Part shown: positions 1 to 64,000 of the stretch, piece after piece
How the letters are laid out: every line of letters begins with the position of its first letter
How positions within the stretch are numbered: position 1 is the stretch's first letter
DNA from: Leeuwenhoekiella polynyae
Lineage (GTDB): Bacteria; Bacteroidota; Bacteroidia; Flavobacteriales; Flavobacteriaceae
DNA: 64,000 nucleotides
Direction of reading: 5' to 3'
Assembly (NCBI RefSeq): GCF_004104075.1
Contig: NZ_QOVK01000004.1
Location: 62,001 to 126,000 of the forward strand
Translations under genes and position numbers: made by a program
The notes under the pieces: model-generated
Told to the model about the DNA's origin: nothing
Seen by the model: the letters and a program-made list of their open reading frames with translations, nothing else
The model's database searches: none

Positions 1-524
1 AATTTCAATATGGTATTGTCGAAGTTCGTGCTAAAATTGATACCGCAAGTGGAATGTGGCCCGCGATCTGGACGTTAGGCATTGAAAAAGGCTGGCCATC
101 AAATGGCGAGATCGATATGATGGAGTACTATCAGATTGATGGAAAGCCACATATCCTGGCAAATGCCGCCTGGGGTGCAAACTGGAAAAACGTTTCCTGG
201 GACAGTGCCAAAATTCCGTTTATTGAGTTTTTAAAGAAAGACCCGCAATGGCCAGAAAAATTCCACAATTGGAAAATGGAATGGACGCCTGATTTCATCA
301 AATTATACCTTGATGACGAACTCTTAAATGAAATTGATTTAGCCAAAACTAAAAATCCGGATGGCTCTAACGGCTTTCACCAACCGCATTATATGTTACT
401 CAATCTGGCGATAGGTTCCAATGGGGGCGATCCTTCTCAAACTCAATTTCCCAAAGAATACCTAGTAGATTATGTGAGAATTTTTCAGAAACACGGTCAA
501 ATATTAAATGGAGTTAATAAATGA
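1..524 (+). CDS. GH16 family endo-glycosidase, C-terminal part (5' end outside window)
   Basis: The reading frame is open from the first bases, and the in-frame ATG at 54 lies inside the conserved fold, so the start is upstream of the window. The N-terminal part seen reads YGIVEVRAKI followed by GMWPAIW, which is typical of GH16. The catalytic signature EIDMME is at 108-125; the first Glu is the expected nucleophile and the last the acid/base. The extra residue in the signature is the beta-bulge form found in laminarinase, agarase, porphyranase and galactanase subfamilies rather than lichenases. The C-terminal VDYVRIFQ strand ends the domain, with no carbohydrate-binding module after it. The stop overlaps the next start by 4 bases (ATGA), so the two are probably translationally coupled. 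The family is certain. The substrate is not, although the neighbours favour a galactan-type polymer. Confidence 0.93.
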   Translation, partial: FQYGIVEVRAKIDTASGMWPAIWTLGIEKGWPSNGEIDMMEYYQIDGKPHILANAAWGANWKNVSWDSAKIPFIEFLKKDPQWPEKFHNWKMEWTPDFIKLYLDDELLNEIDLAKTKNPDGSNGFHQPHYMLLNLAIGSNGGDPSQTQFPKEYLVDYVRIFQKHGQILNGVNK

Positions 525-1735
525 GAACAGTTAAAGAAGTTTTGATCTTTTGTTGTCTTGCGTTGGTTTTAGGTAGTTTCAAAAGTCAAGCTCAACAAGG
601 AGAGCGGGAGTACATGGTTGAGACTATGCTAAAAATAGCAGATCCTGTTTTAAAGAATTTAGCAAAAGATAAACTTAAGGTTAATATGCCTGTAGAACGT
701 TCCCCGGGCGCATGGGATGACCGCACACACGTTACCTATCTTGAGGCTTTTGGGCGTTTATATTCAGGTATGGCACCATGGTTAGAGTTGGGGGCAGATG
801 ACACAAAAGAAGGTAAACTGCGTAAAAAATACATTGACCTTGTGATTCAATGCTTAGAAAATGCAACTGATCCTGATGCTGATGACTTTATGAATTTTAA
901 TAAAGATGCGCAGCCTCTAGTGGACGCAGCTTTTTTAGCACAAGGATTATTACGGTCTCCTACTCAGGTTTGGGATAAGTTAGATGAAGAGACTCAGCAA
1001 AGCACTATCAAAGCTTTGAAGTCTACACGAGTTATCACACCGTATTACAGCAATTGGCTTTTATTTTCTGGGATGGTAGAAGCAGCTTTAGAAAAATTTG
1101 ACAAAAGTGGAGATATGCTGCGTATAGATTATGGCTTAAATAAACACAAAGAGTGGTATTTAGGAGACGGGATGTACGGTGATGGCCCAGATTTTCATTG
1201 GGATTATTATAACAGTTTTGTGATACAGCCTTTCCTTTTAGATATTCATCAGACACTTCAGGAAACTGGTAAAGGTAAAGACCGGGACTTTAAGCTTGTT
1301 AAAGACCGGGCAACACGTTATGCAGGAATTCAAGAACGACTTATAGGTCCAGAAGGTACGTATCCACCTATCGGCAGGTCTTTAGCATATCGCTTTGGTG
1401 CGTTTCAATTATTGTCTCACGTAGCTCTTAGAAAAGAACTTCCAGAAGGTGTACAACCAGCTCAAGTAAGAGAAGCTTTGTATACTATGGTCAAAAGGCA
1501 AATACAAGCACCAGGGACTTTTGATGAAAACGGTTGGTTAAAAGTTGGCCTATACGGAGCTCAAAATAATATTGGAGAAGGGTATATCTCAACAGGAAGC
1601 TTGTATTTATGTTCTGAAGTTTTTCTGATTCTTGGTCTCCCTGAGAATGCTGCTTTATGGTCAGACCCATATGTCGCCTGGACACAGAAAAAAATATGGA
1701 GTGGAGAAACCATTTCAATTGATCACGCCCACTAA
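521..1735 (+). CDS. DUF2264 family secreted protein (short form), possible glycoside hydrolase
   Basis: This 404-residue protein has an N-terminal signal peptide (hydrophobic CCLALVLG segment, cleavage near SQAQQ). The body resembles DUF2264: a conserved YLEAFGRLYSGMAPWLEL segment near residue 75, then an alpha-helical toroid-like region with aromatic motifs such as GDGPDFHWDYYNS near residue 225. It lacks the roughly 250-residue beta-rich C-terminal domain of its paralogue at 2971. DUF2264 proteins are common in Bacteroidota polysaccharide loci; from memory, and unchecked, CAZy GH154 beta-glucuronidases fall in this Pfam family. It sits between GH16 and GH105 genes, overlapping the former by 4 bases. 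Its base composition is visibly more AT-rich than the DUF2264 gene at 2971. A periplasmic role in removing an acidic sugar is inferred, not shown. Confidence 0.8.
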   Translation: MRTVKEVLIFCCLALVLGSFKSQAQQGEREYMVETMLKIADPVLKNLAKDKLKVNMPVERSPGAWDDRTHVTYLEAFGRLYSGMAPWLELGADDTKEGKLRKKYIDLVIQCLENATDPDADDFMNFNKDAQPLVDAAFLAQGLLRSPTQVWDKLDEETQQSTIKALKSTRVITPYYSNWLLFSGMVEAALEKFDKSGDMLRIDYGLNKHKEWYLGDGMYGDGPDFHWDYYNSFVIQPFLLDIHQTLQETGKGKDRDFKLVKDRATRYAGIQERLIGPEGTYPPIGRSLAYRFGAFQLLSHVALRKELPEGVQPAQVREALYTMVKRQIQAPGTFDENGWLKVGLYGAQNNIGEGYISTGSLYLCSEVFLILGLPENAALWSDPYVAWTQKKIWSGETISIDHAH

Positions 1736-1765
1736 TAAAGACACAAAAAAATCAATATCTAAGAA

Positions 1766-2953
1766 ATGAATTTAAAAAACCATCTAAAAAGTTTTGTACC
1801 TCTAGGTTTCAGCACCCTCTTACTCATAAGCTGTAAAAATAGCACTGAAGATAAAGCACAGGTTATAAACCAAGAATCTGTAGAGACAGGATTACCTGAA
1901 AGTAAAGATTCTGTATTAAAGATCATAAATTCTGTGAATGAGCACTGGCAAAATACCCATCCTGAACCAGGTTCTGCTTTTTGGCATCCGGCAGCGTATC
2001 ATACGGGTAATATAGAAGCTTATAAAGTTACCGGTAACAAAGAGTTCTTAGATTATTCTACCGCCTGGGCAGAACATAATGAATGGAAAGGTGCCAAATC
2101 GGATGATAAATCGGCCTGGAAATACAATTATGGAGAAACAGATGATCACGTTCTTTTTGGAGATTGGCAAATCGCTTTTCAAACCTATATAGACCTGTAT
2201 ACTTTGGAAGATTCTAAAGACCCTGATAAGATCGCTCGGGCACTAGAGGTGATGGAGTATGAGATGAGTACAGATATAAATGATTACTGGTGGTGGGCAG
2301 ATGGTTTGTATATGGTAATGCCGGTGATGACCAAATTATATAAGGTAACAGGAAATGAATTGTATTTAGAAAAACTCGATGAGTATTTAACTTATTCAGA
2401 CAGTATAATGCTTGATGAAGAAACGGGATTGTACTTCCGCGATGCAAAATATGTATACCCAAAACACAAGAGTTTGAATGGGAAAAAGGACTTCTGGGCA
2501 CGTGGTGACGGTTGGGTTTTTGCAGGTTTAGCTAAGGTGATTCAAGATTTGCCGGCAGATGCTACGCATAGGCATGAGTATATTGATCGTTTCAAGAAAA
2601 TGGCAGCAACTCTTAAAGAAGCTCAGCAGCCGGAAGGATACTGGACACGAAGTATTCTTGATCCGGAGCATGCACCGGGACCTGAAACTAGTGGTACCGC
2701 ATTTTTCACCTATGCCTATTTATGGGGATTAAACAAAGGTATTTTGGACGAAGAAACCTATTTACCGGTAGTAAAAAAAAGCTGGGAGTATCTTACTGAG
2801 ATTGCCTTACAAGAGGATGGTAGCGTAGGTTATGTTCAGCCAATAGGAGAAAAGGCAATCCCCGGACAGGTCGTTGATAAAAACTCTACTGCAGATTTTG
2901 GAGTTGGGGCTTATTTACTTGCAGCTTCAGAAATGTATCGCTTTATAGATTAA
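1766..2953 (+). CDS. GH105/GH88-type unsaturated uronyl hydrolase, lipoprotein
   Basis: The 395-residue protein starts with a lipoprotein signal ending in LLLISC (lipobox Cys23), so it is probably anchored in the envelope facing the periplasm. The rest is the (alpha/alpha)6 barrel of YteR-like GH105/GH88 enzymes. These hydrate the double bond of unsaturated glucuronyl or galacturonyl residues left by polysaccharide lyases. The WADGLYM motif (Asp179) is the expected catalytic acid, and the conserved FWARGDGW segment follows at 243-250. The gene is 30 bases after the first DUF2264 gene and 17 before the second, in one operon. Its presence implies that a lyase acts upstream on the same glycan, but no lyase gene is visible in the window. 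GH105 rather than GH88 is favoured by the ARGDGW context. Confidence 0.88.
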   Translation: MNLKNHLKSFVPLGFSTLLLISCKNSTEDKAQVINQESVETGLPESKDSVLKIINSVNEHWQNTHPEPGSAFWHPAAYHTGNIEAYKVTGNKEFLDYSTAWAEHNEWKGAKSDDKSAWKYNYGETDDHVLFGDWQIAFQTYIDLYTLEDSKDPDKIARALEVMEYEMSTDINDYWWWADGLYMVMPVMTKLYKVTGNELYLEKLDEYLTYSDSIMLDEETGLYFRDAKYVYPKHKSLNGKKDFWARGDGWVFAGLAKVIQDLPADATHRHEYIDRFKKMAATLKEAQQPEGYWTRSILDPEHAPGPETSGTAFFTYAYLWGLNKGILDEETYLPVVKKSWEYLTEIALQEDGSVGYVQPIGEKAIPGQVVDKNSTADFGVGAYLLAASEMYRFID

Positions 2954-2970
2954 GAATAAAAAACGATAAT

Positions 2971-5010
2971 ATGATACAGTTTAAAAAGATAAATCACGTT
3001 GCTTTTCTTTTAGTAATGGTACTTGTTGTGTTTCCTATGGAAGCACAGGAAATAAAACCTGCAAAACAAGTGGATGGCGAAATGCCCTTATTTCAGGTAG
3101 AGAACCCCGATTTTAAAACGAGTCCGTATACCGGTATGACCAAAAAACACTGGGAAGATGCCGCACGGTATTTATTGGCTGGTGCTTTTAGTTATATCGA
3201 CGATCTGGACGACCCCATGAAGTTTCCCAAACTTCCAGGGAAAAGCTACCCGCATGACATCGGTCGGGTGCCTACCGAAAAACTGGAAGGTCTCGTGCGT
3301 ACCTTATTTGTTGCGGCACCACTCCTCAAAAAAGAACCCGATCTTACTTTAAACGGGATTAAAGTAGCCGAGTATTATCAACATCAATTGCCCAAATTGG
3401 CTGATCCTGAAAGTGAAGCTTTTATAAAACCTCGTGGTAATGGCGGCCCCAGTCAAAATCTGGTTGAATATGGTGCGCTGGCGATTTCCCTGTTTATTTC
3501 TCCTGAAACGCTATGGGATCCGTTGAGTCAGGAAGATAAAGATGCTCTAGCTGCTTCGATGTTGAGTTATGGCGACGGACCTACCGTGCCTTCCAACTGG
3601 AAGTTCTTCAATATTTTTGTACTCAGTTTCTTTGATGCGCAGGGTTATGAAGTAAACAAACCTTTATTGGAAGAGTACCTGCAAAAATCCCTGGATCATT
3701 ACCGGGGTCAGGGCTGGTATAATGACAATCCGGCTTACGATTATTACAGTATGTGGGCGTTTCAGGTGTACGGGCCTATGTGGGCTTCGGTTTACGGCGA
3801 TACGCATTACCCGGAGATAGCCAAAGCTTTTAAAACCAATTTTCAGGATTTGGTGTATCATTATCCCTATATGTTTTCTGAAGATGGAGAGATGATTATG
3901 TGGGGCCGAAGCATCAGTTACCGAATTGGGTCGATCAGTCCGTTTCCCTTTACCGGAACCCTTCAGGACGACACGATTAATTTTGGTTGGTTGCGCCGCA
4001 TTTCTTCAGGTACCTTACTTCAGTTTTTACAGAATAAAAACTTTTTGTTAGATCGTATTCCGACTTTAGGTTTTTACGGGCATTTTGAGCCTGCCGTACA
4101 GGTGTACAGCGCCCGCGGAAGTGTATTCTGGATGGGGAAAGCCTTTTTGGGGCTTTTGGTTCCTGATGATAATCCGTTTTGGACCGCAACCGAAAATTTA
4201 GGTCCCTGGGATACCACTTTTGAAAAAGGCAAGGTGTACAATAAGTTTCAGGCGGCATCCCATATTTTAATCACCGATTATCCTGATATCGGCGCTGCCG
4301 AAATCCGCGCCTGGTGCCACGAGAAAAAAGCAGACGACTGGCAGGGCTTTCGCAGTAGCGAGAATTATAACAAACTATCGTACAATTCAGCTTTTCCGTG
4401 GCAGGCAGATGGGGAGGATGGCGAAATCTCCATGAACTATGTGTTTAAAAATGCCAAAAACGAATGGGAACCCTGGCGTTTGTATACCTTTAAAAGCTAT
4501 GAAAATGGCGTGTACCGCCGGGATGCGGTATTGGAAACCAACGATAAAGTGACAATGCAGTTGGCTGATATTCCATTGCCTAATGGAATACTCCGCGTTG
4601 ACCGTCAGACCAGTCAGGTGACGGTTCAAATGCGTCTGGGTCATTACGCCTTACCGAAATTGGAAGGAAAAGAGCTGAAGCAATCCAAAAAGAAAATAGG
4701 CGATACCGAAGCCTATATCGTTGATAACGGAGAGTACCAACTGGCTTTAGTACCGCTTCAGGGCTGGGGAAAAACCGAGTTTGTTTCTGCTGAAGGTCTA
4801 AACCCGGTTTCTGAAGAAAGTAAAACCATCAATCTTGCTGCAAGCTTTTTGCCGCAGGCTGCAACCAACATTTACGCCACGCTGATGCTATGGAAAAAAT
4901 CTGGCGAAACCTTTACCGAAGCAGAATTGATGCCGGTTAATTTAAAAAATACTTCAACCGGTGTTGAAGTTACTTTGGCAGATGGTTCTCAGAAAATTAT
5001 TCTCTTTTAA
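2971..5010 (+). CDS. DUF2264 family secreted protein (long form), possible beta-glucuronidase
   Basis: This 679-residue protein has a signal peptide (VAFLLVMVLVVFPMEAQ, cleavage after about residue 25). Residues about 40-400 form the DUF2264 helical domain, with the motifs EKLEGLVRTLFVAAPLL, NWKFFNIF and GWYNDNPAYDYYSMWAFQVY. Residues about 420-679 form a beta-rich C-terminal domain. This is the complete family architecture, unlike the shorter paralogue at 521. The gene body is clearly richer in G+C than the genes at 521-2953, which hints at a different origin or expression class. It is the last gene before a 500-base gap. From memory, GH154 beta-glucuronidases belong to this Pfam family, so release of a terminal uronic acid in the periplasm is plausible. 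The exact reaction is not readable from the sequence. Confidence 0.85.
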   Translation: MIQFKKINHVAFLLVMVLVVFPMEAQEIKPAKQVDGEMPLFQVENPDFKTSPYTGMTKKHWEDAARYLLAGAFSYIDDLDDPMKFPKLPGKSYPHDIGRVPTEKLEGLVRTLFVAAPLLKKEPDLTLNGIKVAEYYQHQLPKLADPESEAFIKPRGNGGPSQNLVEYGALAISLFISPETLWDPLSQEDKDALAASMLSYGDGPTVPSNWKFFNIFVLSFFDAQGYEVNKPLLEEYLQKSLDHYRGQGWYNDNPAYDYYSMWAFQVYGPMWASVYGDTHYPEIAKAFKTNFQDLVYHYPYMFSEDGEMIMWGRSISYRIGSISPFPFTGTLQDDTINFGWLRRISSGTLLQFLQNKNFLLDRIPTLGFYGHFEPAVQVYSARGSVFWMGKAFLGLLVPDDNPFWTATENLGPWDTTFEKGKVYNKFQAASHILITDYPDIGAAEIRAWCHEKKADDWQGFRSSENYNKLSYNSAFPWQADGEDGEISMNYVFKNAKNEWEPWRLYTFKSYENGVYRRDAVLETNDKVTMQLADIPLPNGILRVDRQTSQVTVQMRLGHYALPKLEGKELKQSKKKIGDTEAYIVDNGEYQLALVPLQGWGKTEFVSAEGLNPVSEESKTINLAASFLPQAATNIYATLMLWKKSGETFTEAELMPVNLKNTSTGVEVTLADGSQKIILF

Positions 5011-8667
<3,657 letters not shown>

Positions 8668-8672
8668 AACAA

Positions 8673-11408
8673 ATGCAACATGTAAAAGTACCGAAGTGTC
8701 CCCTACACCATTTATTTTTTAAAATTAAAACGGGCCTTTGTGCTTTTATCCTATTCTTCGTGGCCGCTCAGGCCTTCGCGCAGCAAAATCTAATTGCTCA
8801 CGAGGCCATGGCCGAAAAGATATACATTCAAGCTGATCGTAAAGCCTATACGAAGGGCGAGACAATCTGGTTTAAAGGAGTTGTCGCTCAGGCTAAAGAT
8901 AATGTGCCATCTACTTTAAGTGGGGTATTGCGGGTTGAATTGATTGATCCCTTTGAGACGATTGTGGGTGAAAAATTGGTCAAACTCGATAACGGCATTG
9001 GCAACAATTTTTTCAGTATTGAAGATTTTTACGCTCCCGGCACCTATCAATTGCGGGCATATACCCAATGGGATCAAAATTTTGATTCTGATTTTTTATT
9101 TTCTACGTATCTCACGATTGCCGAAGACCGGATAGCGGAAGATGTCGTACGTAAACTGGAAGTTGAAGGGCAGGATGCTCTACGTTTTGTATTCAACCCA
9201 AAGCTTATTGACCCTACTGTGGGTTCAAAATTTGAGCTCGAACTGGCTTATAATGATCAGGTAAAAAAACGGGTGATTCGTAAAAATGCTTCAGATTATT
9301 TTCTATTGGAAGAAGATTTTCCAGAAGAGACGAGTTGGGTGCATTTTAAATTGACTACTGAATCTGGTAAACAATGGAGCGAAAGCATACCCCTTTCCAG
9401 GCCGGCGATAGACATTCAGTTTTTGCCCGAAGGCGGAAGCTTAGTCGTAGGGATGAATAATCTTTTGGGCTTTAAAGCGATTGATGAGACTGGAAAAGGC
9501 GTCGCGGTCGAGGGAACGATTTACGATTCACAAAACAATCCCGTAACTGCCTTTAAAAGCAATAAGCTGGGAATGGGACGGGTTTATATGTTCCCTAATG
9601 CATCAACAAGATATAAAGTTGAGTTGACAGCGCCAAAAGATAACATCAAGCTTACCTATTCATTTCCTGAAGTGATTAAAAAAGGCAGTAAACTTTCGGT
9701 AAACCGCGTAGGTAAGATTATTGCCTTGCAAGTTAATTCAAGCCAATTGGTGAATGATTCGGTTTATGTGGAAGTGAGTAGCAGAGGTATGGCTCTCGGT
9801 GAAGTAGGTCGAAAACTTGAAGGAGGAAAGCAAGACTTCGTGTTTTCAAACGAATCTTTACCTGCAGGAATTCTGGTGTTTACGCTTAAAGACCAAAATA
9901 GAAATCCGGTAGCCGAGCGTTTGTACTTCAACCATTTAGAAACCGAGGCCTTTGATCTCAATCTGGACTTGGCCAGAGATCTTTACAAATCAGATGAAGA
10001 AGTAAGCCTGAAGCTTTCCACAGCAGGAGTCTCGGCCGATACGAGTTGGTCTGCCAGCGCTTCAGTACTGGTAATTCCGAAAGATTTGAAAGAGGAGCAA
10101 AACATCTGGACCTATTTTATGCTTACTTCCGAATTGCGTGGAAGGATCGAAAATCCGTCTTTTTATTTTGAAGGTACGCAGCTTGTAAAACCCAACGAAC
10201 TCGACAACCTGCTTCTAACTCAGGGTTGGCGGGGTTATACCTTTAACACCCCACCAGATACAAAAGCAATGGACTTTTTACCGGAATTTGGATTGGGCGT
10301 TCAGGGAGAGATTGCGGCGCTTTTTGATAAAGATAAAGCCAAGGAAGACGTAGACGTTAGTCTTATGGTGTTTGGTGAGGAACAACGTTTTTACAATCAG
10401 AAAACCGATAGTCTGGGACGCTTTAATTTTCTATTGCCTCCTCTGGAAGGCAGGCGGGTTCGTGCGGTGTTGCAAACTAAAAATGAAGCTGGAAAAAATC
10501 GGAATTATACGCTGAGTCTTGATGAACCTACAAAACCAAAAATCACATACGACCGTACCCGGGCGTACTTTAAGGATCAGGATTCGTTATCTCAGGTATT
10601 AAAAACGATTAGGAAGAATGATGGGGCTGATTCTTTTTTTGAATACGATCCTAATATAAACGAGTTAGATGAGGTGCTCATCAGTAATTATGAACTTACT
10701 CCGCAACGCCAAAAAGTGATGGACACCTACGGCAAGCCCGACGTGGTCATTGACGGTCGGGAAATTGAAACTAAAGCGAATGAGTACAGCAACGGGTTGT
10801 ATGGCGTGCTTCGACAGGCCTTTGGTGATAAAATCAGTTTTCAAATGTATCAGGACAGTATCGGAGTGCGCTATCAAAAGGCGATGGTAACCGGTGGCAT
10901 GGAAACTATAGTCCTGGTTGATGGGATTCCGGTTTTGGCTGATGCCTATCAGTTTTTACCCAATTTGCCACCCAGTGAAGTCAAAAGCGTTGAAATTTTA
11001 GACGGTACTACTCAAAATTTTATGCCGCTGTATCGTCGGGTGTATCCGTTTCAGGATATGAGGTCGACGCCCGTTCAGGGAAGTATTCTGGCGATTTACA
11101 CCTATGCAGGTAACGGTTTTTATACTGCCACAAAATCAAAGGGTATTTTGAAAACCAGCATCCCGCTGTTTGCGCGCACTAAAGAATTTTATATTCCTAA
11201 ATATGATTCGGAAGATACAACTTTGGGGTCTGCTGACAATGAGGTTACCTTATATTGGAACCCCGACATTAAGCTAAAAAGTGAGGCTTCGGCTACGGTT
11301 AAATTTCCCAATAATGAAACCCCGGGAACTAAAACGATCCTTGTAGAAGTTATTTCCCGGGATGGTAAATTGGGTTATAAGTCGCTCGACTATAAGGTTG
11401 AAGATTAA
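8673..11408 (+). CDS. Large secreted protein with alpha-macroglobulin MG2-like and TonB plug-like domains
   Basis: The 911-residue protein begins with a long-n-region signal peptide (hydrophobic core AFILFFVAAQAFAQ). Residues about 45-145 resemble the MG2 domain of alpha-macroglobulins (KIYIQADRKAYTKGETIWFKG). Further Ig-like repeats follow, including a TonB-receptor-like carboxypeptidase-regulatory segment near 560-600. Near residues 680-840 is a plug-like segment (ETIVLVDGIPVL, PPSEVKSVEILDG). No outer-membrane beta-barrel follows, so it cannot be a TonB receptor. Such proteins are widespread in Bacteroidota and of unknown function. The start is 5 bases after the GH2 stop, implying co-translation. 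Its stop codon overlaps that of the opposing aldo/keto reductase gene (11405-11408), with no terminator between them. A surface or periplasmic scaffold role in glycan handling is only a guess. Confidence 0.72.
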   Translation: MQHVKVPKCPLHHLFFKIKTGLCAFILFFVAAQAFAQQNLIAHEAMAEKIYIQADRKAYTKGETIWFKGVVAQAKDNVPSTLSGVLRVELIDPFETIVGEKLVKLDNGIGNNFFSIEDFYAPGTYQLRAYTQWDQNFDSDFLFSTYLTIAEDRIAEDVVRKLEVEGQDALRFVFNPKLIDPTVGSKFELELAYNDQVKKRVIRKNASDYFLLEEDFPEETSWVHFKLTTESGKQWSESIPLSRPAIDIQFLPEGGSLVVGMNNLLGFKAIDETGKGVAVEGTIYDSQNNPVTAFKSNKLGMGRVYMFPNASTRYKVELTAPKDNIKLTYSFPEVIKKGSKLSVNRVGKIIALQVNSSQLVNDSVYVEVSSRGMALGEVGRKLEGGKQDFVFSNESLPAGILVFTLKDQNRNPVAERLYFNHLETEAFDLNLDLARDLYKSDEEVSLKLSTAGVSADTSWSASASVLVIPKDLKEEQNIWTYFMLTSELRGRIENPSFYFEGTQLVKPNELDNLLLTQGWRGYTFNTPPDTKAMDFLPEFGLGVQGEIAALFDKDKAKEDVDVSLMVFGEEQRFYNQKTDSLGRFNFLLPPLEGRRVRAVLQTKNEAGKNRNYTLSLDEPTKPKITYDRTRAYFKDQDSLSQVLKTIRKNDGADSFFEYDPNINELDEVLISNYELTPQRQKVMDTYGKPDVVIDGREIETKANEYSNGLYGVLRQAFGDKISFQMYQDSIGVRYQKAMVTGGMETIVLVDGIPVLADAYQFLPNLPPSEVKSVEILDGTTQNFMPLYRRVYPFQDMRSTPVQGSILAIYTYAGNGFYTATKSKGILKTSIPLFARTKEFYIPKYDSEDTTLGSADNEVTLYWNPDIKLKSEASATVKFPNNETPGTKTILVEVISRDGKLGYKSLDYKVED

Positions 11409-12310
11409 GGCAAATCTTCCCCTTTTGAAGCAATCCAGATTTTATACCATTGTTGCAGGCTTAAATCAATTTCAAGCGCATCTACAGCACTTTTGATGCG
11501 ATCGATGTGTTTGGAGCCTACGATTGGCAGAATGCCTACCGGATGCTTTAGTAACCACGCGTACATCACCTGATCAATAGCTTCAATCCCTAGTTCAGCT
11601 GCGACTTCTTTCAGTACCGAATGCAGGCGGTGCTCCCGTTGACTTTCGGGCTTAAAGATTTTTCCTCCGGCCAAAGGTGACCAGGCCATAGGTTTGATTT
11701 TATGTTTTTGGAAAAATTCAATATTCTCATTTTCCCAATGCTCAAGACAGGCAATAGAAAGTTCAACCTGATTGGTAGCCAAAGGCATATCCAGATACGA
11801 CTGAAGGCTGTCAAACTGCATCGGTGTAAAATTTGACACCCCAAAGTTGAACACTTTTCCGCTTTGCTTTAAGTGATCAAACGCTTTGGCAACCTCTTCC
11901 GGATCAAAAAACGGCGCCGGGCGATGCAGTAGCAATAAGTCCAGACGGTCTGTCCCCAGATTCTTCAGCGAAGCTTCTGCCTGTTTGATGATGTATTCGG
12001 AGCTGTACTCGTAAATTTTCACCTCCAGTTCCGGGTTAAAATCAGTTGACAGTCGAATGCCGCATTTACTGATGAGTTGCATTTGCTCGCGCAATTCAGG
12101 TTTCAACGCTAAGGCACGGCCAAAGAATTCTTCACAGGTATAGTTTCCGTATATATCGGCGTGGTCAAAAGAAGTGATTCCCAGTTCTAAAACCTGTTCG
12201 ATCAACTTAAGAAGTTCGGGATCGCTGAGGTTCCAGTCGCGCAGTCGCCAGTATCCATGAATGATGCGGGAAAGGCTGAGATTATCGTTAAGTGCTAATG
12301 TATTTTTCAT
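11405..12310 (-). CDS. Aldo/keto reductase (YdhF-like)
   Basis: This 301-residue cytoplasmic TIM-barrel oxidoreductase is probably NADPH-dependent. The catalytic set of the family is visible: Asp52 and Tyr54 in FDHADIYGNY, Lys82 in LISKCGIR and His129 in LLLLHRP. The C-terminal cofactor site IVGSKHIDRIKSAV fits as well. Family members of this YdhF-like type reduce small aldehydes or ketones, including sugar-derived ones. It is the last gene of the overlapping - strand run starting at 15890, 5 bases after the CBM9-like gene. The context, with a transporter, a sugar-binding lipoprotein and a neighbouring polysaccharide locus, suggests a role in sugar metabolism. No substrate can be named. Confidence 0.88.
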   Translation of the reverse strand: MKNTLALNDNLSLSRIIHGYWRLRDWNLSDPELLKLIEQVLELGITSFDHADIYGNYTCEEFFGRALALKPELREQMQLISKCGIRLSTDFNPELEVKIYEYSSEYIIKQAEASLKNLGTDRLDLLLLHRPAPFFDPEEVAKAFDHLKQSGKVFNFGVSNFTPMQFDSLQSYLDMPLATNQVELSIACLEHWENENIEFFQKHKIKPMAWSPLAGGKIFKPESQREHRLHSVLKEVAAELGIEAIDQVMYAWLLKHPVGILPIVGSKHIDRIKSAVDALEIDLSLQQWYKIWIASKGEDLP

Positions 12311-12315
12311 AGTAG

Positions 12316-13059
12316 TTATTCTTCTAATTGTAAGGTACCAAAAAGGCCTGAATCCATATCGATGCGCCCTTCGTAATCTTTCGGGATTTCTAAAGAACCG
12401 AGTATTGTATCAGGTTCTTCTCCAGCATTGACTTTAAGAAAAGCTAAAGCAAATCCCAGTTTTTTATCCGTGGTAAGTCTGACAGCTTCGTTGGGTTGAT
12501 CATCGCAATAAGTTTCATCAAACACGCTAATCTTCAGTTCCCAGATGGTGCTTTTTCCGTTCCGCATCATACGATTACTGATGTGGTCAAACGTAGCAGG
12601 CTTTTCTTCATCTTCATAATCAATTACAAAACCATTTAGTAACACCTGATAGGCAAATGCACTGTGATCGGTTGCGTAATTTCCGCCGCTGTTGTTTTCG
12701 TCCAGATACACCAGTAAACGATCCTGCTCCTTAAAATTTTCTAACGGATTAGTACCGGAGTTTATGACGGGGATATAGGTGTCAAATTTAATCAAAACGT
12801 AGAGTGCATCGGGTGTCCAGGTAAGTTTGTAGCGTATATTCTCAGTTTGTTTTTCTCCCTGCCAAAGCTGATTCAGAGGTAGCCAGTTGATTTTCTTCCA
12901 CGCAGGATCATTGGGATTTCCATCAATTTTTGGAGCAATAACGGCTTTGTTAACCGGTTGATAAACAGCCGCATTTTTTACAAAAAGGGGAGGAGGTGTA
13001 TTATCGCTCTTGCAAGCGAAGAATATAAGGCTTAAAAGAAAAAGGATTAGATACTTCAT
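12316..13059 (-). CDS. CBM9-like (carbohydrate-binding family 9-like) lipoprotein
   Basis: This 247-residue protein has a lipoprotein signal (LLSLIFFAC, Cys16). After a short linker it shows the CBM9-like beta-sandwich pattern: KIDGNPNDPAWKKINWLPL near residue 47, then a YKLTWTPDALYVLIKFD strand and an LLVYLDENNSG segment. Proteins of this type bind sugars or serve as accessory domains near glycan-degrading genes in Bacteroidota. Its ATG overlaps the MFS stop (ATGA, 13056-13059), so it is translationally coupled to the transporter gene. No catalytic domain is present. Envelope location is inferred from the lipobox. Confidence 0.82.
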   Translation of the reverse strand: MKYLILFLLSLIFFACKSDNTPPPLFVKNAAVYQPVNKAVIAPKIDGNPNDPAWKKINWLPLNQLWQGEKQTENIRYKLTWTPDALYVLIKFDTYIPVINSGTNPLENFKEQDRLLVYLDENNSGGNYATDHSAFAYQVLLNGFVIDYEDEEKPATFDHISNRMMRNGKSTIWELKISVFDETYCDDQPNEAVRLTTDKKLGFALAFLKVNAGEEPDTILGSLEIPKDYEGRIDMDSGLFGTLQLEE

Positions 13060-14219
13060 AAATTGGTTCTTCCCAGACTGAGGACGCCAAATATAGGCCC
13101 TGCCGCCAAAACCAAAAAGAGATACTTCAAATCGTTTGCCAGTGCAAAATGCCCCAAAAGCTGAATACTCAAAATTGTGATCGCAAAACCTATGCAGTTT
13201 ACTAAAGTAAGAGCCGTGCCGCGGTACTCTGGGATCGCGTGTGTAGCAACGAGTGTCGAAAACTGCGGACTGTCCGCAACTACAACTGCTCCCCAGAAAA
13301 GCATAAATGCAATGAATAAAACCGGTGGAAATTGCAGGCTAAATGGAGAAAGTACACAGCAAATCCCGGAAGCCAGTAAACTGAAACGCGCCACTTTTGT
13401 ACTGCTGAATCTTTTGCTCAAATGACCACCTATTGCACACGATAATGTTCCCATACCAATCGTGATAAAAGCCCAAAGAGGAATATTCAAAACCTGTTCG
13501 TTTTCTATCGCATAGAATTTAATAAATAGTGGAAGAAAGCCCCAAAATGCATATAATTCCCACATATGTCCCCAATATCCAAAAGCTGCTAAACGAAAAG
13601 CCTTCACCTTAAAAAGAGCCAGAATACCAGATATCTTTAATTTTTGTTGTTGTTTGCGAAACGGACCATTAGGTACACCAAAACCGATTAAGATCCCGCC
13701 TAAAGCTGCTAATGCACTCGTAATTATAGTGATGCTTTTGTAATCAATAGCAATGCCAAAACTGTTGAGGAAGTGGGGTAAAGCAGTGCCCAAAACTAAG
13801 GCTCCTACCAGATATCCCAGAACCTTCCCGAGTCCCTTTTCAAAATAATCAGAAGCGATTTTCATCCCCACCGGATAAATTCCGGCAAGGAAAAAACCGG
13901 TACTAAACCGCGAACTTAAAATAGCCTGGTATTGCACTCCCGGCAAAAGCAGCGTAAGATTTGTGATTGCACCCAAAAGAGCACAGATCAAAAATACTTT
14001 TGAGGGCGAAAACCGATCAGCAAAGGCGAGTACGGCAAAAACCAATGTCCCTGTGATAAAACCAAACTGTACGGTGGCCAGCACATCACTTACCGCATCC
14101 GGATTTTGCAAAGCCGAAATGGGCAATTGGGGTACCACAATATTGCCCACAAACCACAACGATGTTCCCAAAAACTGAGCGAGAACAATAAGGATGATGA
14201 TTCGGCATTTACCTTTCAT
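13056..14219 (-). CDS. MFS family transporter
   Basis: The protein is about 387 residues with around 12 hydrophobic segments. It starts at MKGKCRIIILIVLAQFLG; a longer frame to 14249 would need a TTG start and is less likely. The family features present are the loop-2 region FADRFSPSKVF, the FLAGIYPVGMKIASDYF segment and the central break near GFGVPNGPFRKQQ. The closest general resemblance is to the NNP/CynX-like MFS branch, but the substrate cannot be inferred. It overlaps the DUF2971 stop by 11 bases and the CBM9-like start by 4. Import of a sugar or of an organic acid linked to the adjacent polysaccharide locus is a reasonable but unproven guess. Confidence 0.86.
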   Translation of the reverse strand: MKGKCRIIILIVLAQFLGTSLWFVGNIVVPQLPISALQNPDAVSDVLATVQFGFITGTLVFAVLAFADRFSPSKVFLICALLGAITNLTLLLPGVQYQAILSSRFSTGFFLAGIYPVGMKIASDYFEKGLGKVLGYLVGALVLGTALPHFLNSFGIAIDYKSITIITSALAALGGILIGFGVPNGPFRKQQQKLKISGILALFKVKAFRLAAFGYWGHMWELYAFWGFLPLFIKFYAIENEQVLNIPLWAFITIGMGTLSCAIGGHLSKRFSSTKVARFSLLASGICCVLSPFSLQFPPVLFIAFMLFWGAVVVADSPQFSTLVATHAIPEYRGTALTLVNCIGFAITILSIQLLGHFALANDLKYLFLVLAAGPIFGVLSLGRTNL

Positions 14220-15012
14220 AAAGGTAGATTCCTGAAGTAGACCAATCAATACAAACTAAAGGAATACTTAAATCTTCGCAGATTTTCTTTAGTGTTTGTT
14301 GTGCATATTCTGTTGCTAAATTTGAAATTAAAATTCCGAATAAAGATTTTTTAATTTCTTTTATGTAGTCATACTGATTATCACAAAATGACATAATTCT
14401 AAATTCATTTTCGCCAGAGTAGTCTAAATGTTTATTAAAAAGATTTTTAGTAACCTTTGACTTTGATTCCTCTATAAATTTTTCTTCTCCAATTTCAATT
14501 ATTCGATCTAAATCTATGTTGTATTCATTTAAATCTAGAATATTATATCCAACATATTTAATATTACCTGAAATGTGTGATTTATTTAATTCCAATTTTT
14601 CTCTATCAAATACTAGGCAAACTCCACTATAATTATCGCCATATTGTTCCCACATTCGAGGTTTAAAACATCCAAAATAATCGAGAGGGCGTAATGAATA
14701 ATTGGCATAAGTTTCATAATCGCCATTTTTACAAAAAGATAATTGTTTGGCTTTTTTTATATGGGAAGATAATATGATTTCCGAATTTCTTCTAACATCC
14801 ATTGATAGTGGTTTCTTTTCACCACTTCCCCAAGTTCCAAATGAATACTGATGATTTGAATTTTCGATTGGATCTCTAGAATTTTTTCTTGGAGATATAC
14901 GTAATCTGTTCTCAAAAAGAATATGCTCAAGGGCAACTTGAGTAGTTGTATAATGAAAGAGTAAATTTCCCTTAAAAAAATGTGCATCAAACTTAGCTCT
15001 ATCAAACATCAT
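14209..15012 (-). CDS. DUF2971 family protein
   Basis: This 267-residue soluble protein has the DUF2971 pattern: an N-terminal HYTTTQVALEHILFENRLRIS segment, a central MWEQYGDNYSGVCLVFD motif near residue 120, and a C-terminal NEFRIMSF/PLVCID region. The function of the family is unknown. Its ATG lies in TAATG with the stop of the upstream gene (one-base overlap at 15012), and its end overlaps the MFS gene, so it is embedded in the operon. The gene is strikingly AT-rich compared with both neighbours, with AAA/ATT/TTA-rich codons, as though acquired separately. DUF2971 genes occur sporadically, sometimes among accessory or defence genes (from memory). It shows no signal peptide or membrane segment. 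Confidence 0.82.
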   Translation of the reverse strand: MMFDRAKFDAHFFKGNLLFHYTTTQVALEHILFENRLRISPRKNSRDPIENSNHQYSFGTWGSGEKKPLSMDVRRNSEIILSSHIKKAKQLSFCKNGDYETYANYSLRPLDYFGCFKPRMWEQYGDNYSGVCLVFDREKLELNKSHISGNIKYVGYNILDLNEYNIDLDRIIEIGEEKFIEESKSKVTKNLFNKHLDYSGENEFRIMSFCDNQYDYIKEIKKSLFGILISNLATEYAQQTLKKICEDLSIPLVCIDWSTSGIYLYER

Positions 15013-15890
15013 TATTCAACAGGTTCTGCTGCGAGAGCAAGATGCTTGCCATCTGGACTTACGGCAATACGGGTAGTGTTGGTAAGGTTGTATGCATTAA
15101 GGCTAGCTGCAAAAACCCAGGCCGGCTCTCCAAAAAGATCGTACACAAATAAGCTGTCACCGCTTCCTACCAAAATTCGGTTTTCATCGAGCCAGGCATA
15201 ATCCTGACGGCCAATAGGTAATTCACAAACAAAATAACTGGTTGGACTTTCACCGGAAAGATCGAGCATATATAAGTCCATATTTTGGTCATCGTTCTCT
15301 ACAGTATAACTCAGTGACTCGCTGTTGGGTACTTTGTGTAGTGAGCGACCGGACTTGGAAACTATTTTTTGCAGCGTATCCATAGCCGGACTTGAAAGCA
15401 TTAAATCCAATTGATTAGGAACCAAAACGGAAGCTATAAACGCATCTTTATCGTAAAATTTGAAATAGCCCACCTGACTGCTGTCCCGCAATCTCTGAAA
15501 GGCTTTGGTTTTAAAGTCATATTCAGCAATACGCTGTCTGCCTTCGGGATTCTGGCGTACGGCAACAACGTGATCCGTTTCGGGAAGGCGCTGGGGTGAG
15601 AAAAATCCGTTGTTGGGTTCATTGGTGAGCAACGCGGTTTTTTTAGTGCTGAGATCATAAATGCCAATAGCCGTAAGACTGTCTTGTGTACGACTGTACA
15701 ATAGCGTGTTATCATCGTAAAATGAGGGCTGACTGTCGTAACCTGCATTGGATGAAATGTTTGCACCTTCGGTAATTTTAAGTGTGGTAGGCGTGGTACT
15801 GATGTCAAAAAGATACACGTCGGGAGCGTTTTGTGCACAAAGGCTAAAGCTCAAAAGAGCGAAGAGTCCGAAAAAAGATGATTTTAGCAT
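15012..15890 (-). CDS. Secreted PD40/TolB-like beta-propeller protein
   Basis: The protein is about 292 residues. The start at 15890 (MLKSSFFGLFALLSFSLCAQ) gives a clean signal peptide; the frame to 15980 would add an implausible 30-residue leader running into the repeat region. The body has repeated propeller blades of the WD40-like PD40 type: SQPSFYDDNTLLYSR, YFKFYDKDAFIAS, YAWLDENRILVGSG and RIAVSPDGKHLALA. TolB-like propellers act as periplasmic binding or sensing modules, and no catalytic domain accompanies this one. It is the first gene of the five-gene - strand run and is coupled to the DUF2971 gene by TAATG. Its upstream region holds three 121-bp tandem palindromic repeats. Confidence 0.75.
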   Translation of the reverse strand: MLKSSFFGLFALLSFSLCAQNAPDVYLFDISTTPTTLKITEGANISSNAGYDSQPSFYDDNTLLYSRTQDSLTAIGIYDLSTKKTALLTNEPNNGFFSPQRLPETDHVVAVRQNPEGRQRIAEYDFKTKAFQRLRDSSQVGYFKFYDKDAFIASVLVPNQLDLMLSSPAMDTLQKIVSKSGRSLHKVPNSESLSYTVENDDQNMDLYMLDLSGESPTSYFVCELPIGRQDYAWLDENRILVGSGDSLFVYDLFGEPAWVFAASLNAYNLTNTTRIAVSPDGKHLALAAEPVE

Positions 15891-15975
15891 ACTAATGATT
15901 GAGGTTTTAAAGATACAGATGTTTGTGTAAAGAGTCTTGCAAGGATTGAGCCGTTTTGGTGAAAATCGCAAACTA

Positions 15976-16314
15976 GTCATTTCGACCGGTAGGGAGCAAT
16001 CACATCAGTCATTCACGCGTGATTAGTGTGAATATCTTCATCATTTGTTTTACCAAGCAGGATGTGACCTCTCTTGTTGTTGAGGTTACGCACGTTGTCA
16101 TTTCGACCTTTAGGGAGCAATCACATCAGTGATTCACGTGTGATTAGTGTGAATATCTTCATCATTTGTTTTATCAAGTAGGATGTGACGGCTCCTGTCG
16201 TCGAGGTGACAGGCGTAGTCATTTCGACTGGTAGGGAGAAATCGCATCAGCCCTTCCCGAGAGCTTGACTTTTTACCCAGTAGGATGTGACGGCTCCTAT
16301 ATGTCGAGGTGACA
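15976..16314. repeat. Three tandem ~121-bp palindromic repeat units
   Basis: Units begin at 15976, 16097 and 16218, exactly 121 bases apart. Each starts GTCATTTCGAC and ends near GTCGAGGTGAC. These outer arms pair with two G-U pairs in RNA, and the inner arms CACATC/GATGTG pair inside them. Units 1 and 2 are nearly identical through TCACGCGTGA or TCACGTGTGA. Unit 3 is diverged in its middle. This is the general form of the flavobacterial intergenic REP-like element built on CATTTCGAC. No coding frame within it looks real. Confidence 0.9.
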
Positions 16315-16346
16315 TTTTCAATTTTAAAACCAACTCGATTCGCTTG

Positions 16347-16472
16347 ACACCGCGTGAGGGATAGTAGTGGAAATCCTTTAGGAGCGCGAGCGACTAAAGA
16401 TTGCAACGGATAGCCCGGCCCGAAGGGCACGCCCTAAATAAAAAAACCTGCAGCAGATTGCTACAGGTTTTT
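16347..16472 (+). ncRNA. Structured repeat RNA motif (Flavo-1-like), ending in a terminator
   Basis: The segment GAGGGATAGTAGTGGAAAT / CCTTTAGGAGC / GACTAAAGAT / GCAACGGATAGCCCGGCC / CGAAGGGCACGCCC (16356-16434) recalls a recurrent structured element of flavobacterial intergenic regions, which I associate from memory with the Flavo-1 motif. Visible pairings are ATCCTTTAG with CTAAAGAT, and GCCC-GAA-GGGC. The hairpin plus T-run at 16441-16472 follows directly on the same strand and could terminate it. The name is recalled rather than verified. Confidence 0.5.
16441..16472. terminator. Bidirectional terminator hairpin (acyl-CoA dehydrogenase / RNA motif)
   Basis: AAAAACCTG-c-AGCA-gat-TGCT-a-CAGGTTTTT forms a long stem with A and T tracts on both sides. 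It lies 32 bases beyond the stop of the - strand fad operon and right after the + strand RNA motif. Confidence 0.85.
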
Positions 16473-16503
16473 GTCTTCAGATTCTCAAGTTTAGGGGTCA
16501 AAT

Positions 16504-18312
16504 CTAAAAGGGGTATGTGTTTTCTGATGTTACTTTTTCTGCGATCAGATTACGTAATGCAATCACGTTAGGCTGATTTTGATATTTTGTAAATCTTTTA
16601 AGCCCCATAAGCATCATACGCTGTTCATCACCTTCGGCAAAAGAGACGATGCCTTCTTTTGCTTTTTGAGTAATGATGTCTACGGCGTGATACAAATAAA
16701 GTTGTGCCATCGCGATTTGCTCTTTTTGCGCGTCTTCGCCAAAACGTTTCACATTTTTCTCGGTACGCAAAATAGTACTTTCAGCCATATAGATCTCAAT
16801 CAGAATGTCTGAAGCAGCCATCAATAATTGTTGATGTTCTTCAAGTTCAGGACCGTATTTTTGGATAGCACTACCGGCTACCATTAAGAACACTTTCTTA
16901 AGCTTTGCAACCATTGCTTTTTCTTCAGAAAGTACTTCAGAATAATCTGGAGTATCAAAAGATGGAATTCCGGTAAGTTCTTCGCCTACTGCCATTGCCG
17001 GATTTAAAAGATCTACGTGACCTTTCATCGCTTTTTTAACCAGCATTCCCACAGCGAGCATACGGTTGATCTCGTTAGTACCTTCGTAGATACGCGAGAT
17101 ACGGGCATCTCTCCATGCAGCTTCCATAGGTGCATCTGCGCTAAAGCCCATCCCTCCAAAAATCTGGATTCCTTCATCGGCGCAATTCTGCATATCTTCT
17201 GAAGCCGCTACTTTTAGAATAGAACATTCAATGGCATATTCTTCAACACCTTTCAATTCAGCTTCAGAGTGGCTTGCACCAGAATCTAAACGAATAGCAA
17301 TTCGGTCTTCAATATTTTTTGCGGCACGGTAGGAAGCACTTTCACTGGCATAGGCGTTGGTCGCCATTTCTGCAAGTTTTGATTTTATAGCACCAAATTT
17401 TGCGATTGGCGTTTTAAACTGTACGCGCTCGTTAGCATATTTAACTCCCATATCAATCACACGTCGCTGGGCATCAAGACAGGCAGCTGCCAGTTTGATA
17501 CGACCTACGTTGAGTGCATTCATAGCAATTTTGAAACCTTCTCCGCGACCTGCTAACATATTCTCTACAGGAACAACAGTATCATTAAAGAATACCTGGC
17601 GGGTAGAAGAGGAGTGGATACCTAGTTTTTTCTCTTCTTCACCTAATGAAATTCCATTAGAAGGATCATTTTCTACAATGAAACCGGTGATGTTTTTATC
17701 GTCTTCAATACGAGCGAAAACAATAAACACATTACAGAAGCCTGCGTTTGAAATCCACATTTTCTGTCCGTTGATTTTGTATGTTTTTCCATCTGAAGAA
17801 AGTTCGGCTTTGGTTTTACCACTATTAGCATCAGAACCGGCTCCCGGTTCTGTTAAACAATACGCACCAAACCACTCACCGGTAGCCAGTTTAGGAACAT
17901 ATTTTCTCTTTTGTTCTTCAGTACCATACAGCGTGATAGGCATCGTACCAATACCAGTATGTGCACCAAAAGCAGTCGCGATAGAGCCCGTTGCTCCCGA
18001 AATGTAATCGCAAACAAGCATTGTAGAAACAAAGCCCATCCCGAGTCCGTCGTACTCTTCGGGTACTGCGATACCCAAAAGACCAAGCTCACCAGCTTTA
18101 CGCATAACTTCTTCAGTCAATGCGTAGTCTTTATGCTCAAAACGTTCTTTGTGGGGTACAATCTCACGGTCAACAAATTCTTTAACCGTTTCTTTCATCA
18201 TTTTTTGCTCCTCATTAAAATCTTCGGGAGTAAATACGTCTTCACAAGCAGTTTCTTTAACCAAAAACTGTCCGCCACGTAAAATGTCTTTTTTGTCTGC
18301 TGTTTCTGCCAT
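16504..18312 (-). CDS. Acyl-CoA dehydrogenase (FadE-type)
   Basis: This 602-residue flavoenzyme performs the first step of beta-oxidation, acyl-CoA to trans-2-enoyl-CoA with FAD. The order is the N-terminal helical domain, the central beta domain with the FAD/acyl signature CLTEPGAGSDANS near residue 153, and a C-terminal helical domain. The last carries GGMGFSADAPMEAAWRDAR and the catalytic-Glu segment YEGTNEINR near residue 415. A further 170 residues form the C-terminal extension typical of the long bacterial FadE (B. subtilis YusJ-like) and VLCAD group. It is the last gene of the order fused hydratase/dehydrogenase, thiolase, dehydrogenase, the same as fadN-fadA-fadE of Bacillus. A 100-bp inverted repeat separates it from the thiolase gene. 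Probably cytoplasmic and specific for long chains. Confidence 0.95.
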   Translation of the reverse strand: MAETADKKDILRGGQFLVKETACEDVFTPEDFNEEQKMMKETVKEFVDREIVPHKERFEHKDYALTEEVMRKAGELGLLGIAVPEEYDGLGMGFVSTMLVCDYISGATGSIATAFGAHTGIGTMPITLYGTEEQKRKYVPKLATGEWFGAYCLTEPGAGSDANSGKTKAELSSDGKTYKINGQKMWISNAGFCNVFIVFARIEDDKNITGFIVENDPSNGISLGEEEKKLGIHSSSTRQVFFNDTVVPVENMLAGRGEGFKIAMNALNVGRIKLAAACLDAQRRVIDMGVKYANERVQFKTPIAKFGAIKSKLAEMATNAYASESASYRAAKNIEDRIAIRLDSGASHSEAELKGVEEYAIECSILKVAASEDMQNCADEGIQIFGGMGFSADAPMEAAWRDARISRIYEGTNEINRMLAVGMLVKKAMKGHVDLLNPAMAVGEELTGIPSFDTPDYSEVLSEEKAMVAKLKKVFLMVAGSAIQKYGPELEEHQQLLMAASDILIEIYMAESTILRTEKNVKRFGEDAQKEQIAMAQLYLYHAVDIITQKAKEGIVSFAEGDEQRMMLMGLKRFTKYQNQPNVIALRNLIAEKVTSENTYPF

Positions 18313-18316
18313 TTTG

Positions 18317-18416
18317 AGCCCCCTGTCCCCCGAAGGGGGAACACCTATCAGAGGGTAATAGGATTTTTATTAAACAATACTTTTATTCCTCCCTATTGGA
18401 GAGGTTAGGTGGGGCT
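18317..18416. repeat. ~100-bp inverted-repeat element, copy A (fad operon)
   Basis: It begins AGCCCCCTGTCCCCCGAAGG and ends GAGAGGTTAGGTGGGGCT, so the termini are complementary, with the inner hairpin CCCCCGAAGGGGG. A second copy is at 19615-19714 between the other two operon genes. It starts 5 bases upstream of the dehydrogenase start and abuts the thiolase stop. Confidence 0.9.
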
Positions 18417-19610
18417 TTAGTTCAAAAACTCATAAACTCCTGCTGCGCCCTGACCGGTACCTACACACATCGTAACCACACCGTATTTACCTTTCATATC
18501 GCGTTTGCGCATCTCGTCAAATAATTGAACCGAAAGTTTAGCTCCCGTACATCCTAAGGGATGACCCAGTGCGATAGCACCACCGTTTACATTCACGATA
18601 TCCGGATTGATGTCAAGCTCTCTAATTACAGCCAAGGACTGGGAAGCGAAAGCTTCATTTAATTCGATTAAATCAATATCATCTTGTTTAAGACCGGCTT
18701 GCTTCAATGCTTTTGGAATTGCTTTTACGGGTCCTATTCCCATAATGCGAGGTTCAACTCCTACAGCTGCAAAATTTACAAGGCGTGCGATAGGTTCCAG
18801 ATTCAGTTCTTTTACCATTTCTTCGCTCATTACTAAAACAAAGGCTGCACCATCACTCATTTGTGACGAATTCCCTGCGGTGACGCTTCCGCCTTCGGCG
18901 AAAACGGGACGTAGTTTTCCAAGTACTTCCAAACTGGTGTCTGCACGCGGACCTTCGTCTTTACTAACTGTATAGTTCTTGGTTTCTTTTTTACCGGAAT
19001 TATTCACAAATGTGTGTTCGACTTCGATAGGAACGATTTGCTCTTTAAAACGATCTTCTTTTTGTGCTTTTAAGGCTTTTTGATGTGAATTGAAAGCAAA
19101 TTCATCCTGATCTTCACGAGAGACGTTAAACTGATTGGCTACTGCTTCTGCAGTTAGCCCCATTCCCCAGTAGTAGTCTTCGTTTCCGGCTTTGGCCACT
19201 TTATAATCCGGTACGGGTTTGTAACCGCCCATTGGGATGTAGCTCATACTTTCGGCACCACCGGCGATAATGCAATCTGCCATACCGGCCTGAATTTTTG
19301 CCGATGCCATTGCGATCGTTTCAATACCTGAGGCGCAGTAGCGGTTAACCGTAACACCCGGTACGTCTTCAATTTTTAATCCCATAAGAGAGATCAAACG
19401 CCCAACATTAAGTCCCTGTTCGGCTTCGGGCATTGCGTTACCTACCATTACGTCGTCGATGCGCTTCTTGTCCAGGTTGGGCACCTTTTGCATCATAAAA
19501 TCGATGGTTTCGGCTGCCAACTCATCTGGTCTTTTAAATCGGAACAATCCGCGGGGTGCTTTCCCTACGGCTGTTCTATATGCTTGTACGATATATGCTG
19601 TTTTGCTCAT
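18417..19610 (-). CDS. fadA: Acetyl-CoA C-acyltransferase (3-ketoacyl-CoA thiolase)
   Basis: This 397-residue thiolase catalyses the last step of beta-oxidation, cleaving 3-ketoacyl-CoA with CoA. The nucleophilic Cys92 is in NRYCASGIETIAMA. The C-terminal catalytic motifs GGAIALGHPLGCTGAK (His) and CVGTGQGAAG (second Cys) are intact. The length matches the family. It lies between the fused dehydrogenase/hydratase gene upstream and acyl-CoA dehydrogenase downstream, with a 100-bp inverted-repeat element on each side. Such elements could fold in the mRNA and modulate processing or relative expression. The symbol is given by function and operon position. A biosynthetic acetyl-CoA acetyltransferase is less likely given the neighbours. 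Confidence 0.95.
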   Translation of the reverse strand: MSKTAYIVQAYRTAVGKAPRGLFRFKRPDELAAETIDFMMQKVPNLDKKRIDDVMVGNAMPEAEQGLNVGRLISLMGLKIEDVPGVTVNRYCASGIETIAMASAKIQAGMADCIIAGGAESMSYIPMGGYKPVPDYKVAKAGNEDYYWGMGLTAEAVANQFNVSREDQDEFAFNSHQKALKAQKEDRFKEQIVPIEVEHTFVNNSGKKETKNYTVSKDEGPRADTSLEVLGKLRPVFAEGGSVTAGNSSQMSDGAAFVLVMSEEMVKELNLEPIARLVNFAAVGVEPRIMGIGPVKAIPKALKQAGLKQDDIDLIELNEAFASQSLAVIRELDINPDIVNVNGGAIALGHPLGCTGAKLSVQLFDEMRKRDMKGKYGVVTMCVGTGQGAAGVYEFLN

Positions 19611-19614
19611 ATTT

Positions 19615-19714
19615 AGCCCCCTATCCCCCGAAGGGGGAATACCTATTAGGAGGAAATAGGATTTTTATTGTTCAACACTATTTGGTCTTCCCCTTTGGGG
19701 AGGTTAGGTGGGGC
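19615..19714. repeat. ~100-bp inverted-repeat element, copy B (fad operon)
   Basis: It starts AGCCCCCTATCCCCCGAAGG and ends GGGGAGGTTAGGTGGGGC. It shares the ends, the inner CCCCCGAAGGGGG hairpin and the AATAGGATTTTTATT segment with copy A at 18317-18416, the middle being diverged. It lies between the fused beta-oxidation gene and the thiolase gene. Confidence 0.9.
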
Positions 19715-19716
19715 AT

Positions 19717-22125
19717 TTAATTTCTTAGCGGTTTCCCTTTCTTAATCATATGCTCCAGACGCTCTAAAGTTTTGCGTTCTCCACAAAGACTTAAGAAAGC
19801 TTCACGTTCCAGATCAAGTAGGTATTGCTCGCTTACGTAAGAAGCTTCAGAAAGATCTCCACCTGCCATAACGTAAGCCAGTTTGTTAGCGATTTTCTTA
19901 TCGTGATCACTAATATATTTACCGGCATTCATCTGATCTGTACCAACTAAGAAGGCACCTAAAGCTTGTTTACCTAAAACTTTAATGTCTGTTCTTTCAA
20001 TCGGTTTGGTGTAACCTTGTTCTGCCATAAACTTTGCTACTTCCTTTGCAGCAGCAATCTGACGGTCTTTGTTGACCACAACAATATCTTTGCCTTTTTT
20101 AAGAATGCCTAAGTCATAAGCTTCGTGCGCCGAAGTAGATACTTTTGCCATACCAATTGCTAAGAAATATTCACGCAAGCGGTTTAATTCAACATCGTCT
20201 TTATGGTAAGTTTCTGAAGCTCTAAGCGTCATTTCTTTAGAACCACCACCGCCGGGAATCACCCCAACGCCAAATTCTACTAGCCCAATATAGCTTTCTG
20301 CTGCCGCAACAACGCGGTCAGCATGCAGTGTCATCTCGCAACCACCACCTAGTGTCATTGCGTGTGGTGCAACAACTGTAGGAATAGAAGAGTAGCGTAA
20401 GCGCATACAACTATCCTGAAAGTATTTTATAGCCGCATTGAGTTCGTCATATTCCTGCTCCACAGCCATCATAAAAATCATCCCGATATTAGCACCAACG
20501 GAAAAGTTCTTGCCCTGATTAGCAACTACGAGCCCGGCAAAGTCTTTTTCAGCAATATCAATCGCACGATTTAAGCCTGCTAAGACATCTCCACCTATAG
20601 AATTCATTTTAGAACGAAATTCTAAGTTTAGGATTCCATCTCCAAGGTCTTCAACTACAACACCGCTGTTTTTAAAAACTTCTTTTGATTTGCGTATGTT
20701 ATCTAGAATGATGAAACCATCCTGCCCCGGTTTTTTTACATATTCTTTCTTAGGAATATCATAGTAGAAAGTATTTCCTTCTTTTACGGTATAAAATGTT
20801 TCTTTACCAGAAGAAACCATTTCTGAAATCCAATCAGCTATATCATAACCTTCAGCCTTCATCAATTCGGTTCCTTTTTCAACTCCTACGGCATCCCAAA
20901 TTTGAAATGGACCGTGTTCCCAGCCGTAACCGGCACGCATCGCATCATCAATTTTATATAGTTCGTCTGTAATTTCAGGAATACGGTTTTGAACGTATGC
21001 AAATAGTCCGGCGAAGTTCTTTCGGAAGAATTCACCTGCTTTATCTTTTCCTTTTAATAAAACAGGAAAACGATCTGCTACATTATCAATGGATTTAGTC
21101 ATCTCAAGCGTACTAAACGAAGCTCGTTTATTCGCTCTATATTCCATTGAATTGAGGTCTAATGTGAGAATCTCACTAGAACCGTCATCCTTTTTAATTT
21201 TTTTATAAAAGCCCTGACCAGTTTTGCTACCCAGCCATTTGTTTTCGTGCATCGTGTTGATGTAATTAGGTAGTGAGAATAATTCAGCACGTTCATCATT
21301 TTTTACATTTTCACGAATACCATTTGCTACGTGTACCAGTGTATCAAGACCCACAACATCAACCGTACGGAAGGTAGCCGACTTGGGGCGACCAATCACC
21401 GGACCGGTAAGTTTATCAACTTCTTCAACAGTCATCCCGAGTTCATTCACCGTGTGAAACAAACTCATAATGCTGAAGGTACCCACGCGGTTTCCAATAA
21501 ACGCCGGAGTGTCTTTTGCTACAACCGAAGTTTTACCAAGGAATTTTTCGCCGTAGGCATTTAAGAAATCAAGAACTTCAGGATCAGTTTTTGGTCCCGG
21601 AATGATTTCAAAAAGGTCTAAGTAACGAGCTGGATTGAAGAAGTGGGTTCCGCAGAAATGTTTCTGAAAATCTTCACTTCTTCCTTCACTCATAAACTGA
21701 ATAGGAATACCAGAAGTATTTGAAGAAATCAAGGTGCCCGAAGTACGGTGCTTATCCAGCTTTTCAAAAACCTGTTTTTTAATATCAAGACGTTCAATTA
21801 CTACCTCAATGATCCAGTCGTAATCTTTCACTTTAGCGATATCGTCTTCCATATTACCGGTAGAGATACGGCTGGCGAAATCTTTATGGTAAATAGGAGA
21901 GGGCTTAGATTTTAAAGCGTTTTGCAAGTGATCGTTAACCAGACGGTCACGCACTTGTTTGTCTTCTAAGGTTAAACCTTTAGCTTTTTCTTTGTCGGTT
22001 AGTTCACGAGGAACGATGTCGAGCAACAGCACTTCAACTCCTATATTAGCAAAATGGCAAGCGATCCCGCTTCCCATAATTCCGGAGCCAATAACTGCAA
22101 CTTTATTTATTCGTCTTTTACTCAT
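19717..22125 (-). CDS. Fused 3-hydroxyacyl-CoA dehydrogenase / enoyl-CoA hydratase (FadB/FadN type)
   Basis: This 802-residue bifunctional enzyme covers the two middle steps of beta-oxidation. The N-terminal half has the NAD Rossmann motif VAVIGSGIMGSGIACHFANI at residues 8-27, then the 3-hydroxyacyl-CoA dehydrogenase helical domains with SSNTSGIPI and GTHFFNPARYLDL. The C-terminal half carries the crotonase fold: NFSVGANIGM for the oxyanion hole, and GGGCEMTLHADRVVAAAESYIGLVE with the catalytic acidic residues. Dehydrogenase first and hydratase second is the FadN order, opposite to E. coli FadB. Its ATG overlaps the MarR gene stop (ATGA, 22122-22125), so regulator and enzyme are translationally coupled. 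Confidence 0.94.
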   Translation of the reverse strand: MSKRRINKVAVIGSGIMGSGIACHFANIGVEVLLLDIVPRELTDKEKAKGLTLEDKQVRDRLVNDHLQNALKSKPSPIYHKDFASRISTGNMEDDIAKVKDYDWIIEVVIERLDIKKQVFEKLDKHRTSGTLISSNTSGIPIQFMSEGRSEDFQKHFCGTHFFNPARYLDLFEIIPGPKTDPEVLDFLNAYGEKFLGKTSVVAKDTPAFIGNRVGTFSIMSLFHTVNELGMTVEEVDKLTGPVIGRPKSATFRTVDVVGLDTLVHVANGIRENVKNDERAELFSLPNYINTMHENKWLGSKTGQGFYKKIKKDDGSSEILTLDLNSMEYRANKRASFSTLEMTKSIDNVADRFPVLLKGKDKAGEFFRKNFAGLFAYVQNRIPEITDELYKIDDAMRAGYGWEHGPFQIWDAVGVEKGTELMKAEGYDIADWISEMVSSGKETFYTVKEGNTFYYDIPKKEYVKKPGQDGFIILDNIRKSKEVFKNSGVVVEDLGDGILNLEFRSKMNSIGGDVLAGLNRAIDIAEKDFAGLVVANQGKNFSVGANIGMIFMMAVEQEYDELNAAIKYFQDSCMRLRYSSIPTVVAPHAMTLGGGCEMTLHADRVVAAAESYIGLVEFGVGVIPGGGGSKEMTLRASETYHKDDVELNRLREYFLAIGMAKVSTSAHEAYDLGILKKGKDIVVVNKDRQIAAAKEVAKFMAEQGYTKPIERTDIKVLGKQALGAFLVGTDQMNAGKYISDHDKKIANKLAYVMAGGDLSEASYVSEQYLLDLEREAFLSLCGERKTLERLEHMIKKGKPLRN

Positions 22126-22586
22126 TGTTTTATAGTAGTTTCAGAATTGTTATATATTTTTTTGTTTTGAATCAAATCATTGATGACGTGAATGACTTCA
22201 AAGAAATGATCTATTTTTTCAGATTCAATATTTGCACGAATGGCATCATTGAATTTTAGAACCCGGTCTTTACTGAAATTGCGATTTTCCTTCCCAAATT
22301 CTGTTAGGAAAATAAGAACACCGCGTCCATCTGCAGGGTTCGGCTTACGTTCTATGAGTCCGCGTTCTTCCATTGACTTTAAGGTTCTTGAAAGACTCGT
22401 AGCTTCCATTCCCATTCGTGGCCCCAGAGCTGTTGAAGGTGTTCCTTCTTCCGGGTCGATACTTAGTAATGCAAATCCTGTAGCCATTGTACTGTCTAAT
22501 TTTGCTGCTTGCTCATTATACATTTTTGTAATGGCTTGCCAGGTTGCTCTAAGCGCGTGATCTATTGTGATATCTTTTTTACTCAT
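22122..22586 (-). CDS. MarR family transcriptional regulator
   Basis: This 154-residue winged-helix regulator heads the beta-oxidation operon. The recognition-helix and wing region EATSLSRTLKSMEERGLIERK...DGRGVLIFLT lies at about residues 68-105, preceded and followed by dimerisation helices. The family commonly binds an acyl-CoA or other ligand and releases DNA. Being first in the operon, it probably represses it autogenously and responds to fatty-acyl-CoA. A perfect inverted repeat TATGC-AC-GCATA lies 29 bases upstream of its start (22615-22626) and is a candidate operator. The ligand is inferred only from the neighbours. Confidence 0.92.
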   Translation of the reverse strand: MSKKDITIDHALRATWQAITKMYNEQAAKLDSTMATGFALLSIDPEEGTPSTALGPRMGMEATSLSRTLKSMEERGLIERKPNPADGRGVLIFLTEFGKENRNFSKDRVLKFNDAIRANIESEKIDHFFEVIHVINDLIQNKKIYNNSETTIKQ

Positions 22587-22614
22587 ACGTTTGCGTAAAG
22601 TTAAAAAATAATAC

Positions 22615-22626
22615 TATGCACGCATA
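22615..22626. promoter_or_regulatory. Candidate MarR operator upstream of the fad operon
   Basis: TATGC-AC-GCATA is a perfect 5+5 inverted repeat 29 bases upstream of the MarR start codon. On the - strand it is followed by TAACTTTA, a near match to the -7 element TAnnTTTG, so a bound repressor would cover the promoter. Confidence 0.5.
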
Positions 22627-22686
22627 ATAAATTAAGGAAATTTTATAAGATTATTATCTGATGCCCTTGAAGACGGGTATATTCAT

Positions 22687-22715
22687 AAAAAAACTCCTTA
22701 TTTCTAAGGAGTTTT
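22687..22715 (-). terminator. Terminator of the acyl-CoA ligase gene
   Basis: AAAACTCCTTA-tttc-TAAGGAGTTTT is an 11-bp perfect stem followed on the - strand by a run of seven T. It separates the ligase transcript from the MarR-led operon. Confidence 0.88.
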
Positions 22716-22720
22716 ATAAA

Positions 22721-24490
22721 TTAATTATGCTCGTATATATTATTATACAAATTGATGTATTTCTCTTTTACAATGCGTCTTTTTAACTTCATAGTAGGAG
22801 TGAGGTGACCCGCCTCTATACTCCATTCGTCTGGAGTAAGTTCTATTTTTTTAACGCGTTCCCATTTGCCAAACTTTTCATTATGAAGATTCACATCTTC
22901 AAGAATACGTTGTTGAACTTCTTTGTTTTCTGCAATCTCTTTATTTGTAGATCCTACATTGATATTTTTCAATTTGGCCCATTCTGCTACAAACTCAAAA
23001 TTAGGTTGAATTAAAGCGGCAGGCATTTTTTCGCCTTCACCTACAACCATAATGTGTTCAATAAAACGAGATTGTTTCATCGCATTTTCTATTAGTTGAG
23101 GAGCTACATATTTACCACCACTGGTTTTAAACATTTCCTTTTTACGGTCGGTTATTTTAAGGAAACCTTCTTTATCGATCTCACCGATATCACCGGTGTG
23201 GAAATATCCGTTTTCCAGTACCTCTTCTGTTTTCTCCTTATCCTTATAATAACCCATCATTACCTGTGGACCTTTTATAAGAATCTCACCATCTTCAGCA
23301 ATTTTAACTTCAGTCTGTGGAATAGGCTTACCAACCGTACCAATTTTAAAGCCTTTATTACGCATATCATTAACAGAAATAACTGGAGAAGTTTCTGTAA
23401 GTCCATAACCTTCCATCACAGCAATATCTGCGGCATTAAAAACTCTGGCTAGTCTGGGTTGTAAAGCAGCGCTACCTGACGCGATAACTTTTAAGTTTCC
23501 GCCTAAAGCTTCTTGCCATTTGCTGAAAATCAGTTTGCGAGCAATAGCTAGTTTTTTTTCATACCACCAACCATTTTCACCATAAGGTTCATATTCTAAA
23601 CCAGTCTCAACTGCCCAGAAAAATAATTTCTTTTTAATCCCAGTAAGTGCAGCACCCTTTGCAATGATTTTATCGTAAACTTTTTCTAATAACCGAGGCA
23701 CCGCAGTCATTACTTCAGGCTGAACTTCTTTTAAGTTTTCACTTATAGTATCTAAACTTTCAGCAAAATATATAGAAACGCCAGTGTATTGATAGAGATA
23801 CATCAACATACGTTCGTAGATGTGACAAACCGGCAAAAAACTCAACGCTTTACTTTGTCCCGGTATGATAGGAAATCTCGAAGTACTGTTTAGAGCATTT
23901 GAAGCTACATTTTTATGACTTAGCATGACACCTTTAGGTCTTCCGGTTGTTCCAGAAGTGTAAATTAGTGTTGCCAGATCATCTTCTTTTACTGCATCTT
24001 TAAGTTTCTCTACTTCGGGCTGTAAATTGGTGTCATCTTCTTTTACAGCTTGCCAGCTTTTACAACCGTCAACCTTATCAAAACTGAAAACATCTTTTAG
24101 AGTAGGCACATTTGCTTTAATAGCATTAACCTTATCTAATACTTCCTTATCTGAAACAAAACAATAGATAGACTCACTGTGGTTGAGTACATACTCATAT
24201 TCTTCTTCAGAAATCGTTGGATAAATAGGTACATTTTGAGCACCTAATTGCAGAATACCAATATCCATAATATTCCACTCCGTACGATTTGTAGAAGAGA
24301 TAACCGCAACCTTATCATTAGGTTTTACACCCAGTTTTAAAAGTCCGCGACTTATCGCATTGGCCTGGTCAATATAAGATTGTGTAGTTGTAGCGACCCA
24401 TTTCCCGTTATATTTAGTAACCAAAGCCTCTTTCAGGTTATACTGTTCAAGCTGGTGATAGGGGAAGTCAAAAAGACGTTTAATTTCCAT
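22721..24490 (-). CDS. Long-chain fatty-acid-CoA ligase (AMP-forming)
   Basis: This 589-residue ANL-superfamily enzyme activates fatty acids to acyl-CoA with ATP. The AMP-binding P-loop is YTSGTTGRPKGVMLSHKN near residues 178-195. The A5 motif is GYGLTETSP, the hinge is YFHTGDIGE, and DRKKEMFKTSGGKYV precedes the mobile C-terminal domain. The C terminus with LTPTMKLKRR is typical of the FAA1/FadD15-like group. It is transcribed on the same strand as the fad operon but ends in its own terminator (22687-22715), so it is a separate unit supplying substrate. The upstream 226 bases contain no clear consensus promoter. Confidence 0.95.
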   Translation of the reverse strand: MEIKRLFDFPYHQLEQYNLKEALVTKYNGKWVATTTQSYIDQANAISRGLLKLGVKPNDKVAVISSTNRTEWNIMDIGILQLGAQNVPIYPTISEEEYEYVLNHSESIYCFVSDKEVLDKVNAIKANVPTLKDVFSFDKVDGCKSWQAVKEDDTNLQPEVEKLKDAVKEDDLATLIYTSGTTGRPKGVMLSHKNVASNALNSTSRFPIIPGQSKALSFLPVCHIYERMLMYLYQYTGVSIYFAESLDTISENLKEVQPEVMTAVPRLLEKVYDKIIAKGAALTGIKKKLFFWAVETGLEYEPYGENGWWYEKKLAIARKLIFSKWQEALGGNLKVIASGSAALQPRLARVFNAADIAVMEGYGLTETSPVISVNDMRNKGFKIGTVGKPIPQTEVKIAEDGEILIKGPQVMMGYYKDKEKTEEVLENGYFHTGDIGEIDKEGFLKITDRKKEMFKTSGGKYVAPQLIENAMKQSRFIEHIMVVGEGEKMPAALIQPNFEFVAEWAKLKNINVGSTNKEIAENKEVQQRILEDVNLHNEKFGKWERVKKIELTPDEWSIEAGHLTPTMKLKRRIVKEKYINLYNNIYEHN

Positions 24491-24669
24491 GATTATGATA
24501 TAGGTTAATTCGCTCTTGGAGCGATAGAACGTTAAAGTTTTATGAAATGAAAGTTTCTAAAAACTAGTTTGGGATTATTCTTTGAATAAAGATACTCTGC
24601 AAAATAATGAATTTACAAACCTTTTTCTACGATTTTAGAAAAATTTACAACGTTGTATTGAAAATGTCA

Positions 24670-24702
24670 AAATAGCATAGATTTTTGAAGTCTATGCTAT
24701 TT
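24670..24702. terminator. Terminator downstream of the HAEPLYID gene
   Basis: AAATAGCATAGA and TCTATGCTATTT are perfectly complementary 12-base arms around a 9-base loop, with A/T tracts outside. It is 15 bases past the stop of the - strand gene ending at 24717. Confidence 0.8.
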
Positions 24703-24716
24703 CTAATACAATTTCA

Positions 24717-25565
24717 TCAGTGTCCCGGTTCATAAATCAGCCTTAGAAAAGTACTAAAACGTTCTGTCTCGCGGTTTATAGGAATTCCTGTAACAATACC
24801 TATTAGTAAATTGTCAGCTATATCTAAACGTAGTTGAGGTCTAATAGTCATGTCAAAATCTCCTTGGTTAAACTCCTTATTAAATTCAAGACCGATAAAA
24901 TTTCGGGTTCCGGAAATCATATAGTGAATATTGCTGTTGATCTGCCAGCTGGTTTGCATAGCACCATTATTAAAATGATGAGCGATAGCAGGCCCGGTAT
25001 AGATTAAACTGTGAAAATTAGAACCCAGGCGTTTGGCAGCAATAAAAAATGGATTGTAGATGTTACCAGTAAGTAGCTTACCCGAACCATAATTATTAAA
25101 ATCAGTAAGCTCAAATTCTTGAATGTATCCAAATGCCATACTTGTTTTATGTTTATCTGAAACCCAAAAAGTATATTGGCCAGCAATTTTCACACTATTC
25201 AATTTATTTCCGGGAGCGTTAGCATTATTACCCACGGGGTAATGTAACGAAAATGGAAGTTCAACTTCTAAACCCAATCGGTCTACAGGAGCCCATTCAT
25301 ATTCTACTAAAGCCAGATATTCGTCATATTGATCACGGTCAGTAAGTCCAAGGCCAACATTCCATTCTTTTTCGCCTTTACGGGCTCCTAAATCCCGAAT
25401 CAAATCAATATATAAGGGTTCTGCATGAAGAATTTTTAAGGGTTCCTTGCTGTCTTCAATTTCAGAAATGTATAAACTGTCTTTTATGGCATTGCTCTCA
25501 GACTCCTGAGCATAGGTAAAATTGGAAAGTACTGAAACGATCAGCACTAGTTGTAATAGTTTCAT
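24717..25565 (-). CDS. HAEPLYID family outer-membrane-type protein
   Basis: This 282-residue protein has a signal peptide (LVLIVSVLSNFTYAQ). The sequence HAEPLYIDLIRDLGARKGEKE at about residues 48-68 is the naming motif of the HAEPLYID family. The rest alternates polar and aromatic strands (WNVGLGLTDRDQYDEYLALVEYEW and others) and ends in an aromatic-rich strand, as in outer-membrane beta-barrels of the transporter/MetA-pathway type. Function is unknown. The gene follows a small hypothetical gene after a 77-base spacer containing a hairpin. Both are downstream of purL on the same strand without a strong terminator. Homologues have sometimes been mislabelled as purine enzymes, perhaps through this linkage (recollection, not checked). 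Confidence 0.8.
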   Translation of the reverse strand: MKLLQLVLIVSVLSNFTYAQESESNAIKDSLYISEIEDSKEPLKILHAEPLYIDLIRDLGARKGEKEWNVGLGLTDRDQYDEYLALVEYEWAPVDRLGLEVELPFSLHYPVGNNANAPGNKLNSVKIAGQYTFWVSDKHKTSMAFGYIQEFELTDFNNYGSGKLLTGNIYNPFFIAAKRLGSNFHSLIYTGPAIAHHFNNGAMQTSWQINSNIHYMISGTRNFIGLEFNKEFNQGDFDMTIRPQLRLDIADNLLIGIVTGIPINRETERFSTFLRLIYEPGH

Positions 25566-25601
25566 CTTAATTTGTTTAATGAGTTATTAAATGAGAAAAT
25601 G

Positions 25602-25620
25602 CACCTCAATTGCTGAGGTG
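25602..25620 (-). terminator. Hairpin between small ORF and HAEPLYID gene (attenuator-like)
   Basis: CACCTCA-attgc-TGAGGTG is a perfect 7-bp stem, followed on the - strand by CATTTTC, a weak U-tract. It may partly terminate the upstream transcript or protect the mRNA end. Confidence 0.45.
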
Positions 25621-25642
25621 TAATTACTGAAGGAAAAACAAA

Positions 25643-26029
25643 TTAAGATTGTGGTGGGGGTGCGTCGATTTCCAGATACGCAACTTTATAAAAATTATTC
25701 GACCAGTGTATAAGTTGCTGATTGAGCGTTAAAAAAACATGGTTTCCATTGGAGCAATGATCATCTAGGGTGAAATGATCCAGACTAAAAGGGGACTTAC
25801 CTGAGTTGTGTTTTTCTGAATCTGCATCGTCCTGTTCGGGGATCACATCGCCAAGATCCAAAACCTGTTCAACAACTAACTCAATAATACTTTCCTGATC
25901 ATTGATATTAAGATTTTCAGGGGTGTTTTTGCTGAAATCTGGACTGTCAACACAAATGTTTAAAACATAGAGGGCCATAAGCAGCCAAAACCTACGTATA
26001 TAAAAATGATGAGACCCGAATTTCAGCAT
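25643..26029 (-). CDS. Small hypothetical membrane-anchored or secreted protein
   Basis: This 128-residue protein is not recognised. An N-terminal hydrophobic stretch FWLLMALYVLNICV (residues 14-27) could be a signal anchor. It is followed by an acidic region (INDQESIIELVVEQVLDL, then EQDDADSEK) and a His/Cys segment LDDHCSNGNHVF, ending in APPPQS. The pattern resembles small flavobacterial proteins encoded next to envelope transport genes. It starts 17 bases after the purL stop and precedes the HAEPLYID gene. The coding call rests on the sensible N terminus, normal composition and tight spacing. Metal binding by the His/Cys segment is speculation. Confidence 0.65.
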   Translation of the reverse strand: MLKFGSHHFYIRRFWLLMALYVLNICVDSPDFSKNTPENLNINDQESIIELVVEQVLDLGDVIPEQDDADSEKHNSGKSPFSLDHFTLDDHCSNGNHVFLTLNQQLIHWSNNFYKVAYLEIDAPPPQS

Positions 26030-26046
26030 ATAAAATCAGTACTGAT

Positions 26047-29000
26047 CTAGTTCTTGTTTTTCTCAATCCACTTGCGTGCATTCTCAAAAGCTTCGATCCA
26101 TGGACTAACCTCGTCTTTGCGACCTTTCGGGTAATTTGCCCAATTCCATTGAAATATAGAACGTTCAATATGTGGCATGGTTACTAAGTGACGCCCGGTT
26201 TTATCAGTCATCATCGCTGTGTTGTAACTACTTCCGTTAGGGTTTGCAGGATAGGCATCGTAACCGTATTTAGCTACAATATTGTAATGCTTTTCACTAA
26301 GTGGAAGTTCAAATTTTCCTTCTCCATGAGAAATCCATACGCCTAATGTTGCTCCTTCTAATGTAGAAAGCATCACCGAATCATTCTTTTCAATCTTTAC
26401 ACTTGTAAAACCACTCTCGTGTTTATGCGAATCGTTATGTAGCATTTTGGGCTTTTCATTATGCTCTGGGTTGATCAAATCCAACTCCACAAAAAGCTGA
26501 CAACCATTGCAGATTCCTACTGAAAGTGTATCAGGTCTTGCAAAGAAATTCTTTAATGCAGTGTTGGCTTTATCATTGTATAAGAATGCGCCGGCCCAAC
26601 CTTTTGCAGAACCTAAAACGTCTGAATTGGAGAAGCCACCCACGGCGCCTATAAACTGAATATCTTCTAACGTTTCACGACCGCTGATCAAATCAGTCAT
26701 ATGTACATCTTTTACATCAAAACCGGCAAGAAACATAGCGTTTGCCATTTCGCGTTCAGAATTACTTCCTTTTTCACGTAAAATAGCAGCTTTAGGTCTT
26801 GGTTTAGAAGTGTCAATTGCAGGTTTTATTCCTGTAAAATGCTTCGGAAATTCAAATTTTAAATCTAGTTTGTCAAAGTTATGGTAACGGTCTTCTGCAA
26901 GATTATTAGCAGTTTGTTTCTGATCTAATAAATACGAAGTTTCAAACCACTTTCTGCGTAACGAAGGAATGTTTAAACCAATTTCAACAGATCCTTGTTT
27001 AATTAATAGTTCGTCAGAATTAGTTACAGTTCCTAATTTGTAAAACTGAATATCATTTTCTGCGAACGCATTTTCAATGGCTGTATCATCAGTAGCTTGA
27101 ATAACGATTCCGGTATTTTCTGCAAATAATATTTTGATGATATCTTTTTCAGCAAATGCAGAAAAATCAACAGAAGCTCCTAGTTTATTTTCAGCAAAAC
27201 AAAATTCAAGAAGTGTGGTAATCAATCCGCCTGAAGCCACATCATGACCGGCAGCAATCAGATCACTTTTGATTAGATTTTGTATAAGGTCAAAGGTTTT
27301 TTTGAAAGCAGCATTGTCTTTAATGCTTGGCGCTTCCATGCCTACTTTATTCTGTATCTGGGCAAAAGAAGAACCACCTAATTTAAATCCATCCTGAGAT
27401 AGATTTAAATAGTAAATAGACCCTGCTTCCGTATCTAGAACAGGCTCTACAACACGATTAATATCACTACAACTTCCGGCAGCTGAAATAATCACAGTTC
27501 CCGGAGCAAGCACATCACCTTCAGGATATTTCTGCTTCATAGAAAGCGAGTCTTTTCCGGTAGGTACATTGATTCCTAAATCAATTGCAAATTCAGAAAC
27601 TGCCTCTACTGCTTCATATAAGCGTGCATCTTCACCTACGTTATTACAAGGCCACATCCAGTTAGCAGAAAGAGAAACGGACTTTAATCCTTTCTCTAAA
27701 GGTGCCCAAATCAAGTTTGTCAAGGCTTCTGCGATACTGTTTTTACTTCCGGCAACGGGATCAATCAATCCACTTACAGGAGAATGACCTATCGAAGTTG
27801 CGATTCCGTTTTTTGATTTAAAATCAAGAGCCATCACTCCGACGTTATTGAGTGGAATTTGTAAGCTTCCCACACATTGTTGCTTAGCTACGCGACCACC
27901 TACGCAACGGTCAACTTTATTGGTTAACCAGTCTTTACTTGCAACAGCTTCAAGCTGCAATACGTTTTCTAAGTACTCATGGAAATTTTCTAAAGAGTAC
28001 GAAACATCGCTATAAATGCGGTGTATCTTAGAATCAACCATTACAGTTTTTGGTGAACTGCCAAACATATCATCCATCGCCAGATCCATAGGAGCAGCAC
28101 CTGTAGTAGCAGATTTGAATGTGAATCTATGGTCTCCTGTAACGTCACCCACTTCATAAATTGGTGAGCGCTCACGATCAGAAATCGCTTTTAATGTTTT
28201 TAGTTGGTTGGAACCGATCACAAGTCCCATGCGTTCTTGTGATTCATTACCTATAATTTCTTTAGCCGAAAGGGTAGGGTCACCCACTGGCAATTTATCA
28301 AGGTCAATCAATCCGCCAGTTTCTTCAACCAATTCAGAAAGACAGTTTAAATGACCACCAGCACCGTGATCGTGAATAGAAACGATGGTATTCTCATCAC
28401 TTTCTACCATTCCGCGGATAGCATTAGCAGCACGTTTTTGCATCTCCGGGTTAGAACGCTGTATTGCGTTCAGTTCAATCCCTGAACTAAAAGCACCGGT
28501 ATCTGCCGAAGAAACAGCGGCTCCACCCATACCTATTCGATAATTGTCACCGCCCAAAATTACAATCTTATCTCCGGTTTCTGGTTTTTCTTTTAAAGCC
28601 TGTTCTTTTTTACCATAGCCTATACCACCAGCTTGCATGATTACTTTATCAAAACCCAGTTTACGACCAGCTTCATCGTGCTCAAAAGTTAATACTGATC
28701 CTGCGATTAAAGGTTGACCAAATTTGTTTCCAAAATCTGAAGCTCCATTAGAAGCTTTGATCAAAATATCAATTGGTGTTTGATACAACCACTTGCGAGC
28801 AGGCATTGCATCTTCCCATGGGCGATCTTCTTTAAGTCTTGAGTAGGCCGTCATATAAACAGCAGTTCCTGCTAACGGAAGCGAACCTTGACCACCTGCC
28901 AGACGGTCTCTAATCTCACCACCGGCACCGGTTGCGGCACCGTTAAAAGGCTCTACGGTAGTAGGGAAATTGTGTGTCTCTGCTTTAAGAGAAAGCACAC

Positions 29001-29709
29001 TTTCAAATTCTTTTTCGGTGTAAAAATCAGGTTTATCAGCCGTTGCAGGCGCAAACTGAGTTGCTTTAGGACCTTTTACAAACGCAACATTATCTTTATA
29101 AGCCGAAACAATTTCGTTAGGATTTTCTTCTGAAGTTTTACGAATCATTTTGAAGAGGGAAGAAGGCATCGTTTTCCCGTCTATAACAAACGTTCCGTTG
29201 AAAATTTTATGGCGGCAATGCTCTGAATTCACCTGACTGAAACCAAATACTTCAGAATCAGTTAATGGGCGGCCAATGCGCGCTGCAACACCTTCTAAGT
29301 AGGCGACCTCTTCCTCGTTTAGCGCTAACCCTTCTTGCTTATTATATGCCTGAATATCTTCAATGGCTTTGATAGCTTCCGGCTGAATATTTATCGTGAA
29401 AATCTCCTGATCAAGCTTTGTATATTCCTGAGAAAGCATCGGGTCAAATTCGGCTTCACCTGCTACAAATTCTTCAATTCTTATAATACCTTCTACCCCC
29501 ATATTCTGAGTGATCTCAACCGCATTGGTACTCCACGGTGTTATCATTGTAGCACGGGGACCAATAAAAAAAGCGTCAATTGCAGACGCTTGTATTTTAG
29601 GCTGGTTGCCAAAAAGCCAAATGAGCTTATTTGTAGTTTCTTCTGAAAGTTCAGCGGTAGCTTGAACTGCGTAAATTTTGCTGTCTTGTGAACCGAAAAA
29701 ATGAATCAT
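26047..29709 (-). CDS. purL: Phosphoribosylformylglycinamidine synthase (large, single-chain)
   Basis: The enzyme is about 1220 residues and converts FGAR to FGAM with glutamine and ATP in purine synthesis. The start MIHFFGSQDSK at 29709 is used, because the longer frame would need a TTG start that lies within the -7 promoter element. The order is the N-terminal PurS-like domain, linker, two AIRS-like ATP-binding halves (SVLSLKAETHNFPTTVEPF; IVSIHDHGAGGHLN; VPTGKDSLSMKQKYP), and the C-terminal class I glutaminase with the Cys nucleophile in GICNGCQLF. This is the proteobacterial and Bacteroidota long form. A promoter-like CAAATTTA (TAAATTTG on the - strand) lies at 29731-29738. Two envelope-type genes follow closely. 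Confidence 0.97.
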   Translation of the reverse strand: MIHFFGSQDSKIYAVQATAELSEETTNKLIWLFGNQPKIQASAIDAFFIGPRATMITPWSTNAVEITQNMGVEGIIRIEEFVAGEAEFDPMLSQEYTKLDQEIFTINIQPEAIKAIEDIQAYNKQEGLALNEEEVAYLEGVAARIGRPLTDSEVFGFSQVNSEHCRHKIFNGTFVIDGKTMPSSLFKMIRKTSEENPNEIVSAYKDNVAFVKGPKATQFAPATADKPDFYTEKEFESVLSLKAETHNFPTTVEPFNGAATGAGGEIRDRLAGGQGSLPLAGTAVYMTAYSRLKEDRPWEDAMPARKWLYQTPIDILIKASNGASDFGNKFGQPLIAGSVLTFEHDEAGRKLGFDKVIMQAGGIGYGKKEQALKEKPETGDKIVILGGDNYRIGMGGAAVSSADTGAFSSGIELNAIQRSNPEMQKRAANAIRGMVESDENTIVSIHDHGAGGHLNCLSELVEETGGLIDLDKLPVGDPTLSAKEIIGNESQERMGLVIGSNQLKTLKAISDRERSPIYEVGDVTGDHRFTFKSATTGAAPMDLAMDDMFGSSPKTVMVDSKIHRIYSDVSYSLENFHEYLENVLQLEAVASKDWLTNKVDRCVGGRVAKQQCVGSLQIPLNNVGVMALDFKSKNGIATSIGHSPVSGLIDPVAGSKNSIAEALTNLIWAPLEKGLKSVSLSANWMWPCNNVGEDARLYEAVEAVSEFAIDLGINVPTGKDSLSMKQKYPEGDVLAPGTVIISAAGSCSDINRVVEPVLDTEAGSIYYLNLSQDGFKLGGSSFAQIQNKVGMEAPSIKDNAAFKKTFDLIQNLIKSDLIAAGHDVASGGLITTLLEFCFAENKLGASVDFSAFAEKDIIKILFAENTGIVIQATDDTAIENAFAENDIQFYKLGTVTNSDELLIKQGSVEIGLNIPSLRRKWFETSYLLDQKQTANNLAEDRYHNFDKLDLKFEFPKHFTGIKPAIDTSKPRPKAAILREKGSNSEREMANAMFLAGFDVKDVHMTDLISGRETLEDIQFIGAVGGFSNSDVLGSAKGWAGAFLYNDKANTALKNFFARPDTLSVGICNGCQLFVELDLINPEHNEKPKMLHNDSHKHESGFTSVKIEKNDSVMLSTLEGATLGVWISHGEGKFELPLSEKHYNIVAKYGYDAYPANPNGSSYNTAMMTDKTGRHLVTMPHIERSIFQWNWANYPKGRKDEVSPWIEAFENARKWIEKNKN

Positions 29710-29730
29710 AGTGATTTTGCTAAGAAGCCA

Positions 29731-29738
29731 CAAATTTA
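29731..29738 (-). promoter_or_regulatory. purL promoter, -7 element
   Basis: On the - strand the sequence is TAAATTTG, an exact match to TAnnTTTG, 21 bases upstream of the purL ATG at 29709. The -33 region is TTTC rather than TTTG, so it is a partial promoter match. Confidence 0.55.
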
Positions 29739-29842
29739 ATGATTTTTAACGGTTAGAAATAGCATTGTAATCAAACAAATTCACAGATCTAGTAATCTGT
29801 TTGTTGATAAGTAAATATTAAAAAAAGCATATGTTTTTAACA

Positions 29843-29878
29843 ATAAACCCCATAACGTTTAAACGTTATGGGGTTTAT
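29843..29878. terminator. Perfect 36-nt palindrome, terminator of rsmB
   Basis: ATAAACCCCATAACGTTT followed by its exact reverse complement. It has no free loop bases and sits 21 bases beyond the rsmB stop, with T-rich sequence on the - strand side. Confidence 0.8.
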
Positions 29879-29899
29879 CAATCAAAATATTTTATATAA

Positions 29900-31120
29900 T
29901 TAAGCTTCTTTGTTTTTCTTAACCATCAGGCAAATGTAAAAACCGTCGTAGCCGCTCTCGCTAGAAAGTACCGTTTTTTGTTTTTCTATACTGAAATCTC
30001 TTCCTTCTTCGGTTTTTAAAAATTTCTTTACTTGTTCTTGATTTTCAGAAGGTAATATAGAACAGGTTGCATAAACCATTTTTCCGCCCGGCTTCACCAT
30101 TTTAGAATAATCAACTAAAATACTTTGTTGGGTAGCTTTAATTTTTTCTACAAATTCTGGTTGTAATTTCCACTTCGCGTCAGGGTTACGACTTAAAACA
30201 CCAAGTCCTGTACACGGTGCATCTATCAATACACGATCTGCCGAATTGTGTAGTTTTTTTACAACTTTAGTAGAGTCGATCACTCGAGTTTCTATGTTAA
30301 AAGCACCTGCACGACGTGCACGTCGTTTAAGTTCTTTCAATTTATTTCCGTAGATATCCAGAGCGATAAGCTGCCCTTTATTATCCATCTGTGCAGCCAA
30401 GTGCAGGGTTTTGCCACCAGCACCGGCACAGGCATCTACAACACGCATCCCCGGTTCAACACCTAATAATGGAGCGACCAGCTGAGAAGAAGCATCCTGA
30501 ACTTCAAACAATCCATTTTTAAAGGCTTCAGTAGTAAACACGTTACCGCGTTCCTGAAGCTGTAGTGCATCTTTATAAGGCTTTATGTTTTCGGTCTCGT
30601 GACCTTCTTCAGATAGTGCCGTTTGTAATGAACCAATGTCTCCCTTTAAACGGTTTACTCGTAATACAACCGGTGCTTGCTGGTTGAGTGCAGCGATCTC
30701 TGCATCCCATTTTGCTCCTAATTCTTCAGCTCCTAATTCATCTAACCAGTCTGGTATAGACTCTCTGTATTTACGAGTATTTGATAACTCATCAAAACGA
30801 CCTTTGATTCTTCGGGTTGGCGTTTCTTCAAACTGGGGCCAGTCTGGTAATTTAATTCCGCGTAGGGTGCACCATACCGCAAAAAGTCGCCACAGATCTT
30901 TACGTTCAAAAGGTTCTTTTACATCAGCAATTTCTGCATAGAGCCTTTTCCATCTTACAATATCATAAGTGGTTTCGGCGATAAAGCTACGGTCACGAGA
31001 ACCCCAGCGCTTATCGCGTTTGAGTTGTTTTGAAATGACCTTGTCAGCATAGCCGCCTTCGTTAAAAATTTCGATTAAACCGTCTATGACAGCAAAAACC
31101 AGATTGCGATGTAAACGCAT
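29900..31120 (-). CDS. RsmB/NOP2-class RNA (cytosine-5) methyltransferase
   Basis: This 406-residue SAM-dependent enzyme probably makes m5C in 16S rRNA. The N-terminal NusB-like helical region is followed by the catalytic domain: SAM motif VVDACAGAGGKTLHLAAQM near residue 228, IDAPCTGLGVLSRNPDAKW with the motif IV Cys near 300, and MVYATCSILPSENQEQV with the motif VI catalytic Cys near 350. All are intact. It stands alone between two terminators. A TACCTTTG element on the - strand (31144-31151) is a good -7 candidate. It is one of several paralogues usual in bacteria, so assignment to RsmB itself is not certain. Confidence 0.9.
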   Translation of the reverse strand: MRLHRNLVFAVIDGLIEIFNEGGYADKVISKQLKRDKRWGSRDRSFIAETTYDIVRWKRLYAEIADVKEPFERKDLWRLFAVWCTLRGIKLPDWPQFEETPTRRIKGRFDELSNTRKYRESIPDWLDELGAEELGAKWDAEIAALNQQAPVVLRVNRLKGDIGSLQTALSEEGHETENIKPYKDALQLQERGNVFTTEAFKNGLFEVQDASSQLVAPLLGVEPGMRVVDACAGAGGKTLHLAAQMDNKGQLIALDIYGNKLKELKRRARRAGAFNIETRVIDSTKVVKKLHNSADRVLIDAPCTGLGVLSRNPDAKWKLQPEFVEKIKATQQSILVDYSKMVKPGGKMVYATCSILPSENQEQVKKFLKTEEGRDFSIEKQKTVLSSESGYDGFYICLMVKKNKEA

Positions 31121-31143
31121 AAAAATTTGTTTTAAAATGCGCG

Positions 31144-31151
31144 CAAAGGTA
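31144..31151 (-). promoter_or_regulatory. -7 promoter element of the RsmB-like gene
   Basis: TACCTTTG on the - strand matches TAnnTTTG and is followed by GCGCGC, 24 bases before the ATG. No clear -33 TTG is seen. Confidence 0.5.
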
Positions 31152-31197
31152 CAGGATTAAAAAGGAATAGTTTTAAATTCCCCCAAATTTTAAAATT

Positions 31198-32247
31198 ATG
31201 TATAAATCAGTTGTTTTACTCAGCTTATTGGCTTTGATGAGTTGTGGTGAGAAGTCTGCAGAAAAGAACCAAAAATCAGGACCTGTTACCAGAATTACTG
31301 TAGAACCTATTTATAGCGATAGTGTAAGCATACGTACGCTTGATATTCTAGATGATGGTAGTGTTGCATTTGCAGGAAATAACGGTAAATATGGTTTGTA
31401 TAATGCGCAAACCAAAAAATGGACTACTAATGTTTTAAAGACTGATACACTAGTACCTAGCTTTAGAGCTATTGCGCACACAACTACAGACTTTTTTATG
31501 CTGAGTATCGCAAACCCCGCGTTGCTCTATAAAACAGGTGATAACGGTCAAATGCAATTGGTTTATGAAGAGGTAGGACCGAAGGTGTTTTACGATTCTA
31601 TGAAGTTCTGGGACGATAAAGAGGGGATTGCGATGGGGGATCCTACAGAAAATTGCCTGTCAATCTTAATTACTCGCGATGGCGGATCAAGTTGGTCAAA
31701 AATTTCGTGTGATAATTTGCCCGAAGCAAGCGAAGGTGCTTTCGCTGCAAGTAATACCAATATCGCTGTATATGGTGATGATGCGTGGATTATAACAGGA
31801 GGAATGAAATCTCGTGTTTTTCATACCGGTGATCGAGGAGAAAGTTGGGAGGTTATTGAAACTCCATTAAAGCAAGGGGAACCAACCTTTGGTGGATATT
31901 CTATAGATTTCTACAATGAGGAAATTGGTTTTATTATAGGTGGAGATTATTTAGATCAAGAAGGAAATTCAGGTAATAAGGCTCTATCAACAGATGGTGG
32001 TAAAACCTGGACATTAGTTGCAGATGGCGAAGAGCCTAATCACCGCAGCTGCGTACAATTTGTTCCCGGCCGGGGAGGAGATGAACTCGTAGCAACCGGT
32101 GCTAATGGCGTGAGTTATAGTAACGATCAAGGAAAAAGCTGGATAAAGCTAACTGACGAAGGTTTTTATGTATTGCAGTTTGTAAATGATACGTTAGCCT
32201 ACGCAGCTGGAACTAATAGAGTAGCAAAGCTAAAATTTAAGCGGTAA
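31198..32247 (+). CDS. YCF48/BNR-repeat lipoprotein (photosystem-assembly-factor-like propeller)
   Basis: This 349-residue protein has a lipoprotein signal ending LALMSC (Cys17). Its body has several Asp-box/BNR-like blades: ITRDGGSSWSKIS, HTGDRGESWEVIE, LSTDGGKTWTLVA and YSNDQGKSWIKL. These place it in the sialidase/YCF48 beta-propeller group, whose members are often mislabelled oxidoreductases. No catalytic sialidase residues (RIP motif, Asp/Glu/Tyr set) are seen, so a binding or scaffolding role in the envelope is more likely. It is a single-gene unit, divergent from rsmB, ending at the bidirectional terminator 32370-32401. Confidence 0.82.
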   Translation: MYKSVVLLSLLALMSCGEKSAEKNQKSGPVTRITVEPIYSDSVSIRTLDILDDGSVAFAGNNGKYGLYNAQTKKWTTNVLKTDTLVPSFRAIAHTTTDFFMLSIANPALLYKTGDNGQMQLVYEEVGPKVFYDSMKFWDDKEGIAMGDPTENCLSILITRDGGSSWSKISCDNLPEASEGAFAASNTNIAVYGDDAWIITGGMKSRVFHTGDRGESWEVIETPLKQGEPTFGGYSIDFYNEEIGFIIGGDYLDQEGNSGNKALSTDGGKTWTLVADGEEPNHRSCVQFVPGRGGDELVATGANGVSYSNDQGKSWIKLTDEGFYVLQFVNDTLAYAAGTNRVAKLKFKR

Positions 32248-32330
32248 TTAGAATTTTTAATTTACTCGATAATCGAGATTTAAATGCTTTGAGACTTGTC
32301 TCGTTCTAAAAATGTACTGTTTAGTTTAAT

Positions 32331-32364
32331 GCTTCGCGGGCTTGCCCCGAAGTAATTTACTAGG
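32331..32364. repeat. Dispersed CTTGCC hairpin element, copy 1
   Basis: GCTTCGCGGGCTTGCCCCGAAGTAATTTACTAGG. CTTCG and CGAAG pair, with GGG/CCC inside and loop CTTG. The tail GAAGTARTTTACT recurs at 34369-34397 and 41391-41415, always at gene 3' ends. Confidence 0.7.
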
Positions 32365-32369
32365 TAAAC

Positions 32370-32401
32370 AAAAAAGCAGCTCTAATTGGAGCTGCTTTTT
32401 T
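32370..32401. terminator. Bidirectional terminator between convergent genes
   Basis: AAAAAAGCAGCTC-taattg-GAGCTGCTTTTTT is a 13-bp stem with A and T tracts on both sides. It serves the YCF48-like gene (+) and the sigma-factor module (-). Confidence 0.9.
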
Positions 32402-32431
32402 GTTTTAACGCTAATTAAAAATTTATTTAAA

Positions 32432-32881
32432 CTATTTATTATTTTTACGCTTCTTGTATTCTTCCCACAGTTTCTTTCCAAACTTATGTTCTGCTTCTGG
32501 AAGAAAAACCATTTTTGAAGCAGGTAATTTTTTTGCTAAATCATCCATCAACTCACTCTCTAGCTGGTACTTTCTTTTTATAATGTCTTTATATTCAGTC
32601 ATTAATTTTTCAGATTCTTTTTCAGAAAGGTTATTTTTAGAACCTGATTCTGAAAATTTCTCTTGAAATAAAGCACGTTCCCGAATTCGCAAATCGTTCA
32701 TAGCATTATCATAGACATTGTAAATAGGCCAAAATTTTTCGGCTTCGGCTGGGGTTAATTCTAACTCTTCAGTTAAAAAAGGAACTTTTAATGCTTTTAT
32801 ATGTTCGTGTCGGTCTTTTTTCTGTGCATTTAAAGAAAAGCTAAGGCCTAGAACTAATAATATAATTATGTTTTTCATCAT
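32432..32881 (-). CDS. Small secreted protein of the ECF-sigma module
   Basis: This 149-residue protein has a clear signal peptide (IIILLVLGLSFSLNAQ). The mature part is highly charged and helical, with LELTPAEAEKFWPIYNVYDN at about residues 40-59. That motif is common in flavobacterial periplasmic sensor-type proteins and loosely like the Spy/CpxP LTxxQ proteins. It follows the sigma gene and the single-TM protein within 15 bases and ends at a strong terminator, so the three form one operon. A periplasmic partner or sensor for the ECF system is an inference. No enzymatic motif is seen. Confidence 0.78.
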   Translation of the reverse strand: MMKNIIILLVLGLSFSLNAQKKDRHEHIKALKVPFLTEELELTPAEAEKFWPIYNVYDNAMNDLRIRERALFQEKFSESGSKNNLSEKESEKLMTEYKDIIKRKYQLESELMDDLAKKLPASKMVFLPEAEHKFGKKLWEEYKKRKNNK

Positions 32882-32895
32882 CGTTTTTCTAAAAT

Positions 32896-33387
32896 TTATT
32901 GGTCAGCTAATGAACTTTGAATAATGTCTTGATCTACATATTCATAAATGATTTCATCAGTAACAACCTGATCATCAAAAATGGAGGTGTTATTCTCTAT
33001 AGTGCTCAATTCTTCTGCTGAAAAGTAATCTTGAAGACGCTCTTCATCTTCAAAGAAGTTCTCTAGACTGGTAATACTCAGAGAGTCAAATTCCATCTCT
33101 TTATCAATAGGGTTCACTACATAAAAAAGGACTAAGAGTACAGCCGCAATGGCCGCAATACTACCTATAACTGTTTTAAAATTATAGTTAACCAGTTTGC
33201 CTTGTGGCTTATTTAATTGAATTATTGTTTTTTCGACCTGATCAAAATAATTTTCAGGTACTGTAAATCCATCGCTCTTTTTAGGAAAAAGCTGCTGAAA
33301 TTTAAGTTCAATCATCAGGCGCTCATCAAAAGACTCAAAATAACCTTGGGGTACATCAAACTGTTTGTTTTCTTTTTCGCTTTTCAT
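32896..33387 (-). CDS. Single-pass membrane protein, probable anti-sigma factor
   Basis: This 163-residue protein has a cytoplasmic N-terminal part with two similar segments (FDVPQGYFESFDERL and FTVPENYFDQVEKTI). A single transmembrane helix follows at about residues 71-90 (VIGSIAAIAAVLLVLFYVV), then an acidic extracytoplasmic tail. That is the usual topology of Bacteroidota anti-sigma factors encoded after ECF sigma genes, although the ZAS zinc motif (HxxxCxxC) is absent. It lies 30 bases downstream of the sigma gene. The call rests on position and topology and not on a recognised family domain. Confidence 0.75.
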   Translation of the reverse strand: MKSEKENKQFDVPQGYFESFDERLMIELKFQQLFPKKSDGFTVPENYFDQVEKTIIQLNKPQGKLVNYNFKTVIGSIAAIAAVLLVLFYVVNPIDKEMEFDSLSITSLENFFEDEERLQDYFSAEELSTIENNTSIFDDQVVTDEIIYEYVDQDIIQSSLADQ

Positions 33388-33417
33388 TATTTTTAGACTT
33401 AATTAATTCTAAAAGGT

Positions 33418-33936
33418 TTAATTGTCTGTAACGTATTCGGTTATCTTTTTAACAGCATAATGGTAATTTGCTTTGAGTGCTCCTTCTGAAGTACCTAGTA
33501 TTTCTGAAATCTCATTGTATTGCAATTCATCAAAATATTTCATTACAAAAACCTGTTTCTGTTTTGTAGGTAAAGTATCTATTGCCTGTTGTAATTTTAA
33601 CTGCGCTTCGTCTCCATTAAAATAAGGGTCACTTACTAAATTAGTTACTAAACTTTCGTGTAAATCTTCATTGCTAAGATGAGTCGTGCGATTCCTTTTA
33701 TTAATAAAGGTAAGGGTTTCATTAGTCGCAATTCGATATAACCAAGTATAGACCTGACTATCTCCTTGAAAATTATTTAAGTTCTTAAATACTTTTATAA
33801 AAGTATTCTGAAGCACATCATCTGTATCTTCATGTGAGATGACCATACGTCGTATATGCCAGTACAAACGTTCTTTGTACTCGCTAACGAGGTCTTCAAA
33901 CTTTAGACTTACGCTATGATCTTCTATACTATTCAA
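33418..33936 (-). CDS. ECF-type RNA polymerase sigma factor, TTG start
   Basis: This 172-residue sigma-70 family protein has region 2 with HEDTDDVLQNTFIKVFKNL (about residues 36-54) and YTWLYRIATNETL, and region 4 with LPTKQKQVFVMKYFDELQYNEISEILGTSEGALK (about 123-156). No ATG exists in frame before region 2, so the start appears to be TTG at 33934-33936, directly after a run of eight T on the coding strand. It heads a three-gene operon with a single-TM protein and a secreted protein. The target promoters are unknown, and no consensus housekeeping promoter is seen upstream. Confidence 0.92.
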   Translation of the reverse strand: MNSIEDHSVSLKFEDLVSEYKERLYWHIRRMVISHEDTDDVLQNTFIKVFKNLNNFQGDSQVYTWLYRIATNETLTFINKRNRTTHLSNEDLHESLVTNLVSDPYFNGDEAQLKLQQAIDTLPTKQKQVFVMKYFDELQYNEISEILGTSEGALKANYHYAVKKITEYVTDN

Positions 33937-34147
33937 AAAAAAGGTTGTTCTTTTTATTTAGAGAGATTGAATGCTTGCTTAATATTAAGACTGAGTCTTT
34001 GTTAAAAGGTTTAATCTTAGGTTATATAAAATATAGTTAAAAATAAATTCAAGGCTCAGTAGCTTAAATTAGTTTTAAGATATTATAATTTTAAACTCAA
34101 TAAAAACGATTAAAAACATATTTAATGTGACAAAATACACAAATTAG

Positions 34148-34178
34148 TTGTTTTTAATAAATATTGCATTTATATTTG
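34148..34178 (+). promoter_or_regulatory. Strong consensus promoter facing a gene-less stretch
   Basis: TTG at 34148-34150, a 20-base spacer, then TATATTTG at 34171-34178. Both elements match the Bacteroidota sigma-A consensus. The direction is +, away from the - strand sigma gene, and no protein frame follows before the terminator at 34312. Confidence 0.75.
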
Positions 34179-34183
34179 AAATG

Positions 34184-34342
34184 TGTTTAAGTAATTGATT
34201 GTTAATTAAGTTGTTGTAAATAATAAAACGAAAAGTCCTTTTTTGCCCCAAGTATTAAAGTTGCTTTAAGATCTTTAAGTTTTCACCCGACTAAAGAAAT
34301 TCTACAACAATAAAAATCCACATCGAAAGATGTGGATTTTTT
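34184..34342 (+). ncRNA. Candidate small structured RNA, unknown family
   Basis: Transcription from the promoter at 34148-34178 would give about 159 nt ending in the hairpin/T-run at 34312-34342. Perfect arms TTGTTGTA (34211-34218) and TACAACAA (34303-34310) could close a long stem directly before the terminator. The inner hairpin TTAAAG-TTG-CTTTAA is at 34255-34269. The only early ATG gives a five-codon frame. It is unassigned, and a 6S-like RNA is one possibility. Confidence 0.55.
34312..34342. terminator. Bidirectional terminator (candidate RNA / ABC transporter gene)
   Basis: AAAAATCCACATC-gaaa-GATGTGGATTTTTT is a 13-bp stem with a GNRA-type GAAA loop on the + strand and six T after it. 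It is also 78 bases beyond the ABC gene stop on the - strand. Confidence 0.88.
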
Positions 34343-34368
34343 ATTGGCACCGCCAAAAGGTTTAATAT

Positions 34369-34397
34369 CCGAGGCTTGCCCGAAGTAGTTTACTTAA
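34369..34397. repeat. Dispersed CTTGCC hairpin element, copy 2
   Basis: CCGAGGCTTGCCCGAAGTAGTTTACTTA lies just beyond the ABC transporter stop. It shares GGCTTGCCCGAAGTA and TTTACT with the copies at 32331 and 41391. Confidence 0.65.
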
Positions 34398-34419
34398 TCA
34401 ATAATTAAAGTTCTGTTTT

Positions 34420-36243
34420 TTATTCAAACGACTGCATATCTACTAATTTCTTATAAGTTCCGTTAAGCGCAAGAAGTTCCTGATGTTTTCCTTGTTCTAC
34501 TATCTTACCGCGTTGCATTACAATGATTTGATCTGCATTTTGAATAGTTGATAAACGGTGTGCAATTACAATAGAAGTACGATTCATCATCATATTTTCT
34601 AGAGCTTTTTGTACCAGTCTTTCACTTTCGGTATCTAGCGCAGAAGTAGCTTCATCCAGGATCATTATCGGTGGATTTTTAAGCACGGCTCTGGCAATGG
34701 ATAAGCGTTGTTTTTGACCTCCACTTAATTTATTACCGCTATCACCAATATTAGTATCCAGTTTCAGTGGAAGTTCATTTACAAATTCCCAAGCATTGGC
34801 AATCTTAAGAGCATCTATAACTTCTTCATCACTAGCTTCCGGTTTGCCTAAAAGTATGTTGTTTCTTACGGTGTCATTAAATAAAATAGAATCTTGTGTT
34901 ACAAGACCCATTTGTGCACGCACAGACTCTTTTGAAAGTTCTTTTATATCAATGCCATCTAATTTTATAGAGCCTTCATTTACATCGTAAAAGCGCGTTA
35001 CCAGATTTGCAATCGTACTTTTACCACTACCACTTTGGCCAACCAGAGCCACTGTCTGGCCTTTAGAAACAACCGTACTAAAGTCTGTTAAGACATATTC
35101 ATCCTCATATTTAAAGGAAACATTTTCAATACGGACAGCATCATTAAATTCCTGAGCTTTTTGAGCATTAGGTAGATCCTTAATTGTAGTTTCGGTATTT
35201 AATACAGAAAGTATACGTTCTGCAGCAGCATTACCTTTCTTAACGCTATACGACGCTTTACTGATTTGTTTTGCTGGAGTAAGAATCTGGTAAGAAAGAC
35301 CTAAAAATGCTATAAACTGAGATGCCTCCAGAGATCCTTCAACAAGTACCATCTGACCACCATACCACAGAATCACTACGATTACAAAAATCCCTAAGAA
35401 TTCACTGGTGGGTGAAGCTAAATTCTGGCGGTTAACCAAACTATTAAGGATGGAGTTTAATCTGGATGTACTGTCTCTGAATTTCTTTCTAAATTGATTT
35501 TCACCATTAAAACCTTTTATAATCTTAAGGCTTGAGAGTGTTTCTTCTACTATAGAAAGAAAAGCTCCATTTTCTTCTTGAGCCTGATTAGATTGTTTTT
35601 TAAGAGACTTACCGATTCGTGAAATTATTATTCCAGAGATTGGTAAGAATATAAAAACAAATAGGGTGAGTTTCGGACTAATAACCAGCATCGTAAGAAT
35701 CGTGAAAATGATGGTTAAAGGTTCTCGCACAACCATTTCTAAAATAGAAAGGAAAGAACGCTCAACTTCGTTGACATCAGCGGTTATACGAGAGATAGTG
35801 TCTCCTTTTCTTTTTTCAGAAAAATAAGCAATAGGTAGTTCTAAAAGTTTGTCATAAATAGCATCGCGTACATCTTGCATAACACCATTTCGCAAAAAGG
35901 TAATGAAGAATGTAGCCAAATAACCAAAAATATTTTTTAAGAAAAATAATACTACTACGATACCACAAACAAGAACCAAGGCAGATAGCTCGTTATCTGC
36001 AACACGCTCACTCACCTGATAATAAAAGGAGTTGAAAGCATATTCTTTAATATTGCCCCAGCCTTCCCATACCGGAAGTTCTGTTACTCGCTTTTCTTTA
36101 TCAAACAGAATGTCAATAACGGGAATCAACGCTAGAAAGCTGAGCGTACTGAAAATAGCATACAGAATATTACAGACAATATTGAGAACCGCATATTTTT
36201 TATACGGCTTTGCAAATTGTAAAATTTGTTTAAAATAATTCAT
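34420..36243 (-). CDS. ABC exporter, fused permease/ATPase (MsbA/lipid-exporter-like)
   Basis: This 607-residue half-transporter has six N-terminal transmembrane segments and a C-terminal ATPase. The Walker A is GQSGSGKST, the signature is LSGGQKQRLSIARA, the Walker B is PIMILDEATSALD, and the H-loop is IVIAHRLSTI. Flavobacterial proteins of this type are usually annotated as lipid A or multidrug exporters. The permease motif SEKRKGDTISRITADVNEVE supports the MsbA-like group. It is transcribed alone, between the terminator of the phosphomutase gene upstream and its own at 34312. The substrate is not determinable. Confidence 0.92.
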   Translation of the reverse strand: MNYFKQILQFAKPYKKYAVLNIVCNILYAIFSTLSFLALIPVIDILFDKEKRVTELPVWEGWGNIKEYAFNSFYYQVSERVADNELSALVLVCGIVVVLFFLKNIFGYLATFFITFLRNGVMQDVRDAIYDKLLELPIAYFSEKRKGDTISRITADVNEVERSFLSILEMVVREPLTIIFTILTMLVISPKLTLFVFIFLPISGIIISRIGKSLKKQSNQAQEENGAFLSIVEETLSSLKIIKGFNGENQFRKKFRDSTSRLNSILNSLVNRQNLASPTSEFLGIFVIVVILWYGGQMVLVEGSLEASQFIAFLGLSYQILTPAKQISKASYSVKKGNAAAERILSVLNTETTIKDLPNAQKAQEFNDAVRIENVSFKYEDEYVLTDFSTVVSKGQTVALVGQSGSGKSTIANLVTRFYDVNEGSIKLDGIDIKELSKESVRAQMGLVTQDSILFNDTVRNNILLGKPEASDEEVIDALKIANAWEFVNELPLKLDTNIGDSGNKLSGGQKQRLSIARAVLKNPPIMILDEATSALDTESERLVQKALENMMMNRTSIVIAHRLSTIQNADQIIVMQRGKIVEQGKHQELLALNGTYKKLVDMQSFE

Positions 36244-36278
36244 ATTATAATAAACCCTTAAAAGGGGTGTTTAAAAAG

Positions 36279-36318
36279 TTCGCCTCAATAATTCTAGGAA
36301 TAGAAATATTGAGGCGAA
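36279..36318 (-). terminator. Terminator of the phosphomutase gene
   Basis: TTCGCCTCAATA (36279-36290) and TATTGAGGCGAA (36307-36318) are perfect 12-base arms. On the - strand they are followed by CTTTTT. Confidence 0.82.
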
Positions 36319-36401
36319 TTTAATTCAATTCTTCTGGAATCAACTTTTCTTATTGATAAGATTCCTTCAGAGGTGTGTTTAATAAGTATAAATTTCGAGT
36401 A

Positions 36402-38120
36402 TCAAATACCTAATTCTTTTAAAATTCCGGCAATTTTTGCATCTAACTTTTCTTCAACTTTATTTAAATCGTCTAAGCTTTCTGCAGTATCGTTAACGCT
36501 GATATAGAATTTTATTTTTGGTTCGGTACCACTTGGTCTAGCTGCGATACGAGACCCTTGCTCTGTATGATAGATAAGTACATTAGCTTTTGGGATGTCA
36601 ATATCTGTAGATTCTCCTGTAGCAACCTTCAGGGATTTTGATGAAGCATAATCATCAATTTGTACAATTTTCTCCCCATTAATTGTAGTTAGTGGATTTT
36701 CACGAAGATCAATCATAGTTTGTTTGATTTCCTCAGCGCCTGAAATTCCCTTCTTAACTAATGAAGTAAGGTCTTCTTTGAAGAAACCGTGCTTCACATA
36801 CAGATCCTGTAATTTTTTAAAGAATGAAGAACCTTCACTTTTTGCTTTAGTTACAATTTCGCAAGCGAGTAGGGTTGCGGTAACCGCATCTTTATCTCGA
36901 ACAAAATCACCTACCATAAAACCGAAACTTTCTTCACCACCACCTATAAATTGTTGCTTTGGATAGTCTACAATCATTTTTGCGATCCATTTAAAGCCGG
37001 TAAGACCTAATTTGCATTCAACATCATAAGACTTAGCAAGTGTTTCCATCATTGGGGTAGAAACGATTGTAGAGCCTACAAACTCATTTCCTTTAGCCTG
37101 ATTATTTGCAAAATAGTTTTCTAGTAAAAAATCGGTCATAACAACCATCGTCTGATTTCCGTTTAGAAGCACCAATTTCCCTGAATTATCACGCACAGCA
37201 ATACCCAGGCGATCACAGTCAGGATCTGTACCTATAACTATATCTGCACCTTTTTCTTCAGCAAGATCTAAAGCCATTTTTAAGGCTTCAGGCTCTTCTG
37301 GGTTAGGAGACTTCACTGTTGGGAAATTTCCGTCAGGCTTGCGTTGCTCTTCAACTATGTGTACATTTTTATAACCAGCACCTTCCAAAACGTCAGGAAT
37401 GATGGTAACAGAAGTTCCGTGAAGTGGAGTGAAAACAATTGTCACATCATCACGATGCTTATCTAACTCAGAGAAGCTTCCGTTTTCTAATGAAGCTTCT
37501 ATAAAAGCTTCATCAACGTCTTTATCTATATAGGTTATATGTTCTTTTTTTGCATCAAAATTAACAGCGCTATAGTCCAGGCTTTCTATTTCTGATACAA
37601 TTTCAGAATCCTGTGGTGGAACCAATTGACCACCATCTTGCCAATATACCTTGTAACCATTATATTCTGGAGGATTGTGGCTAGCCGTTAAAACAATACC
37701 ACATTGGCAATCTAAATGCTTTACAGCAAAACTCAACTCTGGTGTAGGTCTAAGGTCACTGAACAAGTAAACTTTAATATCATTTGCAGAAAAAACATCA
37801 GCAACAACCTGAGCGAGTTCTTTACTGTTGTTACGGCAATCGTATGCAATCGCAACTTTAGGTGTTTCGCCAGGAAAAGCCTCTTTTAGATAGTTAGATA
37901 AACCCTGTGTGTTTTTACCTAAAGTGTATTTATTGATACGGTTTGTACCTACGCCCATAATCCCTCTCATACCACCGGTACCAAACTCTAGATTCTTGTA
38001 AAAACTTTCGGTAAGTTCTTCAGAGTCTTGCTCAATAAGTTTTTTTACTTCTTTTTGTGTAGTCTCGTCAAAGGTAGGAGATAGCCAAGCTTCTGCTTTG
38101 GCATTAATTTCTGGATTCAT
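36402..38120 (-). CDS. Phospho-sugar mutase (phosphoglucomutase/phosphomannomutase)
   Basis: This 572-residue alpha-D-phosphohexomutase interconverts hexose 1- and 6-phosphates. All four family sites are intact: the phospho-Ser147 loop TASHNPPEYNGYKVYW, the metal loop IGTDPDCDRLGIAV near residue 300, the sugar-specificity loop IGGGEESFGF near 390, and the phosphate-binding loop RPSGTEPKIKFYI near 537. The length and the GTGGMRGIMGVG motif near residue 48 fit the PGM2/PgcA-like subgroup. The upstream - strand contains TACTTTTG (38146-38153), a likely -7 element. It supplies glucose-1-phosphate for envelope and storage sugars. Confidence 0.93.
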   Translation of the reverse strand: MNPEINAKAEAWLSPTFDETTQKEVKKLIEQDSEELTESFYKNLEFGTGGMRGIMGVGTNRINKYTLGKNTQGLSNYLKEAFPGETPKVAIAYDCRNNSKELAQVVADVFSANDIKVYLFSDLRPTPELSFAVKHLDCQCGIVLTASHNPPEYNGYKVYWQDGGQLVPPQDSEIVSEIESLDYSAVNFDAKKEHITYIDKDVDEAFIEASLENGSFSELDKHRDDVTIVFTPLHGTSVTIIPDVLEGAGYKNVHIVEEQRKPDGNFPTVKSPNPEEPEALKMALDLAEEKGADIVIGTDPDCDRLGIAVRDNSGKLVLLNGNQTMVVMTDFLLENYFANNQAKGNEFVGSTIVSTPMMETLAKSYDVECKLGLTGFKWIAKMIVDYPKQQFIGGGEESFGFMVGDFVRDKDAVTATLLACEIVTKAKSEGSSFFKKLQDLYVKHGFFKEDLTSLVKKGISGAEEIKQTMIDLRENPLTTINGEKIVQIDDYASSKSLKVATGESTDIDIPKANVLIYHTEQGSRIAARPSGTEPKIKFYISVNDTAESLDDLNKVEEKLDAKIAGILKELGI

Positions 38121-38195
38121 AGTTGTAAATAATAGCGTTAAAACTCAAAAGTAAACATTTCGCTCAAAGTAAACTCTCTACAATAGGTCTTTAGA

Positions 38196-39143
38196 TTAAA
38201 ATCCCTTTTTGTCTTTAATTAAATAGCGGGGTCTTTCATTTTTAGAACGTTGCACGAGCTCACCAAGGAAACCAGCTATAAATAATTGCATACCTATAAT
38301 CATACTGGTTAGCGCAATATAGAATTGAGGTCGTTGCGTGAGCAATCTTGCAGTAGGATTTATAAATAATTTGTCAATACCCAGATAGGCAGTAAGCCCA
38401 AAACCTATACTAAACATAATAGCACCTAATGTCCCAAAAAGATGCATAGGACGCTTAGCAAAATGGGTGGTAAACCAAATAGTTAATAAGTCGAGAAAAC
38501 CCTTTATAAAACGATCTGCACCAAATTTTGTTTGCCCATACTTACGGGCTTGATGTTGTACGGGTTTTTCAGTGATATTGAAGAAGCCTGCATTTTTCGC
38601 TAAAAGGGGAATATACCGGTGCATATCACCATAAACGTCTATGTTTTTCACAACATCAAGGCGGTATGCTTTTAAACCACAGTTAAAATCATGTAATTGG
38701 AGTCCGCTGGTTTTGCGGGCAGCCGCATTGAATAATTTAGACGGAAGATTTTTAGTAAGAACGGAATCGTATCTTTTTTTCTTCCAGCCGGAAACAATGT
38801 CGTAGCCCTCTTCGGTAATTAACTTGTATAACTCCGGAATCTCATCTGGACTATCTTGCAAATCAGCATCCATCGTGATCACTACATCACCTTCAACGGC
38901 AAGAAAACCTGCATTCAATGCCTGGCTCTTTCCGTAATTGCGATTGAAGCAAATACCTTTTACCTGACTATCTAAAGCCGTGAGCTTTTCTATAATCTGC
39001 CAGGAGCCATCAGTGCTTCCATCATCAATAAAGAGAATCTCATAAGAGAGCTTTTCTTTTTGAAGCACACGAAGCAGCCAATCATATAATTCTTGAAGGG
39101 ATTCTTTTTCGTTAAGTAGAGGTATAACTACCGATAATTGCAT
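38196..39143 (-). CDS. Glycosyltransferase family 2, GtrB/DPM-like, with two C-terminal TM helices
   Basis: This 315-residue protein has a GT-A domain at residues 1-225, with DDGSTDGSW, the nucleotide/metal motif MDADLQDSPDE near residue 93, and the acceptor-side segment DFNCGLKAYR. Two C-terminal membrane helices follow at about 235-300. This is the polyprenyl-phosphate sugar transferase type (GtrB, ArnC, dolichol-P-mannose synthase), acting at the inner face of the inner membrane. The C-terminal motif QLFIAGFLGELV is characteristic. It lies 7 bases after the DUF4199 gene, so the two are cotranscribed. The sugar is unknown. Confidence 0.9.
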   Translation of the reverse strand: MQLSVVIPLLNEKESLQELYDWLLRVLQKEKLSYEILFIDDGSTDGSWQIIEKLTALDSQVKGICFNRNYGKSQALNAGFLAVEGDVVITMDADLQDSPDEIPELYKLITEEGYDIVSGWKKKRYDSVLTKNLPSKLFNAAARKTSGLQLHDFNCGLKAYRLDVVKNIDVYGDMHRYIPLLAKNAGFFNITEKPVQHQARKYGQTKFGADRFIKGFLDLLTIWFTTHFAKRPMHLFGTLGAIMFSIGFGLTAYLGIDKLFINPTARLLTQRPQFYIALTSMIIGMQLFIAGFLGELVQRSKNERPRYLIKDKKGF

Positions 39144-39150
39144 GCGGTGA

Positions 39151-39684
39151 CTATTCTTGATATGGGTTAGTTTTCTTCATAGCTAAACTAGCAATCAAAG
39201 ATACTATGAACCCAAAAAATAACCCCATTATTAATTGAATACCTGCAAAAAAGCCAACATTCATAAATGGTTTAGACATATTGAGGCCTGCTTCAATTTG
39301 CTCAGTAGTCATTGAAGGATTAGTCTCAATTGCTGTTTGTCTTTGAAATTCAATATAATTTTCAAAATAATTCGGTTCAATAACAGTTGCGAAAATAACG
39401 AAATACAATACTCCTATCACAGCAGAAATAGCAGCTATTCCTAAACCTATTTTAATTCCTTCAGAAAGTTTAAGATAACCTTGATTTTGCTTTTTAAATT
39501 CTATGATACCATATACAATGACAGCAATTAATACTAAAAAGCCAAATAATTGAATAGACCAGTGTGGTTGATAAACATTACCCATAACGTATGAGAATAC
39601 GCTCAGTAGTATTGAAACGGCAGCTAAAATAACTCCGTAGGTAATCATTATTTTTTTACTTGATGGTTGGCTGGTATTTTCCAT
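39151..39684 (-). CDS. DUF4199 family membrane protein
   Basis: This 177-residue integral membrane protein has four hydrophobic helices, with the motif GYLKLSEGIKIGLGIAAISAVI near residue 68 that marks DUF4199. Function is unknown. In Bacteroidota it regularly precedes a GT2 gene like the one here, which suggests a shared role in a lipid-linked sugar step. The AT-rich upstream region lies back-to-back with the rpmE2 promoter. Confidence 0.88.
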   Translation of the reverse strand: MENTSQPSSKKIMITYGVILAAVSILLSVFSYVMGNVYQPHWSIQLFGFLVLIAVIVYGIIEFKKQNQGYLKLSEGIKIGLGIAAISAVIGVLYFVIFATVIEPNYFENYIEFQRQTAIETNPSMTTEQIEAGLNMSKPFMNVGFFAGIQLIMGLFFGFIVSLIASLAMKKTNPYQE

Positions 39685-39789
39685 TTTTATCGTTTTATGT
39701 TAAGCGGTCTATAAGACAACAAAGATAGTAAAACGTTACATCGTTTTTTGTAAGTTTGAAAAGTCTAAGAATTTATTTGAAAAATAATG

Positions 39790-39819
39790 TTGTCAGATTA
39801 TTTTTTATTTCTAAATTTG
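39790..39819 (+). promoter_or_regulatory. rpmE2 promoter
   Basis: TTG at 39790-39792, a 19-base spacer and TAAATTTG at 39812-39819 match the Bacteroidota consensus in both boxes. The ATG is 36 bases downstream. Confidence 0.8.
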
Positions 39820-39854
39820 CACCTCAAAATTGAGCAGATTTTAAAGCATTTACG

Positions 39855-40106
39855 ATGAAAAAAGAGATACATCCAGAAAATTATAGAGTAGTAGCATTTA
39901 AAGACATGTCTAACGACGAGGTTTTTTTGACAAAATCTACTGCTAATACAAGAGAAACGATAGAAGTTGAAGGTGAGACTTACCCATTGGTAAAATTGGA
40001 GATTTCTAGAGCATCTCATCCATTCTACACCGGTAAATCTAAATTGGTAGATACAGCTGGTCGTATTGACAAGTTCAAAAACAAATACAAGAAATTCGCT
40101 AAATAA
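39855..40106 (+). CDS. rpmE2: 50S ribosomal protein L31, type B
   Basis: This 83-residue ribosomal protein has the characteristic [19 protein letters not shown] start and the [22 protein letters not shown]-terminal motif. It has no cysteines, so it is the zinc-independent (C-minus, type B) form that replaces the zinc-binding L31 when zinc is scarce. In Flavobacteriia it is often the only L31. It is monocistronic: a near-perfect promoter precedes it and a strong terminator follows 24 bases after the stop. Confidence 0.97.
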
Positions 40107-40130
40107 GCGTTATTTCAATCATATATTAGA

Positions 40131-40161
40131 AAAGCCTTTGCAAAATGCAAAGGCTTTTTTT
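40131..40161 (+). terminator. rpmE2 terminator
   Basis: AAAGCCTTTGCA-aaa-TGCAAAGGCTTT has a 12-bp perfect stem followed by further T residues. Confidence 0.9.
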
Positions 40162-40224
40162 GTTGAGATTTTTTCAGAAATTAATTCTGAATATTTAGTT
40201 CTATCTAATTAAGCTTTATTTGTG

Positions 40225-40446
40225 CTAGTCATTGAACAGGGCGCTCATGATTCTTTTCAAACCTTTGAAAGCAAAAAATATTGCTAATGTGGCAAAGGCA
40301 ATCCCCAAAACCAAAACCGGAATGTAAAGTGGATGTTCTTTATTCTTAAAGGCTTGATAGATTATTCCTGGGCCTGAGAACATAAAAAATAAAGACATAG
40401 CCATCGTACGTACGCCTTTTGCTAAAGCTTCTTTGTTAGTTGCCAT
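40225..40446 (-). CDS. DUF6095 family small membrane protein
   Basis: This 73-residue protein has two transmembrane helices (about residues 13-31 and 39-60). The N-terminal MATNKEALAKGVRTMAMSLFF and GPGIIYQAFKNKEHPLYIPV segments are those of DUF6095. Function is unknown. Its start overlaps the 3' end of murQ by 11 bases, so it is coupled to murQ, an association that suggests a cell-envelope role. It is short but clearly coding by family pattern and topology. Confidence 0.88.
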   Translation of the reverse strand: MATNKEALAKGVRTMAMSLFFMFSGPGIIYQAFKNKEHPLYIPVLVLGIAFATLAIFFAFKGLKRIMSALFND

Positions 40447-41254
40447 TTAAATAAAATGTTATTGCAGCTCGTACTGAGCCATATTCTTTTAAAAGTCGTT
40501 CAGCTTCAAAATGGTCAACCGGTATTTCTGCCTGAATCATTCTGATCCCCCGGTCTACAAGCTTATCATTACTGAGTTGCATGTCTACCATTTTGTTTCC
40601 TTTTACTTTACCTAACTGAATCATTGTAGTCGTTGAAATCATATTGAGAACCAATTTTTGAGCGGTTCCTGCTTTCATACGGCTGCTTCCGGTTACAAAT
40701 TCTGGACCTACAATTACTTCTATAGGATATTTTGCTGCTAATGAAATAGGGCACGAAGCATTACATGTGATGCTTCCTGTAGGGATATTGTTTTCTGCGC
40801 AAGCATTTAGTGCATGCAAAACATAAGGTGTACTACCTGATGCAGCGATGCCAATTACAAAATCATTTTCATTAATATTAAATCGTTGTAGATCTGCCCA
40901 CCCTTGCGTGGTGCTGTCTTCAGCATTTTCTACAGCTTTTCTTATAGCAGCTTCACCGCCGGCGATAAGTCCAATTACAAGCTCGTGAGGAACACCAAAA
41001 GTAGGTGGGCATTCAGAAGCATCAACAACGCCGAGTCTTCCGCTGGTTCCAGCTCCCATATAAAACAAACGACCTCCTTTTTTGAGTTGAGTAACTACTT
41101 GCTCAACTAATTTTTCAATTTGTGGCATAGCTTTCTCTACTGCCAGTGGTACGGTTTTATCTTCAGTATTTATATTAGTGAGGAGTTGAGAAATACTCAT
41201 ATTCTCTAACTCGTTGTATTTTGAATCTTGTTCTGTAGTTTTTGTAAAACTCAT
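40436..41254 (-). CDS. murQ: N-acetylmuramic acid 6-phosphate etherase
   Basis: This 272-residue SIS-domain enzyme splits MurNAc-6-phosphate into GlcNAc-6-phosphate and D-lactate during recycling of cell-wall sugars. The motifs are RLFYMGAGTSGRLGVVDASE near residues 63-82 with the catalytic Glu, PTFGVP, GIAASGSTPYVLHAL near 130, and the second SIS/catalytic region GPEFVTGSSRMKAGTAQK near 185. It is slightly shorter than the 300-residue E. coli enzyme, with a trimmed C terminus. The DUF6095 gene overlaps its end. No anmK or nagA lies in the window. Confidence 0.94.
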   Translation of the reverse strand: MSFTKTTEQDSKYNELENMSISQLLTNINTEDKTVPLAVEKAMPQIEKLVEQVVTQLKKGGRLFYMGAGTSGRLGVVDASECPPTFGVPHELVIGLIAGGEAAIRKAVENAEDSTTQGWADLQRFNINENDFVIGIAASGSTPYVLHALNACAENNIPTGSITCNASCPISLAAKYPIEVIVGPEFVTGSSRMKAGTAQKLVLNMISTTTMIQLGKVKGNKMVDMQLSNDKLVDRGIRMIQAEIPVDHFEAERLLKEYGSVRAAITFYLNGN

Positions 41255-41341
41255 AGTAGATAGAAGATTAACTTATTTAACGGTATGAATCTAAAAGCTT
41301 AATCAGGTAATTTATTTGTACTGCTAAAGGGTTCATTACTC

Positions 41342-41415
41342 CGAGGCTTGCCTCGAAATTAAAAATTTTTTTCTAACGAACGCTTCTTTGGCTTGCCCTG
41401 AAGTAGTTTACTAGA
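41342..41415. repeat. Dispersed CTTGCC hairpin elements, copies 3 and 4
   Basis: CGAGGC-TT-GCCTCG (41342-41355) is a perfect hairpin. GGCTTGCCCTGAAGTAGTTT followed by ACTAG (about 41391-41415) repeats the tail of copies 1 and 2. Both lie between the murQ start and the DUF4249 stop, in a 207-base gap with no other recognised feature. Confidence 0.65.
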
Positions 41416-41461
41416 TGATTACCATTAAAATATTGCAATAGATTTCCATACGCAATTTAAG

Positions 41462-42271
41462 CTATTCAATAATTATAGACTCTGCATAGGTCTGGGCGAT
41501 TATAAAATATCCCAGAGGATAATTACTCTCGTCGGTTTCGTTTATAACATTTCCTCGTATTTCTGAAGGTGGTGCGGTAAAGGGATTACCTGTAGCTTGT
41601 CCTGATTGATTGATTATTATGCTCATATAATCAAAAAAGGGTTTGTTAATCCCCATTAGCTCAATGTTGAGTGTGTCTTGCGGGCTTAAATCTTCATAGA
41701 AATAAGAGAAAGCAAAGTTTTGATTCTTATAAAAAGTATCTTCACTGGTTAAGTAATTGCCTAAATCCAGATCAAAAAGGTAGAAATTATCCTGATCTTG
41801 AGTGTCAGTATAACTTATGATTATTTCGGTTTCATCTCCTGCAAATAGGCTACCGTCACCTTGAGAAATTGAATTGATAGGTACTGCCGAAATAAATTTA
41901 GCATCAGATCTGTAAACTTCGTCATTATGAAAAATGGTTAATCTTAAAGAATCTTGTTCCATAATATCACGCGGAATGGTTGTTGAATAAAATCCGTTTC
42001 CTTCTGAGTTCAACCTAAAGGTATTCTCTTTATTATTTAAGTTGACAATTGCATCATCTACGGTAGGTACTGAGTCTGCAAAATAAGCTGTGGTGAGCGT
42101 TAATCGTAAACGAGCTTCTGTTAAAAAGGTCTCTGTGTCAGTAATTCTCATTAATGCATCTACAACTAATCGTTCTTGAGTTTCTGGTAAATCAACGTCA
42201 ATAGTTTCTTGACAGGAATTTAAAGTTATTGCTATAAAAAGTACTGCAAAAGTTGAAAAAAACTGTTTCAT
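41462..42271 (-). CDS. DUF4249 family lipoprotein
   Basis: This 269-residue protein has a lipoprotein signal (FAVLFIAITLNSC, Cys20). The mature part has the ETIDVDLPETQERLVVDALM start and a beta-sandwich body typical of DUF4249. In Bacteroidota this family is nearly always encoded next to a TonB-dependent receptor and is thought to act as its surface accessory, analogous to SusD. Its ATG overlaps the stop of the receptor gene (TAATG, 42271), so the pair is translationally coupled. The substrate is unknown. Confidence 0.9.
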   Translation of the reverse strand: MKQFFSTFAVLFIAITLNSCQETIDVDLPETQERLVVDALMRITDTETFLTEARLRLTLTTAYFADSVPTVDDAIVNLNNKENTFRLNSEGNGFYSTTIPRDIMEQDSLRLTIFHNDEVYRSDAKFISAVPINSISQGDGSLFAGDETEIIISYTDTQDQDNFYLFDLDLGNYLTSEDTFYKNQNFAFSYFYEDLSPQDTLNIELMGINKPFFDYMSIIINQSGQATGNPFTAPPSEIRGNVINETDESNYPLGYFIIAQTYAESIIIE

Positions 42272-44643
42272 TAGAACTTAAAATTATAGGTTACTGAAGG
42301 AAGAATCCCAAAAATTGAAGTTTTTACTGCTTCATTCTGTCTGGTGTCTTCATTGGTTCTAAAATTGATCGAAGCGGCATTCATTCGGTTATATACGTTA
42401 TAAATGCTAAAAACCCATTCTCCTTTTAACTTTCGGTTTTTATTATTTGAAGGAGTTAAAGTTGCTGAGATATCCAGGCGATTGTAGGAGGGAAGTCGTT
42501 CTTGATTTCGCATCCCGTAGTTGGAAATAGATAAACCCTGAAACTGAGACTGGCTAACCGGATAGTTAGTAGGTTGTCCCGTCTGAAAAATAAAATTGGC
42601 GTTAAAGTTCCATTTTTTACTGAACTCATAATTCACATATGCACTGATGTCGTGTGTTTTATCGTAAGCTGAAGCATACCAGTTTCCGTTATTGATACCG
42701 GTTTCTTCTGAGGTTCGCCCCGGGGTTTGTTGTTCGCTTCTCGATAAGGTATAAGCTAACCAGCCCGTTAGAACTCCGCCATTTTTACGAGCTAAGAACT
42801 CAAGACCATAAGCCCTTCCCTTACCGTTTAATACTTCACCTTCAATAGCATTATTTGCGATAAGCTGAGCGCCATTGCGGTAATCTAGTCTGTTTTTAAT
42901 GTCTTTATAGAAAACTTCAGTTTCAACAGAATATGCACCGTCATTAATTTCTCTAAAATATCCGGCAGCAAATTGGTCTAGCAACTGTGGTTTTAAGTAA
43001 GGTCCGCTAGGAGCATAAACGTCAAGCGGTGTAGGTGAGTTGGTGTTTGAAATTAAATGTAAATATTGCGCCATTCTGTTGTAGCTGGCTTTTACAGAGC
43101 TTTTTTTGTTCAATACATACGACAGAGAAGCACGCGGTTCAAAATTGGTAAAATTAGCTAGTGTGCCGGTGTTCAATAACGTGTCTGTTACTGGTGCAGG
43201 CTGGTAAATCTTTAAATCTGAATTAAAAATCAACGGATTATCATTTTCATATTGATTTAAAGCATCTTGTCCTAAACGGGTAAAATGACTGAGTCTAAAG
43301 CCATATCTTAACGTCAAATTATGACTAATATCTTGTTCTGCTTCGGCATAGACCGAAAACTCATTTGCAAATTTATGCTTGAGCTGAGATGCAATAATTC
43401 CTGAATCTGGCCGGTTGGGTTTTATGGTTGCGGGATTGAAGCGGTAATAGATTTCATTAACTCCGTAACTCAGCTTCAGGTTTGAATTGAGGTAATGTTG
43501 AAAGTCATATTTTAAATTAAAATTACGAATCCCGGAATCGTATTGAAAACCAACAAAGTCTAGTAACAAACCATAATAATAATCAGAATAAATAAGTGAT
43601 AAATTAGAAAACAATTTATCGGTAAACAGGTGGTTCCATCTCAAATTTATTGTAGCATTTCCATAGGTGTTTACAAAGCTTTCGCTAACGCTGAATAGAT
43701 CCCGACCAAAATATCCTGACAAATAAAAACTGTTATTATCGTTTAATTTATAGTTGAGCTTCGTATTGAGATCGTAGAAATAAGTTTTATTATCCAAGTC
43801 AAAAAGTGGAAGAAATAAATGTGCATATGATGCTCTTCCGCCAATTAAAAAAGCTGATTTATCTTTAACTATGGGACCTTCTAAGAGCAATCTGCTTGAA
43901 ACAGCGCCGATCCCACCATTGGCGTGAAACTCCTTACTGTTTCCTTCTTTCTGATAAATATCTAAAACTGAAGAAACCCTGCCGCCATAACGTGCAGGAA
44001 TGCCTCCTTTATAAAGTTTTAAGTCTTTAATAGCATCCGGATTAAATACCGAAAAGAAACCGAACAGGTGTGAAGAGTTGAAAATGATCGCTTCATCAAG
44101 GAGTATAAGGTTTTGATCTACAGCGCCACCCCGTACATTAAAACCTGAAGCTCCTTCGCCGGCACTTGTAACTCCTGGAAGCAACAAAATAGATTTAATC
44201 ACATCTGCTTCTCCAAGAACCACAGGAATCTGTTTTATAGTAGAAGCTGTAAGTGTGTTAACACTCATTTGCGGTTTACGAATACTGAGCTTCTCAATAT
44301 TCTCTTCAATGATTACTTCATCTAGTGTTTCTGTTGACTCCTGTATGACTAGATTTAATTTCGTGTTCTGGTCCAGATTTATAGTTTGTGTCACCGGTTG
44401 AAAACCTATAAAACTTATTTGAAGCGTGTAATTTCCTTTAGGTAAAGTAATGGAGTAGAAGCCATACTCGTTAGTGACCGTTCCTTTATTGAGATCTGGT
44501 ATGAGAACATTTACACCTATGAGAGTTTCATTAGAAGAAGCGGCACTTATAACACCGCTTATTGTGAAATTTTCCTGAGACCAGGCAGTTGAAATTGCAA
44601 ATAGTAATAAAAGCGTGTAAAAGTGATTAATCACGTTTTTCAT
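42271..44643 (-). CDS. TonB-dependent outer-membrane receptor with CarboxypepD_reg domain
   Basis: The receptor is about 790 residues. The start is ATG at 44641-44643 (MKNVINHFYTLLLLFAISTAWSQ, signal peptide); a TTG just upstream is not needed. Residues about 25-110 form the carboxypeptidase-regulatory beta-sandwich (TISGVISAASSNETLIGVNV). Residues about 125-230 form the plug (VLGEADVIKSILLLPGVTS; GFNVRGGAVDQNLILLDEA), and the rest a 22-strand barrel ending in YNFKF with the terminal aromatic residue. It is coupled to the DUF4249 partner. No siderophore or vitamin signature is seen and no SusD homologue is nearby, so the ligand cannot be assigned. Confidence 0.93.
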   Translation of the reverse strand: MKNVINHFYTLLLLFAISTAWSQENFTISGVISAASSNETLIGVNVLIPDLNKGTVTNEYGFYSITLPKGNYTLQISFIGFQPVTQTINLDQNTKLNLVIQESTETLDEVIIEENIEKLSIRKPQMSVNTLTASTIKQIPVVLGEADVIKSILLLPGVTSAGEGASGFNVRGGAVDQNLILLDEAIIFNSSHLFGFFSVFNPDAIKDLKLYKGGIPARYGGRVSSVLDIYQKEGNSKEFHANGGIGAVSSRLLLEGPIVKDKSAFLIGGRASYAHLFLPLFDLDNKTYFYDLNTKLNYKLNDNNSFYLSGYFGRDLFSVSESFVNTYGNATINLRWNHLFTDKLFSNLSLIYSDYYYGLLLDFVGFQYDSGIRNFNLKYDFQHYLNSNLKLSYGVNEIYYRFNPATIKPNRPDSGIIASQLKHKFANEFSVYAEAEQDISHNLTLRYGFRLSHFTRLGQDALNQYENDNPLIFNSDLKIYQPAPVTDTLLNTGTLANFTNFEPRASLSYVLNKKSSVKASYNRMAQYLHLISNTNSPTPLDVYAPSGPYLKPQLLDQFAAGYFREINDGAYSVETEVFYKDIKNRLDYRNGAQLIANNAIEGEVLNGKGRAYGLEFLARKNGGVLTGWLAYTLSRSEQQTPGRTSEETGINNGNWYASAYDKTHDISAYVNYEFSKKWNFNANFIFQTGQPTNYPVSQSQFQGLSISNYGMRNQERLPSYNRLDISATLTPSNNKNRKLKGEWVFSIYNVYNRMNAASINFRTNEDTRQNEAVKTSIFGILPSVTYNFKF

Positions 44644-44698
44644 CAAAAATAAGAGACTTAATGAATTAATAAGGCTTTTTTAAGAAAATAAATAGAAC

Positions 44699-44732
44699 AA
44701 AAAAAGGGTTTCTAGATAGAAACCCTTTTTTT
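44699..44732. terminator. Terminator of isocitrate dehydrogenase gene
   Basis: AAAAAAAGGGTTTCTA-ga-TAGAAACCCTTTTTTT is a 16-bp perfect stem, 20 bases beyond the icd stop. It insulates icd from the TonB receptor gene. Confidence 0.92.
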
Positions 44733-44752
44733 GTAAAATAAGCTTTATAGCT

Positions 44753-47059
<2,307 letters not shown>

Positions 47060-47080
47060 TTAAGAAAAATTAGTGGTTTG

Positions 47081-47088
47081 CAAATATA
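47081..47088 (-). promoter_or_regulatory. icd promoter, -7 element
   Basis: TATATTTG on the - strand is followed by GCAAACC. A TTA lies 18 bases upstream as a weak -33. This would leave a leader of about 95 bases before the icd ATG. Confidence 0.55.
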
Positions 47089-47198
47089 GAATTTTATGGC
47101 AGATTTTAACAGCTAAATTCTTCTTAAAGCCCTAAGAATACGGCAGACTGAAAGCAATCTGATGAATTAGGTCTTTAAAAGGATCATTTGCTGAAATG

Positions 47199-47240
47199 AA
47201 AAAAGCTCTGTTAAGATATTTAAATATCTAACAGAGCTTC
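47199..47240 (-). terminator. Terminator of the candidate RNA
   Basis: On the - strand, AAGCTCTGTTA pairs with TAACAGAGCTT, with the inner palindrome GATATTTAAATATC and one bulged T. Six T follow. No protein gene ends nearby on this strand, since rplS has its own terminator at 47550. Confidence 0.8.
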
Positions 47241-47396
47241 TGATGTTTTGATTTTTTACCGGTGAACCCTTGAAGTTCCTATGGCAAGAATATTAGTACT
47301 TGTACCGTAAATCAATACATAGAGATTAGCTGAAACTAATCCCGATCCAATACCTTTATTTAAAATTACTGCTAAACAGTGATAACGATATTGGCA
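47199..47396 (-). ncRNA. Candidate structured noncoding RNA with own terminator
   Basis: On the - strand a series of short stems is followed by a terminator. The + strand coordinates are: outer arms 47389-47394 with 47347-47352 (CCAATA/TATTGG); ACTG-CAGT at 47368-47380; GATTAG-CTAATC at 47324-47341; CTATG-CATAG at 47279-47283 with 47318-47322; GAAC-GTTC at 47264-47277. The terminator stem 47205-47240 carries six T. The only open - strand frame across it lacks an ATG. It is unassigned. Confidence 0.55.
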
Positions 47397-47549
47397 AAAG
47401 AATGTATTTATAAAATAGCACTCTTGAAATGTTTAGTGATACTAATTTAATTAAAATATTTAAAACGTTATCGTTAGATTAAAAATCTTATTAACTCCTT
47501 ATTAACCAGCATTATTAACAATTGTTAATTACCTTATGGTTCGACTAAA

Positions 47550-47574
47550 AAAAGCTCCTCAATGAGGAGCTTTT
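47550..47574 (-). terminator. rplS terminator
   Basis: AAAAGCTCCTC-aat-GAGGAGCTTTT is an 11-bp stem with a T-run of seven on the - strand, 22 bases past the rplS stop. Confidence 0.9.
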
Positions 47575-47596
47575 AATATATATTCTAAAAGAAAGA

Positions 47597-47947
47597 TTAT
47601 TTTCTAATCTCTTTGATTCTTGCTTTCTTACCAGTAAGACCTCTGAAATAGTAAATACGTGACCTGCGTACTTTACCTCTTTTGTTAATTTCAACTTTTT
47701 GAAGAGCTGGCATATTGATAGGGAAAATACGCTCAACACCTACTGTACCAGACATTTTTCTGATTGTAAATGTTTTGGTTACTCCTGTACCACGTACTTG
47801 GATAACAACTCCTCTAAAGAACTGTGTACGTACTTTTTCACCTTCACGAATTTCATAATACACAGTGATCGTATCACCTGCACTAAATTCTGGGAATTCT
47901 TTTTTCTCTACAAATTCGTTTTGTACAAAACTGATTAAATCTTCCAT
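47597..47947 (-). CDS. rplS: 50S ribosomal protein L19
   Basis: This 116-residue ribosomal protein lies at the interface of the subunits. The start is ATG at 47947 (MEDLISFVQNEF); a longer frame to 47986 needs GTG and adds a non-homologous leader. Conserved segments are FSAGDTITVYYEIREGEK, TQFFRGVVIQVRGTG, FTIRKMSGTVGVERIFP and VRRSRIYYFRGLTGKKARIKE. The length is normal. A consensus promoter lies 72 bases upstream (48019-48048), and the gene has its own terminator, so it is separate from trmD here. Confidence 0.97.
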   Translation of the reverse strand: MEDLISFVQNEFVEKKEFPEFSAGDTITVYYEIREGEKVRTQFFRGVVIQVRGTGVTKTFTIRKMSGTVGVERIFPINMPALQKVEINKRGKVRRSRIYYFRGLTGKKARIKEIRK

Positions 47948-48018
47948 TTTTAAGATTTTTTTAAATTGTATAAAAGCAACATGCACGTACTTCGCCAGAG
48001 GTTGGTTCTATGAGGCTG

Positions 48019-48048
48019 CAAATTTACTATAAAAAATAAGTTAATCAA
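48019..48048 (-). promoter_or_regulatory. rplS promoter
   Basis: On the - strand, TTG (48046-48048), a 19-base spacer and TAAATTTG (48019-48026) match the Bacteroidota consensus fully. The leader to the ATG is about 65 bases and contains CGAAGTACGTGCATG. Confidence 0.82.
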
Positions 48049-48082
48049 TTGAAAACTATATTTTTTTCAATGTTTCTGAAAA

Positions 48083-48760
48083 TTAGTCTTTTAAAAGATC
48101 GGGCCTCCGCTTAAGTGTATGTTTATAAGCTTGTTCCTCGCGCCAAGTTTCAATTTTGGGTGTGTTTCCTGATGTGAGTATTTCAGGAACCTTCCAACCT
48201 TTATACTCAGCAGGTCTCGTATAAACGGGAGGAGCTAACATATCGTCTTGAAAAGAATCTGTTAATGCGGAGGTTTCATTACCTAAAACTCCGGGAATTA
48301 ATCTAATCACAGCATCACAAAGAATAAGAGCGCCCAGTTCTCCACCGCTCAATACATAATCTCCTATAGAAATCTCACGTGTGATAAATTGATCACGCAC
48401 CCGCTGATCAACACCTTTATAATGTCCGCATAAAAGGATTATGTTTTTTTGTAATGAAATCTGGTTAGCAATACCTTGATTCAAGGTTTCACCATCTGGA
48501 GTTAGATAAATAATCTCATCGTAATCTCGTTCCTCTTTTAGTTCACTAATGCATTTGTCAATAGGTTCAATCATCATAACCATACCGGCACCGCCCCCAA
48601 ACTGATAATCATCAACTTGTTTGTAGGCATTTGCGGAGTAATCTCTAAGATTATGGAAATGAACTTCTACGAGACCTTTTGCAATTGAGCGCTGCATAAT
48701 AGAGGCTTCAAAAGGACTTTTTAAAAGATCGGGTACTACGGTAATGATATCTATGCGCAT
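48083..48760 (-). CDS. trmD: tRNA (guanine-37-N1)-methyltransferase
   Basis: This 225-residue SPOUT-fold enzyme makes m1G37 in tRNAs and prevents frameshifting. It has the N-terminal [20 protein letters not shown], the [13 protein letters not shown] segment, the trefoil-knot SAM site [13 protein letters not shown] and [15 protein letters not shown], and the C-terminal [26 protein letters not shown]. The catalytic Asp is in [14 protein letters not shown]. It lies 74 bases after the coiled-coil gene at 48835, on the same strand as rplS; these genes are usually together in bacteria. Confidence 0.96.
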
Positions 48761-48834
48761 AAAGCACGCTATAATTTGTTAAAACTAAAGAATTGAAGTC
48801 GCAATCTGTAGCGTTAAAGCTTCGAGCTAAAAGT

Positions 48835-49443
48835 TTATTTGTTATTATTTTTTACAGCTTTATTACGCTCATCCTGAAGTAATCTACCCATTTTCTGCTC
48901 TTTTTCAAGAGCTTTCTTGCGGTACTCTTCATACTCAGTCTCAACTTCTCCAAGCTTTTTACGAGCTTCCTGCGTATGTGCGTTACTTCCTTTAAATCTT
49001 AAAATAAAGAAAACCAAAGCTAGAGCAAGTACAGCTACGATTCCCCACATCATCCCCATATAACCGCCTTTACTCATTGGTATTCCTAAGAAATAAATAG
49101 AGTCTTTTTCAGCGCGAGTTGTTTCAAGTGTGTTTTCAGTTTCCTGTAAAGAATTGTTGAGTTCGCTAACCTTCGCTTGCTGCGAGTTTATTTGTTCTTG
49201 CAGACTATTGATTTTTTCTTTTAACCCTGAAATGCTATCTGCGGTATTACTTTTTAATTTTAAAAGTGAATTTTGATTAACCACTTTGTATTCTTGAAAG
49301 TTATTAGATTTCTCTAATAAGTCTTCAAATTGTTGTGAAATCGTGTTCACTTTGGGCTCAGTTTCCTGTGTTTGCTCTTCTTGTGCGTTTGCTCCTGCAA
49401 CTACAAATAATAAAAAAAATAAGCTGCTCTTTATAGTATTCAT
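48835..49443 (-). CDS. Coiled-coil membrane protein upstream of trmD
   Basis: This 202-residue protein has a signal peptide (SSLFFLLFVVAGANAQ), then a coiled coil at about residues 60-115 (ISGLKEKINSLQEQINSQQ). One transmembrane helix follows at about 130-148 (MMWGIVAVLALALVFFILRF), then a charged cytoplasmic coiled-coil tail. No methyltransferase motif exists, although flavobacterial homologues are often mislabelled tRNA (guanine-N1)-methyltransferase by transfer from the neighbouring trmD (recollection). Its function is unknown. A TATTTTTG box on the - strand at 49510-49517 is a plausible promoter element. Confidence 0.8.
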   Translation of the reverse strand: MNTIKSSLFFLLFVVAGANAQEEQTQETEPKVNTISQQFEDLLEKSNNFQEYKVVNQNSLLKLKSNTADSISGLKEKINSLQEQINSQQAKVSELNNSLQETENTLETTRAEKDSIYFLGIPMSKGGYMGMMWGIVAVLALALVFFILRFKGSNAHTQEARKKLGEVETEYEEYRKKALEKEQKMGRLLQDERNKAVKNNNK

Positions 49444-49509
49444 TTAGGCTAGTCGTTTTTCTGTTTTTGGGAAAACGGAATGCATCCCATCTTAGTATAT
49501 TAAAAGTGC

Positions 49510-49517
49510 AAAAATAA
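49510..49517 (-). promoter_or_regulatory. -7 element of the coiled-coil/trmD unit
   Basis: TATTTTTG on the - strand matches TAnnTTTG and lies 66 bases upstream of the ATG. A clear -33 TTG is missing at the right spacing. Confidence 0.45.
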
Positions 49518-49623
49518 TCAAATCATCTTGTTCTTACTGTTTATTCAGAATAAATAGATTGATTTTACAGAAACGTTTAGTTTGCTGAATATGAATCTTT
49601 TAACAATCAGTTGAGACTTTTTT

Positions 49624-51072
49624 CTAATAATAGGTGAACCTTCTCACTTTGGCTATATATTTTGCAAGGCGAATGACTTGATGACTGTAGCCGTACTCAT
49701 TATCGTACCAAACGTATAAAACCACGTTTTCAGAATCTGAAGAAATCAATGTAGCCTGACTATCATATATTGAAGGTGCAGACGAACCCACAATGTCACT
49801 GGAGACTAGTTCATTATTGATAGAATATTTTATTTGCTCTACCAGATCCCCCTCTAAAGCATATTTTTTCAGTGTAGCATTAACGCTTTCGACGGTAGTT
49901 TTTTGTTTCAGTTTTAAATTTAAAATAGCTAGTGAACCATTAGGAACCGGAACTCGTATTGCATTAGAAGTCAATTTTCCCTCTAAATTAGGTAAAGCTT
50001 TAGCAACTGCTTCACCAGCACCGGTTTCGGTAATTACCATATTTAAAGCAGCAGCACGACCCCTTCTATATTTAGAATGCATATTGTCTACTAAATTCTG
50101 GTCGTTTGTGTACGCATGAATGGTTTCTAAATGACCCGTAGCAATACCGAAACTTTCTTCAATGGCTTTTAAAACAGGAGTTATCGCATTTGTGGTGCAT
50201 GATGCAGCTGAAAAAATTGAAACTTCATCTGGATTAAACGCATTTTGATTTACACCGTGAACGATATTAGGAATACCTTTTCCGGGAGCTGTAAGTAGAA
50301 CTTTTGAAGCACCTTTGGCAATTAAATGTCTGCTTAGTTGCTCTTTATCTCTAAAAGCACCAGTATTGTCAATGATCAATGCATCATCGATTCCGTAGGA
50401 GTTATAATCTATTTCTTCAGGAGTATTAGAGCTTATTATGGTAACTGTGGTCCCATTAATAATGAGCGCTTCCTTTTCTATATTAATATCTATAGTTCCC
50501 GGAAAGTCTCCATGTATACTGTCGCTTTTTAGTAAAGAAGCTCTTTTTTTTAAAACAGACTCTGTAATCTCACCACGAACTACAATTGCTCTTAATCTTA
50601 GTTGGTTTCCGCTTCCGGTTCGCGTCATAAGTTCGCGAGCTAGCAATCTGCCTATTCGCCCAAAACCGTAAAGAACCACATCTTTAGGAACAATGGTATT
50701 TGAAGCTTCGGCGTCTTTCAATTTATAATGGATAAATGCAGAAGCATCGGTATAATCGTTATTTTCTAAGTGATATTCATACGTAAGTTTGCCAATATCT
50801 AATTTAGCAGGAGGGAAATTTGCTTGCAAAATCGCTTTTGCAATCTCAACACTATCAAAAATCGAAATAGGCTTTTGTACAAAAGCACCTGCATAAGCAT
50901 GCAGATTGAGTATTTCACTCACGTTTCTATCTATTAATTGATTTCGGAATAAAACCAGTTCAATATTTTTATCATACCAGAGATCGCTTATAATTTTTAT
51001 AAATTCAACAGTTGCTCTTCGGCGGTCTGCCTGAAAGGATAATTCTTTCTCGTATGTATTTGAAGTACTCAT
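49624..51072 (-). CDS. Glyceraldehyde-3-phosphate dehydrogenase, long form with N-terminal extension
   Basis: The protein is 482 residues from ATG 51072. The apparent longer frame begins at a TTG that is part of the promoter box. Residues about 1-130 form a helical extension absent from ordinary 335-residue GAPDH. The NAD(P) motif VVLYGFGRIGRLLAREL is at about 132-148, the catalytic Cys292 is in SAASCTTNAITP, and the C-terminal YDNEYGYSHQVIRL is intact. It acts in glycolysis or gluconeogenesis. This long form is usual in Flavobacteriia and some Gammaproteobacteria, often alongside a standard GAPDH, and may have a distinct cofactor preference or regulation. It is monocistronic, with no strong terminator seen. 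Confidence 0.93.
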   Translation of the reverse strand: MSTSNTYEKELSFQADRRRATVEFIKIISDLWYDKNIELVLFRNQLIDRNVSEILNLHAYAGAFVQKPISIFDSVEIAKAILQANFPPAKLDIGKLTYEYHLENNDYTDASAFIHYKLKDAEASNTIVPKDVVLYGFGRIGRLLARELMTRTGSGNQLRLRAIVVRGEITESVLKKRASLLKSDSIHGDFPGTIDINIEKEALIINGTTVTIISSNTPEEIDYNSYGIDDALIIDNTGAFRDKEQLSRHLIAKGASKVLLTAPGKGIPNIVHGVNQNAFNPDEVSIFSAASCTTNAITPVLKAIEESFGIATGHLETIHAYTNDQNLVDNMHSKYRRGRAAALNMVITETGAGEAVAKALPNLEGKLTSNAIRVPVPNGSLAILNLKLKQKTTVESVNATLKKYALEGDLVEQIKYSINNELVSSDIVGSSAPSIYDSQATLISSDSENVVLYVWYDNEYGYSHQVIRLAKYIAKVRRFTYY

Positions 51073-51099
51073 GGAGTATAAATTGGTTTTAATTTTCGA

Positions 51100-51107
51100 C
51101 AAATATA
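51100..51107 (-). promoter_or_regulatory. GAPDH promoter, -7 element
   Basis: TATATTTG on the - strand, with TTA 19 bases upstream as the -33 half, lies 28 bases before the ATG at 51072. Confidence 0.6.
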
Positions 51108-51142
51108 CTCAACTATATCGTTTTCGTAAGCATAATTTTAAA

Positions 51143-51171
51143 TAAAAAAGCCCTTCATTATGAAGGACTTT
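51143..51171 (-). terminator. HtrA gene terminator
   Basis: CCTTCA-tta-TGAAGG (51152-51166) with flanking partial pairing, followed on the - strand by six T. It is 24 bases beyond the HtrA stop. Confidence 0.82.
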
Positions 51172-51194
51172 AAATTCAATTATCCAGAAGCTTT

Positions 51195-52592
51195 CTATTG
51201 AAAAATAATTTGCTTTTTCTCACCACCTTTACTTACAAAACTTAAGCTTATCGGTTCGTTAGGATTTTTATTATTCATTATGCGTTTAATATCTTCCACA
51301 GAATTTACTGCTTCATCGTCAACTTCTGTAATTACAATTCCTTTTAAATTATAGCGTTTTAGTTTATCATTAGTTGCTTGCGCAATGACAACTCCATTTT
51401 TTACTCCATATTCTTTAAGAAGTTTAGGTGAAGCTTCCCGAACTTCTAATCCCGGTTTCTCAATTACATAAGACGAATATTTAAGTAAAGTAACTGGTAC
51501 AGTTTTACTTTCTCCATCTCTGCTATACGTAACTTGAACAACATCATTAGGACGTTTAGTACCTAAATATCCTGCTAGATCAGGGAATTTAGTGATCTTA
51601 ATATTGTCAATGTTAGTAATGATATCTCCTTTTTGAAGTCCGGCTTTTTTTGCACCACTTTCAAACTCAACATTAGCTATATAAACACCTTCTACAGCGT
51701 CTATATCTAATTCACTTGCAATACTAGGATTTAAGCTCGTACCGCTAACACCAAGGATTCCGCGTTGTACATCACCATACTCCATAATGTCTTCAACAAT
51801 CTTACGGGCATTATTAGAAGGTACAGCAAAAGCATAACCAACATAACTACCAGTTTGTGAAGTAATCGCGGTGTTGATACCTATTAATTCACCATTTATA
51901 TTTACCAATGCACCGCCACTATTACCAGGATTTATTGCCGCATCAGTTTGAATAAAAGATTGCGGATTAGAATCATACTCGCTGATATCTCTGGCTTTAG
52001 CTGAAATAATACCTGCAGTGACTGTACTTGTTAAGTTAAACGGGTTACCTACCGCTAATACCCATTCTCCGAGTTTTACACCATCAGAATCTCCAAAAGG
52101 AAGATAAGGCAGTTCACTATCAGCATCAATTTTTATAAGCGCAATGTCTGCTTTAGGGTCGGTACCTATAACTTCTGCTTTATAGGTGCGGTTGTCGTTT
52201 AAAGAAACATCAAGTTCTGTAGCACCATCAATCACGTGATTGTTCGTCACAATATAACCATCTGGTGAAATGATAACACCACTACCAGCTCCTACGAGAC
52301 CTTTGCGCATCTCACCACCACCGTAGAAAAACTCTTGTAAACTGCGGGGCTGTCTTGAGGTTTGTACGTTTTTAACGTGTACTACCGCATGTACGGTACG
52401 GTCTGCCGCTTCGGTAAAGTCAGCATTGGTACTGCTAATAGGAGTTCCATTATATTTTACCGGAGTATAAGATGAAGTTGCAGTTAGGTTAGAAACTTCA
52501 GTTTGGGTTTCATTTTCTAGAAGCTTATATGCTCCCAGAGTAATACCACCACCTAAGATGGCAACAAACAGTAGGCTTGCAAATTTTTTCAT
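51195..52592 (-). CDS. Periplasmic serine protease of the Do/HtrA family
   Basis: This 465-residue protease-chaperone has an N-terminal hydrophobic signal or anchor (FASLLFVAILGGGITLGAY). The trypsin-like domain has the triad His119 (VTNNHVIDG), Asp149 (ADIALIKID) and Ser225 (NPGNSGGAL), and two PDZ domains follow at about 280-370 and 385-465. This is the DegP/DegQ architecture for envelope protein quality control. The second PDZ is short. It is divergent from dapF, with its own terminator. No CpxR- or sigmaE-like box can be recognised upstream. Confidence 0.93.
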   Translation of the reverse strand: MKKFASLLFVAILGGGITLGAYKLLENETQTEVSNLTATSSYTPVKYNGTPISSTNADFTEAADRTVHAVVHVKNVQTSRQPRSLQEFFYGGGEMRKGLVGAGSGVIISPDGYIVTNNHVIDGATELDVSLNDNRTYKAEVIGTDPKADIALIKIDADSELPYLPFGDSDGVKLGEWVLAVGNPFNLTSTVTAGIISAKARDISEYDSNPQSFIQTDAAINPGNSGGALVNINGELIGINTAITSQTGSYVGYAFAVPSNNARKIVEDIMEYGDVQRGILGVSGTSLNPSIASELDIDAVEGVYIANVEFESGAKKAGLQKGDIITNIDNIKITKFPDLAGYLGTKRPNDVVQVTYSRDGESKTVPVTLLKYSSYVIEKPGLEVREASPKLLKEYGVKNGVVIAQATNDKLKRYNLKGIVITEVDDEAVNSVEDIKRIMNNKNPNEPISLSFVSKGGEKKQIIFQ

Positions 52593-52698
52593 AATACGTT
52601 TCTGTTTTTTTAGTATAACATTATAAATACGAGTGACAGTATATTGCGTTGCAGTATTTAACTTGGTCTTAACAAGGCATAGAATTTTCGCTTTATGT

Positions 52699-52706
52699 AT
52701 TTTTGC
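52699..52706 (+). promoter_or_regulatory. -7 element of the dapF operon
   Basis: TATTTTTG at about 52699-52706, followed by CGAGG, matches TAnnTTTG and precedes the dapF ATG by 22 bases. It supports the start at 52729 over the longer frame. A well-placed TTG is lacking. Confidence 0.5.
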
Positions 52707-52728
52707 GAGGCTTTTTAAAAAACCAGAA

Positions 52729-53505
52729 ATGTCAATACCTTTTTATAAATACCAAGGCACCGGCAACGATTTTGTAATGATCGATAACCGTCAGCATATA
52801 TTTTCCAATAATGATACCAAACTCGTTAAAGCTATTTGTAACCGAAAATTTGGCATAGGAGCAGATGGCTTGATCTTATTAGAGAATCACACGACCTTAG
52901 ACTTTACAATGGTTTACTATAACGCAGATGGAAACCCGAGTTCGATGTGTGGGAATGGTGGTCGTTGTATTGTAGCTTTTGCAAAAGAACTTGGAGTGAT
53001 AGCTGACAAAACTACATTTGAAGCCGTTGATGGTGTACACGAAGCGTTCATTGAAGAAGGTCTTGTGCATCTTAAAATGCAAGATGTTGCTGAAATTAAA
53101 GAGTTTGATGACCACCTTTTCTTAGATACCGGTTCGCCACATCACGTGCAGTGGGTTTCTGATATAGATGTTTTTGATGTTAAAAAGGAGGGTGCAGCTT
53201 TACGCTATGGCTCACTTTATGGCAAAGCTGGAAGCAATATTAATTTTGTAGAGGCAATAGATAACGGTTACAGAATGCGAACCTATGAGCGAGGGGTAGA
53301 AGATGAGACATTAAGTTGTGGTACAGGAGCTACCGCAGTTGCTCTTGCTATTCATAAACAGAATAAAGTTTCTATAAACAGTATTCCTTTGCAGGTTGAA
53401 GGGGGGCAGCTTCAAGTGATGTTTGAGCCCCAGGAAGATGGCTATAAAAACATATTTTTAATCGGTCCTGCAGAAAAAGTTTTTGAAGGCGTATGGAACG
53501 TTTAA
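52729..53505 (+). CDS. dapF: Diaminopimelate epimerase
   Basis: This enzyme of about 258 residues converts LL- to meso-diaminopimelate for lysine and peptidoglycan. The start MSIPFYKYQGTGNDFVMID at 52729 is set by family alignment and by the promoter-like box just upstream; the frame extends to 52633 without homology. The two catalytic cysteines are Cys74 in SMCGNGGRC and Cys197 in LSCGTGATA, and both halves of the pseudo-symmetric fold are complete. Its 3' end overlaps the next gene by 13 bases, forming a dapF-GNAT-mltG operon that joins two peptidoglycan functions. Confidence 0.96.
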   Translation: MSIPFYKYQGTGNDFVMIDNRQHIFSNNDTKLVKAICNRKFGIGADGLILLENHTTLDFTMVYYNADGNPSSMCGNGGRCIVAFAKELGVIADKTTFEAVDGVHEAFIEEGLVHLKMQDVAEIKEFDDHLFLDTGSPHHVQWVSDIDVFDVKKEGAALRYGSLYGKAGSNINFVEAIDNGYRMRTYERGVEDETLSCGTGATAVALAIHKQNKVSINSIPLQVEGGQLQVMFEPQEDGYKNIFLIGPAEKVFEGVWNV

Positions 53506-54035
53506 CTCTAAAAGGACAACTCGTATACTTAAGAGCATTAGAGCCCGAAGATCTCGATCTGGTTTTCAAAATTGAAAATGATGAGGATCTCTGGGAGCTA
53601 ACTACAACGCTGACTCCTTTTTCAAAATTTTTACTGAAGCATTATATTAAAAACTCGCATAAGGACATTTATGAAGCTAAACAATTGCGTTTAGTTATTT
53701 GTAGGGCTAGTGATGATGAGGCTTTAGGAATGATAGATCTCTTTGATTTTGATCCCAGAAACCAACGTGCCGGTTTAGGTATTTTGATTTTTAGCACATC
53801 AGATCGTGGTAAGGGTTATGGCGCAGAGGCACTAGATTTAATTACGCGTTATAGTTTTAAGCATTTAAATGTGCATCAACTTTATGCCAATATTTTAGAA
53901 GAAAATAAGCCGAGTATCAAGCTTTTTGAAAAGCAAGGTTTTAAGGCTGTAGGATTAAAAAAAGACTGGACTCGAATAGCGGGAACTTTTAAGAATGAAT
54001 TTTTATATCAATTAATACATAAAGATGTACATTAA
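53493..54035 (+). CDS. GNAT family N-acetyltransferase (RimJ/RimL-like)
   Basis: This 180-residue acetyl-CoA-dependent transferase opens with LTLKGQLVYLRALEPEDLDLVF. It has the acetyl-CoA-binding core RAGLGILIFSTSDRGKGYGAEALDLI near residues 90-115 and the C-terminal ILEENKPSIKLFEKQGFKAVG, as in the RimJ/RimL and spermidine acetyltransferase group. The acceptor is unknown. It overlaps dapF by 13 bases and mltG by 11, so the three are translationally linked. A peptidoglycan-related substrate is possible but only inferred. Confidence 0.9.
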   Translation: MERLTLKGQLVYLRALEPEDLDLVFKIENDEDLWELTTTLTPFSKFLLKHYIKNSHKDIYEAKQLRLVICRASDDEALGMIDLFDFDPRNQRAGLGILIFSTSDRGKGYGAEALDLITRYSFKHLNVHQLYANILEENKPSIKLFEKQGFKAVGLKKDWTRIAGTFKNEFLYQLIHKDVH

Positions 54036-55068
54036 AAAAATAATTGCGGCTACCGCTTTAATAGGATTAGTCATAGCTGGGGTTTTTGCATATAACATTT
54101 ATGGTAAATTTTTATCTCCTAATACTGCATTTAATAATGAAGAAGCTCACGTCTATATAGCTTCAGATGCGACATATCAAGATGTAAAAGCAGAGTTGGC
54201 GCCTTTATTAAAAGATGAAGAATCTTTTGATCAGGTTGCAGAGCGAAAAGGTTACATAAGCAATATCAAAGCTGGTCATTTCCTTATAAAAAAGGGAAGT
54301 AGTAATAATGATATTGTAAATTCTATTCGCAGCGGAAACATTCCTATTAAGATTTCATTTAACAATCAGGAGCGTTTAGAGGATTTAGCCGGTAGAATAG
54401 GTCAACAACTTGAGGCTGATAGCATAGAGTTGATTTCAGCTTTTAAAGATGCTGAATTTTTAAAGGATAATGGTTTTGAAGAAGCAACAGCCCTAAGTAT
54501 GTATTTGCCCAATACTTATGAATTTTACTGGAATACTGATGCAGAATCCTATAGAGGCAGAATGCTTGCCGAATACAAGCGCTTCTGGACAGAAGAACGA
54601 AAGGCTAAAGCTAAAGAACAAGGTTTAACACCTAATGAAGTCTATGCTTTAGCTTCTATTGTACAAAAAGAAACTGCAAAAGCAGATGAGCGTCCTCGGG
54701 TTGCCGGAGTTTATCTCAACCGCTTACATAATGGTTGGAAGCTAGACGCAGATCCAACAGTAATTTATGCTGTAAAAAAAGAAGCTAATGATTTTGATCG
54801 CGTTATTAAGCGCGTTCTTTATAAAGATCTGGAGACAGATTCTCCTTATAATACTTATATGTATGGTGGTTTACCTCCAGGACCAATCTTTATGCCCGAT
54901 CTTTCAGCTATTCATGCTGTGTTAAATCCGGAGTCACACCAATACTATTTTTTCGTTGCAGACGTTTCTAATCCTGGCTATCATCTTTTCGCGAAGACTA
55001 TGGCTCAACATAATACAAATAGAAAGCAGTATATTAACTGGATAAATAAGCAAGGAATTAATCGTTAA
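54025..55068 (+). CDS. mltG: Endolytic transglycosylase MltG
   Basis: This 347-residue inner-membrane protein cleaves nascent glycan strands in the periplasm and may set their length. It has an N-terminal transmembrane helix (IIAATALIGLVIAGVFAY), then a LysM-like region, and the YceG domain. The latter has YLPNTYEFYWNT near 160 and the catalytic Glu216 in SIVQKETAKADE, followed by VAGVYLNRL, DPTVIYA and YNTYMYGGLPPGPI. All family motifs are present. It ends the dapF operon; a 232-base gap follows. Confidence 0.94.
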   Translation: MYIKKIIAATALIGLVIAGVFAYNIYGKFLSPNTAFNNEEAHVYIASDATYQDVKAELAPLLKDEESFDQVAERKGYISNIKAGHFLIKKGSSNNDIVNSIRSGNIPIKISFNNQERLEDLAGRIGQQLEADSIELISAFKDAEFLKDNGFEEATALSMYLPNTYEFYWNTDAESYRGRMLAEYKRFWTEERKAKAKEQGLTPNEVYALASIVQKETAKADERPRVAGVYLNRLHNGWKLDADPTVIYAVKKEANDFDRVIKRVLYKDLETDSPYNTYMYGGLPPGPIFMPDLSAIHAVLNPESHQYYFFVADVSNPGYHLFAKTMAQHNTNRKQYINWINKQGINR

Positions 55069-55209
55069 GCCAATAAATGTTAAATGTTTGTCTTTTCCTC
55101 AATCGGAGGTTTGATAAATGTTAAAATATCTAAGAAAAAGAGTCATGTCGAATAGAATACAATACATTTTTGCGAAAACACTGACTTTAATAAAAACTTA
55201 ACCAATTCA

Positions 55210-55242
55210 TTGTCAATCGCTTATATTCTATTTGTATATTTG
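55210..55242 (+). promoter_or_regulatory. Promoter of the transglycosylase-like gene
   Basis: TTG at 55210-55212, a 22-base spacer and TATATTTG at 55235-55242, followed by CGCAG. The ATG is 58 bases downstream. Confidence 0.65.
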
Positions 55243-55300
55243 CGCAGTAATATAGACGGGTAATTTAGTAGCGTTCATCTACCGGTCTGAAATTTATTTT

Positions 55301-55960
55301 ATGACGAAAAACATTGTAAAATTAGCAGCGTTGCCTTCTGTGTTTGGTTTGGTGGCATTAAGTATGTCAGTTAAAGATGCAGATAAACCACGTGAAAATT
55401 CTACTGAAGGTTTAGAGTTATTCTACACAGTACCCCAATTTGATGAGATCGATACAGCTGTATTGGATAACACTTCAAATTTAAATCTTGCCACCACCGG
55501 GAAATCATTTACCGGTTTCAAGGAGGCATTAGGCTTTAAAGAGTCTCAAAATGATTACAAACGTATCAATCAATTAGGGTATTTAGGAAAATATCAGTTT
55601 GGTAGAAGTACTTTATTGCTTTTAGGAGTAACAGATACAGATGAATTTATAAATAACCCCAGATTACAGGAAAAGGCATTTGTTGCAAATGCTTCTCGTA
55701 ATAAATGGGTTCTTAGAAAAGATATCAAGCGCTTTACAGGGAAAGTTATAAATGGAGTTAAAGTAACAGAATCTGGTATTTTAGCAGCAGCTCATCTTGC
55801 TGGTCCCGGGAGTGTAAAAAGTTATTTACGCTCAGGTGGAGTAGAGGGTTTTAGAGATGCTTTTGGAACTTCAGTATATAGTTATATAAAAAAATTTGCA
55901 GGTTATGATGTTTCATTTATTGAGCCTGATAGAAATGCAAAAGTCGATTTAGATAGTTAA
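55301..55960 (+). CDS. Lytic-transglycosylase-like (lysozyme-fold) exported protein
   Basis: This 219-residue protein has an N-terminal hydrophobic stretch (LAALPSVFGLVALSMS) that may export it. The core FKEALGFKESQNDYKRINQ...GYLGKYQFGRSTL (about residues 69-107) has the Glu-Ser and YGxYQFG-type motifs of SLT or lysozyme-like folds. It is followed by the helical LAAAHLAGPGSVKSYL segment typical of these enzymes. Peptidoglycan cleavage is therefore likely but not proven. Homologues are often named peptidoglycan-binding protein LysM, although no LysM repeat is seen. It is monocistronic, with its own promoter and a strong terminator. Confidence 0.78.
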   Translation: MTKNIVKLAALPSVFGLVALSMSVKDADKPRENSTEGLELFYTVPQFDEIDTAVLDNTSNLNLATTGKSFTGFKEALGFKESQNDYKRINQLGYLGKYQFGRSTLLLLGVTDTDEFINNPRLQEKAFVANASRNKWVLRKDIKRFTGKVINGVKVTESGILAAAHLAGPGSVKSYLRSGGVEGFRDAFGTSVYSYIKKFAGYDVSFIEPDRNAKVDLDS

Positions 55961-55981
55961 AATCTGAATGATATAAAAACT

Positions 55982-56009
55982 AAAAAAGCGACCGTACGGT
56001 CGCTTTTTT
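55982..56009. terminator. Bidirectional terminator between convergent genes
   Basis: AAAAAAGCGACCGTACGGTC, continuing to GCTTTTTT, is a perfect 28-nt palindrome. Its T-run overlaps the stop codon of the - strand methylase gene at 56008-56010. Confidence 0.92.
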
Positions 56010-56727
56010 AGTTTTGTATTATAAATAACGCAGGCCTCTTGTGTAAATCCGGTTTTTTGGTCTGCCAGATAGAGATGGGCTTTGTTACAATAAATTCGGT
56101 AGGAAGTGTGATGTCACAGGCAATACAAAGTCGCGTGTTAGCCTGTAAAGTGTTGCACAATTCATCAATCATTTTATTGTTGCGATAAGGTGTTTCAATA
56201 AAAAGTTGAGATTGATTATAATCTTTAGAAATTCGCTCCAAACGTTTCAGTTCGCTGCGTCGTTCTTTAGAATCAATAGGCAAATAGCCGTTAAAAGCAA
56301 AGTTTTGACCATTCATCCCACTGCTCATCATTGCCATTAAAATAGAAGAAGGCCCTACTAAAGGAACTACTTGTATTCCTTTTTCGTGAGCGAGTCGCAC
56401 AACTTCAGCGCCGGGATCTGCAATACCGGGAACACCGGCCTCAGACATTAAACCTATTGATTTTCCTTTTAAACAAGAGTCTAAGTATGCAGGGACTTCG
56501 GTAATTTCTGTGTGTTTATTAAGTGGATGTAGAATTAAAGAAGGTTGTGGTTTTTCTTTGCAAATTTGTTTGATAAATCTTCGAGCTGTTTTCTCGTTTT
56601 CAACCACATATTCATCAATAGTGCTGATGATTTTCTGAACCAAACCCGGCATGACTTCAAGAGGATCTGTATCACCCAGTGTTACAGGAATCAGATACAA
56701 TTTACCGTACTCAGGTTTTATATGCAT
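56008..56727 (-). CDS. SAM-dependent tetrapyrrole-methylase-fold protein (RsmI-like)
   Basis: This 239-residue protein has the tetrapyrrole methylase fold. Motifs are LYLIPVTLGDTDP near the start, IGLMSEAGVPGIADPGAEVVRLAHEKG near residues 90-116, VVPLVGPSSILMAMMSSGMNGQNFAFNGYLP, and QLFIETPYRNNKMIDEL. RsmI, which 2'-O-methylates 16S rRNA C1402, shares the ADPG and GPSS segments. This is a shorter, distinct Bacteroidota paralogue, so it may have another target. It ends at a terminator that overlaps its stop, and lies just after the phosphatase gene on the same strand. Confidence 0.88.
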   Translation of the reverse strand: MHIKPEYGKLYLIPVTLGDTDPLEVMPGLVQKIISTIDEYVVENEKTARRFIKQICKEKPQPSLILHPLNKHTEITEVPAYLDSCLKGKSIGLMSEAGVPGIADPGAEVVRLAHEKGIQVVPLVGPSSILMAMMSSGMNGQNFAFNGYLPIDSKERRSELKRLERISKDYNQSQLFIETPYRNNKMIDELCNTLQANTRLCIACDITLPTEFIVTKPISIWQTKKPDLHKRPALFIIQN

Positions 56728-56736
56728 AAAATTGAA

Positions 56737-57195
56737 TTATTTAGTGAGGCGCTCCGCTAATTTGGTAGTGGCTTCGTCTAGCATTTCGTAAACTTTGTCA
56801 AAACCTCTTAAACTGTCGTTATAAGGATCTGGTACATCTACGCGTTCACCGGGAAATATTTCATCCAAGATAAGATGAACCTTTTCTTTATCGCCATCAT
56901 TGCGTACTTGCTCAATTACGTCTTCATAGTTGTAATTGTCCATCACAAAAATATGATCGTAGTGACCAAAAAAAGCGGGTTTAAATTGCATTCCGCGTTG
57001 ATCTGAAATGTCTAAGCCATTTTTTTGAGCAATTGCAATGCTTCTCGAGTCTGGAAGACTCCCTACGTGCCAATGACCCGTTCCTGCTGAATCGACTTCA
57101 AATTTATCAGTGTCTAATTTCGATTTTAATAATCCTTCTGCTAGTGGAGATCTGCAAATATTACCTAAGCAAACCATTAAAATACGTGTTTTCAT
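56737..57195 (-). CDS. Low-molecular-weight protein-tyrosine phosphatase
   Basis: This 152-residue phosphatase has the P-loop MVCLGNICRSPLAEG with nucleophile Cys9 and Arg15, and the general-acid loop VPDPYNDSLRGF near residue 121. The fold is complete (FEVDSAGTGHWHVG, DQRGMQFKPAFF). LMW-PTPs act on phosphotyrosine proteins, often in exopolysaccharide control, and some are arsenate reductases. Here, with no capsule genes near, the role is open. It is 9 bases upstream of the RsmI-like gene, so the two probably share a transcript, and 76 bases downstream of dnaA. Confidence 0.93.
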   Translation of the reverse strand: MKTRILMVCLGNICRSPLAEGLLKSKLDTDKFEVDSAGTGHWHVGSLPDSRSIAIAQKNGLDISDQRGMQFKPAFFGHYDHIFVMDNYNYEDVIEQVRNDGDKEKVHLILDEIFPGERVDVPDPYNDSLRGFDKVYEMLDEATTKLAERLTK

Positions 57196-57271
57196 TTCAG
57201 GTAAATTTTTAGCGAAAGCTTAATTTTTTTAATTGATACAGAAAGGTAAAGATACGCAACTCAAGAGTTAA

Positions 57272-58702
57272 TTACATAGTGAGTTTTTTGTTTAAATCCT
57301 CTACGTATTTTTTAAACTGCTTGTCTGTAGCTGATAGGTTGTCGACGGTTTTGCAGGCGTGTAGAACGGTGGCATGGTCGCGTTTACCTATCTGAGAACC
57401 AATACTTGCAAGAGAAGCTTTGGTTAGTTTTTTTGCAAAAAACATAGCGAGTTGTCTTGCTTGTACTATGTGTCGCTTGCGAGTTTTAGACTGCAGCGTA
57501 TCTACATCCATCTGAAAATAGTCACTTACTACTTTCTGAATGTAATCTATAGAAACCTCGCGCTTGGTGTGTTTAACATAGTTGTCTACAATTTTCTTTG
57601 CAAGCTCGAGATTGATTTCTTTTTTGTTGAAAGAAGAGTGAGCGATTAATGAGATAATGGCACCCTCTAGTTCACGAATGTTAGTCTTGATATTATTTGC
57701 TAAAAACTCAACAATATCTTCTGGCATTTCTACGCCATCTTGATACAGTTTATTTTTAATAATAGAAACACGTGTTTCAAAACCAGGCTGTTGCAATTCT
57801 GCAGAAAGTCCCCATTTAAAGCGAGAAAGCAGGCGCTGTTCTATATCCTGCATATCTACAGGAGCTTTATCACTAGTTAAAACTACTTGTTTTCCGTTTT
57901 GATGTAAATGGTTAAAGATGTGGAAAAATACATCTTGAGTACCAGCCTTACCTGATAACAATTGAATGTCATCTACTATAAGTACATCAATTACCTGATA
58001 GAAATGGATAAAATCATTTCGGTTATTCTTTTTAACCGACTCTATATATTGCTGAGTGAATTTTTCTGCAGAAATATAAAGAACTGTTTTATCTGGGTAA
58101 CGGTCTTTAATTTGTACACCAATAGCATGAGCTAAATGAGTTTTACCTAAACCAACACCTCCAAAAATAAGTAATGGATTAAAAGAAGTTCCTCCCGGTT
58201 TATTGGCAACAGCCATACCTGCAGAACGAGCAAGGCGGTTAGAGTCACCTTCAAGAAAGTTATCAAAATTGTAATTAGGATTCAATTGAGATTCTATCTG
58301 AAGATTACGAATTCCCGGAATTACAAAGGGATTTTTTAGTTCAGGATTTTTATTTTTTAAAGGAGCGTCAACCTCTTGCGATTTCATCGTGTTGGGACGG
58401 TTGGTGCTCGGTATTTTTTCAGTGAAAGGTTGGCGGTTTCCGTAGGTATTTTCCATACGAATTACATAAACCAACTTTGCGTGTTCTCCCAGCTCTTTAG
58501 TTAGAGAGACTTTTAATAGTTTTACATAATGTTCTTCTAGCCACTCATAAAAGAATTTACTAGGAACCTGTATGCTGAGAGCATTATCTGTAAGTTTAAC
58601 TGCTCGAATGGGTTCGAACCAGGTTTTGTAAGCCTGCGGGGTTATATTGTCCTGAATAAATGAGAGACAATTATCCCATACTGTTTGCGCAGTCATACTC
58701 AT
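57272..58702 (-). CDS. dnaA: Chromosomal replication initiator DnaA
   Basis: This 476-residue AAA+ initiator has the N-terminal DnaB-interacting domain I (VWDNCLSFIQDNITPQAYKTW) and a variable linker at about 85-130. Domain III has Walker A GGVGLGKTHLAHAIG, Walker B VLIVDDIQLLSGK and the arginine-finger region LLSRFKWG. The DNA-binding domain IV has RQLAMFFAKKLTKASLASIG and the signature KRDHATVLHACKTV. Two ATGs (58702 and 58696) are possible starts. The gap upstream (58703-58903) shows no cluster of TTATCCACA-type boxes, so oriC is not evident here. A CATATTTG sequence on the - strand (58791-58798) may be the -7 box. Confidence 0.97.
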   Translation of the reverse strand: MSMTAQTVWDNCLSFIQDNITPQAYKTWFEPIRAVKLTDNALSIQVPSKFFYEWLEEHYVKLLKVSLTKELGEHAKLVYVIRMENTYGNRQPFTEKIPSTNRPNTMKSQEVDAPLKNKNPELKNPFVIPGIRNLQIESQLNPNYNFDNFLEGDSNRLARSAGMAVANKPGGTSFNPLLIFGGVGLGKTHLAHAIGVQIKDRYPDKTVLYISAEKFTQQYIESVKKNNRNDFIHFYQVIDVLIVDDIQLLSGKAGTQDVFFHIFNHLHQNGKQVVLTSDKAPVDMQDIEQRLLSRFKWGLSAELQQPGFETRVSIIKNKLYQDGVEMPEDIVEFLANNIKTNIRELEGAIISLIAHSSFNKKEINLELAKKIVDNYVKHTKREVSIDYIQKVVSDYFQMDVDTLQSKTRKRHIVQARQLAMFFAKKLTKASLASIGSQIGKRDHATVLHACKTVDNLSATDKQFKKYVEDLNKKLTM

Positions 58703-58903
58703 TCTTTTGGTTAAATTTTAAGTTATTTTTGTTTTTCGGACGTCTGAAAAGTGAGAAAATAAAGAGATCTTCGTTTCGTTCAGCGCGAGGCAAATATGTG
58801 AACAAAAAATGTAATAAAAAAAGAAAATTAGATTGCTTTTTTAGAATTTTTTGCGCATACTCTTTCCGAGGTTTAATCTAAGAATTTATTTGTTAATAAC
58901 TCT

Positions 58904-59299
58904 ATGAAATCACACACAACTTCTGTTAAAGTTAGATATGCAGAAACAGATCAAATGGGTGTAGTGCATCATGCTAACTATGCTGTTTATCTGGAACTTG
59001 CTCGTATAGAATGGTTAGAAGCTATTGGAATTTCCTATAAAAAAATGGAAGAGAAAGGGGTTATGTTACCTGTTTACGGCATGCAGTTTTCTTTTTTGAA
59101 GCCTGCGCTATTTGATGATATTTTAACTATAAAAACAATGCTTAGGAAAACACCTCGTGCGAGTATAGTTTTTGACTATGAAATTTATAATCAGAATCAA
59201 GAATTGCTTACTAAAGCAGAAACAACTTTAGTTTTTGTAGATATGTCAACAAACAGACCTACAAGATGTCCGGAATATGTCTTAGAGAAGTTAAAATAA
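58904..59299 (+). CDS. Acyl-CoA thioesterase, 4HBT/YbgC family
   Basis: This 131-residue hot-dog-fold thioesterase has the motif VRYAETDQMGVVHHANYAVYLELARIEWL at residues 8-36, including the catalytic Asp (ETDQMG) and the HHANY segment of the 4-hydroxybenzoyl-CoA/YbgC group. The length is normal. It starts divergently from dnaA after a 201-base gap and converges on the YigZ-like gene 3 bases away. Substrate choice cannot be read from the sequence; YbgC homologues act on short- or medium-chain acyl-CoA. Confidence 0.92.
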   Translation: MKSHTTSVKVRYAETDQMGVVHHANYAVYLELARIEWLEAIGISYKKMEEKGVMLPVYGMQFSFLKPALFDDILTIKTMLRKTPRASIVFDYEIYNQNQELLTKAETTLVFVDMSTNRPTRCPEYVLEKLK

Positions 59300-59302
59300 T
59301 AG

Positions 59303-59914
59303 TTACTCAATAACTGAGCTCTCGATGCCAAAAACTGCATTGAAGCGATCTTGAATACGGTTCAGATCATTTTTACGAACATCTATTGTGATTAAGCAGC
59401 TCAATTCCATTTTTTGTTTTGCAATGTCTAATTGCTCTTCTTTGATAATTCTCATTACCGTATGAAGTAAGGGATATTCAAATTTTAATTGAAGTTCTTC
59501 AGTAATCGTTTTTGTTATAATGGTAGACTCTTCTAAAGCGAATTGAGCAGCAGTTTTGTAAGCTTGTATCAATCCGCCAACGCCTAGATTCGTGCCACCA
59601 TAATATCTAATTACCGTTACCAATGTTTGTGTAACCTCAAAAGATTGTAGTTGACCATAAATAGGTAATCCCGCAGAATTACTGGGTTCCCCATCATCAT
59701 TTGCTCTATAATGCTCGTAATTCTTTCCTAGTTGCCAGGCATAACAAACGTGTGATGCTTTATTGTGTTTGGTTTTTAAATCAGAAATAATAGTATCAAT
59801 TTCACTTTCATTGGTAACAGGATGTGCCTGGCCGATGAATTTACTTCCGCGGTCTTTAAAGAATGTTTCTTCTCCGGTTTTAGCAAGGGTTTTATAACAG
59901 TCTATTTCCTGCAT
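59303..59914 (-). CDS. YigZ/IMPACT family protein
   Basis: This 203-residue protein has the UPF0029/IMPACT N-terminal domain with KFIGQAHPV near residue 25, HVCYAWQLG, RANDDGEPSNSAGLPIYGQL near 68-87 and VTVIRYYGGTNLGVGGLIQAYKTAA near 100-124. A short ferredoxin-like C-terminal domain follows. The family, including E. coli YigZ, binds nucleic acid or ribosomes but its role is unclear. It begins 10 bases after the end of the EamA gene, so it is likely part of the ribD-HAD-EamA transcript. Confidence 0.93.
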   Translation of the reverse strand: MQEIDCYKTLAKTGEETFFKDRGSKFIGQAHPVTNESEIDTIISDLKTKHNKASHVCYAWQLGKNYEHYRANDDGEPSNSAGLPIYGQLQSFEVTQTLVTVIRYYGGTNLGVGGLIQAYKTAAQFALEESTIITKTITEELQLKFEYPLLHTVMRIIKEEQLDIAKQKMELSCLITIDVRKNDLNRIQDRFNAVFGIESSVIE

Positions 59915-59924
59915 TATTCAATTT

Positions 59925-60793
59925 TTACTGGATAGTTGTGATTAGTATGATGCTTAAAATAGCAAATCCTATCCCAATCCAGTTTTTTGCGGAAAGTTTT
60001 TCCTTAAAAAATAAGATTCCTATTAATGTTGCAACCATTACGATACCTAAATTGTTTAATGTAAAAACAGTAGAGCTTTCTAGAGAGGGGTGTCTCAGTG
60101 CACGTACCAGAAAATAGATCGAAAAATAGTTAGGAACTCCCAGAGCTATTCCTCCAATAATGTTTTTAAGTTGAATCTTCTGACTGCCCTTTATTAACTG
60201 GAAAATTAATACCGCAAGACCAAGTATAAATGCTGTTGCAAATATCATTGCAGAAAAAAGCGGCACGTCTTTTTCTGCTACAAAACTATCTTCCAGAAAT
60301 TTGATGCTCGTGTCAATTATACCACTACCCAGGAATACTAAAATAGGAAATACCAGATTTTTTTAGTTGGTTTGCTAGAATCCTGCTTCTTTACCGAAAC
60401 CAGATAAACGGCAATTAAGGCAGCAAGAATCCCGACTATTTTAAGAGTAGCGGCATTTTCTCTATAATAAATTAACCCAAAAGCAATTGGTATGACCACG
60501 CTCATTTTTGTTGCCACAGATACAACGGAAAGTCCGCTGCGTTGTGTGGTTATAGCCATTAGGTTGAAAATAACAATGAATAAAACTCCTAAAAAAACTG
60601 TGCCGGGTAACCAAGAATACGTTGCAAGTCCGGTCCAGTTTACGGGCTGTGAATATGCTGCAAAGCCTGAAGCATAAGCGATTATATAGTTAACGACTAT
60701 AGCCTGAAATATGTTGACTTGAAACTTATCAAAAAGCTTAAATACTAAAAAGATAATGCTTGAAGCAAGTATGTTTAAAAACAAATAGATCAA
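59925..60793 (-). pseudogene. EamA/DMT-family transporter, split by a frameshift in an A7 run
   Basis: Two abutting frames encode the two halves of one EamA permease. The first (60793 to about 60338, TTG start) gives five helices and ends prematurely in KPTKKIWYFLF. The second resumes in another frame with NLVFPILVFLGSGIIDTSIKFL and continues to 59925. Adding one base to the seven-A run (60358-60364, T7 on the + strand) joins them into 289 residues, the usual EamA length, with both repeats intact. The cause could be a real mutation, a sequencing error in the homopolymer, slippage expression or phase variation. The TTG start overlaps the HAD stop (TTGA). Nothing else in the gene looks decayed. 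Confidence 0.88.
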
Positions 60794-61404
60794 AACAAGG
60801 CTTTTTTGACTTCAAACAAGTGTGTGACGTCTTCAAAACCGGGTTCTAAATGCCAAGTATGAATTCCCATTGATGAGGCCGCTGCAGTATTTAAAATAGT
60901 ATCGTCTATAAATAGTGTTTCATTTGCTAAGAGGTCGTCTTTACGTAAAACGAAATCGTAAATCTCAAGATCTGGTTTACGTAAATTGATTTGCTGTGAA
61001 AGATAAAACCGTTCAAAACAATTTTGGAATTGAGAATAGCGTACCGCTCCCATATTTTTAATAACCTGCTCAATGTGCAGGTCATTGGTGTTGCTCAACA
61101 AAAGCAATCTGTATTTTTTTGACTTGGCTAATTCTATAATCCAATCAAGGCGTTGTTGAGGCAAATCGAGAATGATGCTATTCCAGGCTTGTTGAAAGGA
61201 TAAAGCTGTAAGCTGCGGGAATTTTTTCAGGTAATTTTCAGTTAATTGATCACTGGTGATCAACCCCTTTTCATAGGCGTTGTGCCATGTGGTCATCTCT
61301 TCATTTATAATTCTGATTCCCATTTTGGCTAATGCCTGCTCAGGGGCTTTTTTATCGAGATTGATGAAAACATCACCAAAATCAAAGAGTAGATTCTTAA
61401 TCAT
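60790..61404 (-). CDS. HAD-superfamily phosphatase (YihX-like)
   Basis: This 204-residue HAD subfamily IA protein has motif I LLFDFGDVFINLD at residues 4-16, in which the usual second Asp is Gly, as in the YihX/epoxide-hydrolase-like DxGxV group. Motif II is LLLLSNTND near residue 98, then a conserved Lys (LRKPDLEIYDF), and motif IV is ETLFIDDTILN near 158. YihX hydrolyses glucose-1-phosphate, but the substrate here is not known. It overlaps ribD by 8 bases and the EamA gene by 4, so the three are one operon. A role in flavin-nucleotide dephosphorylation after RibD is possible by position only. Confidence 0.88.
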   Translation of the reverse strand: MIKNLLFDFGDVFINLDKKAPEQALAKMGIRIINEEMTTWHNAYEKGLITSDQLTENYLKKFPQLTALSFQQAWNSIILDLPQQRLDWIIELAKSKKYRLLLLSNTNDLHIEQVIKNMGAVRYSQFQNCFERFYLSQQINLRKPDLEIYDFVLRKDDLLANETLFIDDTILNTAAASSMGIHTWHLEPGFEDVTHLFEVKKALF

Positions 61405-62449
61405 TAATAGAACTATAATGGGTTAGTGTATCACCGTTAATCGTTGTGCTTTCTGAATTTTGAATAGCTGTAAGTACAGGAGCTTTAATGCCAGATTTAA
61501 AAATAAGATTTCCTTTAAAAACCCGGGCTTCATCCCAGAGCTTTTCGTCTATAAAGCTTTGTAGTGTATGAGCGCCACCTTCTATAATCACTGACTGTAA
61601 GCCTTCGCTATACAGTATTTTACAAATCTGAGCAGGAAGGTTTTGATTAAAATCTACTTTAATAAACTTCAAATTAGTTTTGTTTTCAACCTCTAAAGCT
61701 GTTAGTATTAGCGTTGGTACCTTTTGATCAAAAACAATAGTTTCTTGAGGTAAACTCAAATTACGATCAATGATTACGCGGGTGGGAGAATCGCCTGCCC
61801 AGTCGCGAGTTGTTAAGCTGGGATTATCAGCTTTGACGGTATTTGTTCCTACTAAAACACTTTGTTCTTCAGCGCGCCATTTATGTACAAGTTGTCGGCT
61901 TATTTTAGTTGTGATCCAAACCGGTTCTTTTTTATTTCTGCTTTCAACATCTGGGGCGATAAAGCCATCTAAACTTTCAGCCCATTTAAGAATAACATAG
62001 GGACGCTTTTTTTGATGAAATGTAAAAAAGCGCTTGTTCAGATTTTGACATTCTTTTTCTAATACACCTACCAACACCTCGCAGCCTGCATCAAGCAATT
62101 TCTTAATTCCTCTTCCTGCAACTTCAGCAAAGGGATCAACCGTTCCTATGACCACTTTTTTTATTCCTTTGGCTATAATGAGATCACTGCACGGTGGAGT
62201 TTTACCAAAATGACTACAAGGCTCCAGACTTACATAAATCGTAGATTTCTCAAGTAGTTCTGTTTTTTTTACGCTATTTACCGCATTCACTTCGGCATGT
62301 GGTTGCCCGGCTTTCTGGTGCCAGCCTTCTCCTATAATTATGCCATCGCAAACGATAACACTACCTACCATTGGGTTGGGGTAAGTGTTTCCCAGTCCGT
62401 TTTTAGCCAGTTGTAAACAGCGAGCCATGTATTTTTCGTGTATCTTCAC
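61397..62449 (-). CDS. ribD: Bifunctional riboflavin biosynthesis deaminase/reductase RibD
   Basis: This 350-residue enzyme deaminates and then reduces the pyrimidine intermediate of riboflavin synthesis. The N-terminal cytidine-deaminase-like domain has the zinc ligands His51 in HAEVNAV (with catalytic Glu53), Cys78 and Cys87 in PCSHFGKTPPC. The C-terminal reductase domain begins near residue 150 (RPYVILKWAESLDGFIAP) and includes VLVGTNTVKADNPSLTTRDW and VIIEGGAHTLQSFI. The start appears to be GTG at 62447-62449 (MKIHEKYMARCLQLA); the next ATG, seven codons on, would cut the first helix. It overlaps the HAD gene by 8 bases and is divergent from the GNAT gene. Confidence 0.95.
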   Translation of the reverse strand: MKIHEKYMARCLQLAKNGLGNTYPNPMVGSVIVCDGIIIGEGWHQKAGQPHAEVNAVNSVKKTELLEKSTIYVSLEPCSHFGKTPPCSDLIIAKGIKKVVIGTVDPFAEVAGRGIKKLLDAGCEVLVGVLEKECQNLNKRFFTFHQKKRPYVILKWAESLDGFIAPDVESRNKKEPVWITTKISRQLVHKWRAEEQSVLVGTNTVKADNPSLTTRDWAGDSPTRVIIDRNLSLPQETIVFDQKVPTLILTALEVENKTNLKFIKVDFNQNLPAQICKILYSEGLQSVIIEGGAHTLQSFIDEKLWDEARVFKGNLIFKSGIKAPVLTAIQNSESTTINGDTLTHYSSIND

Positions 62450-62484
62450 AAACTCAAAAGTACCATTAAAAAGTAAGAAAATCG

Positions 62485-62967
62485 ATGCTACAAATTAGAC
62501 CAGTAGAACATGCTGATAATGTGAATTTAGCAACTGTTCTAAGAGCTATTTTAGTTGAAATGGGCGTACCTAAAGTAGGTACTGCATACGAGGACAAGGC
62601 TTTAGATTGCATGTATGAAACTTATGCTGAAACAAATGCGCAGTATTTTGTGGTAGAACAAGATGGTGCAATTTTAGGAGGTGCAGGTATTGCAGCATTA
62701 GCCAATTATGATGGACCTGTTTGCGAGCTGCAGAAAATGTATGTTTCTTCAGAGTTGAGGGGGCGGGGTGTAGGGAAACAGCTCATGAATACGTGTCTCG
62801 AATTTGCATTAAAATCAGGTTTTGAACAAGTTTATATAGAGACGATGCCGTATATGGAAGCCGCCCAGAAACTCTATAAGAAAACCGGTTTTTATTACAT
62901 CGACGGACCAATGGGATGCACGGGTCATAATGCTTGCCCCGTTCATATGCTTAAAGATTTAAAGTAG
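62485..62967 (+). CDS. GNAT family N-acetyltransferase
   Basis: This 160-residue acetyltransferase has the acetyl-CoA motif CELQKMYVSSELRGRGVGKQLMNTCLEFA at about residues 77-105 and the C-terminal YMEAAQKLYKKTGFYYIDGPMG. The final HNACPVHMLKDL is characteristic of a Bacteroidota subgroup whose acceptor I do not know. Its stop is followed directly by the prmC ATG, so the two are cotranscribed. A link to translation termination is only positional. Confidence 0.92.
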   Translation: MLQIRPVEHADNVNLATVLRAILVEMGVPKVGTAYEDKALDCMYETYAETNAQYFVVEQDGAILGGAGIAALANYDGPVCELQKMYVSSELRGRGVGKQLMNTCLEFALKSGFEQVYIETMPYMEAAQKLYKKTGFYYIDGPMGCTGHNACPVHMLKDLK

Positions 62968-63819
62968 ATGATATTAGGCGAATACCGAACTTATTTTTAT
63001 AAGCAATTAGCTGATTTATATCCTCTGGAGGAGTGTGTGACTTTTTTTAAGTCTTTCGCCGAAAAGTTTCTCGGGATGCAACCTGTTCAGATTCCTATAA
63101 GTTTGAATAAGGAATTGACGGAAGCAGAATTAGAACTATTCAATGAAGCGCTTTTAAAACTGAAAAAGCACGAACCTTTACAGTACATAATCGGTGAGAC
63201 TGAATTTTATGGTTTTCCTATTAAAGTTGCTTCAGGAGTGCTTATTCCCAGACCGGAAACTGAAGAATTAGTAGACTGGGTTTATCAGGATTTTAAAAAG
63301 AATAATGCTTCTATTTCAATTCTAGATATTGGTACCGGCAGTGGAGCAATTGCTGTGAGCCTGGCTAAATTAATAACTCAGGCATCGGTTAGCGCGATTG
63401 ATTTTTCGACTAAAGCCTTAGCGATAGCAAAGGATAATGCAGCGCTCAACTCAGTTAAAATTAATTGGATAGAGCAAGATATACTTTCAACAGGTGGTCT
63501 AGAGCAAAGCTATGATGTTATTGTTTCAAATCCGCCATATGTGAGAAATCTGGAAAAGGTAGAAATACAATCTAATGTGCTTAATTATGAGCCTCACGAG
63601 GCTCTTTTTGTCGCAGATGACAATGCGTTAATTTTCTATAAAAAAATAGCAACTCTGGCATTTCAGAGCTTAAAACAAAACGGAATTTTGTATTTTGAAA
63701 TCAATGAGTATTTAGGAGATGAAACGCTAGAGCTAGTTAAAAATAGTGGGTTTAAAAACGTAGAATTACGAAATGATTTTGCGGGAAAACCCAGAATGCT
63801 AAAAGCAAAACGTACATGA
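62968..63819 (+). CDS. prmC: Peptide chain release factor N5-glutamine methyltransferase
   Basis: This 283-residue enzyme methylates the Gln of the GGQ motif in RF1 and RF2. It has an N-terminal helical domain with HEPLQYIIGETEFYGFPIKVASGVLIPRPETEELVDWV near residues 70-108, the SAM motif ILDIGTGSGAIAVSLA near 114, and the active-site NPPY at 188-191. The RPETEELV and NPPYV signatures separate PrmC from PrmB. The start adjoins the GNAT stop, and the 3' end overlaps the next ATG (ATGA, 63816-63819). Confidence 0.96.
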   Translation: MILGEYRTYFYKQLADLYPLEECVTFFKSFAEKFLGMQPVQIPISLNKELTEAELELFNEALLKLKKHEPLQYIIGETEFYGFPIKVASGVLIPRPETEELVDWVYQDFKKNNASISILDIGTGSGAIAVSLAKLITQASVSAIDFSTKALAIAKDNAALNSVKINWIEQDILSTGGLEQSYDVIVSNPPYVRNLEKVEIQSNVLNYEPHEALFVADDNALIFYKKIATLAFQSLKQNGILYFEINEYLGDETLELVKNSGFKNVELRNDFAGKPRMLKAKRT

Positions 63820-64000
63820 AAATTTTAAATTCTATTTGTGTTTTCTGCGGAAGCAGTGAAGGCAATGATCCAGAAATTATAAATCAATCAGAGATATTGG
63901 GTGCTAAGCTTGCGAAACACGAAATCACCCTTATTTACAGAGGTTCTCAATTGGGAATCATGGGGCGTGTTGCGCAATCATGTTTATCAAATAACGGAAA
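63816..64000 (+). CDS. LOG family protein (TIGR00730-like), 5' part only
   Basis: The frame from ATG 63816 runs off the window after about 61 residues. It begins MKILNSICVFCGSSEGNDPE, the N-terminal signature of the LOG/TIGR00730 Rossmann-fold nucleotide-monophosphate phosphoribohydrolases. The next conserved glycine motif, usually YGGGxxGLMG, reads YRGSQLGIMG, with Arg and Ser replacing two glycines. The PGGxGTxxE catalytic motif lies beyond the window. It overlaps prmC by 4 bases. Confidence 0.85.
   Translation, partial: MKILNSICVFCGSSEGNDPEIINQSEILGAKLAKHEITLIYRGSQLGIMGRVAQSCLSNNG

Follow-up and report, generated by a model that had tools for sequence, protein, structure and literature searches.

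A predicted small regulatory RNA with C-rich loops beside an ECF sigma factor gene in Leeuwenhoekiella polynyae, very probably a member of an undescribed family in Flavobacteriaceae

Introduction

The CsrB, RsmY and RsmZ transcripts are non-coding RNAs with a controlled promoter and a short motif repeated in apical loops, and they are defined by several GGA loops that bind the CsrA/RsmA protein. The C-rich small regulatory RNAs (sRNAs) of Firmicutes, such as RsaE and the streptococcal csRNAs, use unpaired C-rich stretches to pair with Shine-Dalgarno sequences. In Bacteroidota, sRNA regulation is poorly understood; the phylum is not known to have a classical sRNA chaperone, and most of its members are not known to have the ribosome-binding signals on which sRNAs rely elsewhere. 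Flavobacterial mRNAs mostly lack Shine-Dalgarno sequences, and Flavobacterium psychrophilum has Rfp18, a structured sRNA conserved in the genus, one stem-loop of which is predicted to pair with metalloprotease and adhesin mRNAs (PMC9723704).

The window analysed here is a stretch of 64,000 nucleotides from Leeuwenhoekiella polynyae (GCF_004104075.1, NZ_QOVK01000004.1). It contains a predicted sRNA gene that adjoins the gene of an ECF (stress-type) sigma factor and that, judging from comparative sequence, very probably encodes a small regulatory RNA of an undescribed family spread broadly in Flavobacteriaceae. The motif of this C-loop RNA is C-rich (mostly CCCCAA) rather than GGA, and it occupies one or two loops; the family is therefore not assigned to CsrB/RsmY, as the shared loops are C-rich in all 33 units compared, while a sponge-like mode of working is a separate matter. 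RsaE and the csRNAs are alike by description in that they too expose unpaired C-rich stretches as probable contact sites; however, their Shine-Dalgarno targets are mostly absent from flavobacterial mRNAs in the cited report (PMC9723704). Rfp18 is likewise a structured flavobacterial sRNA and is set beside the C-loop RNA by description only (PMC9723704), whereas in a large genus that we guess to be Flavobacterium (g147) the sigma locus lacks the C-loop RNA in 12 of 12 genomes: the sigma gene is present in each, and no C-rich motif lies within 700 nt upstream of it. No title or abstract returned by searches of open-licence papers describes the C-loop RNA, Rfp18 being the nearest report (PMC9723704). 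The family, which may be related to Rfp18, appears to be new; its kind, structured trans-acting sRNAs with repeated loop motifs, is already known.

The locus and its transcript

The features of the locus, in window coordinates, are as follows.

32432..32881, minus strand: small exported protein of the sigma operon, with a signal-peptide-like N-terminus by eye; no Pfam/NCBIfam match.
32896..33387, minus strand: possible membrane anti-sigma protein, suggested by a single hydrophobic segment and by operon position; no Pfam/NCBIfam match.
33418..33936, minus strand: ECF sigma factor gene, divergent from the RNA (Sigma70_r2, Sigma70_r4_2, TIGR02937).
33986..34015, minus strand: ECF-like promoter of the sigma gene, ATTAAACC ... 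GTCTTA, read by eye.
34107..34139, plus strand: direct-repeat pair, CGATTAAAAACA and TGACAAAATACA, with a spacing of 21 bp; probable activator site, from the spacing comparison.
34148..34178, plus strand: promoter TTG-N20-TATATTTG, Bacteroidota sigma-A type, kept among congeners.
34183..34342, plus strand: predicted small RNA of about 160 nt, from fold, conservation, synteny and covariation.
34211..34310, plus strand: outer closing stem, arms 34211-34218 and 34303-34310.
34232..34267, plus strand: inner hairpin with the C-rich loop, from comparison and the predicted fold; core CUUUUUUGCCCCAAGUAUUAAAG at 34238-34260.
34284..34291, plus strand: second C-rich motif CACCCGAC, CCCRAC in six aligned copies.
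34312..34342, plus strand: intrinsic terminator, from the terminator scan, comparison and the letters themselves.
34420..36243, minus strand: MsbA-like ABC exporter gene, its 3' end toward the RNA terminator (TIGR02203, 512.7 bits, under the cut-off of 602).

A preliminary description of this DNA had proposed an orphan transcription unit with a promoter, closed stem and terminator, and its elements were recovered at the stated coordinates: the TTG-N20 promoter, the pairing arms TTGTTGTA and TACAACAA, and the terminator with its 13-bp stem and GAAA loop (34312-34341) and six T ending at 34342. Equally, the absence of a usable ORF holds (the longest within 34183-34342 has 8 codons, and the longest in nine congeneric copies have 4 to 17), and both flanking genes do lie on the minus strand. 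The promoter box TATATTTG, whose conservation had been named as a check, is kept in the six congeneric loci aligned. A sigma-70-style scan, which does not model the Bacteroidota promoter, gave 2 sites against 2.9 in shuffles, this promoter not among them. The TTG-N20-TATATTTG arrangement agrees with TAnnTTTG, the sigma-A box that has been reported at -12 to -5 in a flavobacterium (PMC9723704), and the start is therefore placed near 34183, giving an RNA of about 160 nt. The stretch 34184-34342 folds with a predicted energy of -35 kcal/mol; shuffled sequences average -19.6 (sd 3.3; z -4.67), and 0 of 200 were as low. The proposed inner TTAAAG-TTG-CTTTAA hairpin is present at 34255-34269 and yet is not kept in relatives (L005 breaks 2 of its 6 pairs); the larger predicted hairpin at 34232-34267, with GCCCCAA in its loop, suits them better.

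A search with Rfam/Infernal, also suggested at the outset, returned no family above its gathering cut-off at the locus or in 15 related loci. BTnc231 (RF04180) scored highest in a permissive search, reaching 29.1 bits where its cut-off is 80.4. The alignment to it is weak at the terminator and at a U-run toward the 5' end, with many broken pairs, and the match was set aside for its low score. The idea of a 6S-like RNA that binds RNA polymerase draws on the closed outer stem and large inner loop of the window species, and 6S-Flavo (RF01685) has a similar size range. However, RF01685 gives no match at this locus and finds the genome's own 6S-Flavo elsewhere (G000:C4:230763-230871), with 96.2 bits against a cut-off of 85, and the 33 units of other genera described below measure 75-154 nt and consist mostly of separate hairpins with no long closed stem; the 6S-like reading is thus extremely improbable.

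Conservation within the genus

A covariance model built from five congeneric copies detects the RNA in 10 of the 13 genomes of the genus, with no match in G007, G008 and G012; a second match in G011 (L048) has no C-loop and was dropped. All ten copies lie beside the divergent ECF sigma gene and eight have the ABC gene on the other side, while in two loci no ABC gene was found in a 20-kb stretch although the RNA is there. Since the sigma gene accompanies the RNA in all ten loci and the ABC gene does not, the RNA goes with the sigma gene by position; the suggestion that the unit belongs to neither neighbour therefore stands for the transcript and falls for the position. The core CUUUUUUGCCCCAAGUAUWAAAG is invariant but for one base in six copies, and the other four have GUCCCAA.

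In the alignment of the ten congeneric rows, five of which built the model, 94.1% of the cells are paired, against 48-54% for slid structures, and 11 pairs show double changes against 5.7 in shuffles (0 of 500 as high). Four of the five covariation measures exceed all 500 shuffles, and the fifth (further pair types) was reached by 38 of them. The outer arms, whose covariation had been named as a check, do covary (6 of 9 pairs with changes on both sides among the 10 sequences), while covariation is slight in the inner C-loop hairpin of this genus (a double change in 1 of 9 pairs). Conservation, synteny, the conserved promoter and the covarying outer arms strongly support a small regulatory RNA that is about 160 nt long and distinct from both flanking genes, and on such comparative grounds the locus is almost certainly a real sRNA gene.

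The constant place beside the sigma gene, together with a terminator hairpin that also scores on the minus strand, might suggest a cis element kept for its position, for example a bidirectional terminator and spacer between the ABC and sigma genes. Against this, a terminator needs no promoter, upstream repeats or conserved C-rich loops, the RNA is present in the two congeneric loci whose 20-kb stretches yielded no ABC gene, and Aquimarina loci hold two to three tandem units; a cis element is accordingly very unlikely.

The wider family in Flavobacteriaceae

Applied to a family sample, the first model matched 18 genomes, and the core was recognized only in G000, G003 and G146, the other 15 matching via the terminator; chance matches of a pattern search (L049-L051) were dropped. 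In two genomes of another genus, the same place is occupied by a shorter RNA that has UUUUUUUGCCCCAAGCA and, in the loop of a second hairpin, UUUUCCCCAA. For named relatives, loci were confirmed by alignment of the sigma protein, and the best 80 of 535 were fetched and searched with a motif-blind rule (a promoter, then a terminator within 200 nt). Of the 80 loci, 29 yielded units under this rule, 33 distinct ones in total and all in the same place beside the sigma gene; one unit (L091) was lengthened by hand before analysis. CCCCAA, CCCCCA or CCCCTA, a pattern chosen after viewing the units, occurs in 33 of 33, against 2.9% of 6,600 shuffled units. The rule found no unit in the remaining 51 loci, among them those of Muricauda, Maribacter, Zobellia and Kordia, and it missed L103, L113 and perhaps L074, where the RNA is visible by eye. 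The genera with the RNA under the rule include Salegentibacter, Christiangramia/Gramella, Gillisia, Zunongwangia, Aquimarina, Flaviramulus, Flavivirga, Seonamhaeicola, Hyunsoonleella, Tamlana, Yeosuana, Mariniflexile, Mangrovimonas, Lacinutrix, Dokdonia, Aureisphaera and Altibacter, and in Salinimicrobium it was recognized by eye. The Aquimarina loci hold two or three units in tandem.

A second covariance model, built from 11 copies, gave matches at E 0.001 or better in 86 of 299 family genomes and 73 of 236 genera; some of the weaker ones will be terminator-only, and the model misses the window genome itself, so that its counts are no family totals. Inspection of 50 matches (the best 30 and 20 weaker ones chosen by hand) placed 49 between the sigma and ABC homologues, and the remaining one (L236) proved to be the terminator of another gene, despite a loop reading CCCCAAA, and was dropped. 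CCCCAA, CCCCCA or CCCCTA is found in 46 of the 49 syntenic copies, the exceptions being L216 (CCCAAG), L219 (CCCCAU) and L232 (CCCCUC). Order-wide, 7 of 196 genomes matched: two matches are real, both within the family, and the five terminator-only ones (L238-L242) were dropped. The window copy shares with the family a sigma-A promoter, a terminator, a C-rich apical loop and the place beside the ECF sigma gene.

The C-rich loop and its stems

The constant part of the RNA across the family is the C-rich apical loop, mostly [G/U]CCCCAA and present once or twice per RNA, whereas the stems change. The loop is not strictly fixed, as four congeners and L216 have three C, L219 has CCCCAU and L232 has CCCCUC, and some members have a single CCCC loop (for example L097, L109 and L123). 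The predicted folds leave 47 of the 53 CCCC tetramers entirely unpaired, compared with 19% of tetramers in general.

The stems covary. The alignment of the second model comprises 49 copies in 46 distinct rows, with the 11 copies that built the model among them, and, being fitted to the model, it leans toward the structure; 98.4% of its cells are paired, against 42-60% in slid structures, 10 pairs show double changes against 3.8 in shuffles, and 0 of 500 shuffles were as high on any of five measures. An arm-swap test, which needs no alignment, used 73 distinct arm pairs around a CCCC loop from 79 units, the window genus left out: the mean duplex energy was -8.1 for the loops' own arms, against -4.4 (sd 0.27) for swapped arms. 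In eight members, all of the Salegentibacter/Gramella/Gillisia type, the arms of the first loop are weak (-1.1 to -4.5), and the better stem is that of the second hairpin. The C-rich loop is a probable contact site because it is the most constant exposed sequence of the RNA, and the loops are with high likelihood its active site.

Upstream repeats and control

Two direct repeats, TCGATNAAATGCA, precede the promoter with a spacing of 20-21 bp in 40 of 41 units, and in 39 of these 41 their end lies 41-42 nt ahead of the nominal start; the distance of 47 for the window copy arises because its nominal start was set further downstream, and in L077u1 a different repeat was chosen by the score. Repeat scores range from 18 to 24, while shuffles average 16.3 and do not exceed 19, with five of the 41 units in the shuffle range; the window copy scores 21, with a spacing of 21. 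The repeat pattern, with up to 3 mismatches, has 49 sites among 16 genomes, in 14 of these, against 0 for the reversed control, while in the window's own genome the pattern taken from its own repeat site occurs once with up to 2 mismatches.

Thirty of these sites were fetched (L151-L180). Five lie at the RNA locus (L151, L156, L160, L161, L162), and 11 rows, representing ten distinct genes, have the site 52-74 nt before a start codon and in the opposite orientation to the gene; by eye, nine of these ten genes encode products that start like exported proteins. The other 14 follow no constant arrangement: for ten of them the distance to an ORF start differs or site and ORF share one orientation, and for four no ORF starts within 260 nt. 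Pfam assigned two zinc carboxypeptidases (M14), one DUF4402 and one YadA-head protein (its site 90 nt away) among seven site-linked products and found no family for the other three. The TCGATNAAATGCA repeats are probably an activator site common to the RNA and some exported-protein genes, and the RNA itself is likely to be under activator control. The spacing of 20-21 bp would fit LytTR sites, and the activator may be a LytTR-type response regulator.

The sigma gene has its own ECF-like promoter on the other strand, at 33986-34015, which resembles the sigma-E consensus, and for that reason the link between the RNA and the sigma factor may be merely positional. Similar sequences precede the sigma gene in other genera by eye, and autoregulation of the sigma gene through this promoter is possible.

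Proposed mechanism and targets

Comparative sequence supports a sigma-A promoter with direct repeats upstream, an ORF-less transcript of 75 to 160 nt, hairpins with C-loops, and a terminator. The explanation that best covers the whole is the gene of a trans-acting small regulatory RNA, of an undescribed Flavobacteriaceae family, that acts via its C-rich loops (probability roughly 0.6). Specifically, an activator, perhaps a LytTR-type response regulator, would switch the RNA on, partly together with exported-protein genes, and this activator and sigma-A would produce the short RNA. The exposed C-rich loops would then pair with G-rich stretches of target RNAs and thereby change their translation or stability; as the main alternative for this last step, a protein would bind the loops. 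Trans action by way of the loops, in one of these two manners, is most likely, with about an even chance for base pairing and a smaller but appreciable one for protein binding.

Targets were sought in the RNA's own genome as near-complements of the core with up to 2 mismatches, and none was found. Besides the RNA itself there are 5, fewer than in the reversed control (11), and none is at a start codon; by eye, three lie inside ORFs (L182, L184, L185), L183 is a terminator that follows a purF-like gene, and L186 neighbours a tRNA-like stretch. Moreover, none of TTGGGG, TGGGGC or GGGGCA occurs from -60 to +45 of the 60 mechanical ORFs of the window.

Four loci (L083, L131, L135, L144) contain a companion RNA whose terminator has a G-rich loop, CUAAGCGGGGGCUG, identical on three different stems and complementary by eye to the GCCCC loops of the adjacent C-loop RNA. 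In three of the four, this loop can alternatively pair, by eye, with the companion's own first loop; in L135 the stretch neighbouring the companion is masked. The arrangement makes it possible that the companion is an anti-sRNA for the CCCC loops, and because of this G-loop RNA in four loci, RNA-RNA pairing is preferred over protein binding.

The C-loop RNA could conversely be a protein sponge of the CsrB/RsmY type, in which C-rich loops titrate an RNA-binding protein, for example a Bacteroidota RRM protein. Its similar short loops, frequently two to an RNA and borne on stems whose sequence is free, resemble the design of sponge RNAs such as CsrB and RsmY, the gene copies are in tandem in Aquimarina, and a controlled promoter would fit as well. 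On the other hand, some members have one CCCC loop only (L097, L109, L123), and the companion's G-rich loop suggests pairing between nucleic acids. A sponge is therefore a credible reading of lower probability than regulation of target RNAs by the trans-acting, loop-exposing sRNA.

Extending the trans-acting sRNA to a whole circuit is speculative and rather doubtful: in marine flavobacteria, one activator would drive both a set of exported surface proteins and peptidases and the C-loop sRNA, which would tune their mRNAs or a global RNA-binding protein, and in some genera the companion would be a natural anti-sRNA, its fixed GCGGGGGC loop silencing the CCCC loops by a kissing interaction. An sRNA that is widespread, syntenic and mostly present in one copy, whose loop hardly varies and whose activator site can be defined, would lend itself well to study as a model: its active residues are predicted by the loop and the regulator's site by the repeats, and the companion G-loop RNA offers a direct test of pairing.

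Additional observations

The terminator after the purF-like gene (by eye; L183, G000:C5 near 78619) holds GAUUUGGGGCAAAAAAGG, nearly complementary to the RNA core, and close to it stands ACATAAGTAGGTT, which is complementary to ACCUACUUAUGU, the 5' motif that other family members have; this complementarity is odd and probably due to chance. Directly 3' of the RNA terminator, at 34343-34390, lies a short dispersed repeat (GGCACCGCCAAAAGG ... CCGAGGCTTGCCCGAAGTAG), a 23-27-base piece of which recurs at many places in several genomes, with a longer version in the relative L002. Lastly, the window has two Rfam matches above cut-off, a Flavo-1 RNA at 16337-16424 on the plus strand and an L19 leader at 47977-48004 on the minus strand, and the dispersed repeat shares with the former only matches of 7-8 bases.
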